Below, one piece after another: positions 1 through 64,000 of a stretch of DNA of 64,000 bases. The translations under genes were made by a program, and so were the position numbers. The stretch lies in assembly GCF_002804025.1 (NCBI RefSeq), contig NZ_CP024969.1:682001-746000 (forward strand). Reading direction: 5' to 3'. The DNA is from Mesoplasma tabanidae. GTDB lineage: Bacteria; Bacillota_I; Bacilli_A; Mycoplasmatales; Mycoplasmataceae. The notes under the pieces are model-generated. The model was not told where the DNA came from, did no database searches, and saw nothing but the letters and a program-made list of their open reading frames with translations. The first letter of the stretch is position 1. Each line of letters opens with the position of its first letter.

Positions 1-234
1 ATGTATTCTTGCTTCAATACCAACAACAGCTTGGTCATGCAATGCAAATTCATCATTAATAGCCGAAGATCAAGCTTTAACATTAATTAAGTCATCTTCA
101 TTTTTTCCTGTTTTAGATTTATAAGAATTGGGAACTCTAACAACAAACTTGTATAATTTTGCGTTTCCATCTTTTGAAGTATATGCAACTTGTGCATCTC
201 CTTCAATTTGTCCGATTATATTTACTAAATTCAT
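1..234 (-). CDS. ssb: Single-stranded DNA-binding protein, N-terminal part
   Basis: Only the first 78 codons are inside the window; the gene runs off the left edge. The visible part starts MNLVNIIGQIEGDAQV and has the alternating strand pattern and the 'VKAWSSAINDEF' segment of an SSB OB fold, whose W comes from a UGA codon. SSB coats single-stranded DNA in replication, recombination and repair. The ATG at 234 is preceded by a good AAGGAG site. It lies 70 bases downstream of rnhB beyond a likely terminator, so it probably has its own promoter. It could be a second, replication- or competence-type SSB paralogue; the missing C-terminus would decide. Confidence 0.82.
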
Positions 235-255
235 ATGAACTCCTTTTTATTATTC

Positions 256-269
256 GTCAGACACCTGAC
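256..269. repeat. Small inverted repeat in the ssb 5' region
   Basis: GTCAG-ACAC-CTGAC is a perfect 5-bp inverted repeat with a 4-base spacer, 22 bases upstream of the ssb start and just downstream of a possible -10 (TATATT, minus strand). It could be an operator or a small leader hairpin. It is too short to call either with confidence. Confidence 0.3.
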
Positions 270-291
270 ATAATATAGTTAAGGAAAAAAA

Positions 292-318
292 TAAAAAAAT
301 AACATTAAAAGTTATTTT
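292..318 (-). terminator. Rho-independent terminator after rnhB
   Basis: AAAATAAC / GTTATTTT form an 8-bp AT-rich stem around a 7-base loop, followed on the minus strand by a long T-rich run. The stop codon of rnhB lies in the loop. The stem is weak, but position and T tract fit. Confidence 0.5.
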
Positions 319-931
319 CTAAAATATCTTTAATTGGTTTGTAACTCTTTCTGTGTATTGGAAGTACCCCAAACTGTTTAGTTTTTTGTAAATGTTCTTT
401 AACACAATATCCTTTATGTAAATCAAAATTATATTTTGGATAAATTTTTGCATAATCAATCATTATGCTATCTCTGGTTGTTTTTGCCAAGATAGAAGCT
501 GCTGCAATGGATTGGCTTAAATCATCACCTTTTATAAAAGCTACACAATTATAGTTATCTATATTTATTTTTTCAGCATCAGTTAAACTTATAATTGGTT
601 TAGGTTTTAAACTAGTGATTGTATTGATCATACCTAACCTACTAGCTTGCTTTGGATTTAATATATCAACATCACCAGCTTCAATTATTTCAATAGCATA
701 ACTTATTGCAACTGTTTTAATTTCTTCGCAAAGTATTTCTCTTTGTTTTTTAGATAACTTTTTTGAATCTCTAATTAATGTATTTTCATAATCGCTTGGT
801 AATATAACACTAGCAACAACAACAGGTCCAGCCATTGCTCCTCTTCCAGCTTCGTCACTACCGCTAATAAAATCAGTATTATTTTCTAGTCTAATTTGAG
901 TATCAAATAAAATTCTTGATTTATCTATCAT
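305..931 (-). CDS. rnhB: Ribonuclease HII
   Basis: A 208-residue protein of normal length for RNase HII, which cleaves the RNA strand of RNA-DNA hybrids and removes ribonucleotides misincorporated into DNA. The family signature GSDEAGRGAMAGPVV lies near residues 24-38 and supplies the catalytic Asp26-Glu27 pair. Further acidic residues lie in 'SLTDAEK' and near 'HKGYCVKEH'. The start ATG overlaps the last 7 bases of rbgA, so the two genes are translationally coupled. The rbgA-rnhB pair is also found in Bacillus, which supports the call. Confidence 0.95.
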   Translation of the reverse strand: MIDKSRILFDTQIRLENNTDFISGSDEAGRGAMAGPVVVASVILPSDYENTLIRDSKKLSKKQREILCEEIKTVAISYAIEIIEAGDVDILNPKQASRLGMINTITSLKPKPIISLTDAEKINIDNYNCVAFIKGDDLSQSIAAASILAKTTRDSIMIDYAKIYPKYNFDLHKGYCVKEHLQKTKQFGVLPIHRKSYKPIKDILENNF

Positions 932-1872
932 AAATCTGTTATGTCCTCAATAGCTTTTTCATTTCTAACTTTTGAAGCTTTTTCCATTTCTTCTGGAACA
1001 ACTTCTAAAATTCTTTCATAAGAAACTTTAGTAAATTCATTTCCTATGATATCTCTCATAAATGCATCAATAACACGATCATAATCAAGTAATTCATCAT
1101 TCATATATCATTTTCTTACTTTTGCTATCATTTCAAAAATAATAAAAGTATCTGCAATTTGAATTGGTCTTTGCAGCCTTGGAGAAATTTTATAATGGTT
1201 TTCAATTAATCCTTCATAGTGATTAAACAAGTATTGCATCAATTTTCCTGCAACTCTTTCTTTTGGATAAACATTTTCTCTAATAGAATTAATCGCACAT
1301 ATATTTGTAGCTACTGTTTCATTCTCTAATTTAGCTGGCAAGACTCCAGGTGTATCTAATAAAGAAATAAATTGTGATAAATGAATTAATTGTATTCCTC
1401 TTGTTAAACCAGGTTTATTTCCTGCTTTAACACTTTTATTTTTAATTAATCTATTAATAAAGGTTGATTTACCAACATTTGGAATTCCAATAACTAAAAC
1501 ATTAATTAAAGAATTGACCATTCCTTTTGCTTTATCTTTTTCTTGCTTTTCTTTTGTTGCCTTATTAATTAAATCAATTAATGGTTTAACAATATTTTTT
1601 TGTTTGTCATCTAATACCATTACAGTATTATTTTTTTTCTCATAATAATCAACTCATTCTTGAGTTACTTTTGGATCAGCAATATCTGCTTTTGATAAAA
1701 CATATAAAATAGGTTTATTTTTTAATATTTTTGAAAAGGTTAAATTACGAGATGAATATGGAGCACGAGCATCCAAAATCTCAATAACTAAGTCAACCAC
1801 GGGAATTTTTTCTTCAATGTTTTTTAAAGTCTTATTCATATGACCTGGAAATCAGTTAAATTCTGCACTCAT
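925..1872 (-). CDS. rbgA: Ribosome biogenesis GTPase RbgA (YlqF)
   Basis: A 315-residue GTPase required for late assembly of the 50S subunit. It shows the circularly permuted order typical of the family: the G4 motif 'LSKAD' (around residue 60) comes before the P-loop 'GIPNVGKS' (about 129-136) and G3 'DTPG' (about 174). The N-terminus MSAEFNWFPGHM matches the family consensus 'FPGHM', and its W is encoded by UGA. Two further UGA codons lie near residue 73 and around 1105. The final residues are ...DLW followed by TAG; under the standard code the UGA just before TAG would be taken as the stop. It overlaps rnhB by 7 bases. Confidence 0.95.
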
Positions 1873-1900
1873 AATTTTTTCTCCTTTTTAATCTTTTTAT

Positions 1901-1906
1901 ATTATA
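1901..1906 (-). promoter_or_regulatory. -10 element for rbgA-rnhB
   Basis: A perfect TATAAT (minus strand) lies 28 bases upstream of the rbgA start and just after the rplS terminator. No good -35 is visible at the right distance. Confidence 0.5.
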
Positions 1907-1911
1907 ACAAA

Positions 1912-1940
1912 TAAAAAAACTCTCATTTAACATGAGAGTT
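1912..1940 (-). terminator. Terminator of the rpsP-rimM-trmD-rplS operon
   Basis: AACTCTCAT / ATGAGAGTT is a perfect 9-bp stem with a 5-base loop, followed on the minus strand by seven T. It sits 22 bases after the rplS stop. Confidence 0.85.
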
Positions 1941-1961
1941 ATATTGTTGAATAATTGACAA

Positions 1962-2348
1962 CTATTTTTTATCAGCTTTTGTTGGTAAAATTTCTTTAAT
2001 TCTTGCAGCTTTACCTGATAATTTTCTGATGTAGTAAATTCTAGCTCTACGTACACGTCCACGTTTAACAATAGTAACTTTATCAATAATTGGTGAATGT
2101 AGTGGGAAAGTTCTTTCTACGAATACACCATTTGATAATTTTCTAACAACAACAGAATAAGTAATACCTGAACCTTGAGTTTTGATTACCAATCCTTCAA
2201 ATGTTTGAATACGGAATTTTTCTCCCTCTTTAATTTTAACGTCAACTTTAATAGTATCCCCTGATGTAAAATCTGGTAAGTCGTTACGTAATTGGTTGTT
2301 AATAATATCGTATTTTGATTGTGTTGTTTTTGTTGCTTTTGATGCCAT
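1962..2348 (-). CDS. rplS: 50S ribosomal protein L19
   Basis: A 128-residue protein, slightly longer than the usual 115-120. The central segments '[17 protein letters not shown]' and '[20 protein letters not shown]' are characteristic of L19, which lies at the 30S-50S interface. Its ribosome-binding site (AAAGGAG) is inside the last codons of trmD, and the trmD stop is one base before the ATG, so the pair is coupled. It is the last gene of the rpsP-rimM-trmD-rplS operon, in the order seen in most bacteria. Confidence 0.97.
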
Positions 2349-2349
2349 A

Positions 2350-3081
2350 TTATTTATCTCCTTTCGATTTTCTAAGATTTTCTAATAATTGTATTTGTAT
2401 TTTGTTTAATTTTGATTCATCAATTAAATCTGGTCTTTTATTAAAAGTAGAGATTAATTGTTGCTCGTCTCTTCACTTTTGAATATTAGCGTGGTGTCCA
2501 CTTAAAAGGACTTCAGGAACTTTGTCTCCCCTATAATCATGGGGTTTTGTATATACTGGATAATCCAATAAATTATTTTCAAAACTTTCTTGTTCATGTG
2601 ATTCAGTATTTATAACTCCTGGTAGAATTCTAGTAATAGAATCTAACATTATTAATGAAGGCAATTCTCCACCGGTTAACACATAATCACCAATAGAAAT
2701 TTCAATATCAATATATTTTAATATTCTTTCATCAAAACCTTCATAATGACCACAAATTATAATAATATGGTCATACTCACTTGCAAATGTTTTTGCAATG
2801 TTTTGATTTCAAGTCTTCCCTTGTGGAGATGTTAGTATAACTATTGAGTTATCTGTTTTAACTGATTCAATTGCACTAACAACTGGATCACACATTAAAA
2901 CCATTCCTCTTCCTCCACCAAATTGATACTCGTCTACTTGATTATGAGGCAATGATGTAAAATCTCTAATATCAATAATTTCTAATTCAATCTTTTCTCG
3001 CTCTAAAGCTTTTTTAATAATTGATTCAGAAATATAAGACTTAATGATATTTGGAAATAAAGTTAGAATTGAATATTTCAT
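2350..3081 (-). CDS. trmD: tRNA (guanine-37-N1)-methyltransferase
   Basis: A 243-residue SPOUT-class enzyme that uses S-adenosylmethionine to methylate G37 next to the anticodon, preventing +1 frameshifting. The start [11 protein letters not shown], '[14 protein letters not shown]' (about residues 44-57), '[11 protein letters not shown]' and the knot segment '[14 protein letters not shown]' are all standard TrmD. The C-terminal DNA- or tRNA-facing domain is complete, ending in GDK. UGA encodes the W residues in 'KTWNQ' and 'QKWRDEQ'. Its ATG overlaps the rimM stop (TAATG). Confidence 0.96.
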
Positions 3082-3581
3082 TATTTTAATCCTTCAATGT
3101 TTTTTAAAGTTATAATTTTTGATTCATCATCAATGTTTTTACTATACACATCAACTAAAGGTACTCAAAATGCTTTTTCTTCATTTTCAAATAAAACTTT
3201 AATTAAATCATGATTACCATTAAACATTGTTTCAATAACTTTGCCATTCTGATTGTTATAAATAACAGAATAGTAAGTTAAATCATAGAATATTGAGAAT
3301 GCATCATTATCATTTAAATATTTTATTTTCTTGCCTTTAAAGATCTCAACTTCATTAATATGATTATGTTGCTTAAAATAAACAACTAAATAATTCTTTT
3401 GCATACTAATTGATTCAACTTGTTTTGGAATAATTACATTATTAGCATTTTCGATAAATAAAAGTTTAATTTCACTTATGTCATTTGCTTCGATGTTTTT
3501 TTCTAGAGCTATTTTAACAGCCCCTTTAATACCAAATGTATTTACAATTTTTCCAATAGATAATAAATTTTTATTTTCCAT
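3081..3581 (-). CDS. rimM: 16S rRNA processing protein RimM
   Basis: A 166-residue protein needed for maturation of the 30S head, where it binds S19. The N-terminal '[19 protein letters not shown]' is the RimM signature; the rest is a two-barrel layout ending in a PRC-like part ('[16 protein letters not shown]'). The sequence is divergent, as expected in Mollicutes, but the position between rpsP and trmD makes the identity secure. The stop and the trmD start overlap. Confidence 0.92.
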
Positions 3582-3636
3582 TTTGTGTCCTTGCTAATTT
3601 AAAGTGGTTTTAAAACAAATTTTTATTCTGTTTGAA

Positions 3637-3906
3637 TTATTTCTTGTTAGCAAGTTTTGCTTCGTGTAATGCTTTCATTACACCTTGTTTTGATAATAAT
3701 TCTCTAACAGTTTCAGTTGGTTGAGCTCCGTTTTGTAATCATTTTAAAGCTAACTCGTTGTTAATTTTAATTTCTGATTTTAATGGGTCAAATGTTCCAA
3801 TTAATTCTATGTATTGACCATTACGGTTAACTCTTGAATCAGCAGCTACTATTCTGTAGAAAGGCGCTTGTTTTTTACCAATTCTTTTTAATCTAATTTT
3901 TACCAT
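3637..3906 (-). CDS. rpsP: 30S ribosomal protein S16
   Basis: An 89-residue S16: '[20 protein letters not shown]' and '[10 protein letters not shown]' are family hallmarks. The ATG at 3906 is preceded by TAGGAGGAA. A longer in-frame ATG 60 bases upstream is wrong, because it lies in the promoter and would add residues unlike any S16. First gene of the rpsP operon, 55 bases ahead of rimM. Confidence 0.96.
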
Positions 3907-3938
3907 GTTTCCTCCTATAATTTTTAAAACCTTATTTA

Positions 3939-3966
3939 ATTTTACTAAAAATAAAAAAGGTGTCAA
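3939..3966 (-). promoter_or_regulatory. Promoter of the rpsP operon
   Basis: Minus-strand TTGACA (3961-3966), a 16-base spacer and TAAAAT (3939-3944), 32 bases upstream of the rpsP start. This is one of the best sigma-70-type promoters in the window. Confidence 0.8.
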
Positions 3967-3993
3967 GTAAAACTACTTAACTTCCCTTATTTT

Positions 3994-4863
3994 TTATTTA
4001 TATCTATGATTTATCGGTCTCATTCTTCATTCAACAATACTAAATATTGAGAATGCTACGCTATATCTTAAGATATTTCAAGCAAATATTGATAAACCTA
4101 TAGCAAAGTTAATATCACCTACATTTTCAAGTTTACCATCAGAATGATCATGTCCTTCATGAAATAATTGCATTGTGTGGTTGTGAACATGATCATGATG
4201 AGATGTTAAGCCATCAAGATACATACCTAATACAAACATACCTGTTGTAATGATTGATGCTAATAATATCATTACGGGAATAGGAGTAAATCTTTTTAAT
4301 CTTGCTTTTGTTTTATCAGTATCTCTGTGTATTGGGGAATTGTTAAATACTACGTTAAATACAGCTCATACCATTCAGACTATTAATACATTTTGAGGTG
4401 CTTCTATTACAGTTGATCAAATTCCATGTTCTCCACCATGAATTCCAAAATGAATAAAAGGGTTTAATAATCCAATAATTGATGAAAATATTGGCCCTAA
4501 TGTTGCTATTGATATACATATGAACGCAATATCCAAAAATCTAAAGTCAATTCATAACTGACCTGAACCTACTGGTAATGCAACTTTTTCAAAGAAAATA
4601 TCTAAAGCGCTCACTGTCGCTGTTAAAGCTAAAAATACAGAAGTTAATACCATTTTATAAATAAGTCTTCTTCTTGACATTTTAAATTCAACCGACAATT
4701 TAAATTCATTTTTTTCAATATGATCATGACCTCCTTTTTCATCAAAATGATGAATACCATGATAATGATCTTCTTTTCTATGTTCTTTTTTGTTTATTTC
4801 TTCTTCTTCAAGCAAACTTATATCTTTTAAATAAGTACCAAATTCTTTTTTTTCTCTTTTCAT
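3994..4863 (-). CDS. His-rich membrane protein, ECF S-component-like
   Basis: A 289-residue integral membrane protein with about 50 hydrophilic N-terminal residues and then roughly five or six hydrophobic helices. The stretch 'MVLTSVFLALTATVSALDIFF' followed by 'LGPIFSSIIGLLNPFIHFG' resembles S components of energy-coupling factor vitamin or metal transporters (substrate-binding subunits that share a common ATPase module). Two His clusters stand out: residues 28-48 (seven His) and 222-240 (eight His), the second in a loop between helices. This suggests metal binding, but the substrate cannot be read from sequence. It diverges from ppa and sits upstream of the rpsP promoter. It could instead be an unrelated Mollicute membrane family. 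Confidence 0.55.
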
Positions 4864-4974
4864 GTTTTCTCCTAATTTATAAAAATTATAAATAAGAAAT
4901 ATAACTTTTTCAAGTAAATATTAAAAAATAAATTAATATAAGATAAAATAAAAAAAGAAAAGAGGAAAATATAT

Positions 4975-5538
4975 ATGTCAAAAAACAATGTATTAGATAT
5001 GATCGTTGAAATTCCTAAAGGTTCATCTAATAAATATGAAGTAGATGCAAAAACAGGAAGAATTATTTTAGATAGAGTTTTATATGGTGCAAACTTTTAT
5101 CCAGGCGAATATGGAATGGTTGAAAACACACTAGACTGAGATGGAGATCCATTAGATGTTATTAGTTTATGTACTTACCCTACAATGCCTGGTGTTCAAG
5201 TAAGCGTTAGAATTTTAGGATCAATTAAAATGATTGATGCCGGAGAAATTGATACTAAATTATTTGGAGTTTTTAATGATGACCCAAGATTTAGTTCATA
5301 TGAAAAATTAGAAGATGTACCTCAACATTTACGCGATGAAATTGAAAACTTCTTCTTACAATACAAAGCTTTACAAAAAAAATCAGTAAAAATTAATGGT
5401 TGAGGAACTTTAGAAGAAGCAATTGAAGAATTACATGAATGTAAAGAAAGATTTATTGAATATAAAGACAGACTTGAAGCTGGTGAAAGAGATTTAATTT
5501 TATCTGAGTGAAAAGCAAAGGGAATTGGGCAAGGATAA
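4975..5538 (+). CDS. ppa: Inorganic pyrophosphatase
   Basis: A 187-residue family I soluble pyrophosphatase that hydrolyses PPi from biosynthesis and drives polymerisation reactions. The metal-binding signature 'DWDGDPLDV' is intact (W encoded by UGA), as are 'ANFYPGEYG' and 'VSVRILGSIKMIDAGEID'. The C-terminal helix 'KERFIEYKDRLEAGERD' is typical. The start has AGAGG upstream. First gene of a plus-strand pair on an island between minus-strand genes; the next ATG follows 23 bases later with no terminator between. Confidence 0.95.
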
Positions 5539-5561
5539 TTAATAAATAATTACCAAAAAAT

Positions 5562-6110
5562 ATGAAAGCAATATTTAAAAATAATTTTAAGTATTTAGTT
5601 TTAATTTCATTAACTTTATCATTTCTATTAAATTTTCTTTTAATAATTACTGTTTATTTTTTAGGAAATTTAAATATAAGTGGTTTTAATAAGTCTCTTT
5701 TTATAGAATTTGAAACACCTACCTTTTTGGTTAGTGAAGCTTTTAGAATTATTGTATACATTTATTTAATTTATAAACTTGTAATTTCAATACGCAATGG
5801 TGAAGAATTTAAAATTAAATTTGCAGTTTATATATTATTGTTAATTTTTGTAGTTATACCTTATATTGAGCATTTTCAAACATTTGATAGTTCTTTTTTA
5901 AATGATTATTTTGATTCTCATTTAAATTCTAATTCTATCAGTAGAGAAGAATTTCTTAAAGTAAGTAAAAATAAATTATTAATTTTTAATATTATTTCAT
6001 CTATTATTTTAATTTTAATAATTTTTCGTTTTGTGTTATACACAATACATATATTAAATGTTTTAAAAGTTAAAAGAGAAGTCAAAAATATCGAAGAAAG
6101 AGGTTATTAA
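5562..6110 (+). CDS. Membrane protein of unknown function
   Basis: A 182-residue protein with four predicted membrane helices (about residues 11-35, 54-75, 85-103 and 138-163) and short charged ends. I recognise no family. Codon use and AT content match the neighbours. It probably shares the ppa transcript, and its stop lies inside the following terminator. No internal UGA. Confidence 0.75.
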   Translation: MKAIFKNNFKYLVLISLTLSFLLNFLLIITVYFLGNLNISGFNKSLFIEFETPTFLVSEAFRIIVYIYLIYKLVISIRNGEEFKIKFAVYILLLIFVVIPYIEHFQTFDSSFLNDYFDSHLNSNSISREEFLKVSKNKLLIFNIISSIILILIIFRFVLYTIHILNVLKVKREVKNIEERGY

Positions 6111-6122
6111 GCCTCTTTTTTT
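6098..6122 (+). terminator. Terminator after the ppa unit
   Basis: AAGAGG / CCTCTT stem with an 8-base loop, then seven T. The TAA of the preceding gene lies in the loop. Confidence 0.75.
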
Positions 6123-6915
6123 ACATATAAACAAAAGGTCCAACTCATTTTGCATTTTCTCAAAAATGTGCATTTTTAATCAAGGGTAAATAACTTATTT
6201 TAATGTTTTGTGCATAAGTTCTGGCACTAACAAAATCTTGAACATATTCTTCTAAAGCTAATTTAACTAATGAACTAATTTCATTACTGTAACTATATTC
6301 AATAGCTTCTTTCACTTTAAGTGAAAAAAAGTATGACATTATCATTGAAATAAAACCTATAAAGAAAAAAACTGAGAACATCGGTATTTTTCAAATTCAT
6401 AAAATAATTTTATCTACATTTTCACTTGATCTACCGCTCATATAGCCAAACAAGATGCAATTCATTAATAAACATATACACATTAACGCTAGTGACAGGA
6501 AAGGAATAGTTACCAATAACCATTTATATCCTCTAACTAATCAATTTTTTTCATTTATTTTTGATGCTATTCATAACCTAGAGATAATATAATCAATTTC
6601 ATAACCAACTGATTCAAATATTTTTTTAGATATTACAATTTGTTTCTTGCTTTTATTTAAATTTCTAAATAAATTAATATAATTTTCAGTATCTGCATAA
6701 ATAATTTCATAATCAACTAAATGATATATTCTTTTAAACTGTTCAATTATTCTTTCTATTTCTTTAGAACTAATAACATCGTTATATGAATTGATTCTTG
6801 GCACTTGATAATTCATGTAAGCTCTATTGAAATACAACACCGAAAAGAGCAACGATATCATCACAATAAAGTTAACTATTAATAGCATTAAATTTATAAT
6901 AAATAAACTATCCAT
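6121..6915 (-). CDS. Membrane protein with MDSLFII leader, unknown function
   Basis: A 264-residue protein with one N-terminal helix, about 100 soluble residues, then two more helices near residues 130-155 and 170-195 and a soluble tail. The layout loosely recalls YugP-type membrane metallopeptidases ('QIVISKKIFE' and 'VKEAIEYSYSNE'), but no HExxH motif is present, so peptidase activity is not supported. The first seven residues and the bases around the start are nearly identical to those of the neighbouring HNH gene. Convergent with the ppa unit. A TATAAT at 6932-6937 may be its -10. Confidence 0.7.
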
Positions 6916-6928
6916 ATTATCACCTATA
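6895..6928. repeat. Duplicated start region, copy A
   Basis: A 34-base block covering the ribosome-binding site (AGGTGAT), ATG and first codons of the 6915 gene. It matches 7815-7848 at 33 of 34 positions (difference at 6916). Confidence 0.85.
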
Positions 6929-6935
6929 TTGATTA

Positions 6936-6961
6936 TAAAAAAAATAACACCTAAGTGTTAT
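6936..6961 (-). terminator. Terminator after the HNH gene
   Basis: ATAACAC / GTGTTAT 7-bp stem, 4-base loop, then eight T on the minus strand, shortly after the HNH stop. The T tract merges with a possible -10 for the next gene. Confidence 0.75.
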
Positions 6962-6974
6962 AAAAATATTTTTA

Positions 6975-7835
6975 TTAATTTATTATATTTTCGAGAATTA
7001 AATCGCTTTTACCTAAATTGCATCTTTTACATAATGTTCATAAATTTGATAAATCTGAATTTCCACCTTTTGCAATAGGAACTTTATGATCAATATGTAG
7101 TACAAGTGAACTATCATTTTTCTTTGATTCACCGCAGACTTGACACGTTAAATTATCTCTATTAAGAATTTGAATGCGAACTCTATCACTGACAAGGCTT
7201 CTTTCATATCTTCTCCTAAATTCTTCTGAAGATCTTTTTGCTTTTTCTTTTTCGACACTTTCTAACATATCAAATATTTGTTCAAAAGTTTTAATCATAT
7301 TTTCTCTGTAACTATTTCTTCCAGCAGGTGTCACATATCCTTTTGATAAGTTAATATTGAAATCAACAGCAGGTTTCATATAATTAGAAAAATAAATTTC
7401 TTTTTCATATTTGTAAAATTTTTTAGGTTTAATTTTTGAAGTCAAGATAATTTCTAAATTTGTTTGAGCAAATGATTCATTAATTTCTTTTTCATATTCT
7501 TTTTTAAATTGTCTGTTAGCTATTATAGTTCCAACAATATTTCTAATTTGAATTTCATTTTCATATAAATAATTATAGCAAGCGCTATATAGGCAAAAAT
7601 TATCATAAGTTTTTTTACCATTAAAGTGATTGAATTGAAGCACTATGTGTCTAGCATTTAGTTCTTTAAATCTTTCTTTATAAACTGAATCAATTTCATT
7701 TCTTTTTTTTATTGCTTCGCTTAATCCAATTATTTTATCTCTTATTTTTTTAGCTTTATGAGAAAAACAAGAGGAAATTACTACTATTAAAATTAAACAT
7801 ATTAGAAGAAATCCTATAATAAATAAACTATCCAT
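6975..7835 (-). CDS. Membrane-anchored HNH endonuclease-like protein
   Basis: A 286-residue protein with one N-terminal membrane helix (about residues 3-23), a charged helical middle and a C-terminal HNH domain. The HNH domain shows CxxC (C231, C234), HIDH (H247 and H250), the Asn of 'SNLW' (N264) and a second CxxC (C269, C272), so both the metal-binding scaffold and the catalytic His are present. HNH domains cut DNA or RNA; anchoring at the membrane is unusual and suggests action on incoming nucleic acid, by inference only. It follows yebC by 25 bases and ends at a terminator. The W of 'NLWTLC' is UGA. Confidence 0.8.
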
Positions 7836-7848
7836 TTTATCACCTATA
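7815..7848. repeat. Duplicated start region, copy B
   Basis: Partner of 6895-6928, covering the ribosome-binding site and first codons of the HNH gene. Confidence 0.85.
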
Positions 7849-7860
7849 ATTGTTATTTAA

Positions 7861-8574
7861 TTAAATAGCTGCATTATGATATACGTTTTGTACATCTTCT
7901 AATTCATCAAGCTTATCTAATAATATTTGTAATTGTTGTTTTAATTCACTATCTGCAACTTCAATGTAATCATCAGTTGGAATTAATTTAATTTCTGATA
8001 TTAAGTATTCTTCAATTCCTAATTCATCTAATGAATGTTTAACAGCATTAAATGATTTATAAGGAGCGGTGACAATTACCATGTCTTCTTCAACTTCTAC
8101 ATCATTTACATCAACTTCACTCAACATTAATTGTTCAAGTATTTCTTCTTCTGTTTTACCTTTAAAGGCAAACATTGAAACTTCTTCAAACATAAATGCA
8201 ACTTTTCCTTCTGGATTTCCATTATTTTTATTAAATACTTCTCTAATATTTGCAGCTGCACGGTTAACATTACTTGTTAAAGCATCAACTATAATAGCTG
8301 TGTTTCCGGGTCCCATACCTTCATATCTATTTGACACATAGTTTTCTGCATCTCCACCAGATGCTCTTTTAACTGCTCTATCAATGACTTCTTTTGGAAT
8401 TTGATTTGATTTAGCTTTATCAATTAAAGCTCTTAAAGCTAAGTTTGAAGATGGATCAGTTCCACCAGCTTTAGCTGCCATATAAATTTCTTTACTAGCT
8501 CTACCATTTGCTGCAGATTTTTTAGCTGCTGTTTTGGCCATTGAGGCGGCGCGAACTTCGTGTGCTCTTCCCAT
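7861..8574 (-). CDS. yebC: YebC/PmpR family protein
   Basis: A 237-residue protein with the family start 'MGRAHEVRAASMAKTAAKKS' and the conserved 'GGTDPSSNLALRALIDKAK' and 'RYEGMGPGNTAIIVDALT'. Members are described as DNA-binding regulators and, more recently, as factors that help ribosomes through difficult sequences. Complete, with no UGA codons. Its ribosome-binding site AAGGAG overlaps the end of the upstream kinase gene, so it belongs to the same transcript. Confidence 0.94.
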   Translation of the reverse strand: MGRAHEVRAASMAKTAAKKSAANGRASKEIYMAAKAGGTDPSSNLALRALIDKAKSNQIPKEVIDRAVKRASGGDAENYVSNRYEGMGPGNTAIIVDALTSNVNRAAANIREVFNKNNGNPEGKVAFMFEEVSMFAFKGKTEEEILEQLMLSEVDVNDVEVEEDMVIVTAPYKSFNAVKHSLDELGIEEYLISEIKLIPTDDYIEVADSELKQQLQILLDKLDELEDVQNVYHNAAI

Positions 8575-8575
8575 A

Positions 8576-9196
8576 TTAAAACTCCTTTTTAATTTTTTCT
8601 ATATTTCTTATAACTTCTTCAACTTTTTCGTCTAAGTTATTATTGTTTGCATCAATAACTAAAAATGGAAAGTCATTTTTATGTTCTTGGTAGTACTCTT
8701 CATATGATTCATTTAATATTTTTCAATACTCATTATCAATACTTAATTCTGCAGATCTTCCACGTTCATTAATTCTTCTAATTGAAGTTTCATCGCTAAC
8801 TTTTAGGTAAACAACTAAATCAAATTTTAATCTATCGTTTGGATACTTTAAGTTTTCTGAAACGACATATTGGAAAAAATCACAATAAGTTTTATAATCA
8901 GTATCATCGACATTACCCATTTTATGACCTACGTTCATGAATATTGGATCTTCAATAATTGTTCTGTCAAAAATTTTGTTCTTCAAATCTTTTGCAGCAA
9001 ATAATTGTTTTGATCTTGCAGTTAACATGAATATTTGCATTCTAAAAGCATAAGCTTTGATATCTTTATAGTAATCTTCAAAGTATGGATTTTCATATAT
9101 GGGTTCTGGAAAAATTTCATAGTTTAATCTATTTGATAATTCTTGAGATATTGATGATTTTCCTGCTCCAACTGTTCCAAAAATAGCTATTTTCAT
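8576..9196 (-). CDS. Deoxynucleoside kinase
   Basis: A 206-residue salvage kinase that phosphorylates deoxynucleosides (probably dA or dG, judging from Mollicute relatives). P-loop 'GTVGAGKSS' lies at residues 7-15, the 'PEPIYENPYFEDYY' substrate segment follows, and 'FDRTIIEDPIFM' contains the DR pair. The lid region is 'RINERGRSAELSI'. Wall-less bacteria lacking de novo nucleotide synthesis depend on such enzymes. UGA encodes W in 'EYWKIL'. It lies 15 bases after rluB and overlaps the yebC ribosome-binding site. Confidence 0.9.
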
Positions 9197-9211
9197 ATTT
9201 TCTACCTTTCC

Positions 9212-9967
9212 TTATTTAACTTTTAAATCTTCTTTTCTCTTTGTTGATTGATAAATTCCATAGAACTTTTTAACTTCATGAGGTTTTAATTCTCTATATC
9301 TTCCAACTTCTAAATCATCAACTTCCAAAAACTCAATCTTAGTTCTTTTTAACTTCATTAAATTTGCTTCAATTGCTGAAAACATTTGCTTAACGTGGTG
9401 CTTTTTTCCTTCAGCAATTGTCATTTCAACAATTGTTTGATCTTTTTCTTGGTCATAATTTAATAATTCAGCTTGAATTGCTTTTGTAAAGTAATCATCT
9501 TCAATTTTCACACCTTTTAATAATTGACTAACTTGTTGTTTTGAAACTTTTCCTTTACATAATCCTTGATATGTTTTAAAAAATTCATATCTTGGGTGCA
9601 TAACAAAATTGGCAAACTCTCCATCATTAGTCATAATAATTAAACCACTAACATCATAGTCAAGTCTTCCGACAGGATAAACTCTTGTGGGCACATCTTT
9701 GAAATAATCAGCGACTGTTTTTCGTTGCTTTGGATCATACATTGTTGTTAAAACTAGTCTTGGCTTATTAAACAAGTAATAAAATTTTTCATTATTCTTA
9801 GTTGTTTGTTTTCCATTAACTTCAATATCAGCATCAGGAGATGCTTTAAAACCAAGTTCAGTAATTACGACACCATTAACTTTAACTTTACCTTCAACAA
9901 TTAATTTTTCTGCGTTTCTTCTTGAAGTAATTCCTCTAGCTGAAATGATTTTTTGTAATCTTTCCAT
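9212..9967 (-). CDS. rluB: 23S rRNA pseudouridine synthase (RluB-type)
   Basis: A 251-residue enzyme of the RsuA/RluB family: an N-terminal S4 domain ('MERLQKIISARGITSRRNAEKLI', about residues 1-45) and then the catalytic domain with the motif 'PVGRLDYDVSGLIIMTNDG', whose Asp is the nucleophile. It converts a uridine in 23S rRNA to pseudouridine. The scpA-scpB-rluB order is conserved in Firmicutes. Its ATG overlaps the scpB stop (TAATG). Confidence 0.93.
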   Translation of the reverse strand: MERLQKIISARGITSRRNAEKLIVEGKVKVNGVVITELGFKASPDADIEVNGKQTTKNNEKFYYLFNKPRLVLTTMYDPKQRKTVADYFKDVPTRVYPVGRLDYDVSGLIIMTNDGEFANFVMHPRYEFFKTYQGLCKGKVSKQQVSQLLKGVKIEDDYFTKAIQAELLNYDQEKDQTIVEMTIAEGKKHHVKQMFSAIEANLMKLKRTKIEFLEVDDLEVGRYRELKPHEVKKFYGIYQSTKRKEDLKVK

Positions 9968-10596
9968 TAAAACATTCCTTCATCAGATTCATCTTCAAAG
10001 ATATCTTCCTCTGAGACCATTTCTTCAGTAATTTTTATTTCTTCTTCAAAATTATTTTCTTCATCTTCATTTTTGTATGAAGCAAAATCAATTTGAGGTA
10101 ACGCTTCAAATCCACCTGTTATGTTAAATAACTTAAAGAAATTATCAGTTATTGTATAAAGGTTTGCTCCTGTTGAAGTTTTACCAACCGCTTTAATTAA
10201 TTTTTTTTGTCTTAATCTATATATTTGGTATGAACATTCAGCTTGTCTTATCAATTCAATGTCATGTTTTGAAATTGGTCCTTTATAAACAATAATTGAT
10301 AATACTTCTATACTTGAATTTGATAGTCTAGAATTATTTACTTCTAATTCTAATTTTGCAAAATATTCGTGTAATTCTGGTTTTGTTTGTAATCTATATT
10401 TGTTTTTTCCAAATTTTTGAATAGAAAAAGCACAGTCAGGATCTGAAGAATATTTTTTTTCTAACTCTAAAATAGTTTCTTGAATTGTTACTGGTCTAAC
10501 ATCTTCTAATACATTTTGTAAATCTAGTAAACTAATACCTTCATCACCATAAACAAATAATAAACCTTCAACAATAGCTTTAATATTACTATTCAT
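9967..10596 (-). CDS. scpB: Segregation and condensation protein B
   Basis: A 209-residue ScpB: two winged-helix domains ('IKAIVEGLLFVYGDEGISL' at the start; 'LSIIVYKGPISKHDIELIR' in the middle), followed by an acidic tail rich in Glu and Asp. With ScpA and Smc it forms the condensin that organises the chromosome. The start overlaps scpA by 8 bases and the stop overlaps rluB by one. Confidence 0.94.
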   Translation of the reverse strand: MNSNIKAIVEGLLFVYGDEGISLLDLQNVLEDVRPVTIQETILELEKKYSSDPDCAFSIQKFGKNKYRLQTKPELHEYFAKLELEVNNSRLSNSSIEVLSIIVYKGPISKHDIELIRQAECSYQIYRLRQKKLIKAVGKTSTGANLYTITDNFFKLFNITGGFEALPQIDFASYKNEDEENNFEEEIKITEEMVSEEDIFEDESDEGMF

Positions 10597-11422
10597 ATTC
10601 TTCTACCTCTTCTATTCTTTTTAAGACTGTTTCATCAGCAAGAGCTTCAGATGTAAATCTGAACTCTAGCGTATCATTTTTTTGATTAATAACAGCAACT
10701 TGATGCCTAACCATATCTAACACAGCTAAGAAAGTTGAAATCAAATTAATTAAGTTTAATTCGTATCCTGTGATAACTTCTTCAAGTCTTCATTCTTTGT
10801 GTTTATTTGTTTTCATAACATCAACAATTGATTTAGCAATTACTTGTGGAGAAATAATTTCATTTTGAATTGGAGCATATGCATCTTCTAAAAGCATACT
10901 TTCATCATATTCAAAATCATCATTAAAGTTTTCTGCTTTTTGCAAGATCCTTTGAAAAATTTCAGCAAATTCATCAATGCCTATGTCTAACGGATCGACC
11001 ATTAACTCATCGTTTCTGTCTGCTATAGATTGAACAAATGATTTTTTAGTTTTTGGCTTAGAATAAGTTTGTAAATACTCTTCTTGTTTATTATAAAAAT
11101 ATTCACTAACTTCTTTAATTTGACCATATTGATTAATTTGTTCAAGTAAATCTTCAAACATAAAATCATCTTGTAATTCTTCTTCATCTTTTGGTAATAA
11201 AATTCTTGACTTCATTTCAATCATTTGTGCAGCCATTACTAGATACTCACTAGCTAATTCAATATCAAGTTTTTGTTGGCCTTCAATATACTTAAGATAT
11301 TGATCAATGATTTCACTTAAATTAATTTCAAAAATATCAATTTTTTTATCTTTTACCATATTTCATAATAAGTCTAAAGGACCTGAGAAATTGGATATAT
11401 TTAATTCATCTCAATGTTGCAT
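10589..11422 (-). CDS. scpA: Segregation and condensation protein A
   Basis: A 277-residue kleisin that bridges Smc heads. The N-terminus reads MQHWDELNISNFSGPLDLLW and includes the family motif 'FSGPLDLL'; two of the W codons here are UGA. 'ASEYLVMAAQMIEMKSRILLP' (about residues 60-80) is also typical. The C-terminal winged helix that contacts the Smc head follows. TAAGGAG precedes the ATG. It comes 50 bases after the HEPN-like gene without a visible terminator. Confidence 0.94.
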
Positions 11423-11472
11423 ATTATTTCTCCTTAGTTATTTATTATTTTATAATAAATTAGCCTTTTTTC

Positions 11473-12312
11473 CTATTTATTAACTTGATTTAGTTTTATT
11501 AACTTTAGTAATTCATCATCTTTTTTCAAATCTCTATGTATTTGAATTAAAGTTCTAGTAACTAAAATGAAAAGTAATTCAATTTCTAATGCTATGTTAT
11601 ATTTTGACTTAGGATCTGTAAAAGAATGTTCAAGATTATTTCTTAACTTTCTTATATAATGAAATGATACAGATTTGTTCAACGTTTTTAAATATTCTGC
11701 AAATGCTAATTTTCTAACTGTTGTTTTAAATAAAGGCATCGAAACAGAATCAAAGTCTTTAGTAAATATAAAACTATTTTTTACATTAACTTCTTTTAAA
11801 TTGTATTTATCAACAAAGAATACGTTAATGAACATTAGCTTATCAAATATTGAATATAAATATTTGTACATTACTAATTGATCATGAAATTCTAATTCAT
11901 TTATTCCAAAGCGTTCATTAACACTGTCATAGCATTTATTTTTTGATGACTTATTAATATAATAATTAACTATCATTTTTATTTCAGAATATATATAAAA
12001 ATCAAAGAAATAATTTTTAATTGTCATTAGTGAAAGTAAAGTTTTTAAAAGATATAAAAATTCATGCGTTTCTTTAGTTGAAACAACTTTTTTATTTGGT
12101 TTTATATCAATGTCAAGAATTCTATTATTTTTAATAAGATTAATATTTAGTCGGTGAGAAATAGTTGAGTCTTTTAAAATAATATCATCAATCATATTAG
12201 CTATAAAAAATAAAATATCATCTGCTTCAGATTGCTTAATTCTTTTATTTTTAACAATCTTAATTAATTGCTTTATTTTTTCAGAATATTGATTAAGTTT
12301 TAATTCGTTCAT
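11473..12312 (-). CDS. HEPN-like protein, possible RNase
   Basis: A 279-residue, almost all-helical protein without membrane segments. The C-terminal part holds 'RKLRNNLEHSF', an exact RNxxxH motif (R224, N225, H229) between two long helices, which is the active-site signature of HEPN ribonucleases used in toxin-antitoxin, abortive infection and rRNA-processing systems. The N-terminal half has no motif that I recognise. No nucleotidyltransferase (MNT) antitoxin lies beside it; its neighbour upstream is an unknown helical protein. Very rich in Lys, Asn and Ile. A six-residue motif can arise by chance, so the family call is tentative. Confidence 0.45.
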   Translation of the reverse strand: MNELKLNQYSEKIKQLIKIVKNKRIKQSEADDILFFIANMIDDIILKDSTISHRLNINLIKNNRILDIDIKPNKKVVSTKETHEFLYLLKTLLSLMTIKNYFFDFYIYSEIKMIVNYYINKSSKNKCYDSVNERFGINELEFHDQLVMYKYLYSIFDKLMFINVFFVDKYNLKEVNVKNSFIFTKDFDSVSMPLFKTTVRKLAFAEYLKTLNKSVSFHYIRKLRNNLEHSFTDPKSKYNIALEIELLFILVTRTLIQIHRDLKKDDELLKLIKLNQVNK

Positions 12313-12330
12313 AAAATTTCTCCCTTCTTT

Positions 12331-12900
12331 TTATTTAGCCATTATTGCAAATACATTTGCATGTCATTTATAGATTCTAATGAAAATATCATTTTGCTCT
12401 TTAAAAAAATCTTTAATCATTTCACCAGTTATTTTATTTTTTAATTGTTCATTGTTTTTGATTAAGTTTTCATTTGAAAATATTTCTATTTGTTTTTTAA
12501 TTCATTTAGTAAGGTTTAAAGCATGCTCTTTTTCTTCTATAGATAATGTTTTATTGTTAAATTTAATTTCATATTCATCTTTAATATTAGAATTTAGGTT
12601 TTGATAATTAATAACTTCTCTAAACATTGTTTCTTTCATAGTTTCTTTAAATTTTTCTTCAAAGTCATTTATTTCATTTTGTTCTATAAACAACATTCCA
12701 AATAAATCAGATTGTTTAACAAACTCATGTCCATTGTATGTTGCAATCTTCTTGACAATAATTTCAAATTTTAATAAAAGATTAGTACTAATTTTAAAAC
12801 TATATTTAGTTTCAAAGTATTTAATAAAATCGCGAAACACTTTATTATTTAGTTCTTCATTAATTTTAATATCTTTTAGTTTTTCTAAAGTATTAATCAT
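12331..12900 (-). CDS. Helical protein of unknown function
   Basis: A 189-residue charged, helical, probably cytoplasmic protein. I recognise no motif. It starts 10 bases after the MFS-like gene with AAGGGGG as ribosome-binding site and ends 18 bases before the HEPN-like gene, so these two unknown genes are cotranscribed and may work together. Two UGA codons near the C-terminus ('LTKWIKK' and 'IYKWHAN'). Confidence 0.7.
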
Positions 12901-12909
12901 GTTTCCCCC

Positions 12910-14394
12910 TTACTCAATTATTATTCTTGAGTTTATTTTTTTCTCTACTGATTGTTTTTCATATTCTGAAAAAATATGTTTAATATTTGCATAATCAACA
13001 AACTCAGCAATTATTTGATCAATTCATATTACTGTTAAAAATAAATAAATACTATTAATAAAAAATAATGAAGCTGCTGTTATTCTAATAACTTTTTTTA
13101 AGCTGTTTTCAAAAGCTATAATATTATCAATATTAATTTCAGCTATTATTGCTTGTACTGATTGATATGTAAACAGTCCCGTTTTTGTATAAACAATAGA
13201 ATTAAAAATAAGTATAACTGAAAATTGACCAATTAATAAAGCAGAAGCAACAAACCCTGTCACAGGTATTCCTCTTGATGCTCTATAGTTTCACATAATT
13301 GCAAATGCAAATCACATGTAAAATAAAACAAAATAAGAAGACCCAAAAATTAAATTAGAGATAACTATTCATATTGAACTAATTACAAACGTTGAAATTA
13401 ATAATGTTATTCCCGAAATAACAATTAGTCCATAAATTAAGTTTTTAACACCAATTTTAGGCAATAAAACTTTATATAAGAAATATCCTAATGCAAATTG
13501 ACCAAATAAAAATATAGCTTGATATTTTCTATCTAATGTTTCAAGTCATTCAATATTATCATTACTTATTTTTGAATTTGCTATAAAATACATTCTAAAT
13601 ATTGGAGATTGCACAAATCCATAAATGAGACCTAATATCAAAGTTAAAATAATTAGTTTGATTAAGGTTGATTTAGAATACTTTGCTAATTCTTCTTTTA
13701 AGACTAATTTAAACTCACCTATTTTATTTTTATTTTCTATGCCATTTCTAAAACTTATCAATAATGAAATTATTAAAAATATAATGATTAACATATTCAG
13801 CCAAACTAATTTATTTGTAGCAAAATTGTTAACATTTAGAATTCAATTACCTACAAAAGATGCAAATGTTATTACAAAACCTAATGCAAATGAAACTTTA
13901 AGTACAAACAATCTATTATATTTTTGTTCATTTAAATATAAAAAATATAGACTTTGTGATGAAATACTAATTCCTAAAATAACCGCTTGTAAAATAATAA
14001 TAATTTTAAATAGTGCACCATCACTTGAAGGAATTAATAAAAGCATACTAGCAAGAAGTGAAGCTAAAATTGAAGTTCTTATTCAAATATTTCTATTTCT
14101 TATTTTTCCTGTAAACCAAGTAGCTAATGGTTTAAGTAAAATTGCAAATAACATTGAACTACTAAATAATAATAAAACTACAGTTGTTGCAGGTGGTGTC
14201 TTATCAAAAAGATCAGTTAGTATATTTGAGTTTTCTTGAATTAAGATTGCATTTACAGTTCAGACAATTAATGTTTGAATATAAAATCAAAATAGTCTTT
14301 TTTCAACTTTTTGTTTTTTGTAAATATAATATAAAAATAAAAAACCAAAAATAATAACTGAAGGAGCAACAATAATTAAATCTCAATTGTTCAT
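12910..14394 (-). CDS. Major-facilitator-like transporter
   Basis: A 494-residue protein with about 12 membrane helices in two halves and a soluble C-terminal tail. 'KPLATWFTGKIRNR' between helices 2 and 3 looks like a degenerate MFS motif A (a loop with G, then R-x-R). No substrate can be inferred. Its ATG lies directly after the argS stop, so it shares the argS transcript. Several UGA codons split the gene under the standard code. The opposite strand has an open frame of about 200 codons (13625-14239) that is only a shadow of this gene. Confidence 0.7.
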
Positions 14395-14395
14395 A

Positions 14396-16057
14396 TTACA
14401 TTGTTTCTAATGCACTAACACCAATAACTTTAAATGCATTTTTTAGTACTTGTAAAACTGCTACAACTAATCCTAATCTTGCTTCACTTGTCGGTAAGTC
14501 TTTTTCATCAATAATTTTTGTATCTGCATAGTATGAATGAAATTGCTTACAAATTGTTTGAATATATTCACAAATTAATTGTGGTGCTCTATTTTTAGCA
14601 GCCATTTGAATTACTTGATTAAAATTGTCTAATGTTAATAACAAATCAATTTCTTTTTTATTTGACAATAAATTATTTTTTTCTAAATTCGCTTTTATAT
14701 TTTTTTGCTCTGCCTGATTCAAAATTGAATGACATCTTGCAGTTGCATATTGTGCATAATAGACTGGATTAGTTGCATTTTTTTGTTGAACTAAATCTAA
14801 GTCTAAGTCCATATGTGAACTACTTGATTTAGATGCTAACATATATCTCAGTGCATCTTTACCAACCATTTCCATAATATCAACCAATCAAACTGCAGTG
14901 CCTTTTCTCTTACTCATTTTGTATTCTTTGCCATCTTTAATTAATCTTACCATTTGAACCATTTCGATTTCTAAGATATCTGGATTATGCCCTAATAATT
15001 GAAGACCTGCTCTCATTCTTGGAATATAACCATGGTGATCTCCACCTCAAATATTAATTAGAATATCTGCTTTAGTTCTATCAATTCTAATGTTATGAGT
15101 TGCTAAGTCTGGAACAATATAAGTTAATGAACCGTCTTTTTTAATTAAAACACGATCTTTGTCATCACCAAATTGAGTAGTTTTTAATCATAAAGCTCCA
15201 TCAGTCTCATAAGTCGCATTTTTTTCTTTATATTCTTGTAAAAGTTTTTCAATTTGATTTGTGTCATACATTTCTTGTTCACTTGAGTAATGATCAATGA
15301 CAACGCCAAAATCTTTTAACTGATTTTTAATTTCTGCTAAGAAATATTCAGTAGCTTCTTTTCTAAAAATTTGATGAACTTTAGAATCAGAAATTATAGT
15401 TTCAGTAAAACTTAGACTTTTAAATTTATCACCATGTTTTTCAATCATAGTCTTAGCTAAATCATCATAGAAAGTTCCACCATATGTATTAGCTGGTTTT
15501 TCTGCTTCAATGCCTAATGCTCAAAGGTAGTGAACAAAAACAGTTACAGCCAAAATATTAATTTGATTTCCTGCATCATTTGTATAATACTCTGTTTGCA
15601 CTTCATAACCATCAAATTTTAAAACTTCTTTTAACACAGAACCTGTAACTGCATTTCTTGCATGCCCCACATGTAAAAAACCAGTTGGGTTTGCTGAAAC
15701 ATATTCAATATTTATTATTTTATTTTTATTTCCATTTTTCCCGTATGCCTCTTTTAAGGTTGAAATATTTTTAATTGTTGTTGAAAGTAATTCAGTTTTT
15801 AATTTAATGTTAATAAAACCGGGACCTGCTATTTCAATTTGATCATAGTATTCTTTTTTTATTAATTCTTGCTTAATAGAATCAGCTAATTGTATTGGAT
15901 TTTGTTTTAATTCTTTTGCGCTCATTAATGCAATAGTTGTAGAAAAATGACTGTCAATATTGTTCTTATTAATTTCAACAACTGGTTCTTTTACTATGCC
16001 CAATTTTTTAGCTACTTCTTTTAAATCTTTTTTAACTATATTAATTATGTTATCCAT
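14396..16057 (-). CDS. argS: Arginyl-tRNA synthetase
   Basis: A 553-residue class I synthetase that charges tRNA-Arg. It has an N-terminal Add1 domain, the HIGH box as '[11 protein letters not shown]' (about residues 130-140), '[14 protein letters not shown]', 'RKDGSLTY'-like sequence, a 'KMSKRKG' loop and a C-terminal DALR helical domain ('DALRYMLAS', ending ALETM). Lies downstream of a terminator that follows frr. First gene of a long unit that runs through three unusual genes to scpA. Confidence 0.96.
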
Positions 16058-16076
16058 TTTTATTCCACCTTCTAAG

Positions 16077-16104
16077 GAAAAAACATTTGTTGAACAAATG
16101 TTTT
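16077..16104 (-). terminator. Terminator after pyrH-frr
   Basis: AAAACATTTGT / ACAAATGTTTT, an 11-bp stem with a 3-base loop, followed by T on the minus strand. Only about 20 bases separate it from the argS start, so some read-through is likely. Confidence 0.75.
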
Positions 16105-16108
16105 AATT

Positions 16109-16654
16109 CTATATTGCCATTAATTCTTTTTCTTTTTCTTTTGATATGTCATCTAATTTTTTAATATTTAAATCTGTTAATTTTTGAATATCATTTTCAA
16201 TTCCTTTAACAACATCTTCACTAATTGATTTGTCTTTTTTAGCTGTATCGATATAGTCTCTACGAATGTTTCTAATGCGAACTTTAAAGTTCTCTAATTC
16301 TTTATTCATTTTTTTAACCAAGTCTTTTCTTATTTCTTCAGTTAATGCAGGAATGTTAATTCTAACAACTTCAGCATCTGAAATAGGATTTAAATTTAAA
16401 TCTGACTTATTAATTGCTGCAACAACTTCTTGAATCAAACTTTTGTCTCAAGGTTTAATTACCAATTGTTGAGGTTCAGGTGTTGTTATTTGAGCAGTTT
16501 GATTAACTGGTGTTGGAGTTCCATAGTAGTTAACCATAATTTTGTCTAACATTGTTGCACTTGCTCTACCTGTTCTAATTGTTTTAATGTGATCTTGTCA
16601 AGCAACAACTGTATCCTTCATTTGTTGCTCTGCTAATAATAAAATTTCATCCAT
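16109..16654 (-). CDS. frr: Ribosome recycling factor
   Basis: A 181-residue protein that, with EF-G, splits the terminated ribosome. '[20 protein letters not shown]' and '[14 protein letters not shown]' are family signatures, and '[12 protein letters not shown]' lies in the long three-helix bundle. The start has an AGGAG site 8 bases upstream. 11 bases after pyrH, an order common to most bacteria. UGA codons encode W in the N-terminal third. Confidence 0.95.
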
Positions 16655-16665
16655 ATTTTTTTCTC

Positions 16666-17382
16666 CTATTCTTCTATAATTGTTGATTCTAAAGAACCTT
16701 CCATAACTTTAATAATGTTATTTGGCCCTTGCATGTCAAATACTTCAATTGGAAGTTTTGCATCTTTTGCCAATGTTGCGGCTGTTAAGTCCATTACTCT
16801 TAATTGCTTATCAGCTATTTCACGATGAGTTAATTTTTCATAAAATTTTGCATTAGGATTTAAGTTAGGGTCTGAGTCATAAACTCCCTTAACCCCATTT
16901 TTTGCCATTAATACTGCATCAGCATCAATTTCGATTGCACGAATTACCGAATTAGTATCTGTTGTAAAGTAAGCAAAACCAGTACCACCAACAAAAATTG
17001 ATATATATCCTTCATTCATTTTTAGCCTTGCTCTTTTGAAATTGTAATCATCTGTCACTGTTTCAATTGGTAGAGAAGAGTAAACATTAACTTTATCATA
17101 TCCTAAACGTTTGATTGTTGATTCTAATGCCAAACCATTCATAACAGTTGCTAACATTCCCATGTAGTCTGCGTTAATTTGTGGCATATCAATATCAACA
17201 CCAAGTTTACCTCTTCAGATATTTCCTCCACCAATAACAATTCCTAATTTTAATCCATTTTTTGCTAATTCAACAATTTGTTTAGCAATATCTTCTAACT
17301 TTTCTTTGTTATAAATTTCTTTTTCATTTTTTAAAGCTTCGCCACTTAATTTTAATAAAACTGTACTATATTTATATTTCAT
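16666..17382 (-). CDS. pyrH: UMP kinase
   Basis: A 238-residue hexameric bacterial UMP kinase (amino-acid kinase fold) making UDP. Hallmarks are 'LLKLSGEALK' at the start, 'IVIGGGNIWRG' (about residues 50-60; W by UGA), 'TVMNGLALES' and 'FVGGTGFAYFTTD'. 'KNGVKGVYDSDP' matches the family. The start at 17382 has GAGG eight bases upstream. It begins the pyrH-frr unit. Confidence 0.95.
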
Positions 17383-17408
17383 TTAAAAATACCTCATTCA
17401 TCTTATTT

Positions 17409-17414
17409 ATTATA
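17409..17414 (-). promoter_or_regulatory. -10 element for pyrH-frr
   Basis: Minus-strand TATAAT preceded by GGG, 26 bases upstream of the pyrH start and right after the upstream terminator. No clear -35. Confidence 0.45.
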
Positions 17415-17428
17415 CCCAAAATAGATAA

Positions 17429-17456
17429 TAAAAAAAGTATTCATAATTGAATACTT
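17429..17456 (-). terminator. Terminator after the deacetylase unit
   Basis: AAGTATTCA / TGAATACTT, a perfect 9-bp stem with TAAT loop, followed by seven T on the minus strand. Confidence 0.85.
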
Positions 17457-17471
17457 AGTAATATCTTAAGA

Positions 17472-17786
17472 CTAACAATCATTTTTTTGCTGATTGCTAA
17501 AAAATAATAAATATGATATTAAAATTATAATTAAAGCTTCTAATGATAAAGAAAGTCAGTTTAATAAAACTCATGTGTTATATAGTGAATTCATAGAAAG
17601 TATAGTATAAATAAATAATGAAACCGAAGCTACTAACAAAATAAATATAATTAAAAAATTAATTTTTATTTTTGCTTGCTTATTTTTTAATATTTTTTTA
17701 ATGTTATAAATTGATATATAAAACCCAATACATGCTATAAATAAAGCACTAATTATTTGAATAATCTCTATTGCTGAATATCTCAT
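17472..17786 (-). CDS. Small membrane protein of unknown function
   Basis: A 104-residue protein with three predicted membrane helices (about residues 6-27, 43-63 and 70-94). No recognised family. It starts 2 bases after the deacetylase stop and ends just before a terminator, so it is the last gene of that unit and may assist the deacetylase. Confidence 0.65.
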
Positions 17787-17788
17787 AA

Positions 17789-18529
17789 TTAACTACCTAA
17801 TCTTCCATAATTTTTATAAAAAGAATTACTATTTTGTGTAAAATTAGCAAATTTGTAACCTTGACTTTGTAAAGTTTCTAAGAACTCTGGCAATCAAACT
17901 TTTGCGTATCCTCTTGTGTGAGCTACTAATATTTTTCCATTTGACAAATGAGAGTAATATTGATTTAATATTTTGTCTTTTCCAGTTTCTTCTTCCAAAT
18001 AGTCAGTTCCTAGGTATCCTCTAACTCAATAAGGGTTTTTTACTTTTCTTTGAACATAGCCTAATCCCCTATAGTATTGTAAGTAAGGCATCCTAATGGG
18101 TATATCTTTAGATTCTATTGTTTGCCCATTTTGTTCATACACATATTTAATTAAATCATTTACATCATTTAATTCTTTAACTAACTGCGTTTGATTATTT
18201 ATATACTTATTATGATAATATGAATGATTTCCTAATGAGTGACCATCTTTTATCATTCTATCAACAACCTTTTTAATTCCAGGATCTGTATCATATTTTT
18301 CTAAATTAACTCCCGTCATAAAAAACGTTGCTTTAACATCATATTGATCCAAAATATTCATTATCTCCCAATCATCAGTTGCTGATGGGCCATCATCAAA
18401 TGTTAACATTAACACTTTTTCTTTAGTTATAATTTTCCCTACTTCTCTATTGCTTTTATAAGATGAGATACTGAAAATAAATCCAACCAACATTATTAAA
18501 ACAATTGATATTTTTACTGATTTTTTCAT
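17789..18529 (-). CDS. Membrane-anchored polysaccharide deacetylase
   Basis: A 246-residue NodB-type carbohydrate esterase. The N-terminal signal anchor covers about residues 5-23. NodB motifs are intact: 'TFDDGPS' (D45, D46), 'HSYYH' (H102 and H106, metal ligands), 'RMPY' (R146-Y149) and 'ILVAH' near the end. It would remove acetyl groups from N-acetylated sugars outside the membrane. The start at 18529 has AAAGGA upstream; an in-frame ATG at 18559 lies in a terminator stem and has no ribosome-binding site. This organism type has no peptidoglycan, so the substrate is more likely a capsule or glycolipid. Confidence 0.88.
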
Positions 18530-18543
18530 ATTTATGTCCTTTT

Positions 18544-18570
18544 TAAAAAAAGCACTCATAAGAATGCTTT
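18544..18570 (-). terminator. Terminator after rpsB-tsf unit
   Basis: AAAGCACTC / GAATGCTTT form a 9-bp stem (one G-T pair), 4-base loop, then a T run on the minus strand. Confidence 0.75.
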
Positions 18571-18573
18571 AAA

Positions 18574-19134
18574 CTATTTATTTCTAATTGTTTTATTATG
18601 GTATGCTAATGCATCTTCATTATCAACTTTAATACCTGTGATTTTTTCATCAAAAAATGAAGCATCAACCATTTTTGTACTAAATTTAACTTTTTTAGTA
18701 ACTCTTTTGCCTTGTTTGTAAAAGACAAAAATATTTGGTGTTCTAGTATCTTCAATAATTTTAACAATATTTTTATTATCAATTTTTTCTCCAATTAAAT
18801 TAATTGAATCTTTTGTTAATGCAACCCCAAAGTATGGGATAAAAAAGAATAAAGCAATTACTGAAGCAGCAATAAAAATCATCCCAATAACTGTTGTTAC
18901 TATTGTACCTATATTTAAACTTGAAGCATCTGGTTTATAAATTATAGCTGTTATAATTCCCATTATTTCGCTTATTGAAATTAATGAAATTGTTATAGCT
19001 GGTATAACTAAACCATATTTTTTTGACTTAGTATCTAGTTTTCTAAACTGATAGTAATAAAATGCAAGTGTTAATAATAATAGCAATGAAATACCTATTA
19101 ACACAATACTCATAATTAAAAATCTTGAACTCAT
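18574..19134 (-). CDS. Membrane protein of unknown function
   Basis: A 186-residue protein with about four helices in the first 130 residues and a soluble C-terminal part whose strand-rich pattern ('LTKDSINLIGEKIDNKNIVKI', 'IFVFYKQGKRVTKKVKF') resembles a PH-like domain of bacterial membrane proteins. No function inferred. Starts 2 bases after the tsf stop and is followed by a terminator, so it rides on the rpsB-tsf transcript. Confidence 0.7.
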   Translation of the reverse strand: MSSRFLIMSIVLIGISLLLLLTLAFYYYQFRKLDTKSKKYGLVIPAITISLISISEIMGIITAIIYKPDASSLNIGTIVTTVIGMIFIAASVIALFFFIPYFGVALTKDSINLIGEKIDNKNIVKIIEDTRTPNIFVFYKQGKRVTKKVKFSTKMVDASFFDEKITGIKVDNEDALAYHNKTIRNK

Positions 19135-19136
19135 AG

Positions 19137-20030
19137 TTAGTTACCTAGTTGAGCAGCTACTTCACTTGCAAAGTCAGTAACTACTTTTTCAATTCCTTCC
19201 CCAACTTCATATCTAATCATGTCAATTAAAGTTACTTTTTTAGATTCCAAGAATTGTCCTACTTTGAAACTTTCATCAACAACATATTGTTGGTCTACTA
19301 AACTAATTTCTGATAAACGTTTTGATAATTTTCCTTTTAAAATATTTTCTAAAACATTTTCAGGTTTTCCTTGTAATTTTGGATCTTCTTTAGCCTCAGC
19401 TTTAATGATGTTAAATTCTGATTCTTTAAATTCAGCAGGTATTTCTTCCATGCTTTTGTATTGCGGACTCATTGCAGCTACATGCATAGCTAGGTTGTAT
19501 GCGTCAGATGCATCTATAACACCTTTAAAGTTTAATGCAACTGAAACTCTTTTATTCGCATGGTTATATAAAGTAGTTGTATTTCCAGCTTCTTTTGCAA
19601 TTAAAGTAAATCTTCTTAATTGAATTTTTTCTCCAATTGTTGCTGTCGCGCTTACTAATACTTGTTCGATTGTTTCACCTGAATTTGTTTTTAATGCTAA
19701 TCCTTCTTCTAAAGTTTTTGCATCAGATGCTAATAATACATTAGCAATTTCATCAATTAAATTGATAAATTTTTCGTTTTGAGCAACGAAGTCAGTTTCT
19801 GAGTTAACTTCAAGAATAACAACTTTATTGTCGCTTTCTTTAGCTAAAGCTACACCTTCAGCAGCTACACGGTCTGATTTTTTAGCAGCTTTTGCTAATC
19901 CGTTTTCTCTTAATCAAACGATAGCATCATCAATGTTTCCATCAGTTGCTTCTAAAGCTTTTTTACAGTCCATCATACCAGCTTGTGTAATTTCTCTTAA
20001 TTCTTTAATTAATTGTGCGTTTACAGCCAT
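19137..20030 (-). CDS. tsf: Elongation factor Ts
   Basis: A 297-residue nucleotide-exchange factor for EF-Tu. The N-terminal UBA-like domain '[23 protein letters not shown]' is diagnostic, followed by 'RVAAEGV' and '[15 protein letters not shown]'. Full length. Start ATG with AAAAGGAG upstream, 28 bases after rpsB, as in most bacteria. Confidence 0.96.
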
Positions 20031-20058
20031 ATATGTTTTCTCCTTTTAGTTTTATTTT

Positions 20059-20859
20059 TTAGTTATTTGTTCTTTCAGGTCTATTTCAACTTCTGTTGTT
20101 TGAGTAGTTGTTTTCGCCTTCTGTTCTTTCACGTTTAACAACAACTGTTTTTAAAACTGAAGGTGCTAATTTCAAGTTAGCCCCATCAGCGAATGCATCA
20201 ACTAAAGCATTGATCATAATGTTTACTGATTCTTGTAAATCATCATTTGCAGGAATTGGTAAAGTTACGATGTCTGGATCAACGTTTGTATCACATAATC
20301 CAATAACTGGAATATTTAATTTAATTGCTTCTTTAACAGCAATTTCATCTGATTTAGGATCTACAACAACTAATGCAGCAGGTAATTTACGCATTTGTTT
20401 AATTCCACCTAATGATTTTTCTAAGTTAGTTTTTTCTTTTAAAATTAAAATTTGTTCTTTTTTAGTTCTTAAAGCTAATTGTCCATTTTTTTCTGATTCT
20501 TCAATTTCTCATAAAGCTTTAATTCTTTTTACAATTGTTTTAAAGTTTGTTAAAGTTCCACCTAATCATCTTTGGTTAACATAATAGTTTCCTGATCTTA
20601 ATGCAGCTTCTTTAACAGCTAATTTAGCTGAACGTCTTGTTCCTACGAATAAAACTTTTTCACCTTTAGCTCCAATTGATTGAACTAATTTTTCAGCTTG
20701 TCTCAATTGAATTAAAGTTTTTTCTAAATCAATTACATGGTTTTTTGATTTTGACCCATAAATAAATGGTGCCATTTTTGGATTTCATCTTTTTGTTTGG
20801 TGACCGTATTGAACACCAGCAGCAGATAATTCATCTCTTGTTACTTCTTTGTATGCCAT
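20059..20859 (-). CDS. rpsB: 30S ribosomal protein S2
   Basis: A 266-residue S2: 'AAGVQYGHQTKRWNPKM' at the start, 'KEKTNLEKSLGGIKQM' in the coiled-coil and 'PAALVVVDPKSDEIAVKEA' are typical. The tail carries extra Asn/Arg-rich residues. W residues in 'KRWNP', 'QRWLGG' and 'ALWEI' are UGA. The gene has an unusually structured 5' leader of about 138 bases. Confidence 0.96.
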
Positions 20860-20867
20860 TTTTGTAC

Positions 20868-20960
20868 TCCTTCTTATTTTGTATTTGTTAGGCTTCCAAG
20901 TGATTCGAACACTACCACCCTTTTTACTAATTTGGGCACTGGGTAAATGAATTCTCACTT
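20868..20960 (-). promoter_or_regulatory. Putative structured leader of rpsB
   Basis: On the minus strand the leader contains AGTG-TTCGAAT-CACT, a perfect 4-bp hairpin with a 7-base loop like a tRNA T arm, preceded by AAAGGGTGGTAG. An upstream CCCAGTG can pair with the downstream CACTTGG (6 of 7), which excludes the AGTG/CACT hairpin, and CCC/GGG can pair between them. Such alternatives fit autoregulation by S2, by inference. The GGGTGGTA string resembles a T-box motif, but a stem I with specifier loop is not visible. Confidence 0.4.
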
Positions 20961-21003
20961 GTGATTGAATATCTATAATTTTGTTAAATAATCAACTTTT
21001 AAA

Positions 21004-21009
21004 ATTATA
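21004..21009 (-). promoter_or_regulatory. -10 element for rpsB
   Basis: Minus-strand TATAAT immediately after the terminator of the flippase gene. It predicts a leader of about 138 bases. The -35 would lie inside the terminator stem (TTTCAA). Confidence 0.5.
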
Positions 21010-21010
21010 G

Positions 21011-21038
21011 CAAAAAAAGCCACTTTTTGAAAGGGCTT
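21011..21038 (-). terminator. Terminator after flippase-like gene
   Basis: AAGCC-CTTT / AAAG-T-GGCTT stem (9 bp with one bulge), then seven T on the minus strand. Confidence 0.75.
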
Positions 21039-21057
21039 CATTTTAATATTTTTAACG

Positions 21058-23112
21058 CTACTTCTTAGATTTACCTTTAATTGAAGTTTTTTCATTTGAT
21101 TTCAAAGTATAAACTTTGGGAGTAGTTTTGTACTTATACCTTTTTTCAAAATAACTTTCACTATTTATTACTTCATTATTTTCTTCAATTTGATCATACA
21201 ATGATTTAATTATTTGTTCATTTTGATTTGATTCTTCCTCTGCATTTATACCAGCATCAATGAATCTTGCAATTTTAAGTTTACTACTATTTTTTTGAAT
21301 AATTTGCTTAACAACTGGTAAATTAACAATAATGTTTAATCCAATTTTAGGTCTAAATATTAAAGGCAAAATAATACAAATAGGTAAACTTGTTATCCCT
21401 GTTATTACTAGTACACTAACAATTGTTGGAATTGATATTGGGTTTACAACAACTTTAATTTTATTATCTACAATTTTACTAGTTATATTAATTAATGCAA
21501 ACTGACTTAATCCATAGTTAATAAATAAAGAAGTTGAAATAATAGGTACTAATAAAAATATAAAATTAGGTATAACATTTTTTAATGATGAGTTGTATGT
21601 AATATGTGTTCATGTAAACGACCACAAGAAAAAATATGCTAGCATCATAAAAATAAGTTTAATAATATACAAGTATCTAATCATGTAAGGAATTCAATTG
21701 TCTTTAGTTCCTGAATTGAATGCAAAGAAATATAAAAGAACCAAAGTTAATCCAGCTGTGATTAAATATCAAATTGCAATTAAATTTAATCATTTTGTTG
21801 TTCTTTTCTCAATTCCTTTTGCCTGAACTAAAACATATTGACCTTGTACTATAATTATTGCGCTTGTTGATAAACCAAACAAAATCGAAAATTCTTGGCC
21901 TGAAAAAATATATTCTAAAGCTTGTGCTTGATAAATGGCACTAGCCTCAGTTCCATCGAAGTCTTTTGCTATAACGCTTCCAAATAAACCAGTAGTTACA
22001 AACGGAGTTAATATAGAAATCATAACAAAACTAAAAGCTGCAACAATGTATGTATAAAGCTCATAGTTTGTATATGTTTTTCATTCTATTCGTCCTTCTT
22101 TTAAAATTTGTGAAATAAAATACTCTCTAAATGAAACAATGAAATTTAACATTATTATTCTTATATTAATACCAACAATCATATAAATTGATAGCATAGA
22201 TGTTGTTTTAAGCCCTGATGCTCCCAAAACAACTAAAAGAATAATAATGTCTGAATTCATTAAAATATTAATTCCCAATGATGAGAAAAATAATTTTGAT
22301 GATTTTCTGACTAAGTTATGATCATTAAAGTCTGAATAAAATTTAATTCATGGATATTTTCTTTTTACATAAACCATTATCATGAATCCACGAATAAAAG
22401 GATAAACAGTAATTGGTAAGAATACTAATACTGGACTAATGTGAATTCCTTTAAAGTTAATTCAGCTTAAAAGAGAAATAATTAGCATATAAACTAATAC
22501 ATCTGTAAAAAGAATAATAGCTCTTCTTAAATAATTCTGTTTATCTGCTTCAAGCACATTTTCATAAATACCAAAAATAGATGAACTTACAACTTGTTTA
22601 AATCCAAAAAAGAAACAAACAAAACCTAGTTCTCATAAGTGAATTGTAATTGGTTCAATCCCTGGTTTGATTATTGGTCCAGTTATAATAGTTGTAATTT
22701 GATCACCTTGTAAAAAATGAGGAGCTAAAGCAATTTCAAGAGGATATAAAATCGAAATTAAAGTAACAAACAGTAAACCTCTTCATAGCTTATTACGATA
22801 TTTTCTTTTTGCGGTTGAAAATGATTCATTAGCTGTAATTCAATCTTTTTCCATAATTGGTTTTGCCATTAAAATAACTGTTGTTATACCAAGCGCACCT
22901 TCACAAGTTCCACCAATTATAGCAACGGACATAGAAATTCTTACAAACCCATTGAACTCAGTACCATAGGCACTCAAAATTCAATAAATCATAAGAATTT
23001 GAATAATAGTATTAGTTAAAGAAATTGCAACTCCTACTAATGCACTTCATACACTAGTTCTTGCAGACGTCTTTATAACAACATTATCTGTAGCTGTAGC
23101 TTCCAGTTGCAT
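21058..23112 (-). CDS. Flippase-like polytopic membrane protein (MATE/Wzx-like)
   Basis: A 684-residue protein with at least 12 membrane helices and a charged cytoplasmic tail of about 100 residues rich in Glu, Asn and Lys. The N-terminal region ('SVWSALVGVAISLTNTIIQ', 'GGTCEGALGITTVILMAK') and the spacing of helices resemble MATE/polysaccharide-flippase proteins; no specific substrate can be assigned. Cotranscribed with an RluA-type synthase 17 bases upstream; the ribosome-binding site is GGAGGTGGAG. Many UGA codons. Confidence 0.6.
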
Positions 23113-23129
23113 TTCTCCACCTCCTATTC

Positions 23130-24038
23130 TTATCAGGTTGGTTCTATTTCTATAATTTTACCATTTAGATTTTCCAATTTTCCTTCAAAACCGTTGAAGA
23201 CTAATTTATTAGCAAATAGGAAAATCATTTTATTATTATTAATGATTGTTCCAGAATATCTTGAATCATTAATGATTGATGCTCCATAGTATTCAAGAGT
23301 CGCTCTAATTTGGTGTTTTCTACCCGTTAAAATTTGTACCTCTAACTCAGTTTGTTCATTTGTCACATCTAAACTAACAACGTTAAATATTGTTGATGCT
23401 TCTTTAAAATCAGATCTAAATTCTTCGCTAAAAACTGATTTTTGAATAGTTGGGTCATATTTTATTCAACCATTAGCTACTAATCTTTCAGTAACCGGCA
23501 CATCGATTCTACATCTATAATATTTTTCAATTTTATCTTTATCTTGAATTGCCTCAACCATAATATCATGAGTTTGTTTATTTTTAGCGTACATTATAAG
23601 ACCTGATGTTAATTTATCAAGTCTATGAATATGACTAATTACATATGAATTTTCTTCACTTGGATTATATTGTTTAGTATCAAATAAATAATTCTTAACA
23701 ATATCATCCATGCTTGTTTTAACTGGTGAATGAACTTCAACATTGTATGGTTTTTTAACTATTAATAAATTTGAATCTTCGTAAATAACATCAATATCAT
23801 ATTTTGATAATTTTTTAAAATCATCTCTTAGCACTGGTTTGTTATTATCATAAACTACTATTTCATCATTAGTTTTAATTAAGTAATCTTTATCTTTAAT
23901 CCTTTTTTCATTGATTTTGATATCACCCTTTCTAAGTCATTTGTAGATAACTGAAAGTGGTGTTGTTTTGTAGTTCTTTTTTAAGAACTTAAATAATGTT
24001 TGGTTATCATCATTTTGATTTGCTATAAATTTATTCAT
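23130..24038 (-). CDS. RluA-family pseudouridine synthase
   Basis: A 302-residue enzyme: an S4-like N-terminus ('LFKFLKKNYKTTPLSVIYKWLRKGDIKIN') and the catalytic motif 'HRLDKLTSGLIMYAKN', whose Asp attacks the uridine, then 'ILTGRKHQIRATLEY'. It modifies rRNA; the exact position (RluC- or RluD-like) is not decidable here. The last sense codon is UGA (W) directly before TAA. Its ATG overlaps the stop of the CPBP gene. Confidence 0.9.
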
Positions 24039-25030
24039 TAGTTTCTCCCTGCGATCATTAAAATAAATGTAATAAGGTTTGATCCTAAATGAACTAATCA
24101 TGAATAGGTTACGTTACCTTCTGTGTAAATAAAAGTTGCTGACAAGATAATTCCTGGTATTAAATAAATATAAATGTTTTGCACATCTCCCATACCAACA
24201 TGGACCATTGCAAATGCTAGTGATGAAACTATCATTGCAAATCATTTATTTCCAGTTCCTGTAAATATTGAATCCCTAAATGCTAGCTCTTCAACTATTG
24301 GTGCTACTATCACACTAAAAATAAATAATAAAATTGAATAAAATATTTTTACTGTTATTGAAGAGTTTTTATAAATTTCTTCTAAAGCTGATTGATTAGA
24401 TGTTTCCACTTCAATGAAACTCAAACCAAAAGATGCTCCAAACAAAATTATTGTCATAAAAAGAACAACAACTAAAACTTTTTTTCATTCTTTTTTTAAA
24501 GTTCAGAAAATTCTGTCTTTTAAAAAAGGCACTTTAATAAACAATATTATTCCAACAACTATTTCTGCAATTATTTGTAATGACATCAACACGAATTGAG
24601 TAGCTACTAAATTTGATTTGCTATTTCAGCCTGATAAGGCTAAAAATAGTGAACCCAAAATAATAACAAATAAAAACGGTAAAACTATAAAAGCATATAT
24701 TCCAAAAGCATTTGTTCTTGTAAAAAGTTCATTATCTCTTTTATATAAAACAAAGCACCCAATAGCTGAACAAATAATTTGAACTGAAACAAATACAAGA
24801 TTTATAATACTTTGAGTGTCTTCAACTGAGCTTGTATTTACTGTAAATTTTAAAATTATAAGAACTATTAATGGCACAAATAGTACTGATGTTGCAAATA
24901 TTATTCCATCAATTAAAGGATTAAAAACATTAAATTTAAACTTTATTTCTTGTGGTAAATCATCTTGAAATTTTAATTTAGTAATTGATGACTTCATTAA
25001 ATGTTTGTATTTATTTATTGATAATTTCAT
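24038..25030 (-). CDS. CPBP (CAAX-like) intramembrane protease
   Basis: A 330-residue membrane protein with about eight helices. The CPBP motifs are present: EExxxR as 'EELAFR', 'FAMVHVG' (FxxxH) and 'LVHLGSN' (HxxxN/B). In bacteria such proteins are membrane proteases or immunity factors against bacteriocins. Possible processing of lipoproteins is inference. GGAG precedes the ATG; the stop overlaps the next gene. Confidence 0.85.
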
Positions 25031-25069
25031 GTTTCTCCTTTTGTTTATTGTCTAATTAATTAAAACATA

Positions 25070-25093
25070 TAAAAAAATTGCTTATAGCAATTT
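25070..25093 (-). terminator. Terminator after ptsH
   Basis: AAATTGCT / AGCAATTT, 8-bp stem with a 3-base loop, followed by seven T on the minus strand. Confidence 0.85.
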
Positions 25094-25107
25094 TAATTAA
25101 TTTTTTA

Positions 25108-25377
25108 TTAACCTTCAATTAATGCTGCTGAAACCATTGCTTCTTTGATTCCTGCAACTGCTGCATCAGCATCTGATCCCTCAGCAATAATAGTAACCTC
25201 ATCGCCATTTTTAATTTGCATTGATAAGATGTTCATAATTGATCTTAAGTTTCCTGTTTTTGACCCTGAAACTATTTTAACGTCTGATTCAAATTTAGAA
25301 GCTGCTGAAATAATTGCAGTTGCTGGTCTTGCATGTAATCCAATTTTATCAGTAATAACTGCTGTAAATTGTGCCAT
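25108..25377 (-). CDS. ptsH: PTS phosphocarrier protein HPr
   Basis: An 89-residue HPr, which passes phosphate from enzyme I to sugar-specific IIA domains. The active-site His15 lies in 'IGLHARPA'. Ser46 in 'LRSIMNILSM' is present, the site used by HPr kinase/phosphorylase in Firmicutes, so regulatory phosphorylation is possible. Free-standing gene with its own promoter and terminator; enzyme I is not in this window. Confidence 0.97.
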   Translation of the reverse strand: MAQFTAVITDKIGLHARPATAIISAASKFESDVKIVSGSKTGNLRSIMNILSMQIKNGDEVTIIAEGSDADAAVAGIKEAMVSAALIEG

Positions 25378-25411
25378 TTAATTTTCCTCCTGTATTTTTT
25401 AATACTATATA

Positions 25412-25441
25412 ATTATAACAATAAGTTAACTTTTTTATCAA
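25412..25441 (-). promoter_or_regulatory. Promoter of ptsH
   Basis: Minus-strand TTGATA (25436-25441), 18-base spacer, TATAAT (25412-25417), 34 bases upstream of the ATG. An AGGAGG site follows. Confidence 0.75.
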
Positions 25442-25452
25442 TTCTTAATTAA

Positions 25453-27624
25453 TTAATTTTTCTTTGATATAGTTGCATCGCTAACTGAAATAGGCATAAT
25501 TCCATAACTTGAACTAAAAGCTACTTTCATTGTTTGACCATTTATCTCAATTACTACTCCATCTCCAAAAATCATGTGTTCTATAATATCATTTTTTTCA
25601 TATCCTACCGAAACCTTATTTTGTGTATTCAGATTAGGTGAACCTAAGTGACTAATATTTGCAAATGGATTAGAGCTTTTTTGATATTTTCCTTCAAAAT
25701 GATACAAGTCTTGATCAAATTCTTTTATAAATTTTGATGGAGCTAATTCTGATTGGGAAATAAATGAAAATTCGCCTTTAATATATGTAATAAATACTTT
25801 TTCTTCAGCACGTGTAATAGCAACATATAATGCTCTTCGTTCTTCTTCAATTTCTTTAGCTGAATTTGCAGATAGTCTTCCGGGAAAAACATCTTGGTTT
25901 AGTCCAACAACAAAAACAATTTTATTTTCTAACCCTTTAGCTGCATGTACTGTTAATAATGTAACTTTTTGTGCTTCAATATCATCAGCATCAGAGTTTA
26001 ATAAAGCTTCTTCTTGTAAATAAGAAACAATTTTTTCTGTTGCTTCTTCTTCAGAGTTTTCAACTTGATAAGACTTATCAAAATTTTCTAGTTGATCATA
26101 TAATGATTCAATATAACTTATATCTTCTTTTTTTTCAGTATCTTTTAATTTTTGCATATAACCTGATTCAACAAGCATATATTGTAATGTAACTCTAATG
26201 TTTTTGTTTTCATTATAAACATCAACTGATTTTGCAAGTACATTTCTAATAGTTGTTAAATGTTTTGAAATTTGATTAATATGTAACTCATCTTCATTAA
26301 CAATTAAATCATAAAGAGATACTTTCATATCTTGTGCTTTTTCTTTTAATTTTTTAATTGTAACATCTCCAACTTTTGGTATGCTTTTTAAAACCCTTTC
26401 AACGGCTTGTTCATCTTTTGCAGCTAAAGTTCTTAAAAAAGCGTTAGCTTCTTTAATAACCTTTCTGTCTTTAAAACGTATACCACCAATTAATTGAAAA
26501 GGTATTTTATTATTTTGAAATTCTTTTTCAAATTCCTGTGATCATGCATTAAGTCTATATAATATGAATATATCTTTGTACTCATAACCATTTTGAATTA
26601 ATTCTTTAATTTTTAAAGTTACATATCTTGCTTCATCATTTCTTGATTCACATTCTTTAACAATTGGTAAATCTCCTGATACATTATTTGTAAAAATGTC
26701 TTTTGCTTCTCTATTTTTATTGTTATTAATAAAATCATTTGCTAGATCTAATATTTTTTGAGTTGATCTATAGTTTTGATTAAGTGTAATACTTACACCA
26801 TTTAAAAAAGCTTTCGTAAAGTTTAAAATAATATCCACTTTCGCTCCACGTCATGAATATATAGTTTGGTCAGGATCTCCAACAACAGTTAAATTATTTT
26901 TATCTCTTGTTAAAAATTTTATTAAGTCAAATTGTAAGTCATTTGTATCTTGAAACTCGTCAACCATTACATAATCATATCTGTTTCTTCATTTTTCAAG
27001 AGCATCTGAATGCTCATTAAATAATTTAAAAACTAATACTTGCAAATCATTAAAATCAATTGAATTTATTGTTTTTAAATAATCTTCATATTTTTGATAT
27101 AAAGTTGCAATTGCTCTTTCAATACCACTATAGCAGTCTTCCATTGCTTCTAATGGTGATATTAAATCATTTTTTCAATTACCAATTCTGTATATTATTT
27201 TTTTCTCTGTATATTTTTTTAACTCTGTCAAATGACTAAAATGTTCGTTTATTAAATTTCTAATAATTGCTACTTGATCACCTTGATCAATAATTAAGAA
27301 ATTTTTATTTAATCCAATTAATTCAAAATCTTCTCTTAAAACTCTTGAGCATCAAGCATGAAAAGTTGAAATATGTGGATTGCTTGTTAAATCAGGAATT
27401 ATTTTATTAACTCTATCCCTCATTTCTCTTGCTGCTTTATTTGTAAATGTGACAGCCAATATTTTATAGGGAGCCATTTTAAGTTCTCCAATTAAATATG
27501 CAATTTTTGTAGTAATAACCTTGGTTTTACCTGAACCTGCTCCAGCAACTATTCTTAATGGTTTATCTGTAATTGTTACAGCTGCCAATTGTTGTTCATT
27601 TAATTGCAATAATAAATTATTCAT
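25453..27624 (-). CDS. pcrA: ATP-dependent DNA helicase PcrA/UvrD
   Basis: A 723-residue superfamily 1A 3'-5' helicase for repair and conflict resolution. Motifs in order: Q motif 'LNEQQLAAV', Walker A 'AGAGSGKT' (about residues 27-34), '[11 protein letters not shown]' (Ia), 'DEFQDTN' (II), '[14 protein letters not shown]' (III), 'QNYRS' (IV), '[13 protein letters not shown]' (V) and '[13 protein letters not shown]' (VI). The C-terminal '[12 protein letters not shown]' is the Tudor-like UvrD tail. The start at 27624 has AAGGAG; an ATG 27 bases upstream has none. It overlaps the RDD gene by 8 bases. Confidence 0.96.
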
Positions 27625-28453
27625 GGCTTTCTCCTTTTTCTTTTTGCTCAATTTGTTTTCGGTTTTTCTTTTCCAATTTTAAATTTTCAGTTAAATTCGG
27701 TTTATCAACATGTATAGAACTATAAAATTCTTTTTCATCAGAATTACCTATTTCATTTAAAATTACACTATCAAATTTACCTGGTGTTTCTTTTAAAACT
27801 GATTTACCAGATATATTTGAATATCTTTTTAATTTTTTTGTTTTTTCTAAAACAACAATCACTTTATTTTTCATATCAGCTGATGATTGATGATTTTTTT
27901 GAAGTTTAATTGATAAAGCTATTGCTATATTTCAAATTAAAAAAATTCAATAATTTACTTGATATACAATATATCCTAAATCAAGAAAAATACTTGTTTT
28001 TGTTTTGTCATATTTCATCATTAAAAAAAGAAATAAAATATTACCTAAATATAATAAGCACCATGGCAATAAAATAAATCACAATTCACGTTGAAAAAGA
28101 TCTTTAAATTTTAGTTTTTCATTAATTTTCAATTTTACTAGCTTTATTCTAAAAATAATTTTTCCTACTGTTTTTCCCTTTAAAAAATAGGGTAATAAAA
28201 CAAAGTAGGAAAAATTTCATATTAAAGCTGCTGAAAAAATTATAAATAAGAAAACTCAATTACCATCTTTAGCTTGATCCTTAAAAATAAACCCTAAAAT
28301 CAAAAATAATAAAGAACTGATAATCAAATCTGTTATCCTTGCAAAAAATACTCTTCATAAACTTGGTAAATAAAATTGATTTTCTTTTAATGCATTTTCT
28401 TGTACTTGAGATAACTCAAAGCTTTCATCAACAGTTTTAGTAACTTCTAACAT
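27617..28453 (-). CDS. RDD family membrane protein
   Basis: A 278-residue protein with about four helices and the RDD signature in 'SLWRVFFARITDLIIS' (Arg and Asp positions) near residue 30, 'GKTVGKIIFRIKLVKL' in the middle and a charged C-terminal tail of about 100 residues. Function of RDD proteins is not well defined; some are thought to be transporters. Placed between a glycosyltransferase and pcrA; start overlaps nothing but lies 6 bases after the glycosyltransferase stop. Confidence 0.8.
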
Positions 28454-28459
28454 TATTAA

Positions 28460-29419
28460 CTATCCTACTTTTTTAAGTTGTTCATTAATAAAGCCGTTAA
28501 AATTTTCCATTCTAATTGTAAAGTCAGGATTTGCATTTTCTAAAAAAATTACATTTTGAGATGTGAATTCCTTAACTTTTCTATCAAGTTTGGTGTTAAC
28601 AAATAAAATTGATTTTTTATTTATACCTGCGTTTTTAATTCTTTTTGATAAATTTAAGAAATTATACGCCATACAATAGTTAGCTGCAAAATTTAGTTCA
28701 TCTTTAAACTCTTTATATGTACCAATTCTTCTATAATAATTTAAAACATGCGGTCATTGATTAACAATATCAAAAATTGAATATTTTGGAACAGAAACTT
28801 TATGTTTGAATAAAACATCTCCAGATAAATAAAAATTTCTTGAGTGAGCTAATGACATAAATAAAAATAACATATCAAATCTAACATTTTTTTTGAAAGT
28901 AATTCTAAAATCTTTAATAAACTTGCTTCTAAATAATTTACCATATATTTCTTGTGTTATATATGCAAAAACCTCTTTATTTTCTTGCAAATCATATAAC
29001 CTATTTGTTTCTAATAAAGGTTGTGTTTCACCTTCAAATAAATTTGACTGCTCGTATTGAACTTCAATTAAATCTACTTTGTTTTTGCTTGATTCAATAA
29101 TGTTTTGAACTGATTGTACATAGTTCTCATTGATTAAATCTCCTTCTTTTAAAAATGAAACATATTCACCACGAGCTAACTCAATTCCATTATTTCAGTT
29201 CAAAGATTCACCTTGACCTTTAGAATTAAAAATTAGCATAATTTTATCATTTTCAATAAATTGATCTCTAACAAAATCTATAGCTTCCTTTTCTGTATTT
29301 GGTTCATCAACTATTATGATTAATTCGTATGAATCATTAGTTTGTTTTTTTAATGTATTAATTGTTTTAAATAATTTTTCTTCTCTAGCTTGACTAGAAA
29401 TAATAAATGAAACTAACAT
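28460..29419 (-). CDS. Family 2 glycosyltransferase-like protein
   Basis: A 319-residue protein. The N-terminus 'LVSFIISSQAREEKLFKTI' and 'ELIIIVDEPN' with 'LNWNNGIELARGEYVSFLKEGD' fit a GT-A fold; the position of the usual DxD is 'KEGD', so metal binding may be altered. The C-terminal half is divergent. It probably adds sugars to a lipid or surface polymer. First gene of the glycosyltransferase-RDD-pcrA unit. Confidence 0.75.
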
Positions 29420-29450
29420 TTTCTCACCTCTCTTGAATATAACTATATAT

Positions 29451-29479
29451 ATTTTACACTAAAAGGTATTTTTTGTCAT
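29451..29479 (-). promoter_or_regulatory. Promoter of the glycosyltransferase unit
   Basis: Minus-strand ATGACA (29474-29479), 17-base spacer, TAAAAT (29451-29456), 31 bases upstream of the start. It diverges from the def promoter. Confidence 0.65.
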
Positions 29480-29536
29480 TTATTAATTTAAGTACTTATG
29501 GAGCGTCACATTAATTTTTTTAAAATAAATTTAATA

Positions 29537-29542
29537 TATAAT
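29537..29542 (+). promoter_or_regulatory. -10 element for def
   Basis: TATAAT about 47 bases before the def ATG; upstream sequence is A/T only, so no clear -35. Confidence 0.4.
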
Positions 29543-29588
29543 ATTATAAAAGTAAAAATACATAAATTTTAAATTTGAAAGGAATAAT

Positions 29589-30191
29589 ATGAGCATTAAA
29601 AATTATTTACTACAATCTGAAATACCAACAAATAAATGACTTACTAAAGATGACAATAAAAATATTATTAGATCTGTCTCACCAAAAGTATTAGACGTTA
29701 ATAATTTAACAAGCGAAGAAGAATTAACAATGAAAAAGTTAATTGATTTTGTTGTAGTAAGCCAAGATGAAGCATACAACTATGAGGGCAAAGAAGAATA
29801 TTTAAGACCTGCTGTTGGATTAGCTGCCCCACAAATTGGAATCAATAAAGACATGTTTTATGTAAGATTTAATTTACCTGATAACAAAATTGAAGAGTAC
29901 GCAATGATAAATACTGAATACATTGCAAAGTCATCTAGACTAGCTGCCTTGGAAGAAGGCGAAGGATGCTTAAGTGTTGATGAAGATAAACATGGAATTG
30001 TTCCAAGATCATGAATTATATCTGTCAAAGGATTTGATTGATTGAAAAAAGAATGAGTTGAATTAAAATTAAAAGACTATCGTTCTATTGTTTTTCAACA
30101 TGAAATGGATCACAATATTGGGAATTTATATTATGACCACATAAACATTGATGAACCTGAGTTTATTGGTGATGATTGAGTTATTCTTTAA
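29589..30191 (+). CDS. def: Peptide deformylase
   Basis: A 200-residue metalloenzyme that removes the formyl group from new proteins. All three motifs are intact: 'GLAAPQIG' (about residues 77-84), 'EGCLSV' (metal-ligand Cys) and 'QHEMDH' (two His ligands and catalytic Glu). The extended N-terminus and spacing fit the Gram-positive type. GAAAGGA precedes the start. UGA encodes several W residues in the last third. Confidence 0.96.
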
Positions 30192-30286
30192 TTTATGATA
30201 ATATCAATTTAATAAAAAACAAAATACATATTTGAATGTTAAATCATTATATTTTAATTAATAATCAGAGCAATTTTAATAGTTAA

Positions 30287-30301
30287 AACATAAGTTATGT
30301 T
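30287..30301. repeat. 15-base palindrome upstream of the RNase J gene
   Basis: AACATAA-G-TTATGTT is a perfect odd palindrome 34 bases before the start. It could be a protein-binding site or a short hairpin in the 5' leader. No partner protein can be named. Confidence 0.35.
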
Positions 30302-30335
30302 TATGTATGTTTATTTTATATAAATGGAGGAAAAA

Positions 30336-32102
30336 ATGGAAAAGGAAAAAATAACTTCTACAAATCAAATTATTGAAAAAGAGGATTTTGAACCTTTTGT
30401 TTTTAAACAAAAAGAAGTTCAAAGAAAATACATTAAAACTGAATCTCCAACTAAAGTTTTTGCTTTAGGTGGACTTGAAGAAATTGGTAAAAACACTTAT
30501 TGTATAGAGCATGAAAATGAAATTATCATGATAGATGCTGGAGTTAAGTTTCCAGATGATTCAATGCTTGGAATTAACGCTGTTATTCCTGATTACTCAT
30601 ATTTAAAGGAAAATGAATCAAAAATTAAAGCATTATTTATTACTCATGGTCATGAAGACCATATAGGTGGAATACATTATTTAGTTAAACAAGTTAATAT
30701 ACCTGTTATTTATGCGCCTGAGTTAGCTGCTGCTTTAATTAGAGACAGATTAAAAGAACACAAATTGACAGATAAAACAATTGTTAAAGAATACGTTGCT
30801 GATGATATCTGAGCAACTAAAAATTTAAGAGTTAGTTATGCTGCATTAAACCACTCTATTCCTGATGCTTTTGGGATTTTAGTGGAAACTCCAAATGGAA
30901 ATATTTTTTCAACAGGAGATTATAAATTTGACTGATCACCTTTAGGTCATTTTGCTGAATTAAGTAAATTAGCAAGTATGGGTGATAAAGGAATTGAACT
31001 TTTAATGTCAGACTCAACTAACGCTGAAGTTGAAGGTTATACGCCTGGTGAAAAAGGAATTATTGAAAACATTGATAAACTTTTCTTAAAAGCTAAAGGT
31101 AGAATTTTTATTACAACTTTTGCTTCTAATGTTCACCGTATTCAACAAATTGTTGAGCTAGCTAATAAATACGATAAGAAAGTTGTTATTTTAGGTAGAT
31201 CAATTGAAAGAATTATCAAAATTATTCGTCAAATGGGGCATTTAAAAATTAATGACAAAATGTTTATTAAGGCTAATGACATAGAAAAACACCCAGCAAA
31301 CAAGATAATGATTATTTCAACAGGTAGTCAAGGTGAACCAATGGCTGCACTTTCAAGAATTGCTACAAATAGACATCAATCTATTTCAATTATTCCTGGA
31401 GATACTGTTATTTTCTCATCATCACCAATTCCTGGTAACAGAGCTGATGTTGAAATTTTAATTAATCGCTTAACAAGAATAGGTGCTAATGTTATTGAAT
31501 CTTCACCAAGCAATAGAATTCATACTTCTGGTCATGCTAGTCAAGAAGAGCAAAAATTATTGTTTACATTATTAAGACCTAACTATTTCATGCCAATGCA
31601 TGGTGAATTTAGAATGCTAAAAAAACATATTGAAACTGCTGAATCAGTTAACCTGAAACAAGGTAATGGATTTGTAATGGCTAATGGTGATCAATTAGAA
31701 TTATTACAAGGTAATGCTCAAATTGGAAAACGTGTAGATGCTGATGCTATTTATGTAGACGGTAAAGATATGACTGCACATGCTTCAAATATAATTAGAG
31801 AACGCGACATATTAAGTAAAGATGGTTTAATATCAGTTGTTGTTTCAATTGATTCTCAAACTAATAAATTATTATGTGCACCTAGAATTATTTCACGTGG
31901 AAGTTTTTATGTAAAAGATTCAGGAAATGTTATTAGTGAAGCTATCACAATTGTTACTGAGGCTATAAATGAAGTATTGAATTCTTCAAAGCCGACTTTT
32001 GGAGCAATTAAAAAAGCAATTAAACAATCACTTTCGCCTTATATTTTCAAAACTAAACGTAGAAATCCGCTAATTATTCCAGTTATATTAAACAAAAAAT
32101 AA
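30336..32102 (+). CDS. rnjA: Ribonuclease J (J1-like)
   Basis: A 588-residue metallo-beta-lactamase/beta-CASP nuclease with 5'-3' exonuclease and endonuclease activity, central to mRNA decay and rRNA maturation in Firmicutes. The metal site 'HGHEDHIGG' is the catalytic form (J1), unlike the altered motif of J2. Further signatures are '[14 protein letters not shown]', 'STGDYKFDW', 'LMSDSTNAE' and '[10 protein letters not shown]'. The first in-frame ATG (30324) overlaps the GGAGG; the next ATG (30336), 5 bases after it, is the better start. Confidence 0.93.
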
Positions 32103-32128
32103 AAGAACGATTTAAGCGTTCTTTTTTT
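32102..32128 (+). terminator. Terminator after RNase J
   Basis: AAAGAACG / CGTTCTTT, 8-bp stem with a 7-base loop, then T run. Confidence 0.85.
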
Positions 32129-32190
32129 AATATTTTCATTTTCGCAAAAAAAGAATATAATTATTTTAACCATGAAAGGAGATTATAATT

Positions 32191-33141
32191 ATGGCTATAA
32201 ATAGAAATTATGGGCGAAGCTATATTCCAAGAGGATTTATAAAGTTTGCTCAAATATTAGGAACAGCTGTAACTGCTCTTATATTAGTAATGACAATTTA
32301 CTTTTTTTCAAGCAGTGAATTCTTAGGATCAAATGACCCAAGTACTGTTACAATGAGTTCTTTAATAATTGGTATAGAAATTTATTTCTTATGAAAATCA
32401 ATTTATTCAGCTTATGTAATAATTAGTTATTTAAATTCTGCGTCTGATGAAGAAGTAATTGCTAATAGATACATACTTGCAGTATTAAGCGTTGGAGTAG
32501 GAGGAATCGTTACACCTTTTATCTTAACTTCAATGCCAAATATTGAAACTCAATCATCATTGAATCCAAGAGCTTTCTTAGCAAAGCACTTAGGTTTAAC
32601 AATGCTAATAGGGTTTACTTTATTCTTAGTATCATTCATTTCAATATCATTGGGTTCAGGGATTACATTTAACCAACTAATTGATACAACTACTAGTTAT
32701 GGTTTAATGGGATTTTTATCTATAACATTATCAATTGTTGGATTTTTAATTGGTGTATTAGGATTTGGATTATTTTCAAGAAGTAATGCTTCAGATTTAA
32801 TGAAAGAAAAAAACTTGCAAGGTTATCTAATGCAAGTTGTTGGTGTAATTTTTACAATTATTGCTACTTTAGAATTAGTATTCTTAATTATAATGGCAAT
32901 ATTTAGATTAATAGGTGTAATCTTCCAATCATTTAGCTACATGAATCGCTATGATGGATTCTTCAAAGTATTTGCAATATTCTTAGCATTCTCAAGAATA
33001 GGTCTTGAAATTTGATATGTTACATGAGTTGTTTCAATGTACTCAAAAATTATTTCTGGTCTTTGATCAAAAGAACAAGTTATTAGAATTAATAACTTTG
33101 AAAAAGTTGATGAAGCAAGAGTTCAACAACAAAACGCATAA
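32191..33141 (+). CDS. Membrane protein of unknown function
   Basis: A 316-residue protein with about seven hydrophobic helices and charged ends; the C-terminus ends in 'RVQQQNA'. No family recognised. AAAGGAGA precedes the start. A separate transcription unit between two terminators, with TATAAT-like AT-rich sequence upstream. Confidence 0.7.
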
Positions 33142-33168
33142 AAAACGGACTTTGTAATCCGTTTTTTT
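33141..33168 (+). terminator. Terminator after the 32191 gene
   Basis: AAAAACGGA / TCCGTTTTT, 9-bp stem with an 8-base loop, then T run. Confidence 0.85.
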
Positions 33169-33192
33169 CTTCAAATATAATCTAATAAATTA

Positions 33193-33400
33193 GCTTATTT
33201 ACCACAACCACAAATTCCAAATTTACTTTTAATTCTTTAGTTCAACACTATCATCAAGATATTTGCTTCTTTCTTCTTTTATTGACTTAGCAACATTCTG
33301 TCCCCTTTTATTGTCATTAAAATTGTATATCCTTGGTTTACTTTACTATTAATTTCTTATATACTAATTTTATTCATATTAAAAGCCTCAAATACTTTAT
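33193..33400 (-). pseudogene. Decayed small gene
   Basis: On the minus strand this stretch reads as gene-like peptides spread over different frames: 'EINSKVNQGYTILM', then 'YNFNDNKRGQNVAKSIKEER' and 'KYLDDSVELKN', and finally 'KSKFGICGCGK' before a TAA. The pieces follow one another in order but are separated by stops and frame changes. The last piece has a metal-binding-like CxC. I take this as a remnant of a protein gene that lost its frame. It lies just downstream of the zinc-ribbon gene. It could also be chance. Confidence 0.35.
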
Positions 33401-33413
33401 TTAATATTTTTCA

Positions 33414-33920
33414 TTATTTTAATTCTTTTTTTGCTTTTTTAAGAGCTGCATCATAAATTAGTTTTGCATCTTCATCAATAAAGTCATTGGCATGTTGACC
33501 ATCTTTAACAAATGACAATGCGTAAACATACCCAATAATGAAAGATAAAATACTTAAACACAGTAGAATACCAGCAATTACAAGTTGAGTAATTCCTTTG
33601 GATTTTTTTGCTAAATCAACAACAAGAATTTCTTTACCATTTTCTCATTTGTAACTTTCATAATCAACAACATTAATGATTCCTGGAATAAATAAAATAG
33701 ATGCTATTATCATACATATTAATGCTACTATTATTCATGGTCATAATTTCTTATTGATTATTTTGTGACATCCCATGTGACTTGTATATATTCTTCCACC
33801 AGTTGTTACAAAACCAAAATTTGAATTATTAGGTGTGTATACAGTTCCACTTGAAACTTGACCACTTCTACTTAGCTGATATGGTTTTATCGATAGCTTA
33901 CAATAATTACAATTTTTCAT
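33414..33920 (-). CDS. Small membrane protein with N-terminal zinc-ribbon-like Cys
   Basis: A 168-residue protein, invisible under the standard code because three UGA codons split it. It begins MKNCNYCKLS (CxxC) and continues to 'TSHMGCHKII', together giving a C4/C3H-like metal site. Two helices follow (about residues 62-82 and 109-131), then a charged C-terminal tail ending in KKAKKELK. AAGGAG precedes the start, and a TATAAT at 33939-33944 could be its -10. Function unknown. Confidence 0.75.
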
Positions 33921-33971
33921 CTTATCTCCTTTTACTTTATTATATTTTACAACTTTAATATATATTTTTTA

Positions 33972-33977
33972 TATAAT
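33972..33977 (+). promoter_or_regulatory. -10 element for the riboswitch-ribU transcript
   Basis: TATAAT 17 bases ahead of the riboswitch. The nearest -35-like TTTACA (33946-33951) is 20 bases away, longer than ideal. It diverges from the promoter of the zinc-ribbon gene. Confidence 0.45.
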
Positions 33978-33990
33978 AAGAATATAACAT

Positions 33991-34100
33991 TTTCGGGGCA
34001 AGGTGTAATTCCTTACCGATGGTAATAGTCCATGAACCTTAACAGGTTGATTCAGTGAAATTCTGAAACCGACGGTATAGTCCGGATGGTAGAAAATGTC
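33991..34100 (+). ncRNA. FMN riboswitch (RFN element)
   Basis: The conserved RFN blocks are present in order: CGGGGCAAGGTG at 33994-34005, ATTCC, ACCGATGGTAATAGTCCATG, then the P5/P6 part 'GTGAAATTCTGAAACCGACGG', 'AGTCCGGATGG' and AGAAAATG at 34091-34098. It binds flavin mononucleotide. The following hairpin with a T tract (34145-34170) means transcription attenuation: FMN present stops transcription before ribU. Confidence 0.95.
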
Positions 34101-34144
34101 AGCTAAGGTTAAACAATTTTTGTTTACATTTTTTGCTGTCCGTC

Positions 34145-34170
34145 CCGCTTCTTTAGTAAGCGGTTTTTTT
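34145..34170 (+). terminator. Attenuator of the FMN riboswitch
   Basis: CCGCTT / AAGCGG stem with a 7-base loop, followed by seven T, 45 bases after the aptamer and 20 bases before the gene. Confidence 0.85.
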
Positions 34171-34188
34171 ATTTCTAAGGGGTATACT

Positions 34189-34875
34189 ATGAACAAAAAA
34201 TATAAACTGTGAAATTATAAATATGATTTTGCTGAAATAAATTTCAAAAATTGAAAAGAAGTTTTTAGAGACACATTTAGACTTAACACAAGAAAAGTTG
34301 CTCTTTTATCAATGTTATTTACATTAGAAATATTAATGACTATAATATCAAAAGTTGTAATGGGAATAGCCATTCCAATGATAGCCGGAGTTTATACTAT
34401 TGAAATATCTTTTTTTATAATATTAGTAATCTATTTATGTTCTAATTACATATATGCCTCAATTTTGTCTATTGGTGCTATTTGATTTAGACTATTATTA
34501 GGTAGTGAACCTATTGGATTACTTTCAATGATGATTTCTGATATGACATTTTTAACTTTATTTGCGATAATTTTTTTTATTCTTAAAAAATTAATTCTTT
34601 TAAAAACGGAGTTTAAAAATCAAATAAAGATATTTATTTTTTTAGTTTGTTTAGCTGGACTAGTTTCAATGGTCGGATCAGGGTTTATTTCAATGATATG
34701 TAATGACAAATTTATTTTCAATATGTATTATCTTTCAAATGATGGCAGTGGTTATTGAGAAATGCTTTTATGAGTTGGTTTTGGAGTCACATTGGCAAAA
34801 TATATAATTAATATAATACTGTTTATTTCAACAATAAAAATATTATTTATTTTAATTAAACAATCAAGAGCATAA
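34189..34875 (+). CDS. ribU: Riboflavin carrier, RibU-like ECF S component
   Basis: A 228-residue membrane protein with about six helices: '[20 protein letters not shown]' and the following '[20 protein letters not shown]' resemble the RibU/ECF S-component pattern. The strongest argument is the FMN riboswitch directly ahead. It would import riboflavin together with the shared EcfA/EcfT module, which is not in this window. TAAGGGG precedes the start. Sequence identity to RibU is not strong enough by eye alone. Confidence 0.82.
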
Positions 34876-34904
34876 AAAAGCAGACACTTAAGTCTGTCTT
34901 TTTT
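34875..34904. terminator. Bidirectional terminator between ribU and pgk
   Basis: AAAAAG-CAGAC / GTCTG-T-CTTTTT stem with a 6-base loop. T tracts follow on both strands, so it can end the converging ribU and pgk transcripts. Confidence 0.75.
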
Positions 34905-34919
34905 ATTAAAATGAAAAAA

Positions 34920-36134
34920 TTATTTATTTTGGATAGCAGCTATCCCAGGTAATTCTTTACCTTCCATGTATTCTAATGAAGCTCCACCACCTGTAGAAAT
35001 TCATGAAAATTCATCTTTAAATCCTAACTTTATTGCTGCAGCTGCTGAGTCTCCTCCACCAATTAAAGTGAATCCTCCATCAGCTTTACGTTTAGCAGCA
35101 GCTTCACAAACAGCAACTGTACCAGCTTTAAAATTTTCAAATTCACTAACTCCCATTGGTCCATTTCAAACAACAGTTTTCGCATTTGCTAATACTTTTT
35201 CATACATTTCAATAGTTTTAGGTCCTATGTCTAATCCCATCATTCCTGTTGGAACATTTTCACCACATAATGTTGGAGTAACATCAGCGTATTCAGGAGC
35301 ACATAAGCTATCAACAGGTAACATTATTTTTCCATTAGCTTTTTCTAAATATTCCTTAGCTAATTCAACTTTATCAGCTTCTAATAATGAGTTACCAATT
35401 TCTAGCCCCATTGCTTTGTGGAATGTATAAGTCATACCTCCACCAATTAAAATTTTGTCAACTTTAGTCAATAAATTGTCAATAACACCGATTTTATCAG
35501 AAACTTTTGCTCCTCCTAAAATTGCAACAAAAGGTCTTTCAGGTGCATCAATTCCTTTTCCTAACATTTCAATTTCATTTTGTACTAAGAAACCTAATGC
35601 TGATTCAGAAATGTTTGAAGCAATACCAACGTTTGAAGCATGGGCACGGTGTGCTGTACCAAATGCATCATTGATAAATACATCTCCTAGACTTGCCCAG
35701 TATTTTCCTAGTTCTGGATTATTTTTTGATTCTGCTTTAACTACTTCACCATTTTTAACATCTTCAAAACGAGTATTTTCAAATAATAAAACTTGTCTCT
35801 CATTTAGAGCATTAATTGCTGATTCTAATTCAGCTCCTCTTGTTTGGTTAACAAAAACTACTGATTGTCCCAAAACTTCTTCTAATCTTTTTGCTACTGG
35901 AGCTAATGATTTAGTTATTTTATCATCTTCACTTTTAATTCTTGATAAGTGAGAAAATAAGATAACTTTTGCATCATTTGCAATTAAGTATTTAATTGTT
36001 GGCAATGCTGCTTGAATACGATTGTCATCAGTAATAACTCCATCTTTTAATGGAACATTAAAGTCAACACGAACTAAAACTTTTTTTCCTTTTACATTAA
36101 TATCTTTTAATGTTTTTTTCAAATTGTAATTCAT
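34920..36134 (-). CDS. pgk: Phosphoglycerate kinase
   Basis: A 404-residue glycolytic enzyme that makes ATP from 1,3-bisphosphoglycerate. '[19 protein letters not shown]' (about residues 19-37), 'SHLSR', '[12 protein letters not shown]' and the nucleotide-site 'GGGDSAAA' are hallmark. The open reading frame is split by a UGA (W in 'VVWNGPMG'). Full length. Lies between gapA and ribU and has its own promoter. Confidence 0.97.
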
Positions 36135-36158
36135 TCTATTCTCCTCTTTTTTCTTTAC

Positions 36159-36186
36159 ATTATATATTTTAACTCTTTTATATTAA
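36159..36186 (-). promoter_or_regulatory. Probable promoter of pgk
   Basis: Minus-strand TTAATA (36181-36186), 16-base spacer, TATAAT (36159-36164), 24 bases before the start. The -35 is weak. Confidence 0.5.
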
Positions 36187-36202
36187 TTATTAAATTAATA
36201 AC

Positions 36203-36227
36203 AAAAAAAATACCCTTTAGGGTATTT
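36203..36227 (-). terminator. Terminator after gapA
   Basis: AAATACCC / GGGTATTT stem with TTTA loop, then a T run on the minus strand. Confidence 0.85.
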
Positions 36228-36247
36228 AAATTTATTAATTCTAGGAA

Positions 36248-37261
<1,014 letters not shown>

Positions 37262-37314
37262 ATATTTTATCCTCTCTTGTAATATCTATACATTAATAAT
37301 TTTACACTCTTAAA

Positions 37315-37368
37315 TAAAAAAGAACAATTTTTTCAAAAAATTCTTTGAAAAAATTATGTTCTTTTTGA
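37315..37368 (-). terminator. Long hairpin terminator after dnaI
   Basis: On both arms the strings AAAAAGAACA...ATTTTTTC and GAAAAAATT..TGTTCTTTTT are nearly complementary, giving a stem of about 17 bp with a small bulge and a 12-base loop, followed by T on the minus strand. The dnaI stop codon lies in the stem. Confidence 0.75.
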
Positions 37369-38289
37369 GTGTTTTCCTGATAGTGTGAAAAATGTTGTTA
37401 AAGTTGTTATTCTTTCTTTTAATCTAGCTACTTTCATAAGTTCAATTTCTTTATTATTTTTACTTATATTGTAAATTTTATCTAATTCATATAGTGTAAA
37501 ATTTGAAGATATAAAAGTAAGTTTTTTCCTATTCATTCTATAGTTTAAAATGATATATCATAGATTGTCTCTTGTTCAACTTGAAACCATTTCACCAGCA
37601 AAATCATCAATAAATAAAATATCAGATTTTTTCATTTGATCAATATAAGGAATTGGTGAATTAGAATTTCTACTAAATTGTTCTTTACATTTTTCTATTA
37701 TGTCTGGTGCTGTACAAAAGAAAATTTTTGCTTCTCTTTTAGCTGCTTCATTAGCTAATGTTTTAAAAATTGTTGTTTTGCCAATACCAGGGTTACCATA
37801 TAAATATATTCCTTTTATATTTTTTCTATCTAGATTTTTTTTATCATCAATATAATTGACAATCAATTTTCCTGCGTTCTGAATTGTTAATTCTCTCTCT
37901 TCAATCTCTTCTTCACTAAAAAAATTTTCAGTTCTTAAATCTTCTAAATAATTTTTAATTGTTTTTGGAAATTGATCAACGCTAAAATCTTTGTATATAT
38001 AATTGTTTTTAATCGCTTGATTTTTATTTTCATATTCAAAATGAGCACAAGGTGTTGAACTTAAATAAAAATTTGAATTTTTAAAAGTCAAATCTAATTG
38101 CCTACCTCTAATTCTTTGTTTGCATTCTTTTAATGGCCCAATTGAACATTCAGTATAATCAGATACAAATTCAAATAAAATAATAAAATTTTCTTTCAAA
38201 ACATCATCTGTTATTTTATAAATTTCATTTTTACTATTTTCAATTAATTTTGCAATAACTTTATTATCTTTAAAAATTTGAATATCCAT
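37354..38289 (-). CDS. dnaI: Primosomal protein DnaI (helicase loader)
   Basis: A 311-residue AAA+ ATPase that loads the replicative helicase. The N-terminal domain has Cys at about 48, 56 and 81, fitting a zinc site. Walker A 'GNPGIGKTT' at residues 165-173, Walker B 'ILFIDD' near 222. 'SSWTRDNLWYIILNYRM' carries two UGA-encoded W. The start follows the dnaB stop by 7 bases. DnaB-DnaI operon as in Bacillus. Confidence 0.92.
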
Positions 38290-38296
38290 ATTTTAC

Positions 38297-39493
38297 CTAC
38301 CATTCTATATCAATGTTTTTTTCCATTACAAACTCACTTACTGGCTGATGTCTAGCATAAATTGAATTTTCTTTTGCTTCTTTTTCAATGTTCTTTTCAT
38401 GCCTTTTACTTACATTTTTTAAATACATATAAAGTTCCTTTGTTGTTGATATTTTTTTAGCTTTTAAACTTTCTACTATTTTAACAACATAGTTATAAAT
38501 AAACTTTTTATTGTTCTTTAAATATGAGTAACTTATTAAACAATTCAGTATACCATCTGATAAATTGTATTTTAATTTAAGAGAACTAATGATCTCAACT
38601 ACATTTTGATCAGCTTCTACTCCCATGCATTTATTGTAAAAATTTATTCATTCAGTTGAATTAAAACTATTAATAACATTTATATCATCATCTGATAAAT
38701 CAAGGCTAAAATTCTTTTTAATTAGTTCTTTTGATATTGCATTAAATTCTTTATTTAAATTAATTCAATCTATTTCATTAAATGTTTTTTTATAATTATT
38801 TATCATTAATTCAGCTATAAATTGTATGTCAAATTCTTTTTTTAATAATAAAGCATCTAAATTTGATTTTACACTTTCATTAATTTCAATTAACACACCT
38901 TTTCTAATCAATAAACCATTTAAATCAAATAAATTTAGTGATTGTTCACAAATATAAACTTCTTTTTTTGTTGTTTGCACAGCAGGTTCAATATCAATAA
39001 AATCAAGTTCATTTTCTTCGTTATTTTCAAACAAATCCTCTATTTCATAGTCTAAATCATCAATATTAAACTCTTTATTTTTAAATTGCAAATGAGCCAA
39101 CTCAAAATTTTCTTCACCAACTTTTTTTAATAACCATGTTCTTGTTGCATCATTTTCAAAAAATTGTTTAGGAGATAACGGCAAATTTAATACAATAGCC
39201 ATATTTCCACTTTTTTTAGATTTCAAACATTTAATCAATTTTAGTTTCGTCAACTTTCCTAAATTTTTCTTTAATTGTTTTTCTGATGAAGACGTTATTA
39301 GAGCAACCCTTTCTAACATAAACGGCGACGAATTAAGTTTTTTGCTTCAATTGCTCTCTAATATTAAAGTGTTGTATAAACCAATTGCTGAAGCTCCGAT
39401 AATAGGTTGGTATAGATTAAGTAAAACTTCATGATCAACTTTTGTTAATTCTTTAGACCAATGAATTGAATATTTCCTGTTTAAAATGTTCAT
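38297..39493 (-). CDS. dnaB: Replication initiation protein DnaB (DnaB/DnaD family)
   Basis: A 398-residue protein, similar in role to the Bacillus DnaB that, with DnaD and DnaI, loads helicase at origins and restart sites; not the hexameric helicase. The N-terminus reads 'WSKELTKVDHEVLLNLYQPIIG' followed by winged-helix segments. The acidic linker is followed by DDBH2-like helices near residues 330-370 ('TTKELYMYLKNVSKR'). It sits right upstream of dnaI, and GGAGG is 7 bases before the ATG. Divergent sequence, so context carries the call. Confidence 0.85.
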
Positions 39494-39595
39494 ACTATAC
39501 CTCCTTGATACAAATATAAATATAAAATAAAAAATATCAAAATTTTCAATAATTTTTATGGACTTTTTAAAGAAATTTTGTAGTGTTTATAAACT

Positions 39596-39623
39596 AAAAA
39601 AAAACCTATGTAAAACATAGATT
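39596..39623 (-). terminator. Terminator after mutM
   Basis: AACCTATGT / ACATAGATT stem (one G-T pair) with a 3-base loop, followed by about nine T on the minus strand. Confidence 0.8.
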
Positions 39624-39654
39624 AATTTTTAGTTTTCCACATATCAACAAGAAG

Positions 39655-40482
39655 CTATTGCTGACAAACTAAACAAAAATAAGTGCCTCGCCCTGCAACT
39701 TGTTTTTTAACTACTTTTGATCCACATTTATAGCATTCTTCATCTTTTCTCAAATGTACTTTTAATTCATGCTGAAATTGGCCTGTTTCACCATCTCCTG
39801 ATTTATAACTATGTATTGAAGTGCCTTTTAAAGCAATTGCTTTTTCTAAAATTTTATTAGAACAAATAATTATATTATTCAGTTCTTTATCAGATAAAGA
39901 TTTGGTTATTCTTTCTGGATGAATTCCAGCAGCAAATAAAATTTCATTTGCATAAATATTGCCGATACCACACAAAACACTTTGATCTAATATAAATGCT
40001 TTTATAACTGAATTGGACTTAATAGCTTTGTCTTTTAAATATTTTAATGGTGGTTCATTATTTAAAGGCTCTGGTCCCAATTTATCCATTCCACTTTTAT
40101 CCAAGTATTCATTCTTATTTCAAATTTCAATTGTACCAAACTTTCTTGAATCATAATATTTCAGGAATTCTCCATTAGATAATTCAAACTGTAATCTTAA
40201 ATGACTTTTATTATAAATATCAATTTCTTTCTTTGAAATACTTCACTTGCCTTCCATTCTTAAATGACTTATAATAATTTGTTCTGAGAGTTCAAACATT
40301 AAATACTTCCCATAATTTGATACACTTATTATTTTTTGATTAGATACTTTATTTAAAAAATCTTGAACACTATTTCTCCAAATCATTTTTTCAAAAAAAC
40401 ATTCTGCTTTCAAAATTGAAACACCTGCAACTTTTTTATTTAAAAATCTTGCAACAGATCGTACCTCTGGTAATTCTGGCAT
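39655..40482 (-). CDS. mutM: Formamidopyrimidine-DNA glycosylase
   Basis: A 275-residue base-excision repair enzyme for oxidised guanine. 'MPELPEVRSV' gives the catalytic Pro2 and Glu3, 'HLRMEGKW' the helix-two-turn-helix region, 'LCGIGNIYANEIL' the minor-groove loop, and the zinc finger is C-x2-C-x16-C-x2-C ('CYKCGSK...YFCLVC'). Follows polA by 16 bases, as in Bacillus. Confidence 0.96.
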
Positions 40483-40498
40483 CTAAATCACTCCTTTT

Positions 40499-43186
40499 TT
40501 ATTTTAATTCAAATCAATTTTTTCCCTTTGACATATTAACTTCAAGTTTTATTTGAACTTTATTTTTATCTTTTTCTACTAATAAAGCTAATTTTTTAAA
40601 TGCATTTTTCATACAGCTTTCTACGATTTTAACCGCTTCCACTTTTTCATTTTCAAATATTTCAAAAATAATTTCATCATGAATCTGAGCAACCATGTAA
40701 CTATTAAGGTTATTTTTTTTAAATTTATCAAATATGTCAATCATAGCAACTTTAAGTATATCTGCTGCTGTACCTTGAATAGGCATGTTAACAGCTATTC
40801 TATTACCAAAATTTTTAACTAAAAAATTATTTGATAATAGTTCACTTACTATTCTTCTTCTATTTGCATAAGTTTCAGCATATCCATTAACAGTTGCTTC
40901 TTTTACAAGACTATTTTTATACATCATAAGTTTTGGAAATGAGTTGTAATAATCTTTAATATATTCTTGGGCCTCTTTTATAGATATTTTTAAGTCATTG
41001 CTTAATCCAAAATCACTTAAACCATAGATTATTCCAAAATTAAATACTTTGGCAATTCTTCTTTGATCGCTAGTTATTTTTTCTTCATTTTTTAAATCAA
41101 AGATTTTTTTTGCTGCTTCTGCATGTACGTCTCTATCATTTTCAAAAATGCTTAATAAAGTGTCTTCTTCACCAAGTTGAGCTAAAACTCTTAGTTCAAT
41201 TTGTGAATAATCAAAACTATAAAATTTTGTTTCGATATCTGATATAAAAATTTTACGAGCTTCTTTTTGCAATTCATCTTTTACAGAAATATTTTGAATA
41301 TTTGGTTCAGACGAAGATAACCTCCCTGTGTAAGTCAAAGTTTGGTTAAAAATAGTATGAACTTTATTATCAGCAAAAATGAATTTTTCAAATCCACGTA
41401 AATAAGTTGTATAAAGCTTGTTAAGTTTTCTATGTTCTAAAAGTAAATTAATTACAGGATGTAAATGAACAATTTTTTCTAAAGCTTCTTTATCAGTACT
41501 TTGTTTTTTATTTGAAGGTAATCCTATTTGGCCAAACAATAATTCCTTAACTTGTTTAGGAGATGAAAAATTAAAATTCTCATCTATCTCATCTTTTAAG
41601 ATAATTCTCATTTTATCTTCTAAATTTTCGATTAATGAAAGTGTTCTAGCTGTTTGCTTATCAAGTTCTAACTTGTCTACTAAAATACCTTTTTGTTCCA
41701 TTTCAAATAAAACTTCAACTAGTGGTAATTCTATTTTTTCATATAAATTAAATTGTTTTTCACTTTTTAACTTATCAATAATTAGATTATAAGTTACCTT
41801 TAACATTTCTAACTTGCTGATAATAAAGTCTGCTTTTACATCTATATGTATTTCTTTATTTTGCTTTGCACCTTTGCCATATATTATTTCATCTTCTTCA
41901 ATAAATAAATGAGTTTGAACTATATTTATTAAATTTTGAATTCTTGAAGTAATATTAGGATTTAAAACGTAAGCAGCAACCATAGCATCATAAATAAAAC
42001 TATGATAATTAAAATCTATATTACTATTTTTTAAAAGTGTTGCTGTTTTTTTAATATCATAAGTTGCTTTTCTAAAATCTTTATTTAATAAAAATTGTTC
42101 AAATTCTTTATCGCCTTTTACTTTATTCAAGAAAAACATTCCCTTTTCGTTTGAAATAGCTATACCTAATATTTCACCTTTATGATAATTTTCATCAATT
42201 GATTCAATGTAAATAAAATTCATTTCAGATGAATAATCATTATTTCATTCTTCTAATTTCTTATAGCTTATTTTTTCTTTCAATCCTTCATCATCAGTTT
42301 TATTAATCATTCCGACTCTATTAGAAAGTCTCTTAACTAATGAAAACATCTCGTATTTTTCTAAAAAATTTATTAAGCCATTAAGATTTATATTAATAGG
42401 TTCAAAAATTAAATTTTCAATTTCTACTTCACAGTTTATCGTTGCTATTTCTTTACATAAAAGTGCAGATTCTTTTCCATTAATAAGTTTTTCTTGTAAT
42501 TTACCTGAAATTGATTCTATGTTTTTATATATACCTTCAACAGTTCCATATTCTTTAAGCAATTTAATTGCTGTTTTTTCTCCAACACCTTCAACACCTT
42601 TTAAATTATCAGATGGATCTCCCATAAGTCCCTTTAAATCTATAACATTTGCGGGACAAACTTCTCATTTTTGTAAAAGTTCATCTACTCCAAATAATTC
42701 TAAATTAGATGTTCCAGTTTTTGGTAATAATATTTTTGTTTTTTCTGTAATCAGTTGAAACATATCTTTGTCGCTTGTTAAAATTTCTACTTCAAAATCT
42801 TCACAATGATTTTCAATTATCTTAGACATTGTTCCTATTAAGTCATCTGCTTCGTAATTTTCTTTTTCTCATCACAATATATTAGCTGAATCTAAAAATT
42901 CACGAACAATTTGAAATTGGGGAATTAAATCTTCTGGTGTAGCTGATCTACCTGCTTTATAATTTTCTAATTTGTCGTGTCTAAAAGTTTTTTTTGATTT
43001 ATCAAAGGCTACTTTTACATCATAATAGTTTCTATCACTTATTAGACTTGTAAGCATATTTGCAAATGAATAAACAGCATTTGTTGGCAATCCATTGCTT
43101 GTTTTCAAAATAGGACCAGCATATGCACTTGCATAGTACGCTCTAAACAATAATGAATTACCATCAACTAATAAAATCTTTTTCAT
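40499..43186 (-). CDS. polA: DNA polymerase I
   Basis: An 895-residue polymerase. The N-terminal 5'-3' exonuclease spans about residues 1-295 ('VDGNSLLFRAYYA', 'LTSDKDMFQL', 'GDPSDNLKGV EGVGEKTA'-type segments). The middle 3'-5' exonuclease-like part lacks the DxE of the active site ('YIESID') so proofreading is probably lost. Polymerase motifs A 'FDYSQIELRVLAQ', B 'RRIAKVFNFGIIYG' and C 'QIHDEI' are intact. UGA codons split it into several frames under the standard code. It lies between dnaE and mutM. Confidence 0.96.
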
Positions 43187-43202
43187 ATTTCCCTCTTCTA
43201 AA

Positions 43203-46181
43203 TTAAATTGGCTTAACTATATTTTCAAGTATACCTGTAATTTTATTTTTATATTTTTGTGTTTTAATTTTTAATACATAGTTTCGATTTGCAACTAAAT
43301 CATATTGCAAGTTCTCAAAGTTAGATGCAAATACAGTTAAATCAATTGATTCTGTATCATCAAATACAGTTATAAAAGCCATACTATTTTGATTTTTATC
43401 TTTAATTACTCTAATGCCTGAAACTTGTCCAATTATATTTACATTATTCATATTTTCAACCAATTTATTGATGTCAGTAGGTTTAAAATATGCATTTTCA
43501 TTTTTTAGTTTTGTTAATGGATTAGCAGAAATGTAAAAGCCAAAAACTTCTTTTTCATAATTTGATTCAAGTTCTTCATTTAATTGTTCTTCAAATAAAT
43601 TTTCAATTTTTGTTTGCTTTTCTAAAGAAATATTTTCGTTAAACGCAATCATGGCACTAAAAATAAAGTCTTTATTAGCTACCATAGTTGATTTATTGTA
43701 ACCAAAACAATCAAAACTTCCAGCTTTTGCTAAAAATGTATAATTTGATTCATTTAATCCTTTGTTTTTCATATAAAAGAAAAAATTATTTAAATCATCA
43801 AATAAATCTTCATGTTCATCAACAACATTATTTAAAGTTGATATAAAATCTCTACCTATTCCTTTAATTAATGTTAATGGCATGTAAATTCTATTTTCAG
43901 AGCTTGTATATGTTGACTTAATTAACGTTTTTTCTATTTTGTTACTAATTGGTTTAACCGATGGCTTAATAACTTCAATTCCAAATTGCTTCACTTCTTT
44001 AATATATTTGCTTGTTTTGCTTGGATTACCCATTACTCCATTTAATAATGCAGTATAAAATTCTGCTGGATAATGTGCTTTAAATCAAGCTAATCAATAA
44101 CCAATATAAGAATAAGCAATTGCATGGGACTTATTAAAACCATATTTTGCAAATTGTTCAATTCAATTTCAAATAGCTGCTGCTTTTTTTTGTGAATAAT
44201 TATTTTTGATAGCATTAAAAATAAACTCGTCTTTAACTTCCATCATATAATCAATTTGTTTTTTACCCATTGCTCTTCTAACAATGTCTGCTTTACCCAA
44301 AGAAAAATTACCTACATATTGAAGTATTTGCATTACTTGTTCTTGATACACGATAACACCATAAGTGGGCAATAGTATTTTTGCTAGACTTCTATCAACT
44401 AGCTTTACTTTTCTATTATTTTTACTGTTAATATACTCAGGAATCATTTCTTGTGGACCTGGCCTATATAAAGATGAAGCCGCGGCAATATCATTTATGC
44501 TATTTACTTTCATATCTATAATTAAATTTGTCATACCTTGTGATTCTAATTGAAAAATACCTGTTGTATTACCTTGTCTTAAAATTTCAAAAGTTTTACC
44601 ATCATTTAAATCTATTTTTGAAAGACTTAAATCTTTTTTATGATTTATTTTAATAAGATCTAAAATTTCTTTTATTGTAGTTAAATTTCTTAAACCTAAT
44701 AAGTCCATTTTTATTAAACCTATTTCTTCTAAGTAATTCATATCAAATTGTGTTTGATAAATTCCGTTTAAGCCCTGTCTAATTGGCAAAATGGTTCTTA
44801 AATCTACATCACTAATGATTATTCCAGCAGCATGGGTACCTGTTTGTCTTGGACACCCAATTAACTTTTCAACTAATTTAAAAATACTTTTAAATTCTTC
44901 TTTTTCACTGTATTCACGAATTAATTTCTGTGTCTTAATTATTTCATTGAAACTCAAATAATCATCACTTAATGATTTAGTTATAAGATTAACTAATTCC
45001 ATATCAATTTGGTAAATTCTGCATGCATCTCTAAATGCTGATTTAAATGCAATTGTTTGGTAAGTTACAATTGTTGCGACATTATATTTACCATATTTTT
45101 CAAACAAATATTCAATAACTTCATCTCGTCTATTATCTTGAAAATCAATATCTATATCAGGCATAGTGACACGTTCAGGATTTAAAAATCTTTCAAAAAG
45201 TAAATTATACTCTATTGGATCAACTGTTGTAATTCTCAATAGAAATGAAACTAAACTTCCTGCAGCGCTTCCTCTTCCAGGACCAACAATTATGTCATTT
45301 TTTCTAGCATATGAAACATAATCATGAACAATTAAAAAATAATCAGCAAAACCTGTTTTTTCAATAACATCTAATTCTGTATTTAATCTTTCAATATATT
45401 CTGTTGGTATTGCTTGATTTTTTATATTTTTAAAATAATGATTTAAACCTGCTAAGCATTTCTGTTTTAAATATGAAAAGCTTGGCATGTTATCTGGCGC
45501 AACAAATTTCGCCATATGTTTTTTATTCTCACCAAAAATATCTAAGCTAACTTTATTAGAAATATAATTTCCAATTTTTTCTGTCTCAGAAAACACTTCA
45601 AGAACTTCATCAGCTCCTGGATATGCTTCATTTATTTTATAAGATTCTACAGCTTCATTAATTGTTAATCCATTTTTTAAAGCAAAAAGACCTCTATAAT
45701 GTTCTTTTTCATTATCAAAGATATATCTGATTGTATTAAAAAATATTTTATTTTCATTTGTGTTTATAATTTCAGCATTATTAAAAAATAAATCTTTATC
45801 ATTAACATTTGTTAATAAAAAAGTATTACTATCAATATTATTTTTAAGTAAGTTAAAAATTTGTTCTTCATTCAATTTTGTTTCATCATTTAGTTGAGAA
45901 GAAATTAAACATATATGTTCATAACCTATTTTATTTTTAGGAATCAAAGTTATTATTTTTTTATTTTCTAATTCTATTGATAATCCAATAATTGGTTTTA
46001 TATTTTGTTCTAAAGCTTTCTTGAAAAATTCAGCTACCCCAAACATTGTTTTATTTTCACAATAAAACAAATATTCAAATTTTTCTTTTTTTGCAAAAGA
46101 AATATAATCATTAATTTTAATCAATGATTCTTGAAAATTATATACGCTACGCACATTTATTAGGGGTATAAAATTTGGCAT
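43203..46181 (-). CDS. dnaE: DNA polymerase III alpha subunit (DnaE-type)
   Basis: A 992-residue C-family polymerase. The N-terminal PHP domain is present but without obvious metal-binding His set. The palm contains 'GPGRGSAAGSLVSFL' and 'PDIDIDFQDNRRDE' with the catalytic Asp pair; 'GTHAAGIIISD' and the finger helices follow. The last 150 residues include an OB-fold segment ('VNIIGQVSGIRVIKD'). Mollicutes usually also carry PolC; this copy would be the second, error-prone or lagging-strand enzyme. Its start overlaps the thiI stop. Confidence 0.95.
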
Positions 46182-47383
46182 TAATCCTCCTTATTAGTTT
46201 CTTCTGTAAAACTTCCTTTATGAAAAACAAATTTTTGAATTTTATTTTCCATTGTATAATCTAATAATTCATTTCATAAAATAGCATTTTCTTGATTTTC
46301 TGCCATTCATCTTTTTGGCTTTGTAACAGGTTGTTTTGGAACAAAAAGTGAGCACGCATCATCAAATGGTAAAATTGATGTTTCATATGATTCAATGAAT
46401 TTTGATATTATTATTATTTCTTCTTTGTCATAAGTAAGTACTGGTCTTAAAATTGGCAAATCGCTTATTGAATTAATTACATCAATACTTTGAATTGTTT
46501 GAGAAGCAACTTGACCTAAACTTTCACCAGTTATTAAAGCTTCATGGCCATTTGCTTTAGCTATTAAATTGGCTATGCGCATAAACATTCTTCTCATGAT
46601 TGTAATTTTGTAACTTTCTTCAGGTATGTGCTGTAATTCTTGTAATAAAGTTGAAAAATCACACACATATAAATTAAACTTTTTCGAATTATATTTTGAA
46701 ACAATTTTTGCTAACTGAAAGACTTTCTCTAATGCTTCAGGAGAAGTATGTGGTGGTGTCATAAAGTGAATAAAATCGACATGCATACCTCTCTTCATTG
46801 TTAAAAATGAAGCAACTGGAGAGTCAATCCCCCCGCTTAACAAAGATAGTGCCTTACCGCTTACTCCAACAGGTAATCCTTTTAATCCTTCAATTCTTTT
46901 TGAAAAGATTTGAGTGCCATCTTTTTTTATAAGTACTTCAATTTTTAAATCTGGGTTATGCACGTCAACAACAAGATTATCAACAGCTCTTAAAACCATT
47001 GGTGCTAATGCTAATTTTAGCTCTGCGCTTGTCACTGGAAAACTTTTATCTTTTCTTGTTATTTCCAACTTAAATCTTTTATTTACTGAATTTTTAGCAA
47101 TTTCAATGACCTTTTCAGCAATCTTGTCTAAGTTTTTTTCGCATTTTTCAATGACTGAAAGTGAATATATACCAAAAACTGTTTTTAATTCTTCTAAAAC
47201 TTCATCAAGAATTTCATTTTCCACATCAATAACTAAAGAATTATTATCTTTAATAAATTTAACTTTTGATTGATCAATTTTTTTTAGTTTAAATTTTATA
47301 TTATCTAAAAGTTTACTAATAAACATATGTTTATTGTTTCCCTTTAAAGTCAATTCACCATATCTTACTAATATACTTTTCAT
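46181..47383 (-). CDS. thiI: tRNA 4-thiouridine synthase ThiI
   Basis: A 400-residue enzyme for sulfur transfer to U8 of tRNA. N-terminal ferredoxin-like and THUMP domains (about residues 1-165), then the PP-loop 'LSGGIDSPVAS', 'GESLGQVASQT' and 'CSLFVPKQPVTKP'. No C-terminal rhodanese domain, as in Gram-positive bacteria. The end runs beyond a UGA (W) to ...TEETNKED. It follows the ezrA-like gene by 18 bases. An IscS partner gene is not in the window. Confidence 0.94.
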
Positions 47384-47401
47384 TTTTACCTAATTTCTAT
47401 T

Positions 47402-49192
47402 TTAACTAACTGCTATATTTTGAGAGCTTAGTCTACTTAATATTGTTACATTATCTTTTAAACACTCTGTATAATTTTCTTGCTTTAATTTTTCTAAAGA
47501 TTTTGCAATGCTTTTATCAATTGACTCAATTCCACCGAAACGATTTAAATATGATAAACTCACTTCTGCCAATTTTGCAAGATATATAGTTGATGCCATA
47601 TCATTTTTTAAAATTGCAAAACTAACTATTTTTCCATCTAAGTATTCAATCATTTCATCAAATACTGATCGGACTAAAAAAGTCTCAGGATAATTTTTTA
47701 GATTTTTTTCTGATTTTTCTAATATTCTAAAACCTATGTTTATTTTTTCTTGAAAAGTTTTCAAAACTGATATGTTTGAATTTTTAGCAATCATGACTTC
47801 CATAACAGCTAAAACTTTTTTTAAACTCATATTTCTAGATTGAATTTCATTAATTATTTCTTCCTTAGATGTTAATTCAGCTCTAATTAATCTTAAATTT
47901 TCAAATGATAAAAATATCTTTGAAATTATATCCATTAGATTTAGCCCTTGCTTTGTGTAGTGAAGTTTTTGAACAGAGTTTTGACTTAATTCAAATTCTT
48001 TTAGCAAGTTAGTATATCTTTCTTGTTGCTCTTTAATTGTTTGCTCAACTGATAAAATTCTTGATCTAATAGCGTTTAAATTGCTGCTTGTTCCAAACTT
48101 TTTATTCAAGCTTCTAATATCTTTAAGAGCAACTATTTCATTAGAAACAGATGAAAAAGCATTTTTAATAACTTTTTGACTATTTTCAATAAACTGTTTA
48201 ATTGAAGTTTCATATTTCATATTAAGTTCAAATATACGTATTTGAGATAAAAGTCTTTCCGAATTTTCATATGCTTTTTCGATGTTGATAGAGTAAATTT
48301 CTCTTTTAATAGTTTTTACTGAATTAGCATAAAAGTCAGAAATTGAATTAAACTGCGAAATCTTATTACTTTTCTGAACTTCATTACCTGTTGTACTTTG
48401 AAAAATAGAATTACGAATTTCTTCTAATTTATTTTTTAATTGTTGATCAACTAAATAGACTATTTTTTCAGTATGATCTAATATTAATATTAATTTTGAA
48501 ATAATTTCATAGGCATCTTTCAAATTTGAGATAGCTTCATTATACTTTGCATTTTTTATATCAACACTAGCTGATTCAATGTATAAATTTAAATTGTTAA
48601 AAAAGTTTCCATTTAAAGTGTTTGGACTTCAAACATCATTTGAAATTCCATTTCCTGTTTTAATTAATGTCTTGATATTATTTGTTTCATGAACAACATT
48701 GATATATCAATCTCTTGCTATCTTTTGCATTTCTAAAATTTGTTCAATATTGTTAACTACATTTGCTGTATCTGTTTGCAAAATATCAGCTTTATAAAAA
48801 ATTCTTTTAGCTTTTAAATAATTACTAATAGTTGGTTTTGGTCTATAACTGTTTTCATTAAACATTTGAGTAGTTTCAGTTGTCAAAGTTACAAATCTTT
48901 CTGCATAAATATTGTAATAATTTCTTAACATTATTAAAAAAGTACTTTCTAAATTTTTATTGTCTTTATTTTTAATATATATTCTGTAAATAATAATAAT
49001 TTTTTTAAGTAAAGGAGATGAGTCAACATATGAAAGTTTTTTAGAACTTTCATATGTATATTCAACAGTTTTTTTGTAAAGGACTAAAGTTACAAGAGTA
49101 CATATTAGTCCTAATATTGAAATCACTACTAATCCAATACCAACCATAAAAAGTGCTGTTGGTTTACTTGATAAAGTTGACATTAAATTCAT
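47402..49192 (-). CDS. ezrA: EzrA-like septation ring regulator
   Basis: A 596-residue protein with one N-terminal helix (about residues 14-38), then an almost all-helical, coiled-coil-rich cytoplasmic body of spectrin-like repeats; the length fits EzrA (560-570). Sequence identity alone is weak; the gene order rpsD / ezrA / thiI is the one found in Bacillus and supports it. EzrA controls FtsZ ring assembly and membrane remodelling. Divergent from rpsD. UGA codons split it near residue 161 and about 190. Confidence 0.7.
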
Positions 49193-49219
49193 GAAATCAC
49201 CACTTTTCTACTATATATA

Positions 49220-49225
49220 ATTATA
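49220..49225 (-). promoter_or_regulatory. -10 element for ezrA-thiI-dnaE-polA-mutM
   Basis: Minus-strand TATAAT 27 bases upstream of the ezrA start; no good -35. Confidence 0.45.
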
Positions 49226-49250
49226 ACAAATATATTTAACACATTTGTTG

Positions 49251-49279
49251 TTGAAAGTAATGTACTTTATATATATAAT
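49251..49279 (+). promoter_or_regulatory. Promoter of rpsD
   Basis: TTGAAA (49251-49256), 17-base spacer, TATAAT (49274-49279). It leaves a leader of about 158 bases. Confidence 0.8.
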
Positions 49280-49289
49280 ATTAAAGTTA

Positions 49290-49440
49290 TTGTTTATATT
49301 CTGCGGATGAATATTTATTAAAAACTGTTTACATATTAGTTATAAAAGTAACTCTTGGCAGTAAGAGCGAATCAGTAAACTGATTAGTAAAGAATTCATT
49401 AAAGACTATTTTTAATAACGCTATTTTTAAAAAGGAGATT
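49290..49440 (+). promoter_or_regulatory. Structured rpsD leader, probable S4 autoregulation site
   Basis: Two clear hairpins follow each other: CTCTT / AAGAG (49352-49367) and ATCAG / CTGAT (49371-49384), plus weaker pairings up to the GGAG of rpsD. Firmicutes rpsD leaders are known to bind S4 and block translation; this leader is of similar length, but I cannot match its sequence to that model by eye. Confidence 0.45.
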
Positions 49441-49444
49441 AAGT

Positions 49445-50071
49445 ATGTCAAGATATACAGGATCAACATTTAAAAAAGCAAGAAGATATGGTTTCTCAAT
49501 TCTTGAGAATGGTAAAGAATTTAGCAAAGGTAAAAAAAGAGTAACAACTCCGGGTCAACATGGTAAAGACAAAGCTCGTTTAAAAATGAGCGGATATGGT
49601 GCTCAATTACAAGAAAAACAAAAAGTTAAATTTATGTATGGAATGACTGAAAGACAATTTAGAAATACATTTGCTAGAGCTAAAAAAGTTCATGGTGGAA
49701 TTTTAGGGACAAACTTCCTAGTATTATTAGAATCAAGATTAGATAATATTGTTTACCGTCTTGGATTCGCAATGACTAGACAAGCTGCTCGTCAATTAGT
49801 AAACCACGGTCACATTTTAGTAAATGGTAAAAAATTAGACATTCCTTCATACCAAGTAAAACCAGGTGATTCAATTGAAGTTAAAGAAGCTATGAAGAAA
49901 AACGATAAAATTGCTGAAGCATTACAAAATAATGAATCAACAGTTGAATTCGTTAAAGTAGACAAAGCTAATTTAAAAGGTCAATTTGTTAGATTACCTG
50001 AGCGTCAAGAATTAAATGTAGAAATCAACGATGCTTTAATTGTTGAATGATACAACCGTTTAATTAAATAA
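49445..50071 (+). CDS. rpsD: 30S ribosomal protein S4
   Basis: A 208-residue S4, an rRNA-binding assembly initiator. '[15 protein letters not shown]' at the start, the linker '[16 protein letters not shown]', the S4 domain '[28 protein letters not shown]' (in parts) and end 'EWYNRLIK' (W by UGA) fit the family. Monocistronic, with its own promoter and terminator. Confidence 0.97.
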
Positions 50072-50087
50072 TAAAATTAAACAAATT

Positions 50088-50118
50088 AAAACACCAACGA
50101 CTGATCGCTGGTGTTTTT
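50088..50118 (+). terminator. Terminator after rpsD
   Basis: CACCA-A-CGA / TCG-C-TGGTG flanked by AAAA / TTTTTT, a strong interrupted stem with CTGA loop. Confidence 0.85.
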
Positions 50119-50140
50119 TATTTTTCATTATATAAAACTC

Positions 50141-50276
50141 ATCTTAAAGATGAGTTAATAATTTTGTTTTGAGAGAAAAAATAAAATGTAAATTTGATAA
50201 TAAAAGTATATATAAATGAAAAGATTTAAAAACTGCTTTAGCAATTTTTATGCGGGGGGATAATTTCTTATCCCCT
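50141..50276. other. Hairpin-rich gap between rpsD and tyrS
   Basis: The 257-base gap between the convergent genes holds three further hairpins: AACTCATCT / AGATGAGTT (3-base loop, 50138-50158), AAAACTGC / GCAATTTT (about 50229-50248) and GGGGATAA / TTATCCCC (about 50256-50275, followed by T-rich sequence on the plus strand). The last looks like a plus-strand terminator with no gene before it. No open frame. It may hold a small RNA or simply serve as a barrier for tyrS. Confidence 0.5.
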
Positions 50277-50328
50277 ATTTTTATTATATATATATTTTTC
50301 CAAATGTTAAATATTTTTTTGGAATTTT

Positions 50329-51570
<1,242 letters not shown>

Positions 51571-51583
51571 AAATTCTCCTTAT

Positions 51584-52639
51584 TTATTTTATTTTTTTTA
51601 AACGTTCAGAAGACATATTTTTTCTTCCAAATTTTGCTTGTTCTTTGCCATTAATTAAAACAGCATCACCAGTAAAATTATTGTCTATTTTTGCTAAATA
51701 TCCACCAACTCCGTAAATATCAACTGGTGTATGATTAATTTCAAATTCTTTTATTTTTTCTTCTGTTAAACCTGATGAAACTATTATTTTTACATGTTTG
51801 TTCCCTGAATTATCAAGTGCATTTCTAACTTCTTTAATTAAATATTCATTAACTCCATATAAATTAGCATCAACAGGATACTTACTTTTGTTTTCTTCTA
51901 GGAATTTATCAATTAAATTTCCTGAAGTATCGATTCTAATTGCTCACAATTTTTCTTTAAAATAGTTTGCAACCTTAACAGCATCTCTAACACAATCATT
52001 GTTATAGTCGATAAGAGCTAATAAATTGCTTTCGGGGAAATTTCTATAAAAAGCTTCAGTTGCTTTTATTATATCTCCATCAAAAGCTTGAATAAGCGCA
52101 TGTGGCATGGTTCCTGATGGTTTAGGTATTGTATTATCATCAATTAATTCCAATGAGGCTTCAGTTACAAAAAGTTTTATTCCTCCAACTCATGATGAAT
52201 ATCCATCATTTGCTAATGTTAGATATGAGTCAGCACGATCCATCATATTTAAAACTGGTTTACCATTAGCAGCAGACACTATTTTTTTTGAATTAGTTGC
52301 AATACATGAATTTCTTGCTAGTATCCCATCAATCATTCCTTCTAATCAACCAAAACTAGAATATTTCCCTTCAATTTTTAAAACTGGTTCATTTGAGTTT
52401 ATAATGTCTCCATCTTTTAATGACCATATTTTTAAGTTTTTATAGTCTTTACATGCAAATTCTAATAGTTGAATAACTTCGCTTATACCGGATATTGTAA
52501 TATTATTTTTTCTTTGAAAAAATTGCATAGTTACAACAGAATTAGGAAGTTCGTTTTCTATTATCAAACTTGTCTTTTTGAAATAATCAGCAATGTAATA
52601 TCCATCTTTAATTTTTTTATCAAAATTTATTTTCTTCAT
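51584..52639 (-). CDS. pncB: Nicotinate phosphoribosyltransferase
   Basis: A 351-residue enzyme that makes nicotinate mononucleotide from nicotinate and PRPP, for NAD salvage. 'DGYYIADYFKKTSLIIEN' at the start, 'VSAANGKPVLNMMDRADSY', 'KPSGTMPHALIQAF' (the typical SGTMPH) and 'LYGVNEYLIKE' are recognisable. The family type is the shorter Firmicutes form. W residues by UGA. Starts inside the ytpR end region (stop 52643), so cotranscribed. Confidence 0.88.
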
Positions 52640-52642
52640 AAA

Positions 52643-53224
52643 TTATCCTTTGAACTCTTTACCTAGATTGATTTGATATTTTTCACTTAATTCAATTATT
52701 CCGTCTGAATTAAATTTGCCTTCTTCAATCCCTAATTCTTTAGCACTACATAGCATACCTTCAGAATCAAAACCTCTAAGTTTACCTTTAACGATTTGCA
52801 CTCCGTTTGGCATTCAGCTTCCATCAGTGGCAACAACAACATAGATTCCCTCTCTAGCGTTTTTTGCTCCACATACAATTTTTAATACCTCTGATTTTAT
52901 ATCAACTTCACAAGCACTTAAATGTGTATCAGGAATTTTGTTACACTTAATAATTTTTCCTACAATGAATTGAGGCAAATTTTTAAGTACTATCACATCT
53001 TTTAACTCATAACTAATATACTCATAAATCTCAGGTTCATTTATAATAAAGTTTTTATTTATTTCTTTTTTAACATCAAAAATATTAATACCTACAATGT
53101 TGTTTTCATTTTTTAAAATAAGTACATTATTTATTTTTTCTGATGCTGTTATTGGTTTATTATTGAAAGCAAGCATTAAACAATTAAATTGCTTATTATA
53201 AAAGACTCCAAATTTTGTATTCAT
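52643..53224 (-). CDS. ytpR: YtpR-like tRNA-binding protein
   Basis: A 193-residue protein with an EMAP/PheRS-beta-like OB-fold ('FIVGKIIKCNKIPDTHLSACEVDIK', 'IVCGAKNAREGIYVVVA') in the second half and a YtpR N-terminal part. It probably binds tRNA; no catalytic motif. First gene of the ytpR-pncB-tyrS unit, diverging from the DegV pair. Confidence 0.82.
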
Positions 53225-53257
53225 ATGTTCACCCTCTATTTTAATAATTTTATTAAT

Positions 53258-53267
53258 ATTATATAAT
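53258..53267. promoter_or_regulatory. Shared palindromic -10 for divergent units
   Basis: ATTATATAAT is a perfect palindrome that offers TATAAT on both strands (53262-53267 plus; 53258-53263 minus) midway between the ytpR and DegV starts. The two promoters would overlap and compete. Confidence 0.45.
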
Positions 53268-53302
53268 TAAGTTATTAAAAAAGCACTACAGGAGGTTAGA
53301 TT

Positions 53303-54133
53303 ATGAAAATAGCTATTTTAACTGACTCATCTTTTGATGGGAATTTAAAAAGTTTTAAAGATTTGTACCAAGCTCCTCTATTGATTGTTGAAGAAGATGG
53401 TACAACGCATTTTAGTGATGATAAGTTAGATGATAACTTTTTTTATGACTTATTAGATAAGCAGGTTTTAAAGACTGCACAAACCACACCAGGAGAAATG
53501 TTAAAAGTTTGAGATGAACTTTTAACTGAGTATGATCAAATAATTTTCTTGCCTTTATCAAAAGGATTAAGTGGTCAATTCAACACTTATAGAATGTTAA
53601 GTGAAAATGAAGAAGAATATAAAGGGAAAGTTTTTGTTTGTGACACTAACGGAGTAAGTATTATTAACCAAGAATTTGTAAAAAAAGTAGCCTTTTGAAT
53701 TGCGCAAAATAAAAAAGGATTTGAAATAATGGAACTTGTATCAAAATCAAATGAAGATTTCATTGGTTATATTATTCCAAAGACTTTGGACACGTTAAAG
53801 CGTGGAGGAAGAATAAGTCTTGCAGCTGCTAGCTTAGCAAAAATGCTAAAAATTGTACCAATACTTAGATACGATGGAAAAATAGATAAAGAAGCTACAG
53901 CAAGAACTTTTAAAAAAGCTATTAATGAAGCTTTAGATTTAATTAAGAAAAATGCAAAAGGTGTTAAAACTGTTGATATTTCTTATTCAAGAATGGATCC
54001 AGAAACACTAACAGAAGTTGTAAAAATAATTGAAGAAAAAGGATTTACTATAAATTTAAAAAGTCAGATAACAAGTGTTATTGCAGCACACACAGGAAAA
54101 GAAACATTGGCTATTGCCGCATGAAAGAAATAG
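53303..54133 (+). CDS. DegV family fatty-acid-binding protein 1
   Basis: A 276-residue DegV protein. 'KIAILTDSSFDG' starts the first lobe, 'TAQTTPGEM' and 'PLSKGLSGQFNT' bind the carboxylate, and 'LDTLKRGGRISLAAASLAKML' is the family hallmark. These proteins bind fatty acids, in Firmicutes as FakB subunits delivering them to the FakA kinase. AGGAGG precedes the start. Followed by a second copy with overlapping signals. Confidence 0.92.
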
Positions 54134-54141
54134 GAGGATTT

Positions 54142-54993
54142 ATGAAAATAGTTATTTTATTAGACAGCTCGGGAACTAACTCATCAGAAAAAATTAAAAA
54201 TAAAAATATTGATGTTTTACCACTGCACTTTACTTTTCCAAATGGAACAGACATGTTAGATACACCAAAAGAAGTAAAGGAAAGAGAAATTATAAAACTT
54301 ATTTCAGAAGGAGTTGATATTAAAACAAGCCAAGCTAGTCCTGGAGAAGTTGAAAATAAATATGATGAACTTTTACAAACTTATGATCATGTTTATCATA
54401 TACCTATTACTGGAAACTTATCAAGTATGCTACAAACTGCTATGATGGTCTCAAGAGATGAAAAATATATTGGGAAAGTAACAGTTTATGAAAATTTAAA
54501 CATTGCTGCCCAAGCAATTGAACAAACAGCATTATACATTTGTAAACTTATTGAAGAAGGCAAAATTACAACGCCAGAACAAATTACTGAAGCAATCAAA
54601 GAATATGAAAAAACAATGTATATTGCTATCCTTCCGGGAGATCTTAAAAGATTAACTAGCGGTGGGAGAGGCAAAAAAGCAGTTACAACAGTTTTAAACC
54701 TTTTAAAAACTAAAGTCTTAATTAAGTGAGAAGCAGAACCAAAAAAAGAAGCAATGGGAAGAACAATTCATTCAATTATGGATAGAATAATTAAAGTTTA
54801 CAATGAAAATTATAAAACGGGTTATGAAATGGTATTTGTTAGAACACCTTTGACAGCTTCAAAAATTTATGAAGCTGCTAGAAATGCATTGGTTGAAGGA
54901 AAAGTAAATTTTTCAGAAGAATTGGTACCTAATATTTACACAGCTCATGCTGGTGTTGATACAATAGCATTCATTATTACTAAAAAAATATAA
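54142..54993 (+). CDS. DegV family fatty-acid-binding protein 2
   Basis: A 283-residue paralogue of its neighbour: 'KIVILLDSSGTNSSEKI', 'SQASPGEVENKYDELL', 'PITGNLSSMLQTA' and 'ILPGDLKRLTSGGRGKKA' keep the family layout. The ATG at 54142 follows TAGGAGG directly; an in-frame ATG at 54121 lies inside the upstream gene. Two different FakB-type proteins usually differ in preferred fatty acid, which would suit uptake of host lipids, by inference. Confidence 0.92.
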
Positions 54994-55021
54994 AAAAATG
55001 TCTTTTAAAGACATTTTTTTA
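54994..55021. terminator. Bidirectional terminator, DegV / tRNA-Trp
   Basis: AAAATGTCT / AGACATTTT, 9-bp stem with TTTA loop, T tracts on both strands; it can end the DegV transcript and the tRNA transcript. Confidence 0.85.
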
Positions 55022-55076
55022 TATTGAATATAGCACTTTTATTATTATAAAAATATATCGCACTAATTTCTTTAAT

Positions 55077-55152
55077 TGGCAGAGGTAACAAGACTTGAAC
55101 TCGTGACACTCGGTTTTGGAGACCGATGTTCTACCAACTGAACTATACCTCT
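55077..55152 (-). tRNA. tRNA-Trp (CCA)
   Basis: 76 bases, full cloverleaf: 7-bp acceptor (AGAGGTA / TACCTCT), D arm GTTC/GAAC, anticodon stem TCGGT/ACCGA with loop CTCCAAA (anticodon CCA), T arm ACGAG/CTTGT, discriminator G and encoded CCA. It reads UGG. Second tRNA of the transcript. Confidence 0.97.
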
Positions 55153-55190
55153 AAAAAAGTACTCTATTAATGAGCACCTTGTTTTTATAA

Positions 55191-55266
55191 TGGCAGGGGC
55201 AGCAAGACTCGAACTCGCGACACTCGGTTTTGAAGACCGATGTTCTGCCAACTGAACTATGCCCCT
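55191..55266 (-). tRNA. tRNA-Trp (UCA), decodes UGA
   Basis: 76 bases, cloverleaf like its neighbour but with anticodon loop CTTCAAA (anticodon UCA) and a GC-richer acceptor (AGGGGCA / TGCCCCT). It decodes UGA (and UGG by wobble) as Trp, which explains the in-frame UGA codons across the window. Encoded CCA end. Confidence 0.97.
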
Positions 55267-55281
55267 ATTAAACACTTAAAT

Positions 55282-55310
55282 ATTATAAATAAAAAAATGT
55301 AATTTTTCAA
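55282..55310 (-). promoter_or_regulatory. Promoter of the tRNA-Trp pair
   Basis: Minus-strand TTGAAA (55305-55310), 17-base spacer, TATAAT (55282-55287), 15 bases before the first tRNA. A consensus-like promoter. Confidence 0.85.
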
Positions 55311-55327
55311 TCTTAATATTCAAAGCG

Positions 55328-55789
55328 CTAATTTCTTTTTTTGTTACAGCGTTCACAAATAACATGCAGCTCTATTTTAAGGTGCTCAAGTTTTTGGCTT
55401 TTATCTACAATTAATGTTTTAAACTCATCAAAATTTATATTTTTAATTTTTTCTGTTGAAACATGTTCTATATTCCCACATTTATCACATTTAATATGTG
55501 CAGATTTATTAGTTGAAAGTTCGTATCAAATATTTTTACCATCAAACGTATTTGATGATATTATGTGTTCCTTTAATAATAAATCCATAGTATTATAAAT
55601 ACTCGCTAAATTAACATTTGATAAATTTTTCTCAAGTTTAAGAGTTAATTGTTGTATATTGATATGTTCTGAAATAATAATAAGCTTAATAATATTAGAT
55701 CTTATCTCAGTTATTTTTATTGATTTTACTTTTAACTGATCAATAATTTCATTGTATTTAGCTTGTTGAGCTTTTTTTAACTTTAACAT
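55328..55789 (-). CDS. Fur-family transcriptional regulator
   Basis: A 153-residue winged-helix regulator. The middle part 'LASIYNTMDLLLKEHII' is the Fur DNA-reading region, 'HIKCDKCGNIEHV' and 'HVICERCN' hold the structural zinc site (C101, C104, C145, C148). The sensing site cannot be assigned to Fe, Zn or peroxide by eye. Last gene of a unit with an acyl carrier protein and two unknown genes, 2 bases after the former. Confidence 0.88.
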
Positions 55790-55791
55790 AA

Positions 55792-56016
55792 TTACTTTGT
55801 TAACTCTGCAATAACATTTTCTAAGTCTTTTATTGTTTTGATTTCTAAAAGTTTATCATCTGGAACAAATATTGAAAGACGATCCTCTAGAATTGTAATC
55901 ATATCCATTAAATCTAATGAATCAAGACCAATTGATGAAAATTGAGTTTGAGTTGTCAAGTTTCCTTTAGCACCTTTGCTTTTTAATTCTTTAATAATTT
56001 CGTTATGTATATTCAT
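55792..56016 (-). CDS. acpP: Acyl carrier protein
   Basis: A 74-residue ACP. The prosthetic-group site 'GLDSLDLMD' has Ser33 for 4'-phosphopantetheine; the four-helix pattern is complete. In wall-less bacteria without a full fatty-acid synthase, ACP carries acyl groups for lipid or lipoprotein modification. Sandwiched between an unknown membrane-anchored protein and Fur. Confidence 0.9.
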   Translation of the reverse strand: MNIHNEIIKELKSKGAKGNLTTQTQFSSIGLDSLDLMDMITILEDRLSIFVPDDKLLEIKTIKDLENVIAELTK

Positions 56017-56044
56017 TTTTAATCACCTAAACAAATTATATCAT

Positions 56045-56383
56045 TTATTGGCCTTTTTCTAATTGGTAAAATCACTTATAATGTTTGAATTCATTTCATA
56101 TATCTACTATAACTTTATTTTCTTCAAAATCAAAACTTATATTTTCTATATGAGATTGATTTTCAATTTTTAGTAAAAATGCGCTGATAAATTTATCATT
56201 GTCTATATCACCATTTTTATTTATGAATGTGTGCCATTCATTATCATTAAAAGTAACTTTTTTTATGTTTAAATTATCAACTTGATTACGACCAAAAAAG
56301 TTTGCATTAATAATTGCAAAATATAAACTTAAAAGACCTGATGCTAAAAGAACTAAAATTATGACTTGTTTAAGATACTTCAT
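56045..56383 (-). CDS. Membrane-anchored protein of unknown function
   Basis: A 112-residue protein with one N-terminal helix (about residues 4-25), then a mixed soluble domain; not recognised. No lipobox Cys. Its start lies inside the last codons of the upstream gene (14-base overlap). Confidence 0.65.
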
Positions 56384-57500
56384 ATAATTTTAATGCCTCC
56401 TTGATTTCATCACTAGTTAATAAAATTAGAATGTTTCAAAATTCTGAGTTAAATTTATATATAAACTTATTGCTTTTAATAATTTCAAATTTTAATGAAT
56501 CAATCAACTGAAAATTAGAATAAGATTTTATTGGAATAGGAAATATTAAATTTTCTCCAAACACTTCAAGATTGAGATTTATTGATTGCTTTTTACTTCA
56601 ATTAAAAGGATTAAAATAAAGTCCTTTTTCTCCTTCATTCAAAATAACTTTTTTATTTTTTTCATCTAACAAAGATTTTTCTAAATATACAACCTTATAT
56701 ACTCCTAAACTTTCCAAAAGTTTAGGTTCAAAATTACCAGCGTAATAATTCTTAAATTGTATTTCATCATTTAATTTAAAATCATTTAGTTTTACAGCTG
56801 GAAAAATTTTATTATTTTTAATTTGTTGTATTTCATACATTAGCAATTGATTATGATTTATTAAGTGCTGATTTTTTTCAGCAAAGTTTATATTTATTTC
56901 TGAAAATTCATCATAATATTTATTAACTTCAAGATTATTGAATTTTAAGTTTACATTAGCTTCTAAAAGACATTCAGAAGTTCACATTTTATTTTTGTTT
57001 TTTATATCATAATAAGTTAAATAATTAACTAAATTTATATTTATTTCATCATCTTTTTTAACAAACTTAGGATTTATTTTAATAATTCCTTTTGACCTAT
57101 AATTTAATGTATTGAAATCATGACTTAAACCAAAAGTCAAATTTATATAATGTTCTTGCTTAAGTGCTACAGGTATCTCAAACTCAAAAAATAATTTGTT
57201 TTCATTATCAATTAAGTAATTTTTTGAAATTGCTGTAACTGGTTTTATTTCTTTTAAATCAGACGTATAAAGTTTAAAATCTAAATTTGCAATATTGTAT
57301 TTCTCCTTATATTGCGATAAGTCAGCCATATTTGGATTTAAGTTTAAACATACAAGCATTTTATAATAGCTATTTTTGTTTATAGTATAAGGTTTATTAA
57401 AAAAGACTATTTCTGGTGATAAAAAAGACTGGTTGCTATTTGAAATAATATTATCAACAATAATATCTGTATTTATTTTTTGTTCTGACTGAATTATCAT
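56370..57500 (-). CDS. Large soluble protein of unknown function
   Basis: A 376-residue Asn-, Lys- and Ile-rich protein with no signal peptide, no membrane helix and a strand-rich pattern in the first half. No family recognised. The ATG at 57500 has TGAGGTGA at the right distance; an in-frame ATG at 57536 lacks one and lies next to the ldh terminator. First gene of the unit with ACP and Fur. Confidence 0.65.
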
Positions 57501-57533
57501 TTTGCTCACCTCATTTATAATTAAGCAAAAATA

Positions 57534-57564
57534 CAAAAAAAATAAGATGATAATACATCTTATT
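57534..57564 (-). terminator. Terminator after ldh
   Basis: AATAAGATG / CATCTTATT, 9-bp stem with a 6-base loop, then T run on the minus strand. Confidence 0.85.
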
Positions 57565-57575
57565 ATTATTTTTAA

Positions 57576-58529
57576 TTAAGCGATAGCTTGTTTAGCTTTT
57601 TGATAAGTTGCATCTAAAGCATCACATGATTTTTTAAATGCTTCTTGTTCTGCGGCAGTTAAATCTCATTCAATAATTGTTTCTCATCCTTTTGATCCTA
57701 AAATTACAGGAACTCCAGTGTAGAAACCTTTTTGTCCATACTCACCATTTAATTTAGCACCAACCATAAATGTTGTTTTTTCATCTCTTAAAATTGCTGC
57801 TGAAATAGCTGCTAAACATACACCAATTCCATAGTAAGTAGCACCTTTACGTTCAATAATTTCATATGCCATTCTAATAGCTCTTGTTCAACATTCTTCT
57901 AAATCAGCATCAGTAATTTTTCCTTCAGCTAAGTATTTGCTTATTGGTTGTCCCATAACTGTCGCTTTTGAGTAAGCAGCAACTGATGAATCACCATGTT
58001 CTCCCATAATGTAAGCATTAACTGATTTTGGAGCAACATTTAATTTTTCAGCAACTAATCTTCTTAATCTTGCTGAATCAAGAGTTGTTCCAGCTCCAAC
58101 TACTGAATGCTCATCATAACCAGTTACTTGTTGGTAAACAGTTGTTAAAACATCACATGGATTCGAAGCAATAACTGTCACTCCATTAAATCCTGATGCT
58201 TTAATTGCTTCAGCGATTCCTTTCATAATTCTTGAGTTATCTGCAATTAATTCTAATCTTGTTTCACCAGGTCTTTGAGGACGTCCAGCAGTAATAACAA
58301 TTAAATCAGCATCTTTACAGTCTTCATAAGTTCCAGCTTTAATAGTAAATGGTTTGTCTAAAACAGCCATTGTATCTTGAATATCAATTGCATTTCCTTC
58401 TGCAGCTTTTGTATTAACATCAATTAATACGTATTCTTCAGCTAAACCTTGATTAACTGCTGAATAAATAAATGACATTCCAACTGCACCAGTACCAACT
58501 AATACAACTTTATTTGAAGTTTTTTTCAT
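57576..58529 (-). CDS. ldh: L-lactate dehydrogenase
   Basis: A 317-residue enzyme. 'KVVLVGTGAVGMSFIYS' is the NAD fold; 'ITAGRPQRPGETR' carries the substrate-loop residues (QRPGETR, with Gln rather than Arg/Lys variants that define malate enzymes), 'GTTLDSARLR' the Asp-Arg pair and 'MGEHGDSSV' the catalytic His. It regenerates NAD from glycolysis. W residues in the last third are UGA. TAGGGAG precedes the start. Confidence 0.96.
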
Positions 58530-58566
58530 ATTTAAATTCTCCCTATTAATTTCTCTCTACTAAATA

Positions 58567-58586
58567 ATTATATTCTCTATAAGAAT
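58567..58586 (-). promoter_or_regulatory. -10 element and inverted repeat upstream of ldh
   Basis: Minus-strand TATAAT (58567-58572), 37 bases before the start, overlapped by the inverted repeat ATTCT-CTATA-AGAAT (58572-58586). A possible operator. Confidence 0.4.
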
Positions 58587-58642
58587 AAAAATTAAGCATT
58601 TTTCAATAGAAAATAATAATTTATGAGTGTTCTGCAAAACAA

Positions 58643-58672
58643 ATAAAAAGTGTTACTAAGATGTAACACTTT
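58643..58672 (-). terminator. Terminator after rpoC
   Basis: AAAGTGTTAC / GTAACACTTT, a 10-bp stem with a 6-base loop, then T-rich sequence on the minus strand. Confidence 0.85.
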
Positions 58673-58683
58673 GATATTGAATA

Positions 58684-62448
<3,765 letters not shown>

Positions 62449-62457
62449 TTTGCCCTC

Positions 62458-64000
62458 CTATTCTTCTTCAAATGAAAGGTTAATTTCACTTTCATCTACT
62501 TCTTCAAAACTATCTAAGTCTTCAATTTCAACAAGAGTTGTTGAATCTTCAAAAGTTAATTTATCAGTTGAAGCGTGCTTCATACTTTCATCATTAATTG
62601 AATCATTATCATCATCATATGCATTAATTTGTGACTTATTACCTTTTTCGTCTAATAAATAAATATCAAATCCTAATCCCATAATTTCTTTTGAAAGAAC
62701 ATTAAATGACTCAGGTGTTCCTGGAGTAGGAATGTTTTTTGATCTTACGATAGCTTCATAGGTTTTTGTACGACCTTTTAAGTCATCTGATTTAATAGTT
62801 AAGATTTCTCTTAAAGTATGAGCTGCCCCATAAGCTTCTAACGCTCAAACTTCCATTTCTCCAAAACGTTGTCCCCCATTTTGTGCTTTTCCTCCAAGAG
62901 GTTGTTGAGTAATTAATGAGTATGGCCCAACACTTCTTGCATGAAGCTTATCATCAACCATGTGTGAAAGTTTTAACATGTACATAACCCCAACAGAAAT
63001 TGGTTTGTCAATTGCTTCTCCAGTTTGACCATCAATTAATTTAACTTTTCCATAGTTTTCCATTCCAGCTTCAGCCATAATTTCATCTAAATCAGTACTG
63101 TTAACTCCTTCGAAAACTGGAGTTGCAATTTTAACTCCTAATTTTTTAGCAGCCATTCCTAAATGGATTTCTAAGATTTGTCCAATGTTCATACGTGATG
63201 GAATTCCTTGTGGGTTCAATAGAATATCTACTGGTGTTCCATCTTCTAAATGAGGCATGTCTTCAACTGGTAAAACTTTTGAAATAATCCCTTTGTTACC
63301 ATGACGTCCTGACATTTTATCCCCTTCTTGGATTTTACGTTTTTGAACAATATAAACTTTAATTACTTCTAATACATCTGCTGGCAATTCAATACCATCT
63401 GGGTTTGCTGCTGATTTAGCTTTGAAACGTTTAACAGATTGAACAATACCTTCTCCACCATTTGGAACTTTCAATGAGTTATCTTTAACTGATCTTGATT
63501 TTTCTCCAAAGATAGCATGTAATAATTTGTCTTCTGGTGATAATTGAGTTTGTCCTTTTGGAGTTACTTTACCAACTAAAATATCTCCAGTTTTAACTTC
63601 AGTACCAATTGCTACAATTCCTTCATTGTCTAAGTACTTTTTAGCATTGTCACTAATGTTAGGGATTTCTGAAGTGATTTCCTCAGCTCCTTGTTTTGTG
63701 TTACGAACTTCTAATACATATTCATCAATATGCACTGATGTAAATTTGTCTTCCATGATAACTCTTTCAGACATAACAATAGCATCCTCAAAGTTGTATC
63801 CATTATATGTAGTAAACGCAACAACAACGTTTTGTCCTAAGGCTAATTCTCCATTATCAACAGACGGTCCATCAGCAATGATTTGCCCTGCTTCAACTGA
63901 ATCCCCAACTTTAACAATTGGTTTTTGTACAATAGAGCTTCCATTGTTTGAACGTTCAAAGTTTGCTAATGTATAAGTTTTGATTCCTGCTTTTGATTCA
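62458..64000 (-). CDS. rpoB: RNA polymerase beta subunit, C-terminal part
   Basis: The last 513 residues are inside the window; the first codon base is cut at the right edge. '[14 protein letters not shown]', '[17 protein letters not shown]', '[17 protein letters not shown]', 'ILNP-like HLGM' region and '[21 protein letters not shown]' are conserved in RpoB. The C-terminal tail after '[11 protein letters not shown]' is unusually acidic (many Asp and Glu). The stop lies 9 bases before rpoC. Confidence 0.97.

What the first reader, a model, noticed from the sequence alone, without database searches (positions are those of the whole stretch)
11473..14394. HEPN-like gene with an unknown helical partner and an MFS-like transporter inside the argS-scpA operon
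The 279-residue gene carries an exact RNxxxH motif (R224, N225, H229) flanked by long helices. A helical 189-residue protein lies 18 bases upstream, and a 12-helix transporter overlaps the argS end. The three genes sit tightly packed between argS and scpA. HEPN genes with a small partner often form toxin-antitoxin or phage-abort systems, but no known partner type (MNT, DUF86) is visible. A toxin locked into an essential operon would be unusual.
Basis: partly seen in the sequence, partly recalled or inferred. Interest (0 to 1): 0.6.

Follow-up and report, generated by a model that had tools for sequence, protein, structure and literature searches.

The report
Ancient HEPN ribonuclease-like gene beside scpA
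A gene thought to be a toxin is instead an old, inherited, strongly conserved member of the RNA-cutting HEPN protein group that travels with the chromosome-segregation gene scpA in Mesoplasma and most Spiroplasma relatives, so it looks like a housekeeping enzyme rather than a toxin-antitoxin system.

Summary
In detail: a 279-aa protein with an exact RNxxxH motif (R224, N225, H229) sits 18 nt after a 189-aa helical protein and 50 nt before scpA. It is a real family: 45 of 60 genomes of this bacterial family carry it (profile search), and RNxxxH is invariant in all 44 aligned members, some only about 20% identical. A predicted structure (pTM 0.89) overlays the Legionella HEPN toxin over 122 of 133 residues, in the register that puts R224/H229 on R98/H103. 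No Pfam, NCBIfam, PHROGs or PADLOC family claims it.

The toxin-antitoxin reading is not supported. The gene is followed by scpA in all 23 genomes whose scpA-linked copy I read, tracks the genera on its tree, and evolves about as slowly as scpA within the genus (dN/dS 0.05-0.10). The partner is lost and kept independently, evolves several times faster, and resembles the lid and triple-helix domains of the AAA+ ATPase RavA without the ATPase core. The transporter is the known MMSYN1_0325 family.

Best reading: a vertically inherited housekeeping HEPN endoribonuclease, co-transcribed with scpAB. RNase activity and substrate are inferred, not shown.

The parts
11473..12312 (-). HEPN-like protein, 279 aa; motif R224-N225-x3-H229; HEPN core about residues 105-264, preceded by an all-helical N-terminal part (1-100)
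   Evidence: 44-member alignment, invariant D42 E110 Q145 D157 K158 F183 S214 R224 N225 H229 F231; model pLDDT 84.5, pTM 0.89; overlay on HEPN toxins
11626..11643 (-). codons of R224 to H229, the RNxxxH motif
   Evidence: computed from the frame of 11473-12312; R, N and H invariant in 44/44
12331..12900 (-). 189-aa partner; resembles the AAA+ small (lid) domain plus triple-helix domain of RavA, without the P-loop ATPase core and without the LARA domain
   Evidence: model pLDDT 82.4; RavA 3nbx Z 9.2 over 171 residues; Pfam AAA_lid_8 in 3 of 15 members; hhalign to Spiroplasma RavA, P 2.6e-4
12910..14394 (-). MFS-type transporter, member of the minimal-cell family MMSYN1_0325 (NF043061)
   Evidence: 567.7 bits against a cut-off of 450, E 2.5e-170; a match in 57 of 60 family genomes
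10589..11422 (-). scpA (segregation and condensation protein A), constant downstream neighbour of the HEPN-like gene
14396..16057 (-). argS, upstream neighbour in Mesoplasma and close genera, not in all Spiroplasma

Best explanation
The 279-aa gene encodes an undescribed HEPN-superfamily protein of the Mesoplasma-Spiroplasma lineage that most likely works as a housekeeping, metal-independent endoribonuclease. R224, N225 and H229, with help from an upstream conserved acidic residue (E110 or D157), would form the active site, probably at a homodimer cleft as in other HEPN proteins. It is expressed as a gene of the scpA-scpB operon (its first gene in several Spiroplasma). Its natural substrate is likely rRNA, tRNA or mRNA of its own cell. 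It is not a toxin paired with the neighbouring small protein. Shown here: family, strict motif conservation, fixed place before scpA, inheritance and purifying selection. Supported by prediction: HEPN-like fold with the motif in register. Inferred: RNase activity, dimer, substrate, co-transcription, housekeeping role.
For: RNxxxH invariant in 44/44 homologues down to about 20% identity, and kept in two more distant copies (RNTWAH, RNTTYH). AlphaFold model pTM 0.89, all helical. VIA-align overlays residues 105-264 on the Legionella HEPN toxin (8yuf, Z 6.2, 122 of 133 residues; 8xdj Z 6.0; 8xeh Z 5.6). In all three the alignment ends at an offset of 126 residues, which places R224 on R98 and H229 on H103 (residue numbers from PMC11586414). 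hhalign with HepT-like proteins sets IRKLRNNLEHSF on the W..I.GLRNRIVHDY motif in register, P 0.015. A distant homologue's only Pfam match is HEPN_Cthe2314, E 0.041. scpA is the next gene in 23 of 23 genomes read with a scpA-linked copy, gaps -23 to +122 nt and often 2 nt. dN/dS 0.05-0.10, against scpA 0.05-0.07 and partner 0.20-0.33; pairwise distances correlate with rluB and scpA (r 0.79-0.84). The tree needs only the minimum of 10 changes for 11 genus groups.
Against: Foldseek gave no significant match (best E 0.38). The VIA Z near 6 is no higher than that of unrelated seven-helix receptors, and helical bundles reach such Z by arrangement alone. No curated HEPN model reaches its cut-off. 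The gene is missing from the scpA locus of the g7 genomes read, of G001/G002 and of G056, so it is not universally needed. No activity has been measured; the Legionella HEPN used for the overlay was reported to use a metal site instead of its R/H pair (PMC11586414).
Confidence: 0.5

Rival explanations
1. HEPN toxin with the 189-aa protein as its antitoxin (toxin-antitoxin pair fixed in a core operon).
For: Toxin-like order and 10-20 nt spacing in Mesoplasma; HEPN fold and motif; AT-rich genes (GC 0.20 against 0.27 for the window).
Against: Partner absent in the genomes of g8 and g10 and in G053, G057, G058 that keep HEPN; partner kept without HEPN in G001/G002. No other small gene next to HEPN in the Spiroplasma loci read, where it leads the operon. 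Slow, vertical evolution. No MNT, and the AMPylated tyrosine position is an invariant Phe (F231).
Confidence: 0.1
2. Chromosomal antiphage (abortive-infection) nuclease kept as a core gene, activated by an unknown signal.
For: Many described HEPN families with the motif act in defence or conflict (PMC3710099); the extra N-terminal helical part could be a sensor; a very distant homologue (L108) lies near a transposase-like gene.
Against: Single copy, fixed place, follows the genera, dN/dS near that of scpA; PADLOC matches only GajA for one of 44 members, a model of an AAA ATPase; no relatives in viral contigs or plasmids.
Confidence: 0.15
3. A HEPN-fold protein that no longer cuts RNA and instead binds RNA, nucleotides or ScpA, for example to tune expression or assembly of Smc-ScpAB.
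For: Constant link to scpA, with 2-nt or overlapping junctions in several genera; many invariant residues outside the motif (D42, Q145, D157-K158, S214).
Against: All three motif residues are strictly kept, as expected for a working active site; scpA is kept where HEPN has left its locus (g7, G056).
Confidence: 0.2

Closest known systems
HEPN superfamily, Cthe_2314-like (PF18730) and HepT-like (PF01934) families
   Same: All-helical, Rx4H motif with N after R, conserved acidic residues upstream; motif in register with HepT-like proteins; one distant homologue matches PF18730 weakly
   Different: No curated model reaches its cut-off; extra helical N-terminal part of about 100 residues; vertically inherited core gene instead of a patchy conflict gene
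Legionella HEPN-MNT, type VII toxin-antitoxin (8xdj, 8xeh, 8yuf; PMC11586414)
   Same: HEPN core overlays over 122 of 133 residues; R and H of the motif in the same register
   Different: No MNT partner; the Tyr of RX4HXY is an invariant Phe; fixed chromosomal place
RavA (MoxR-type AAA+ ATPase), for the 189-aa partner
   Same: Lid and triple-helix arrangement (Z 9.2 over 171 residues); sequence register with the lid of Spiroplasma RavA
   Different: No P-loop ATPase core and no LARA domain
MMSYN1_0325 MFS transporter (NF043061)
   Same: Scores well above the curated cut-off
   Different: Nothing notable

Membership tests
HEPN superfamily | Rx4-6H motif with a polar residue (N, D, H) after R | tested here: met
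   R224-N225-x3-H229 invariant in 44/44; kept in distant copies
HEPN superfamily | conserved acidic residue upstream of the motif | tested here: met
   E110 and D157 invariant; the common Ex3[KR] spacing is not present
HEPN superfamily | four-helix HEPN bundle | tested here: inconclusive
   Model overlays HEPN toxins over 122/133 residues with the motif in register, but Z about 6 equals unrelated helical rows and Foldseek E is not significant
HEPN superfamily | metal-independent RNase activity | not testable with these tools
   needs purified protein
HEPN superfamily | match to a curated HEPN profile | tested here: inconclusive
   None for the window protein; HEPN_Cthe2314 E 0.041, below cut-off, for one distant homologue
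Type VII HEPN-MNT toxin-antitoxin | adjacent MNT nucleotidyltransferase | tested here: not met
   neighbours are partner, MFS, argS, scpA; partner has no MNT match
Type VII HEPN-MNT toxin-antitoxin | Tyr acceptor in RX4HXY | tested here: not met
   position is F231, invariant in 44/44
Toxin-antitoxin pair (any type) | toxin and antitoxin inherited together | tested here: not met
   independent presence of HEPN and partner
Toxin-antitoxin pair (any type) | growth arrest relieved by partner | not testable with these tools
   bench assay needed
RavA/MoxR AAA+ ATPase (partner) | P-loop AAA+ ATPase core | tested here: not met
   189 aa, all helical, sequence match only to the lid of RavA; no AAA core match in Pfam
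RavA/MoxR AAA+ ATPase (partner) | AAA_lid_8-like small domain | tested here: inconclusive
   Pfam AAA_lid_8 in 3/15 members, best E 0.005; hhalign P 2.6e-4
MMSYN1_0325 MFS transporter | NF043061 score above curated cut-off | tested here: met
   567.7 bits against 450

The most novel reading that the evidence does not exclude
This is a previously undescribed vertically inherited HEPN ribonuclease that is part of the core RNA metabolism of near-minimal bacteria, regulated together with Smc-ScpAB. It may correspond to the single numbered gene between MMSYN1_0325 (MFS; PMC6629657) and MMSYN1_0327 (ScpA; PMC4993169) in the minimal cell, giving a function to one of its unknown genes.
Probability: 0.2. 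Interest if true: 0.75.

Novelty: new variant of a known kind. Interest (0 to 1): 0.5.

Why it matters
HEPN proteins in bacteria are known mainly from toxins, CRISPR effectors and abortive infection. A HEPN family that behaves like a housekeeping gene in highly reduced free-growing bacteria would add a candidate RNA-processing enzyme to near-minimal genomes such as Mesoplasma florum. It would also give a testable function to a gene that the Pfam, NCBIfam, PHROGs and PADLOC libraries searched here do not name.

Tried and rejected
PADLOC, PHROGs, NCBIfam and Pfam scans of the window proteins and of alignment members gave no curated family for HEPN. The GajA (E 2e-4, one of 44 members), RasGEF, TolA and PRK11130 matches were scattered over few members and not pursued. 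Sequence search of the PDB: nothing significant. Foldseek against PDB and viral models: nothing significant. PF18733 and PF18730 genome searches found no true members, so no profile-profile test against those families was possible. Class-wide profile search (395 genomes) gave only short weak matches outside this taxonomic family. Viral contigs and plasmids: none. The genome-contig scan found only 4 relatives, as it relies on strict peptide patterns, so Mycoplasma mycoides could not be tested. Literature: no paper naming MMSYN1_0326 and none holding both HEPN and Mesoplasma. Promoter scan: no excess over shuffles. The GPCR and rhodopsin rows in the VIA list were rejected as generic helix-bundle overlaps: the protein has only one borderline hydrophobic segment.

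Full report
What is there. The window is a mollicute chromosome read with code 4 (846,907-base genome). The nearest named relative fetched is Mesoplasma grammopterae, 92% identical in the HEPN-like protein. Minus-strand order: pyrH, frr, argS, MFS transporter, 189-aa partner, 279-aa HEPN-like protein, scpA, scpB, rluB.

Is the motif more than chance? On its own, hardly: RNxxxH appears in 1.7% of shuffles of this protein. Across the family it is decisive. A single-sequence search finds the gene in 44 of 60 genomes of the taxonomic family; a profile finds it in 45 of these plus one genome of another family in the order, always one match per genome. In the 44-member alignment R224, N225, H229 and F231 are invariant together with D42, E110, Q145, D157, K158, F183 and S214, although members fall to about 20% identity. 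Two very distant copies outside the scpA locus still read RNTWAH and RNTTYH.

Is it a HEPN fold? No curated model claims it. Foldseek found nothing significant. VIA-align on Foldseek's candidates placed Legionella HEPN toxin chains (8yuf Z 6.2, 122 of 133 residues, rmsd 3.6; 8xdj Z 6.0; 8xeh Z 5.6) among rows that are mostly seven-helix receptors. Z of 6 is not proof for a helical bundle. The register adds weight: model ends 264, 262 and 258 pair with chain ends 138, 136 and 132, all offset 126, and the motif of the Legionella protein is R98 and H103 (PMC11586414), exactly R224 and H229 minus 126. The residue-by-residue alignment was not available, so an internal gap between the motif and that end is not excluded. 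hhalign against HepT-like proteins aligned the motif in register with P 0.015 but low probability. One distant homologue's only Pfam match is HEPN_Cthe2314, E 0.041. Together these make HEPN likely, not proven.

Is it a toxin-antitoxin system? In 23 of 23 genomes whose scpA-linked copy I read, scpA is the next gene on the same strand, with gaps from -23 to +122 nt. In the Spiroplasma loci of genus g8 read in detail the gene leads the run, facing an ispG gene, with about 90-190 nt between the two and no small gene beside it. argS, MFS and partner are not constant neighbours. The protein tree keeps every genus together with the minimum of 10 changes, some groups with modest support, and pairwise distances follow rluB and scpA (r 0.79 and 0.84). 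Between Mesoplasma species dN/dS is 0.05-0.10, near scpA (0.05-0.07); the partner has 0.20-0.33 and MFS 0.12-0.19 (synonymous sites are near saturation, so these are rough). The partner is missing from g8, g10, G053, G057 and G058, which keep HEPN, and present in G001 and G002, which lack HEPN. This is not the behaviour of a toxin and its antitoxin. F231 stands where MNT-regulated HEPN toxins have the modified tyrosine, so that mode of control is not available.

What the partner is. Its model (pLDDT 82.4) matches RavA (3nbx) over 171 residues, Z 9.2, but generic helical proteins score alike over shorter stretches. Independent support: Pfam AAA_lid_8 in 3 of 15 members and an hhalign match, P 2.6e-4, to the lid of the RavA homologue of Spiroplasma, itself certain (E 1.4e-76 to RavA; AAA_lid_8 E 6e-21). 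RavA-type ATPases are found in most g4-g10 genomes and not above cut-off in g1, g2, g3, g11 and g12, where most genomes hold the partner. The partner thus looks like a RavA-derived lid and triple-helix fragment without ATPase.

Losses. The g7 genomes read have scpA without HEPN in front of it; G056 has lost transporter, partner and HEPN together, leaving a 415-nt gap between argS and scpA; G001/G002 lack HEPN. The gene is therefore strongly kept where present but replaceable.

How it probably works. By the established chemistry of the superfamily (PMC3710099), R and H with a nearby acidic residue cleave RNA without metal. I infer an RNase acting on the cell's own RNA, expressed with scpAB. The surroundings (argS, frr, rluB, tsf, rpsB) are rich in translation genes, which favours rRNA or tRNA as substrate, but this is only suggestive.

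Minimal-cell link. The MFS gene belongs to the MMSYN1_0325 family (PMC6629657) and ScpA is MMSYN1_0327 (PMC4993169), so by the numbering one gene, 0326, lies between them in Mycoplasma mycoides. Whether it is this HEPN, the partner or something else could not be tested.

Noticed in passing
window 12331-12900: The 189-aa partner looks like a RavA lid and triple-helix fragment; RavA-type ATPases occur in Spiroplasma genera g4-g10 but not above cut-off in Mesoplasma and its nearest genera, which mostly hold the fragment instead; g9 and G004 hold the fragment and two RavA-type matches.
   Followed up: partly
L108:1312-1987: Very distant HEPN homologue (RNTTYH) in another family of the order, 7 nt upstream of a 64-aa small ORF and near a transposase-like gene: a possible mobile or toxin-like offshoot.
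   Followed up: partly
L109:8845-9259 (G056): Transporter, partner and HEPN are all gone between argS and scpA, leaving a 415-nt gap.
   Followed up: yes
window 8576-9196 and L070, L071, L058, L062: The deoxynucleoside-kinase-like gene occurs as two adjacent copies in some relatives but once in the window.
   Followed up: no
window 6975-7835: HNH-endonuclease-type gene between yebC and a membrane protein, present in some Mesoplasma (L071, L073) and absent in others (L070, L072).
   Followed up: no
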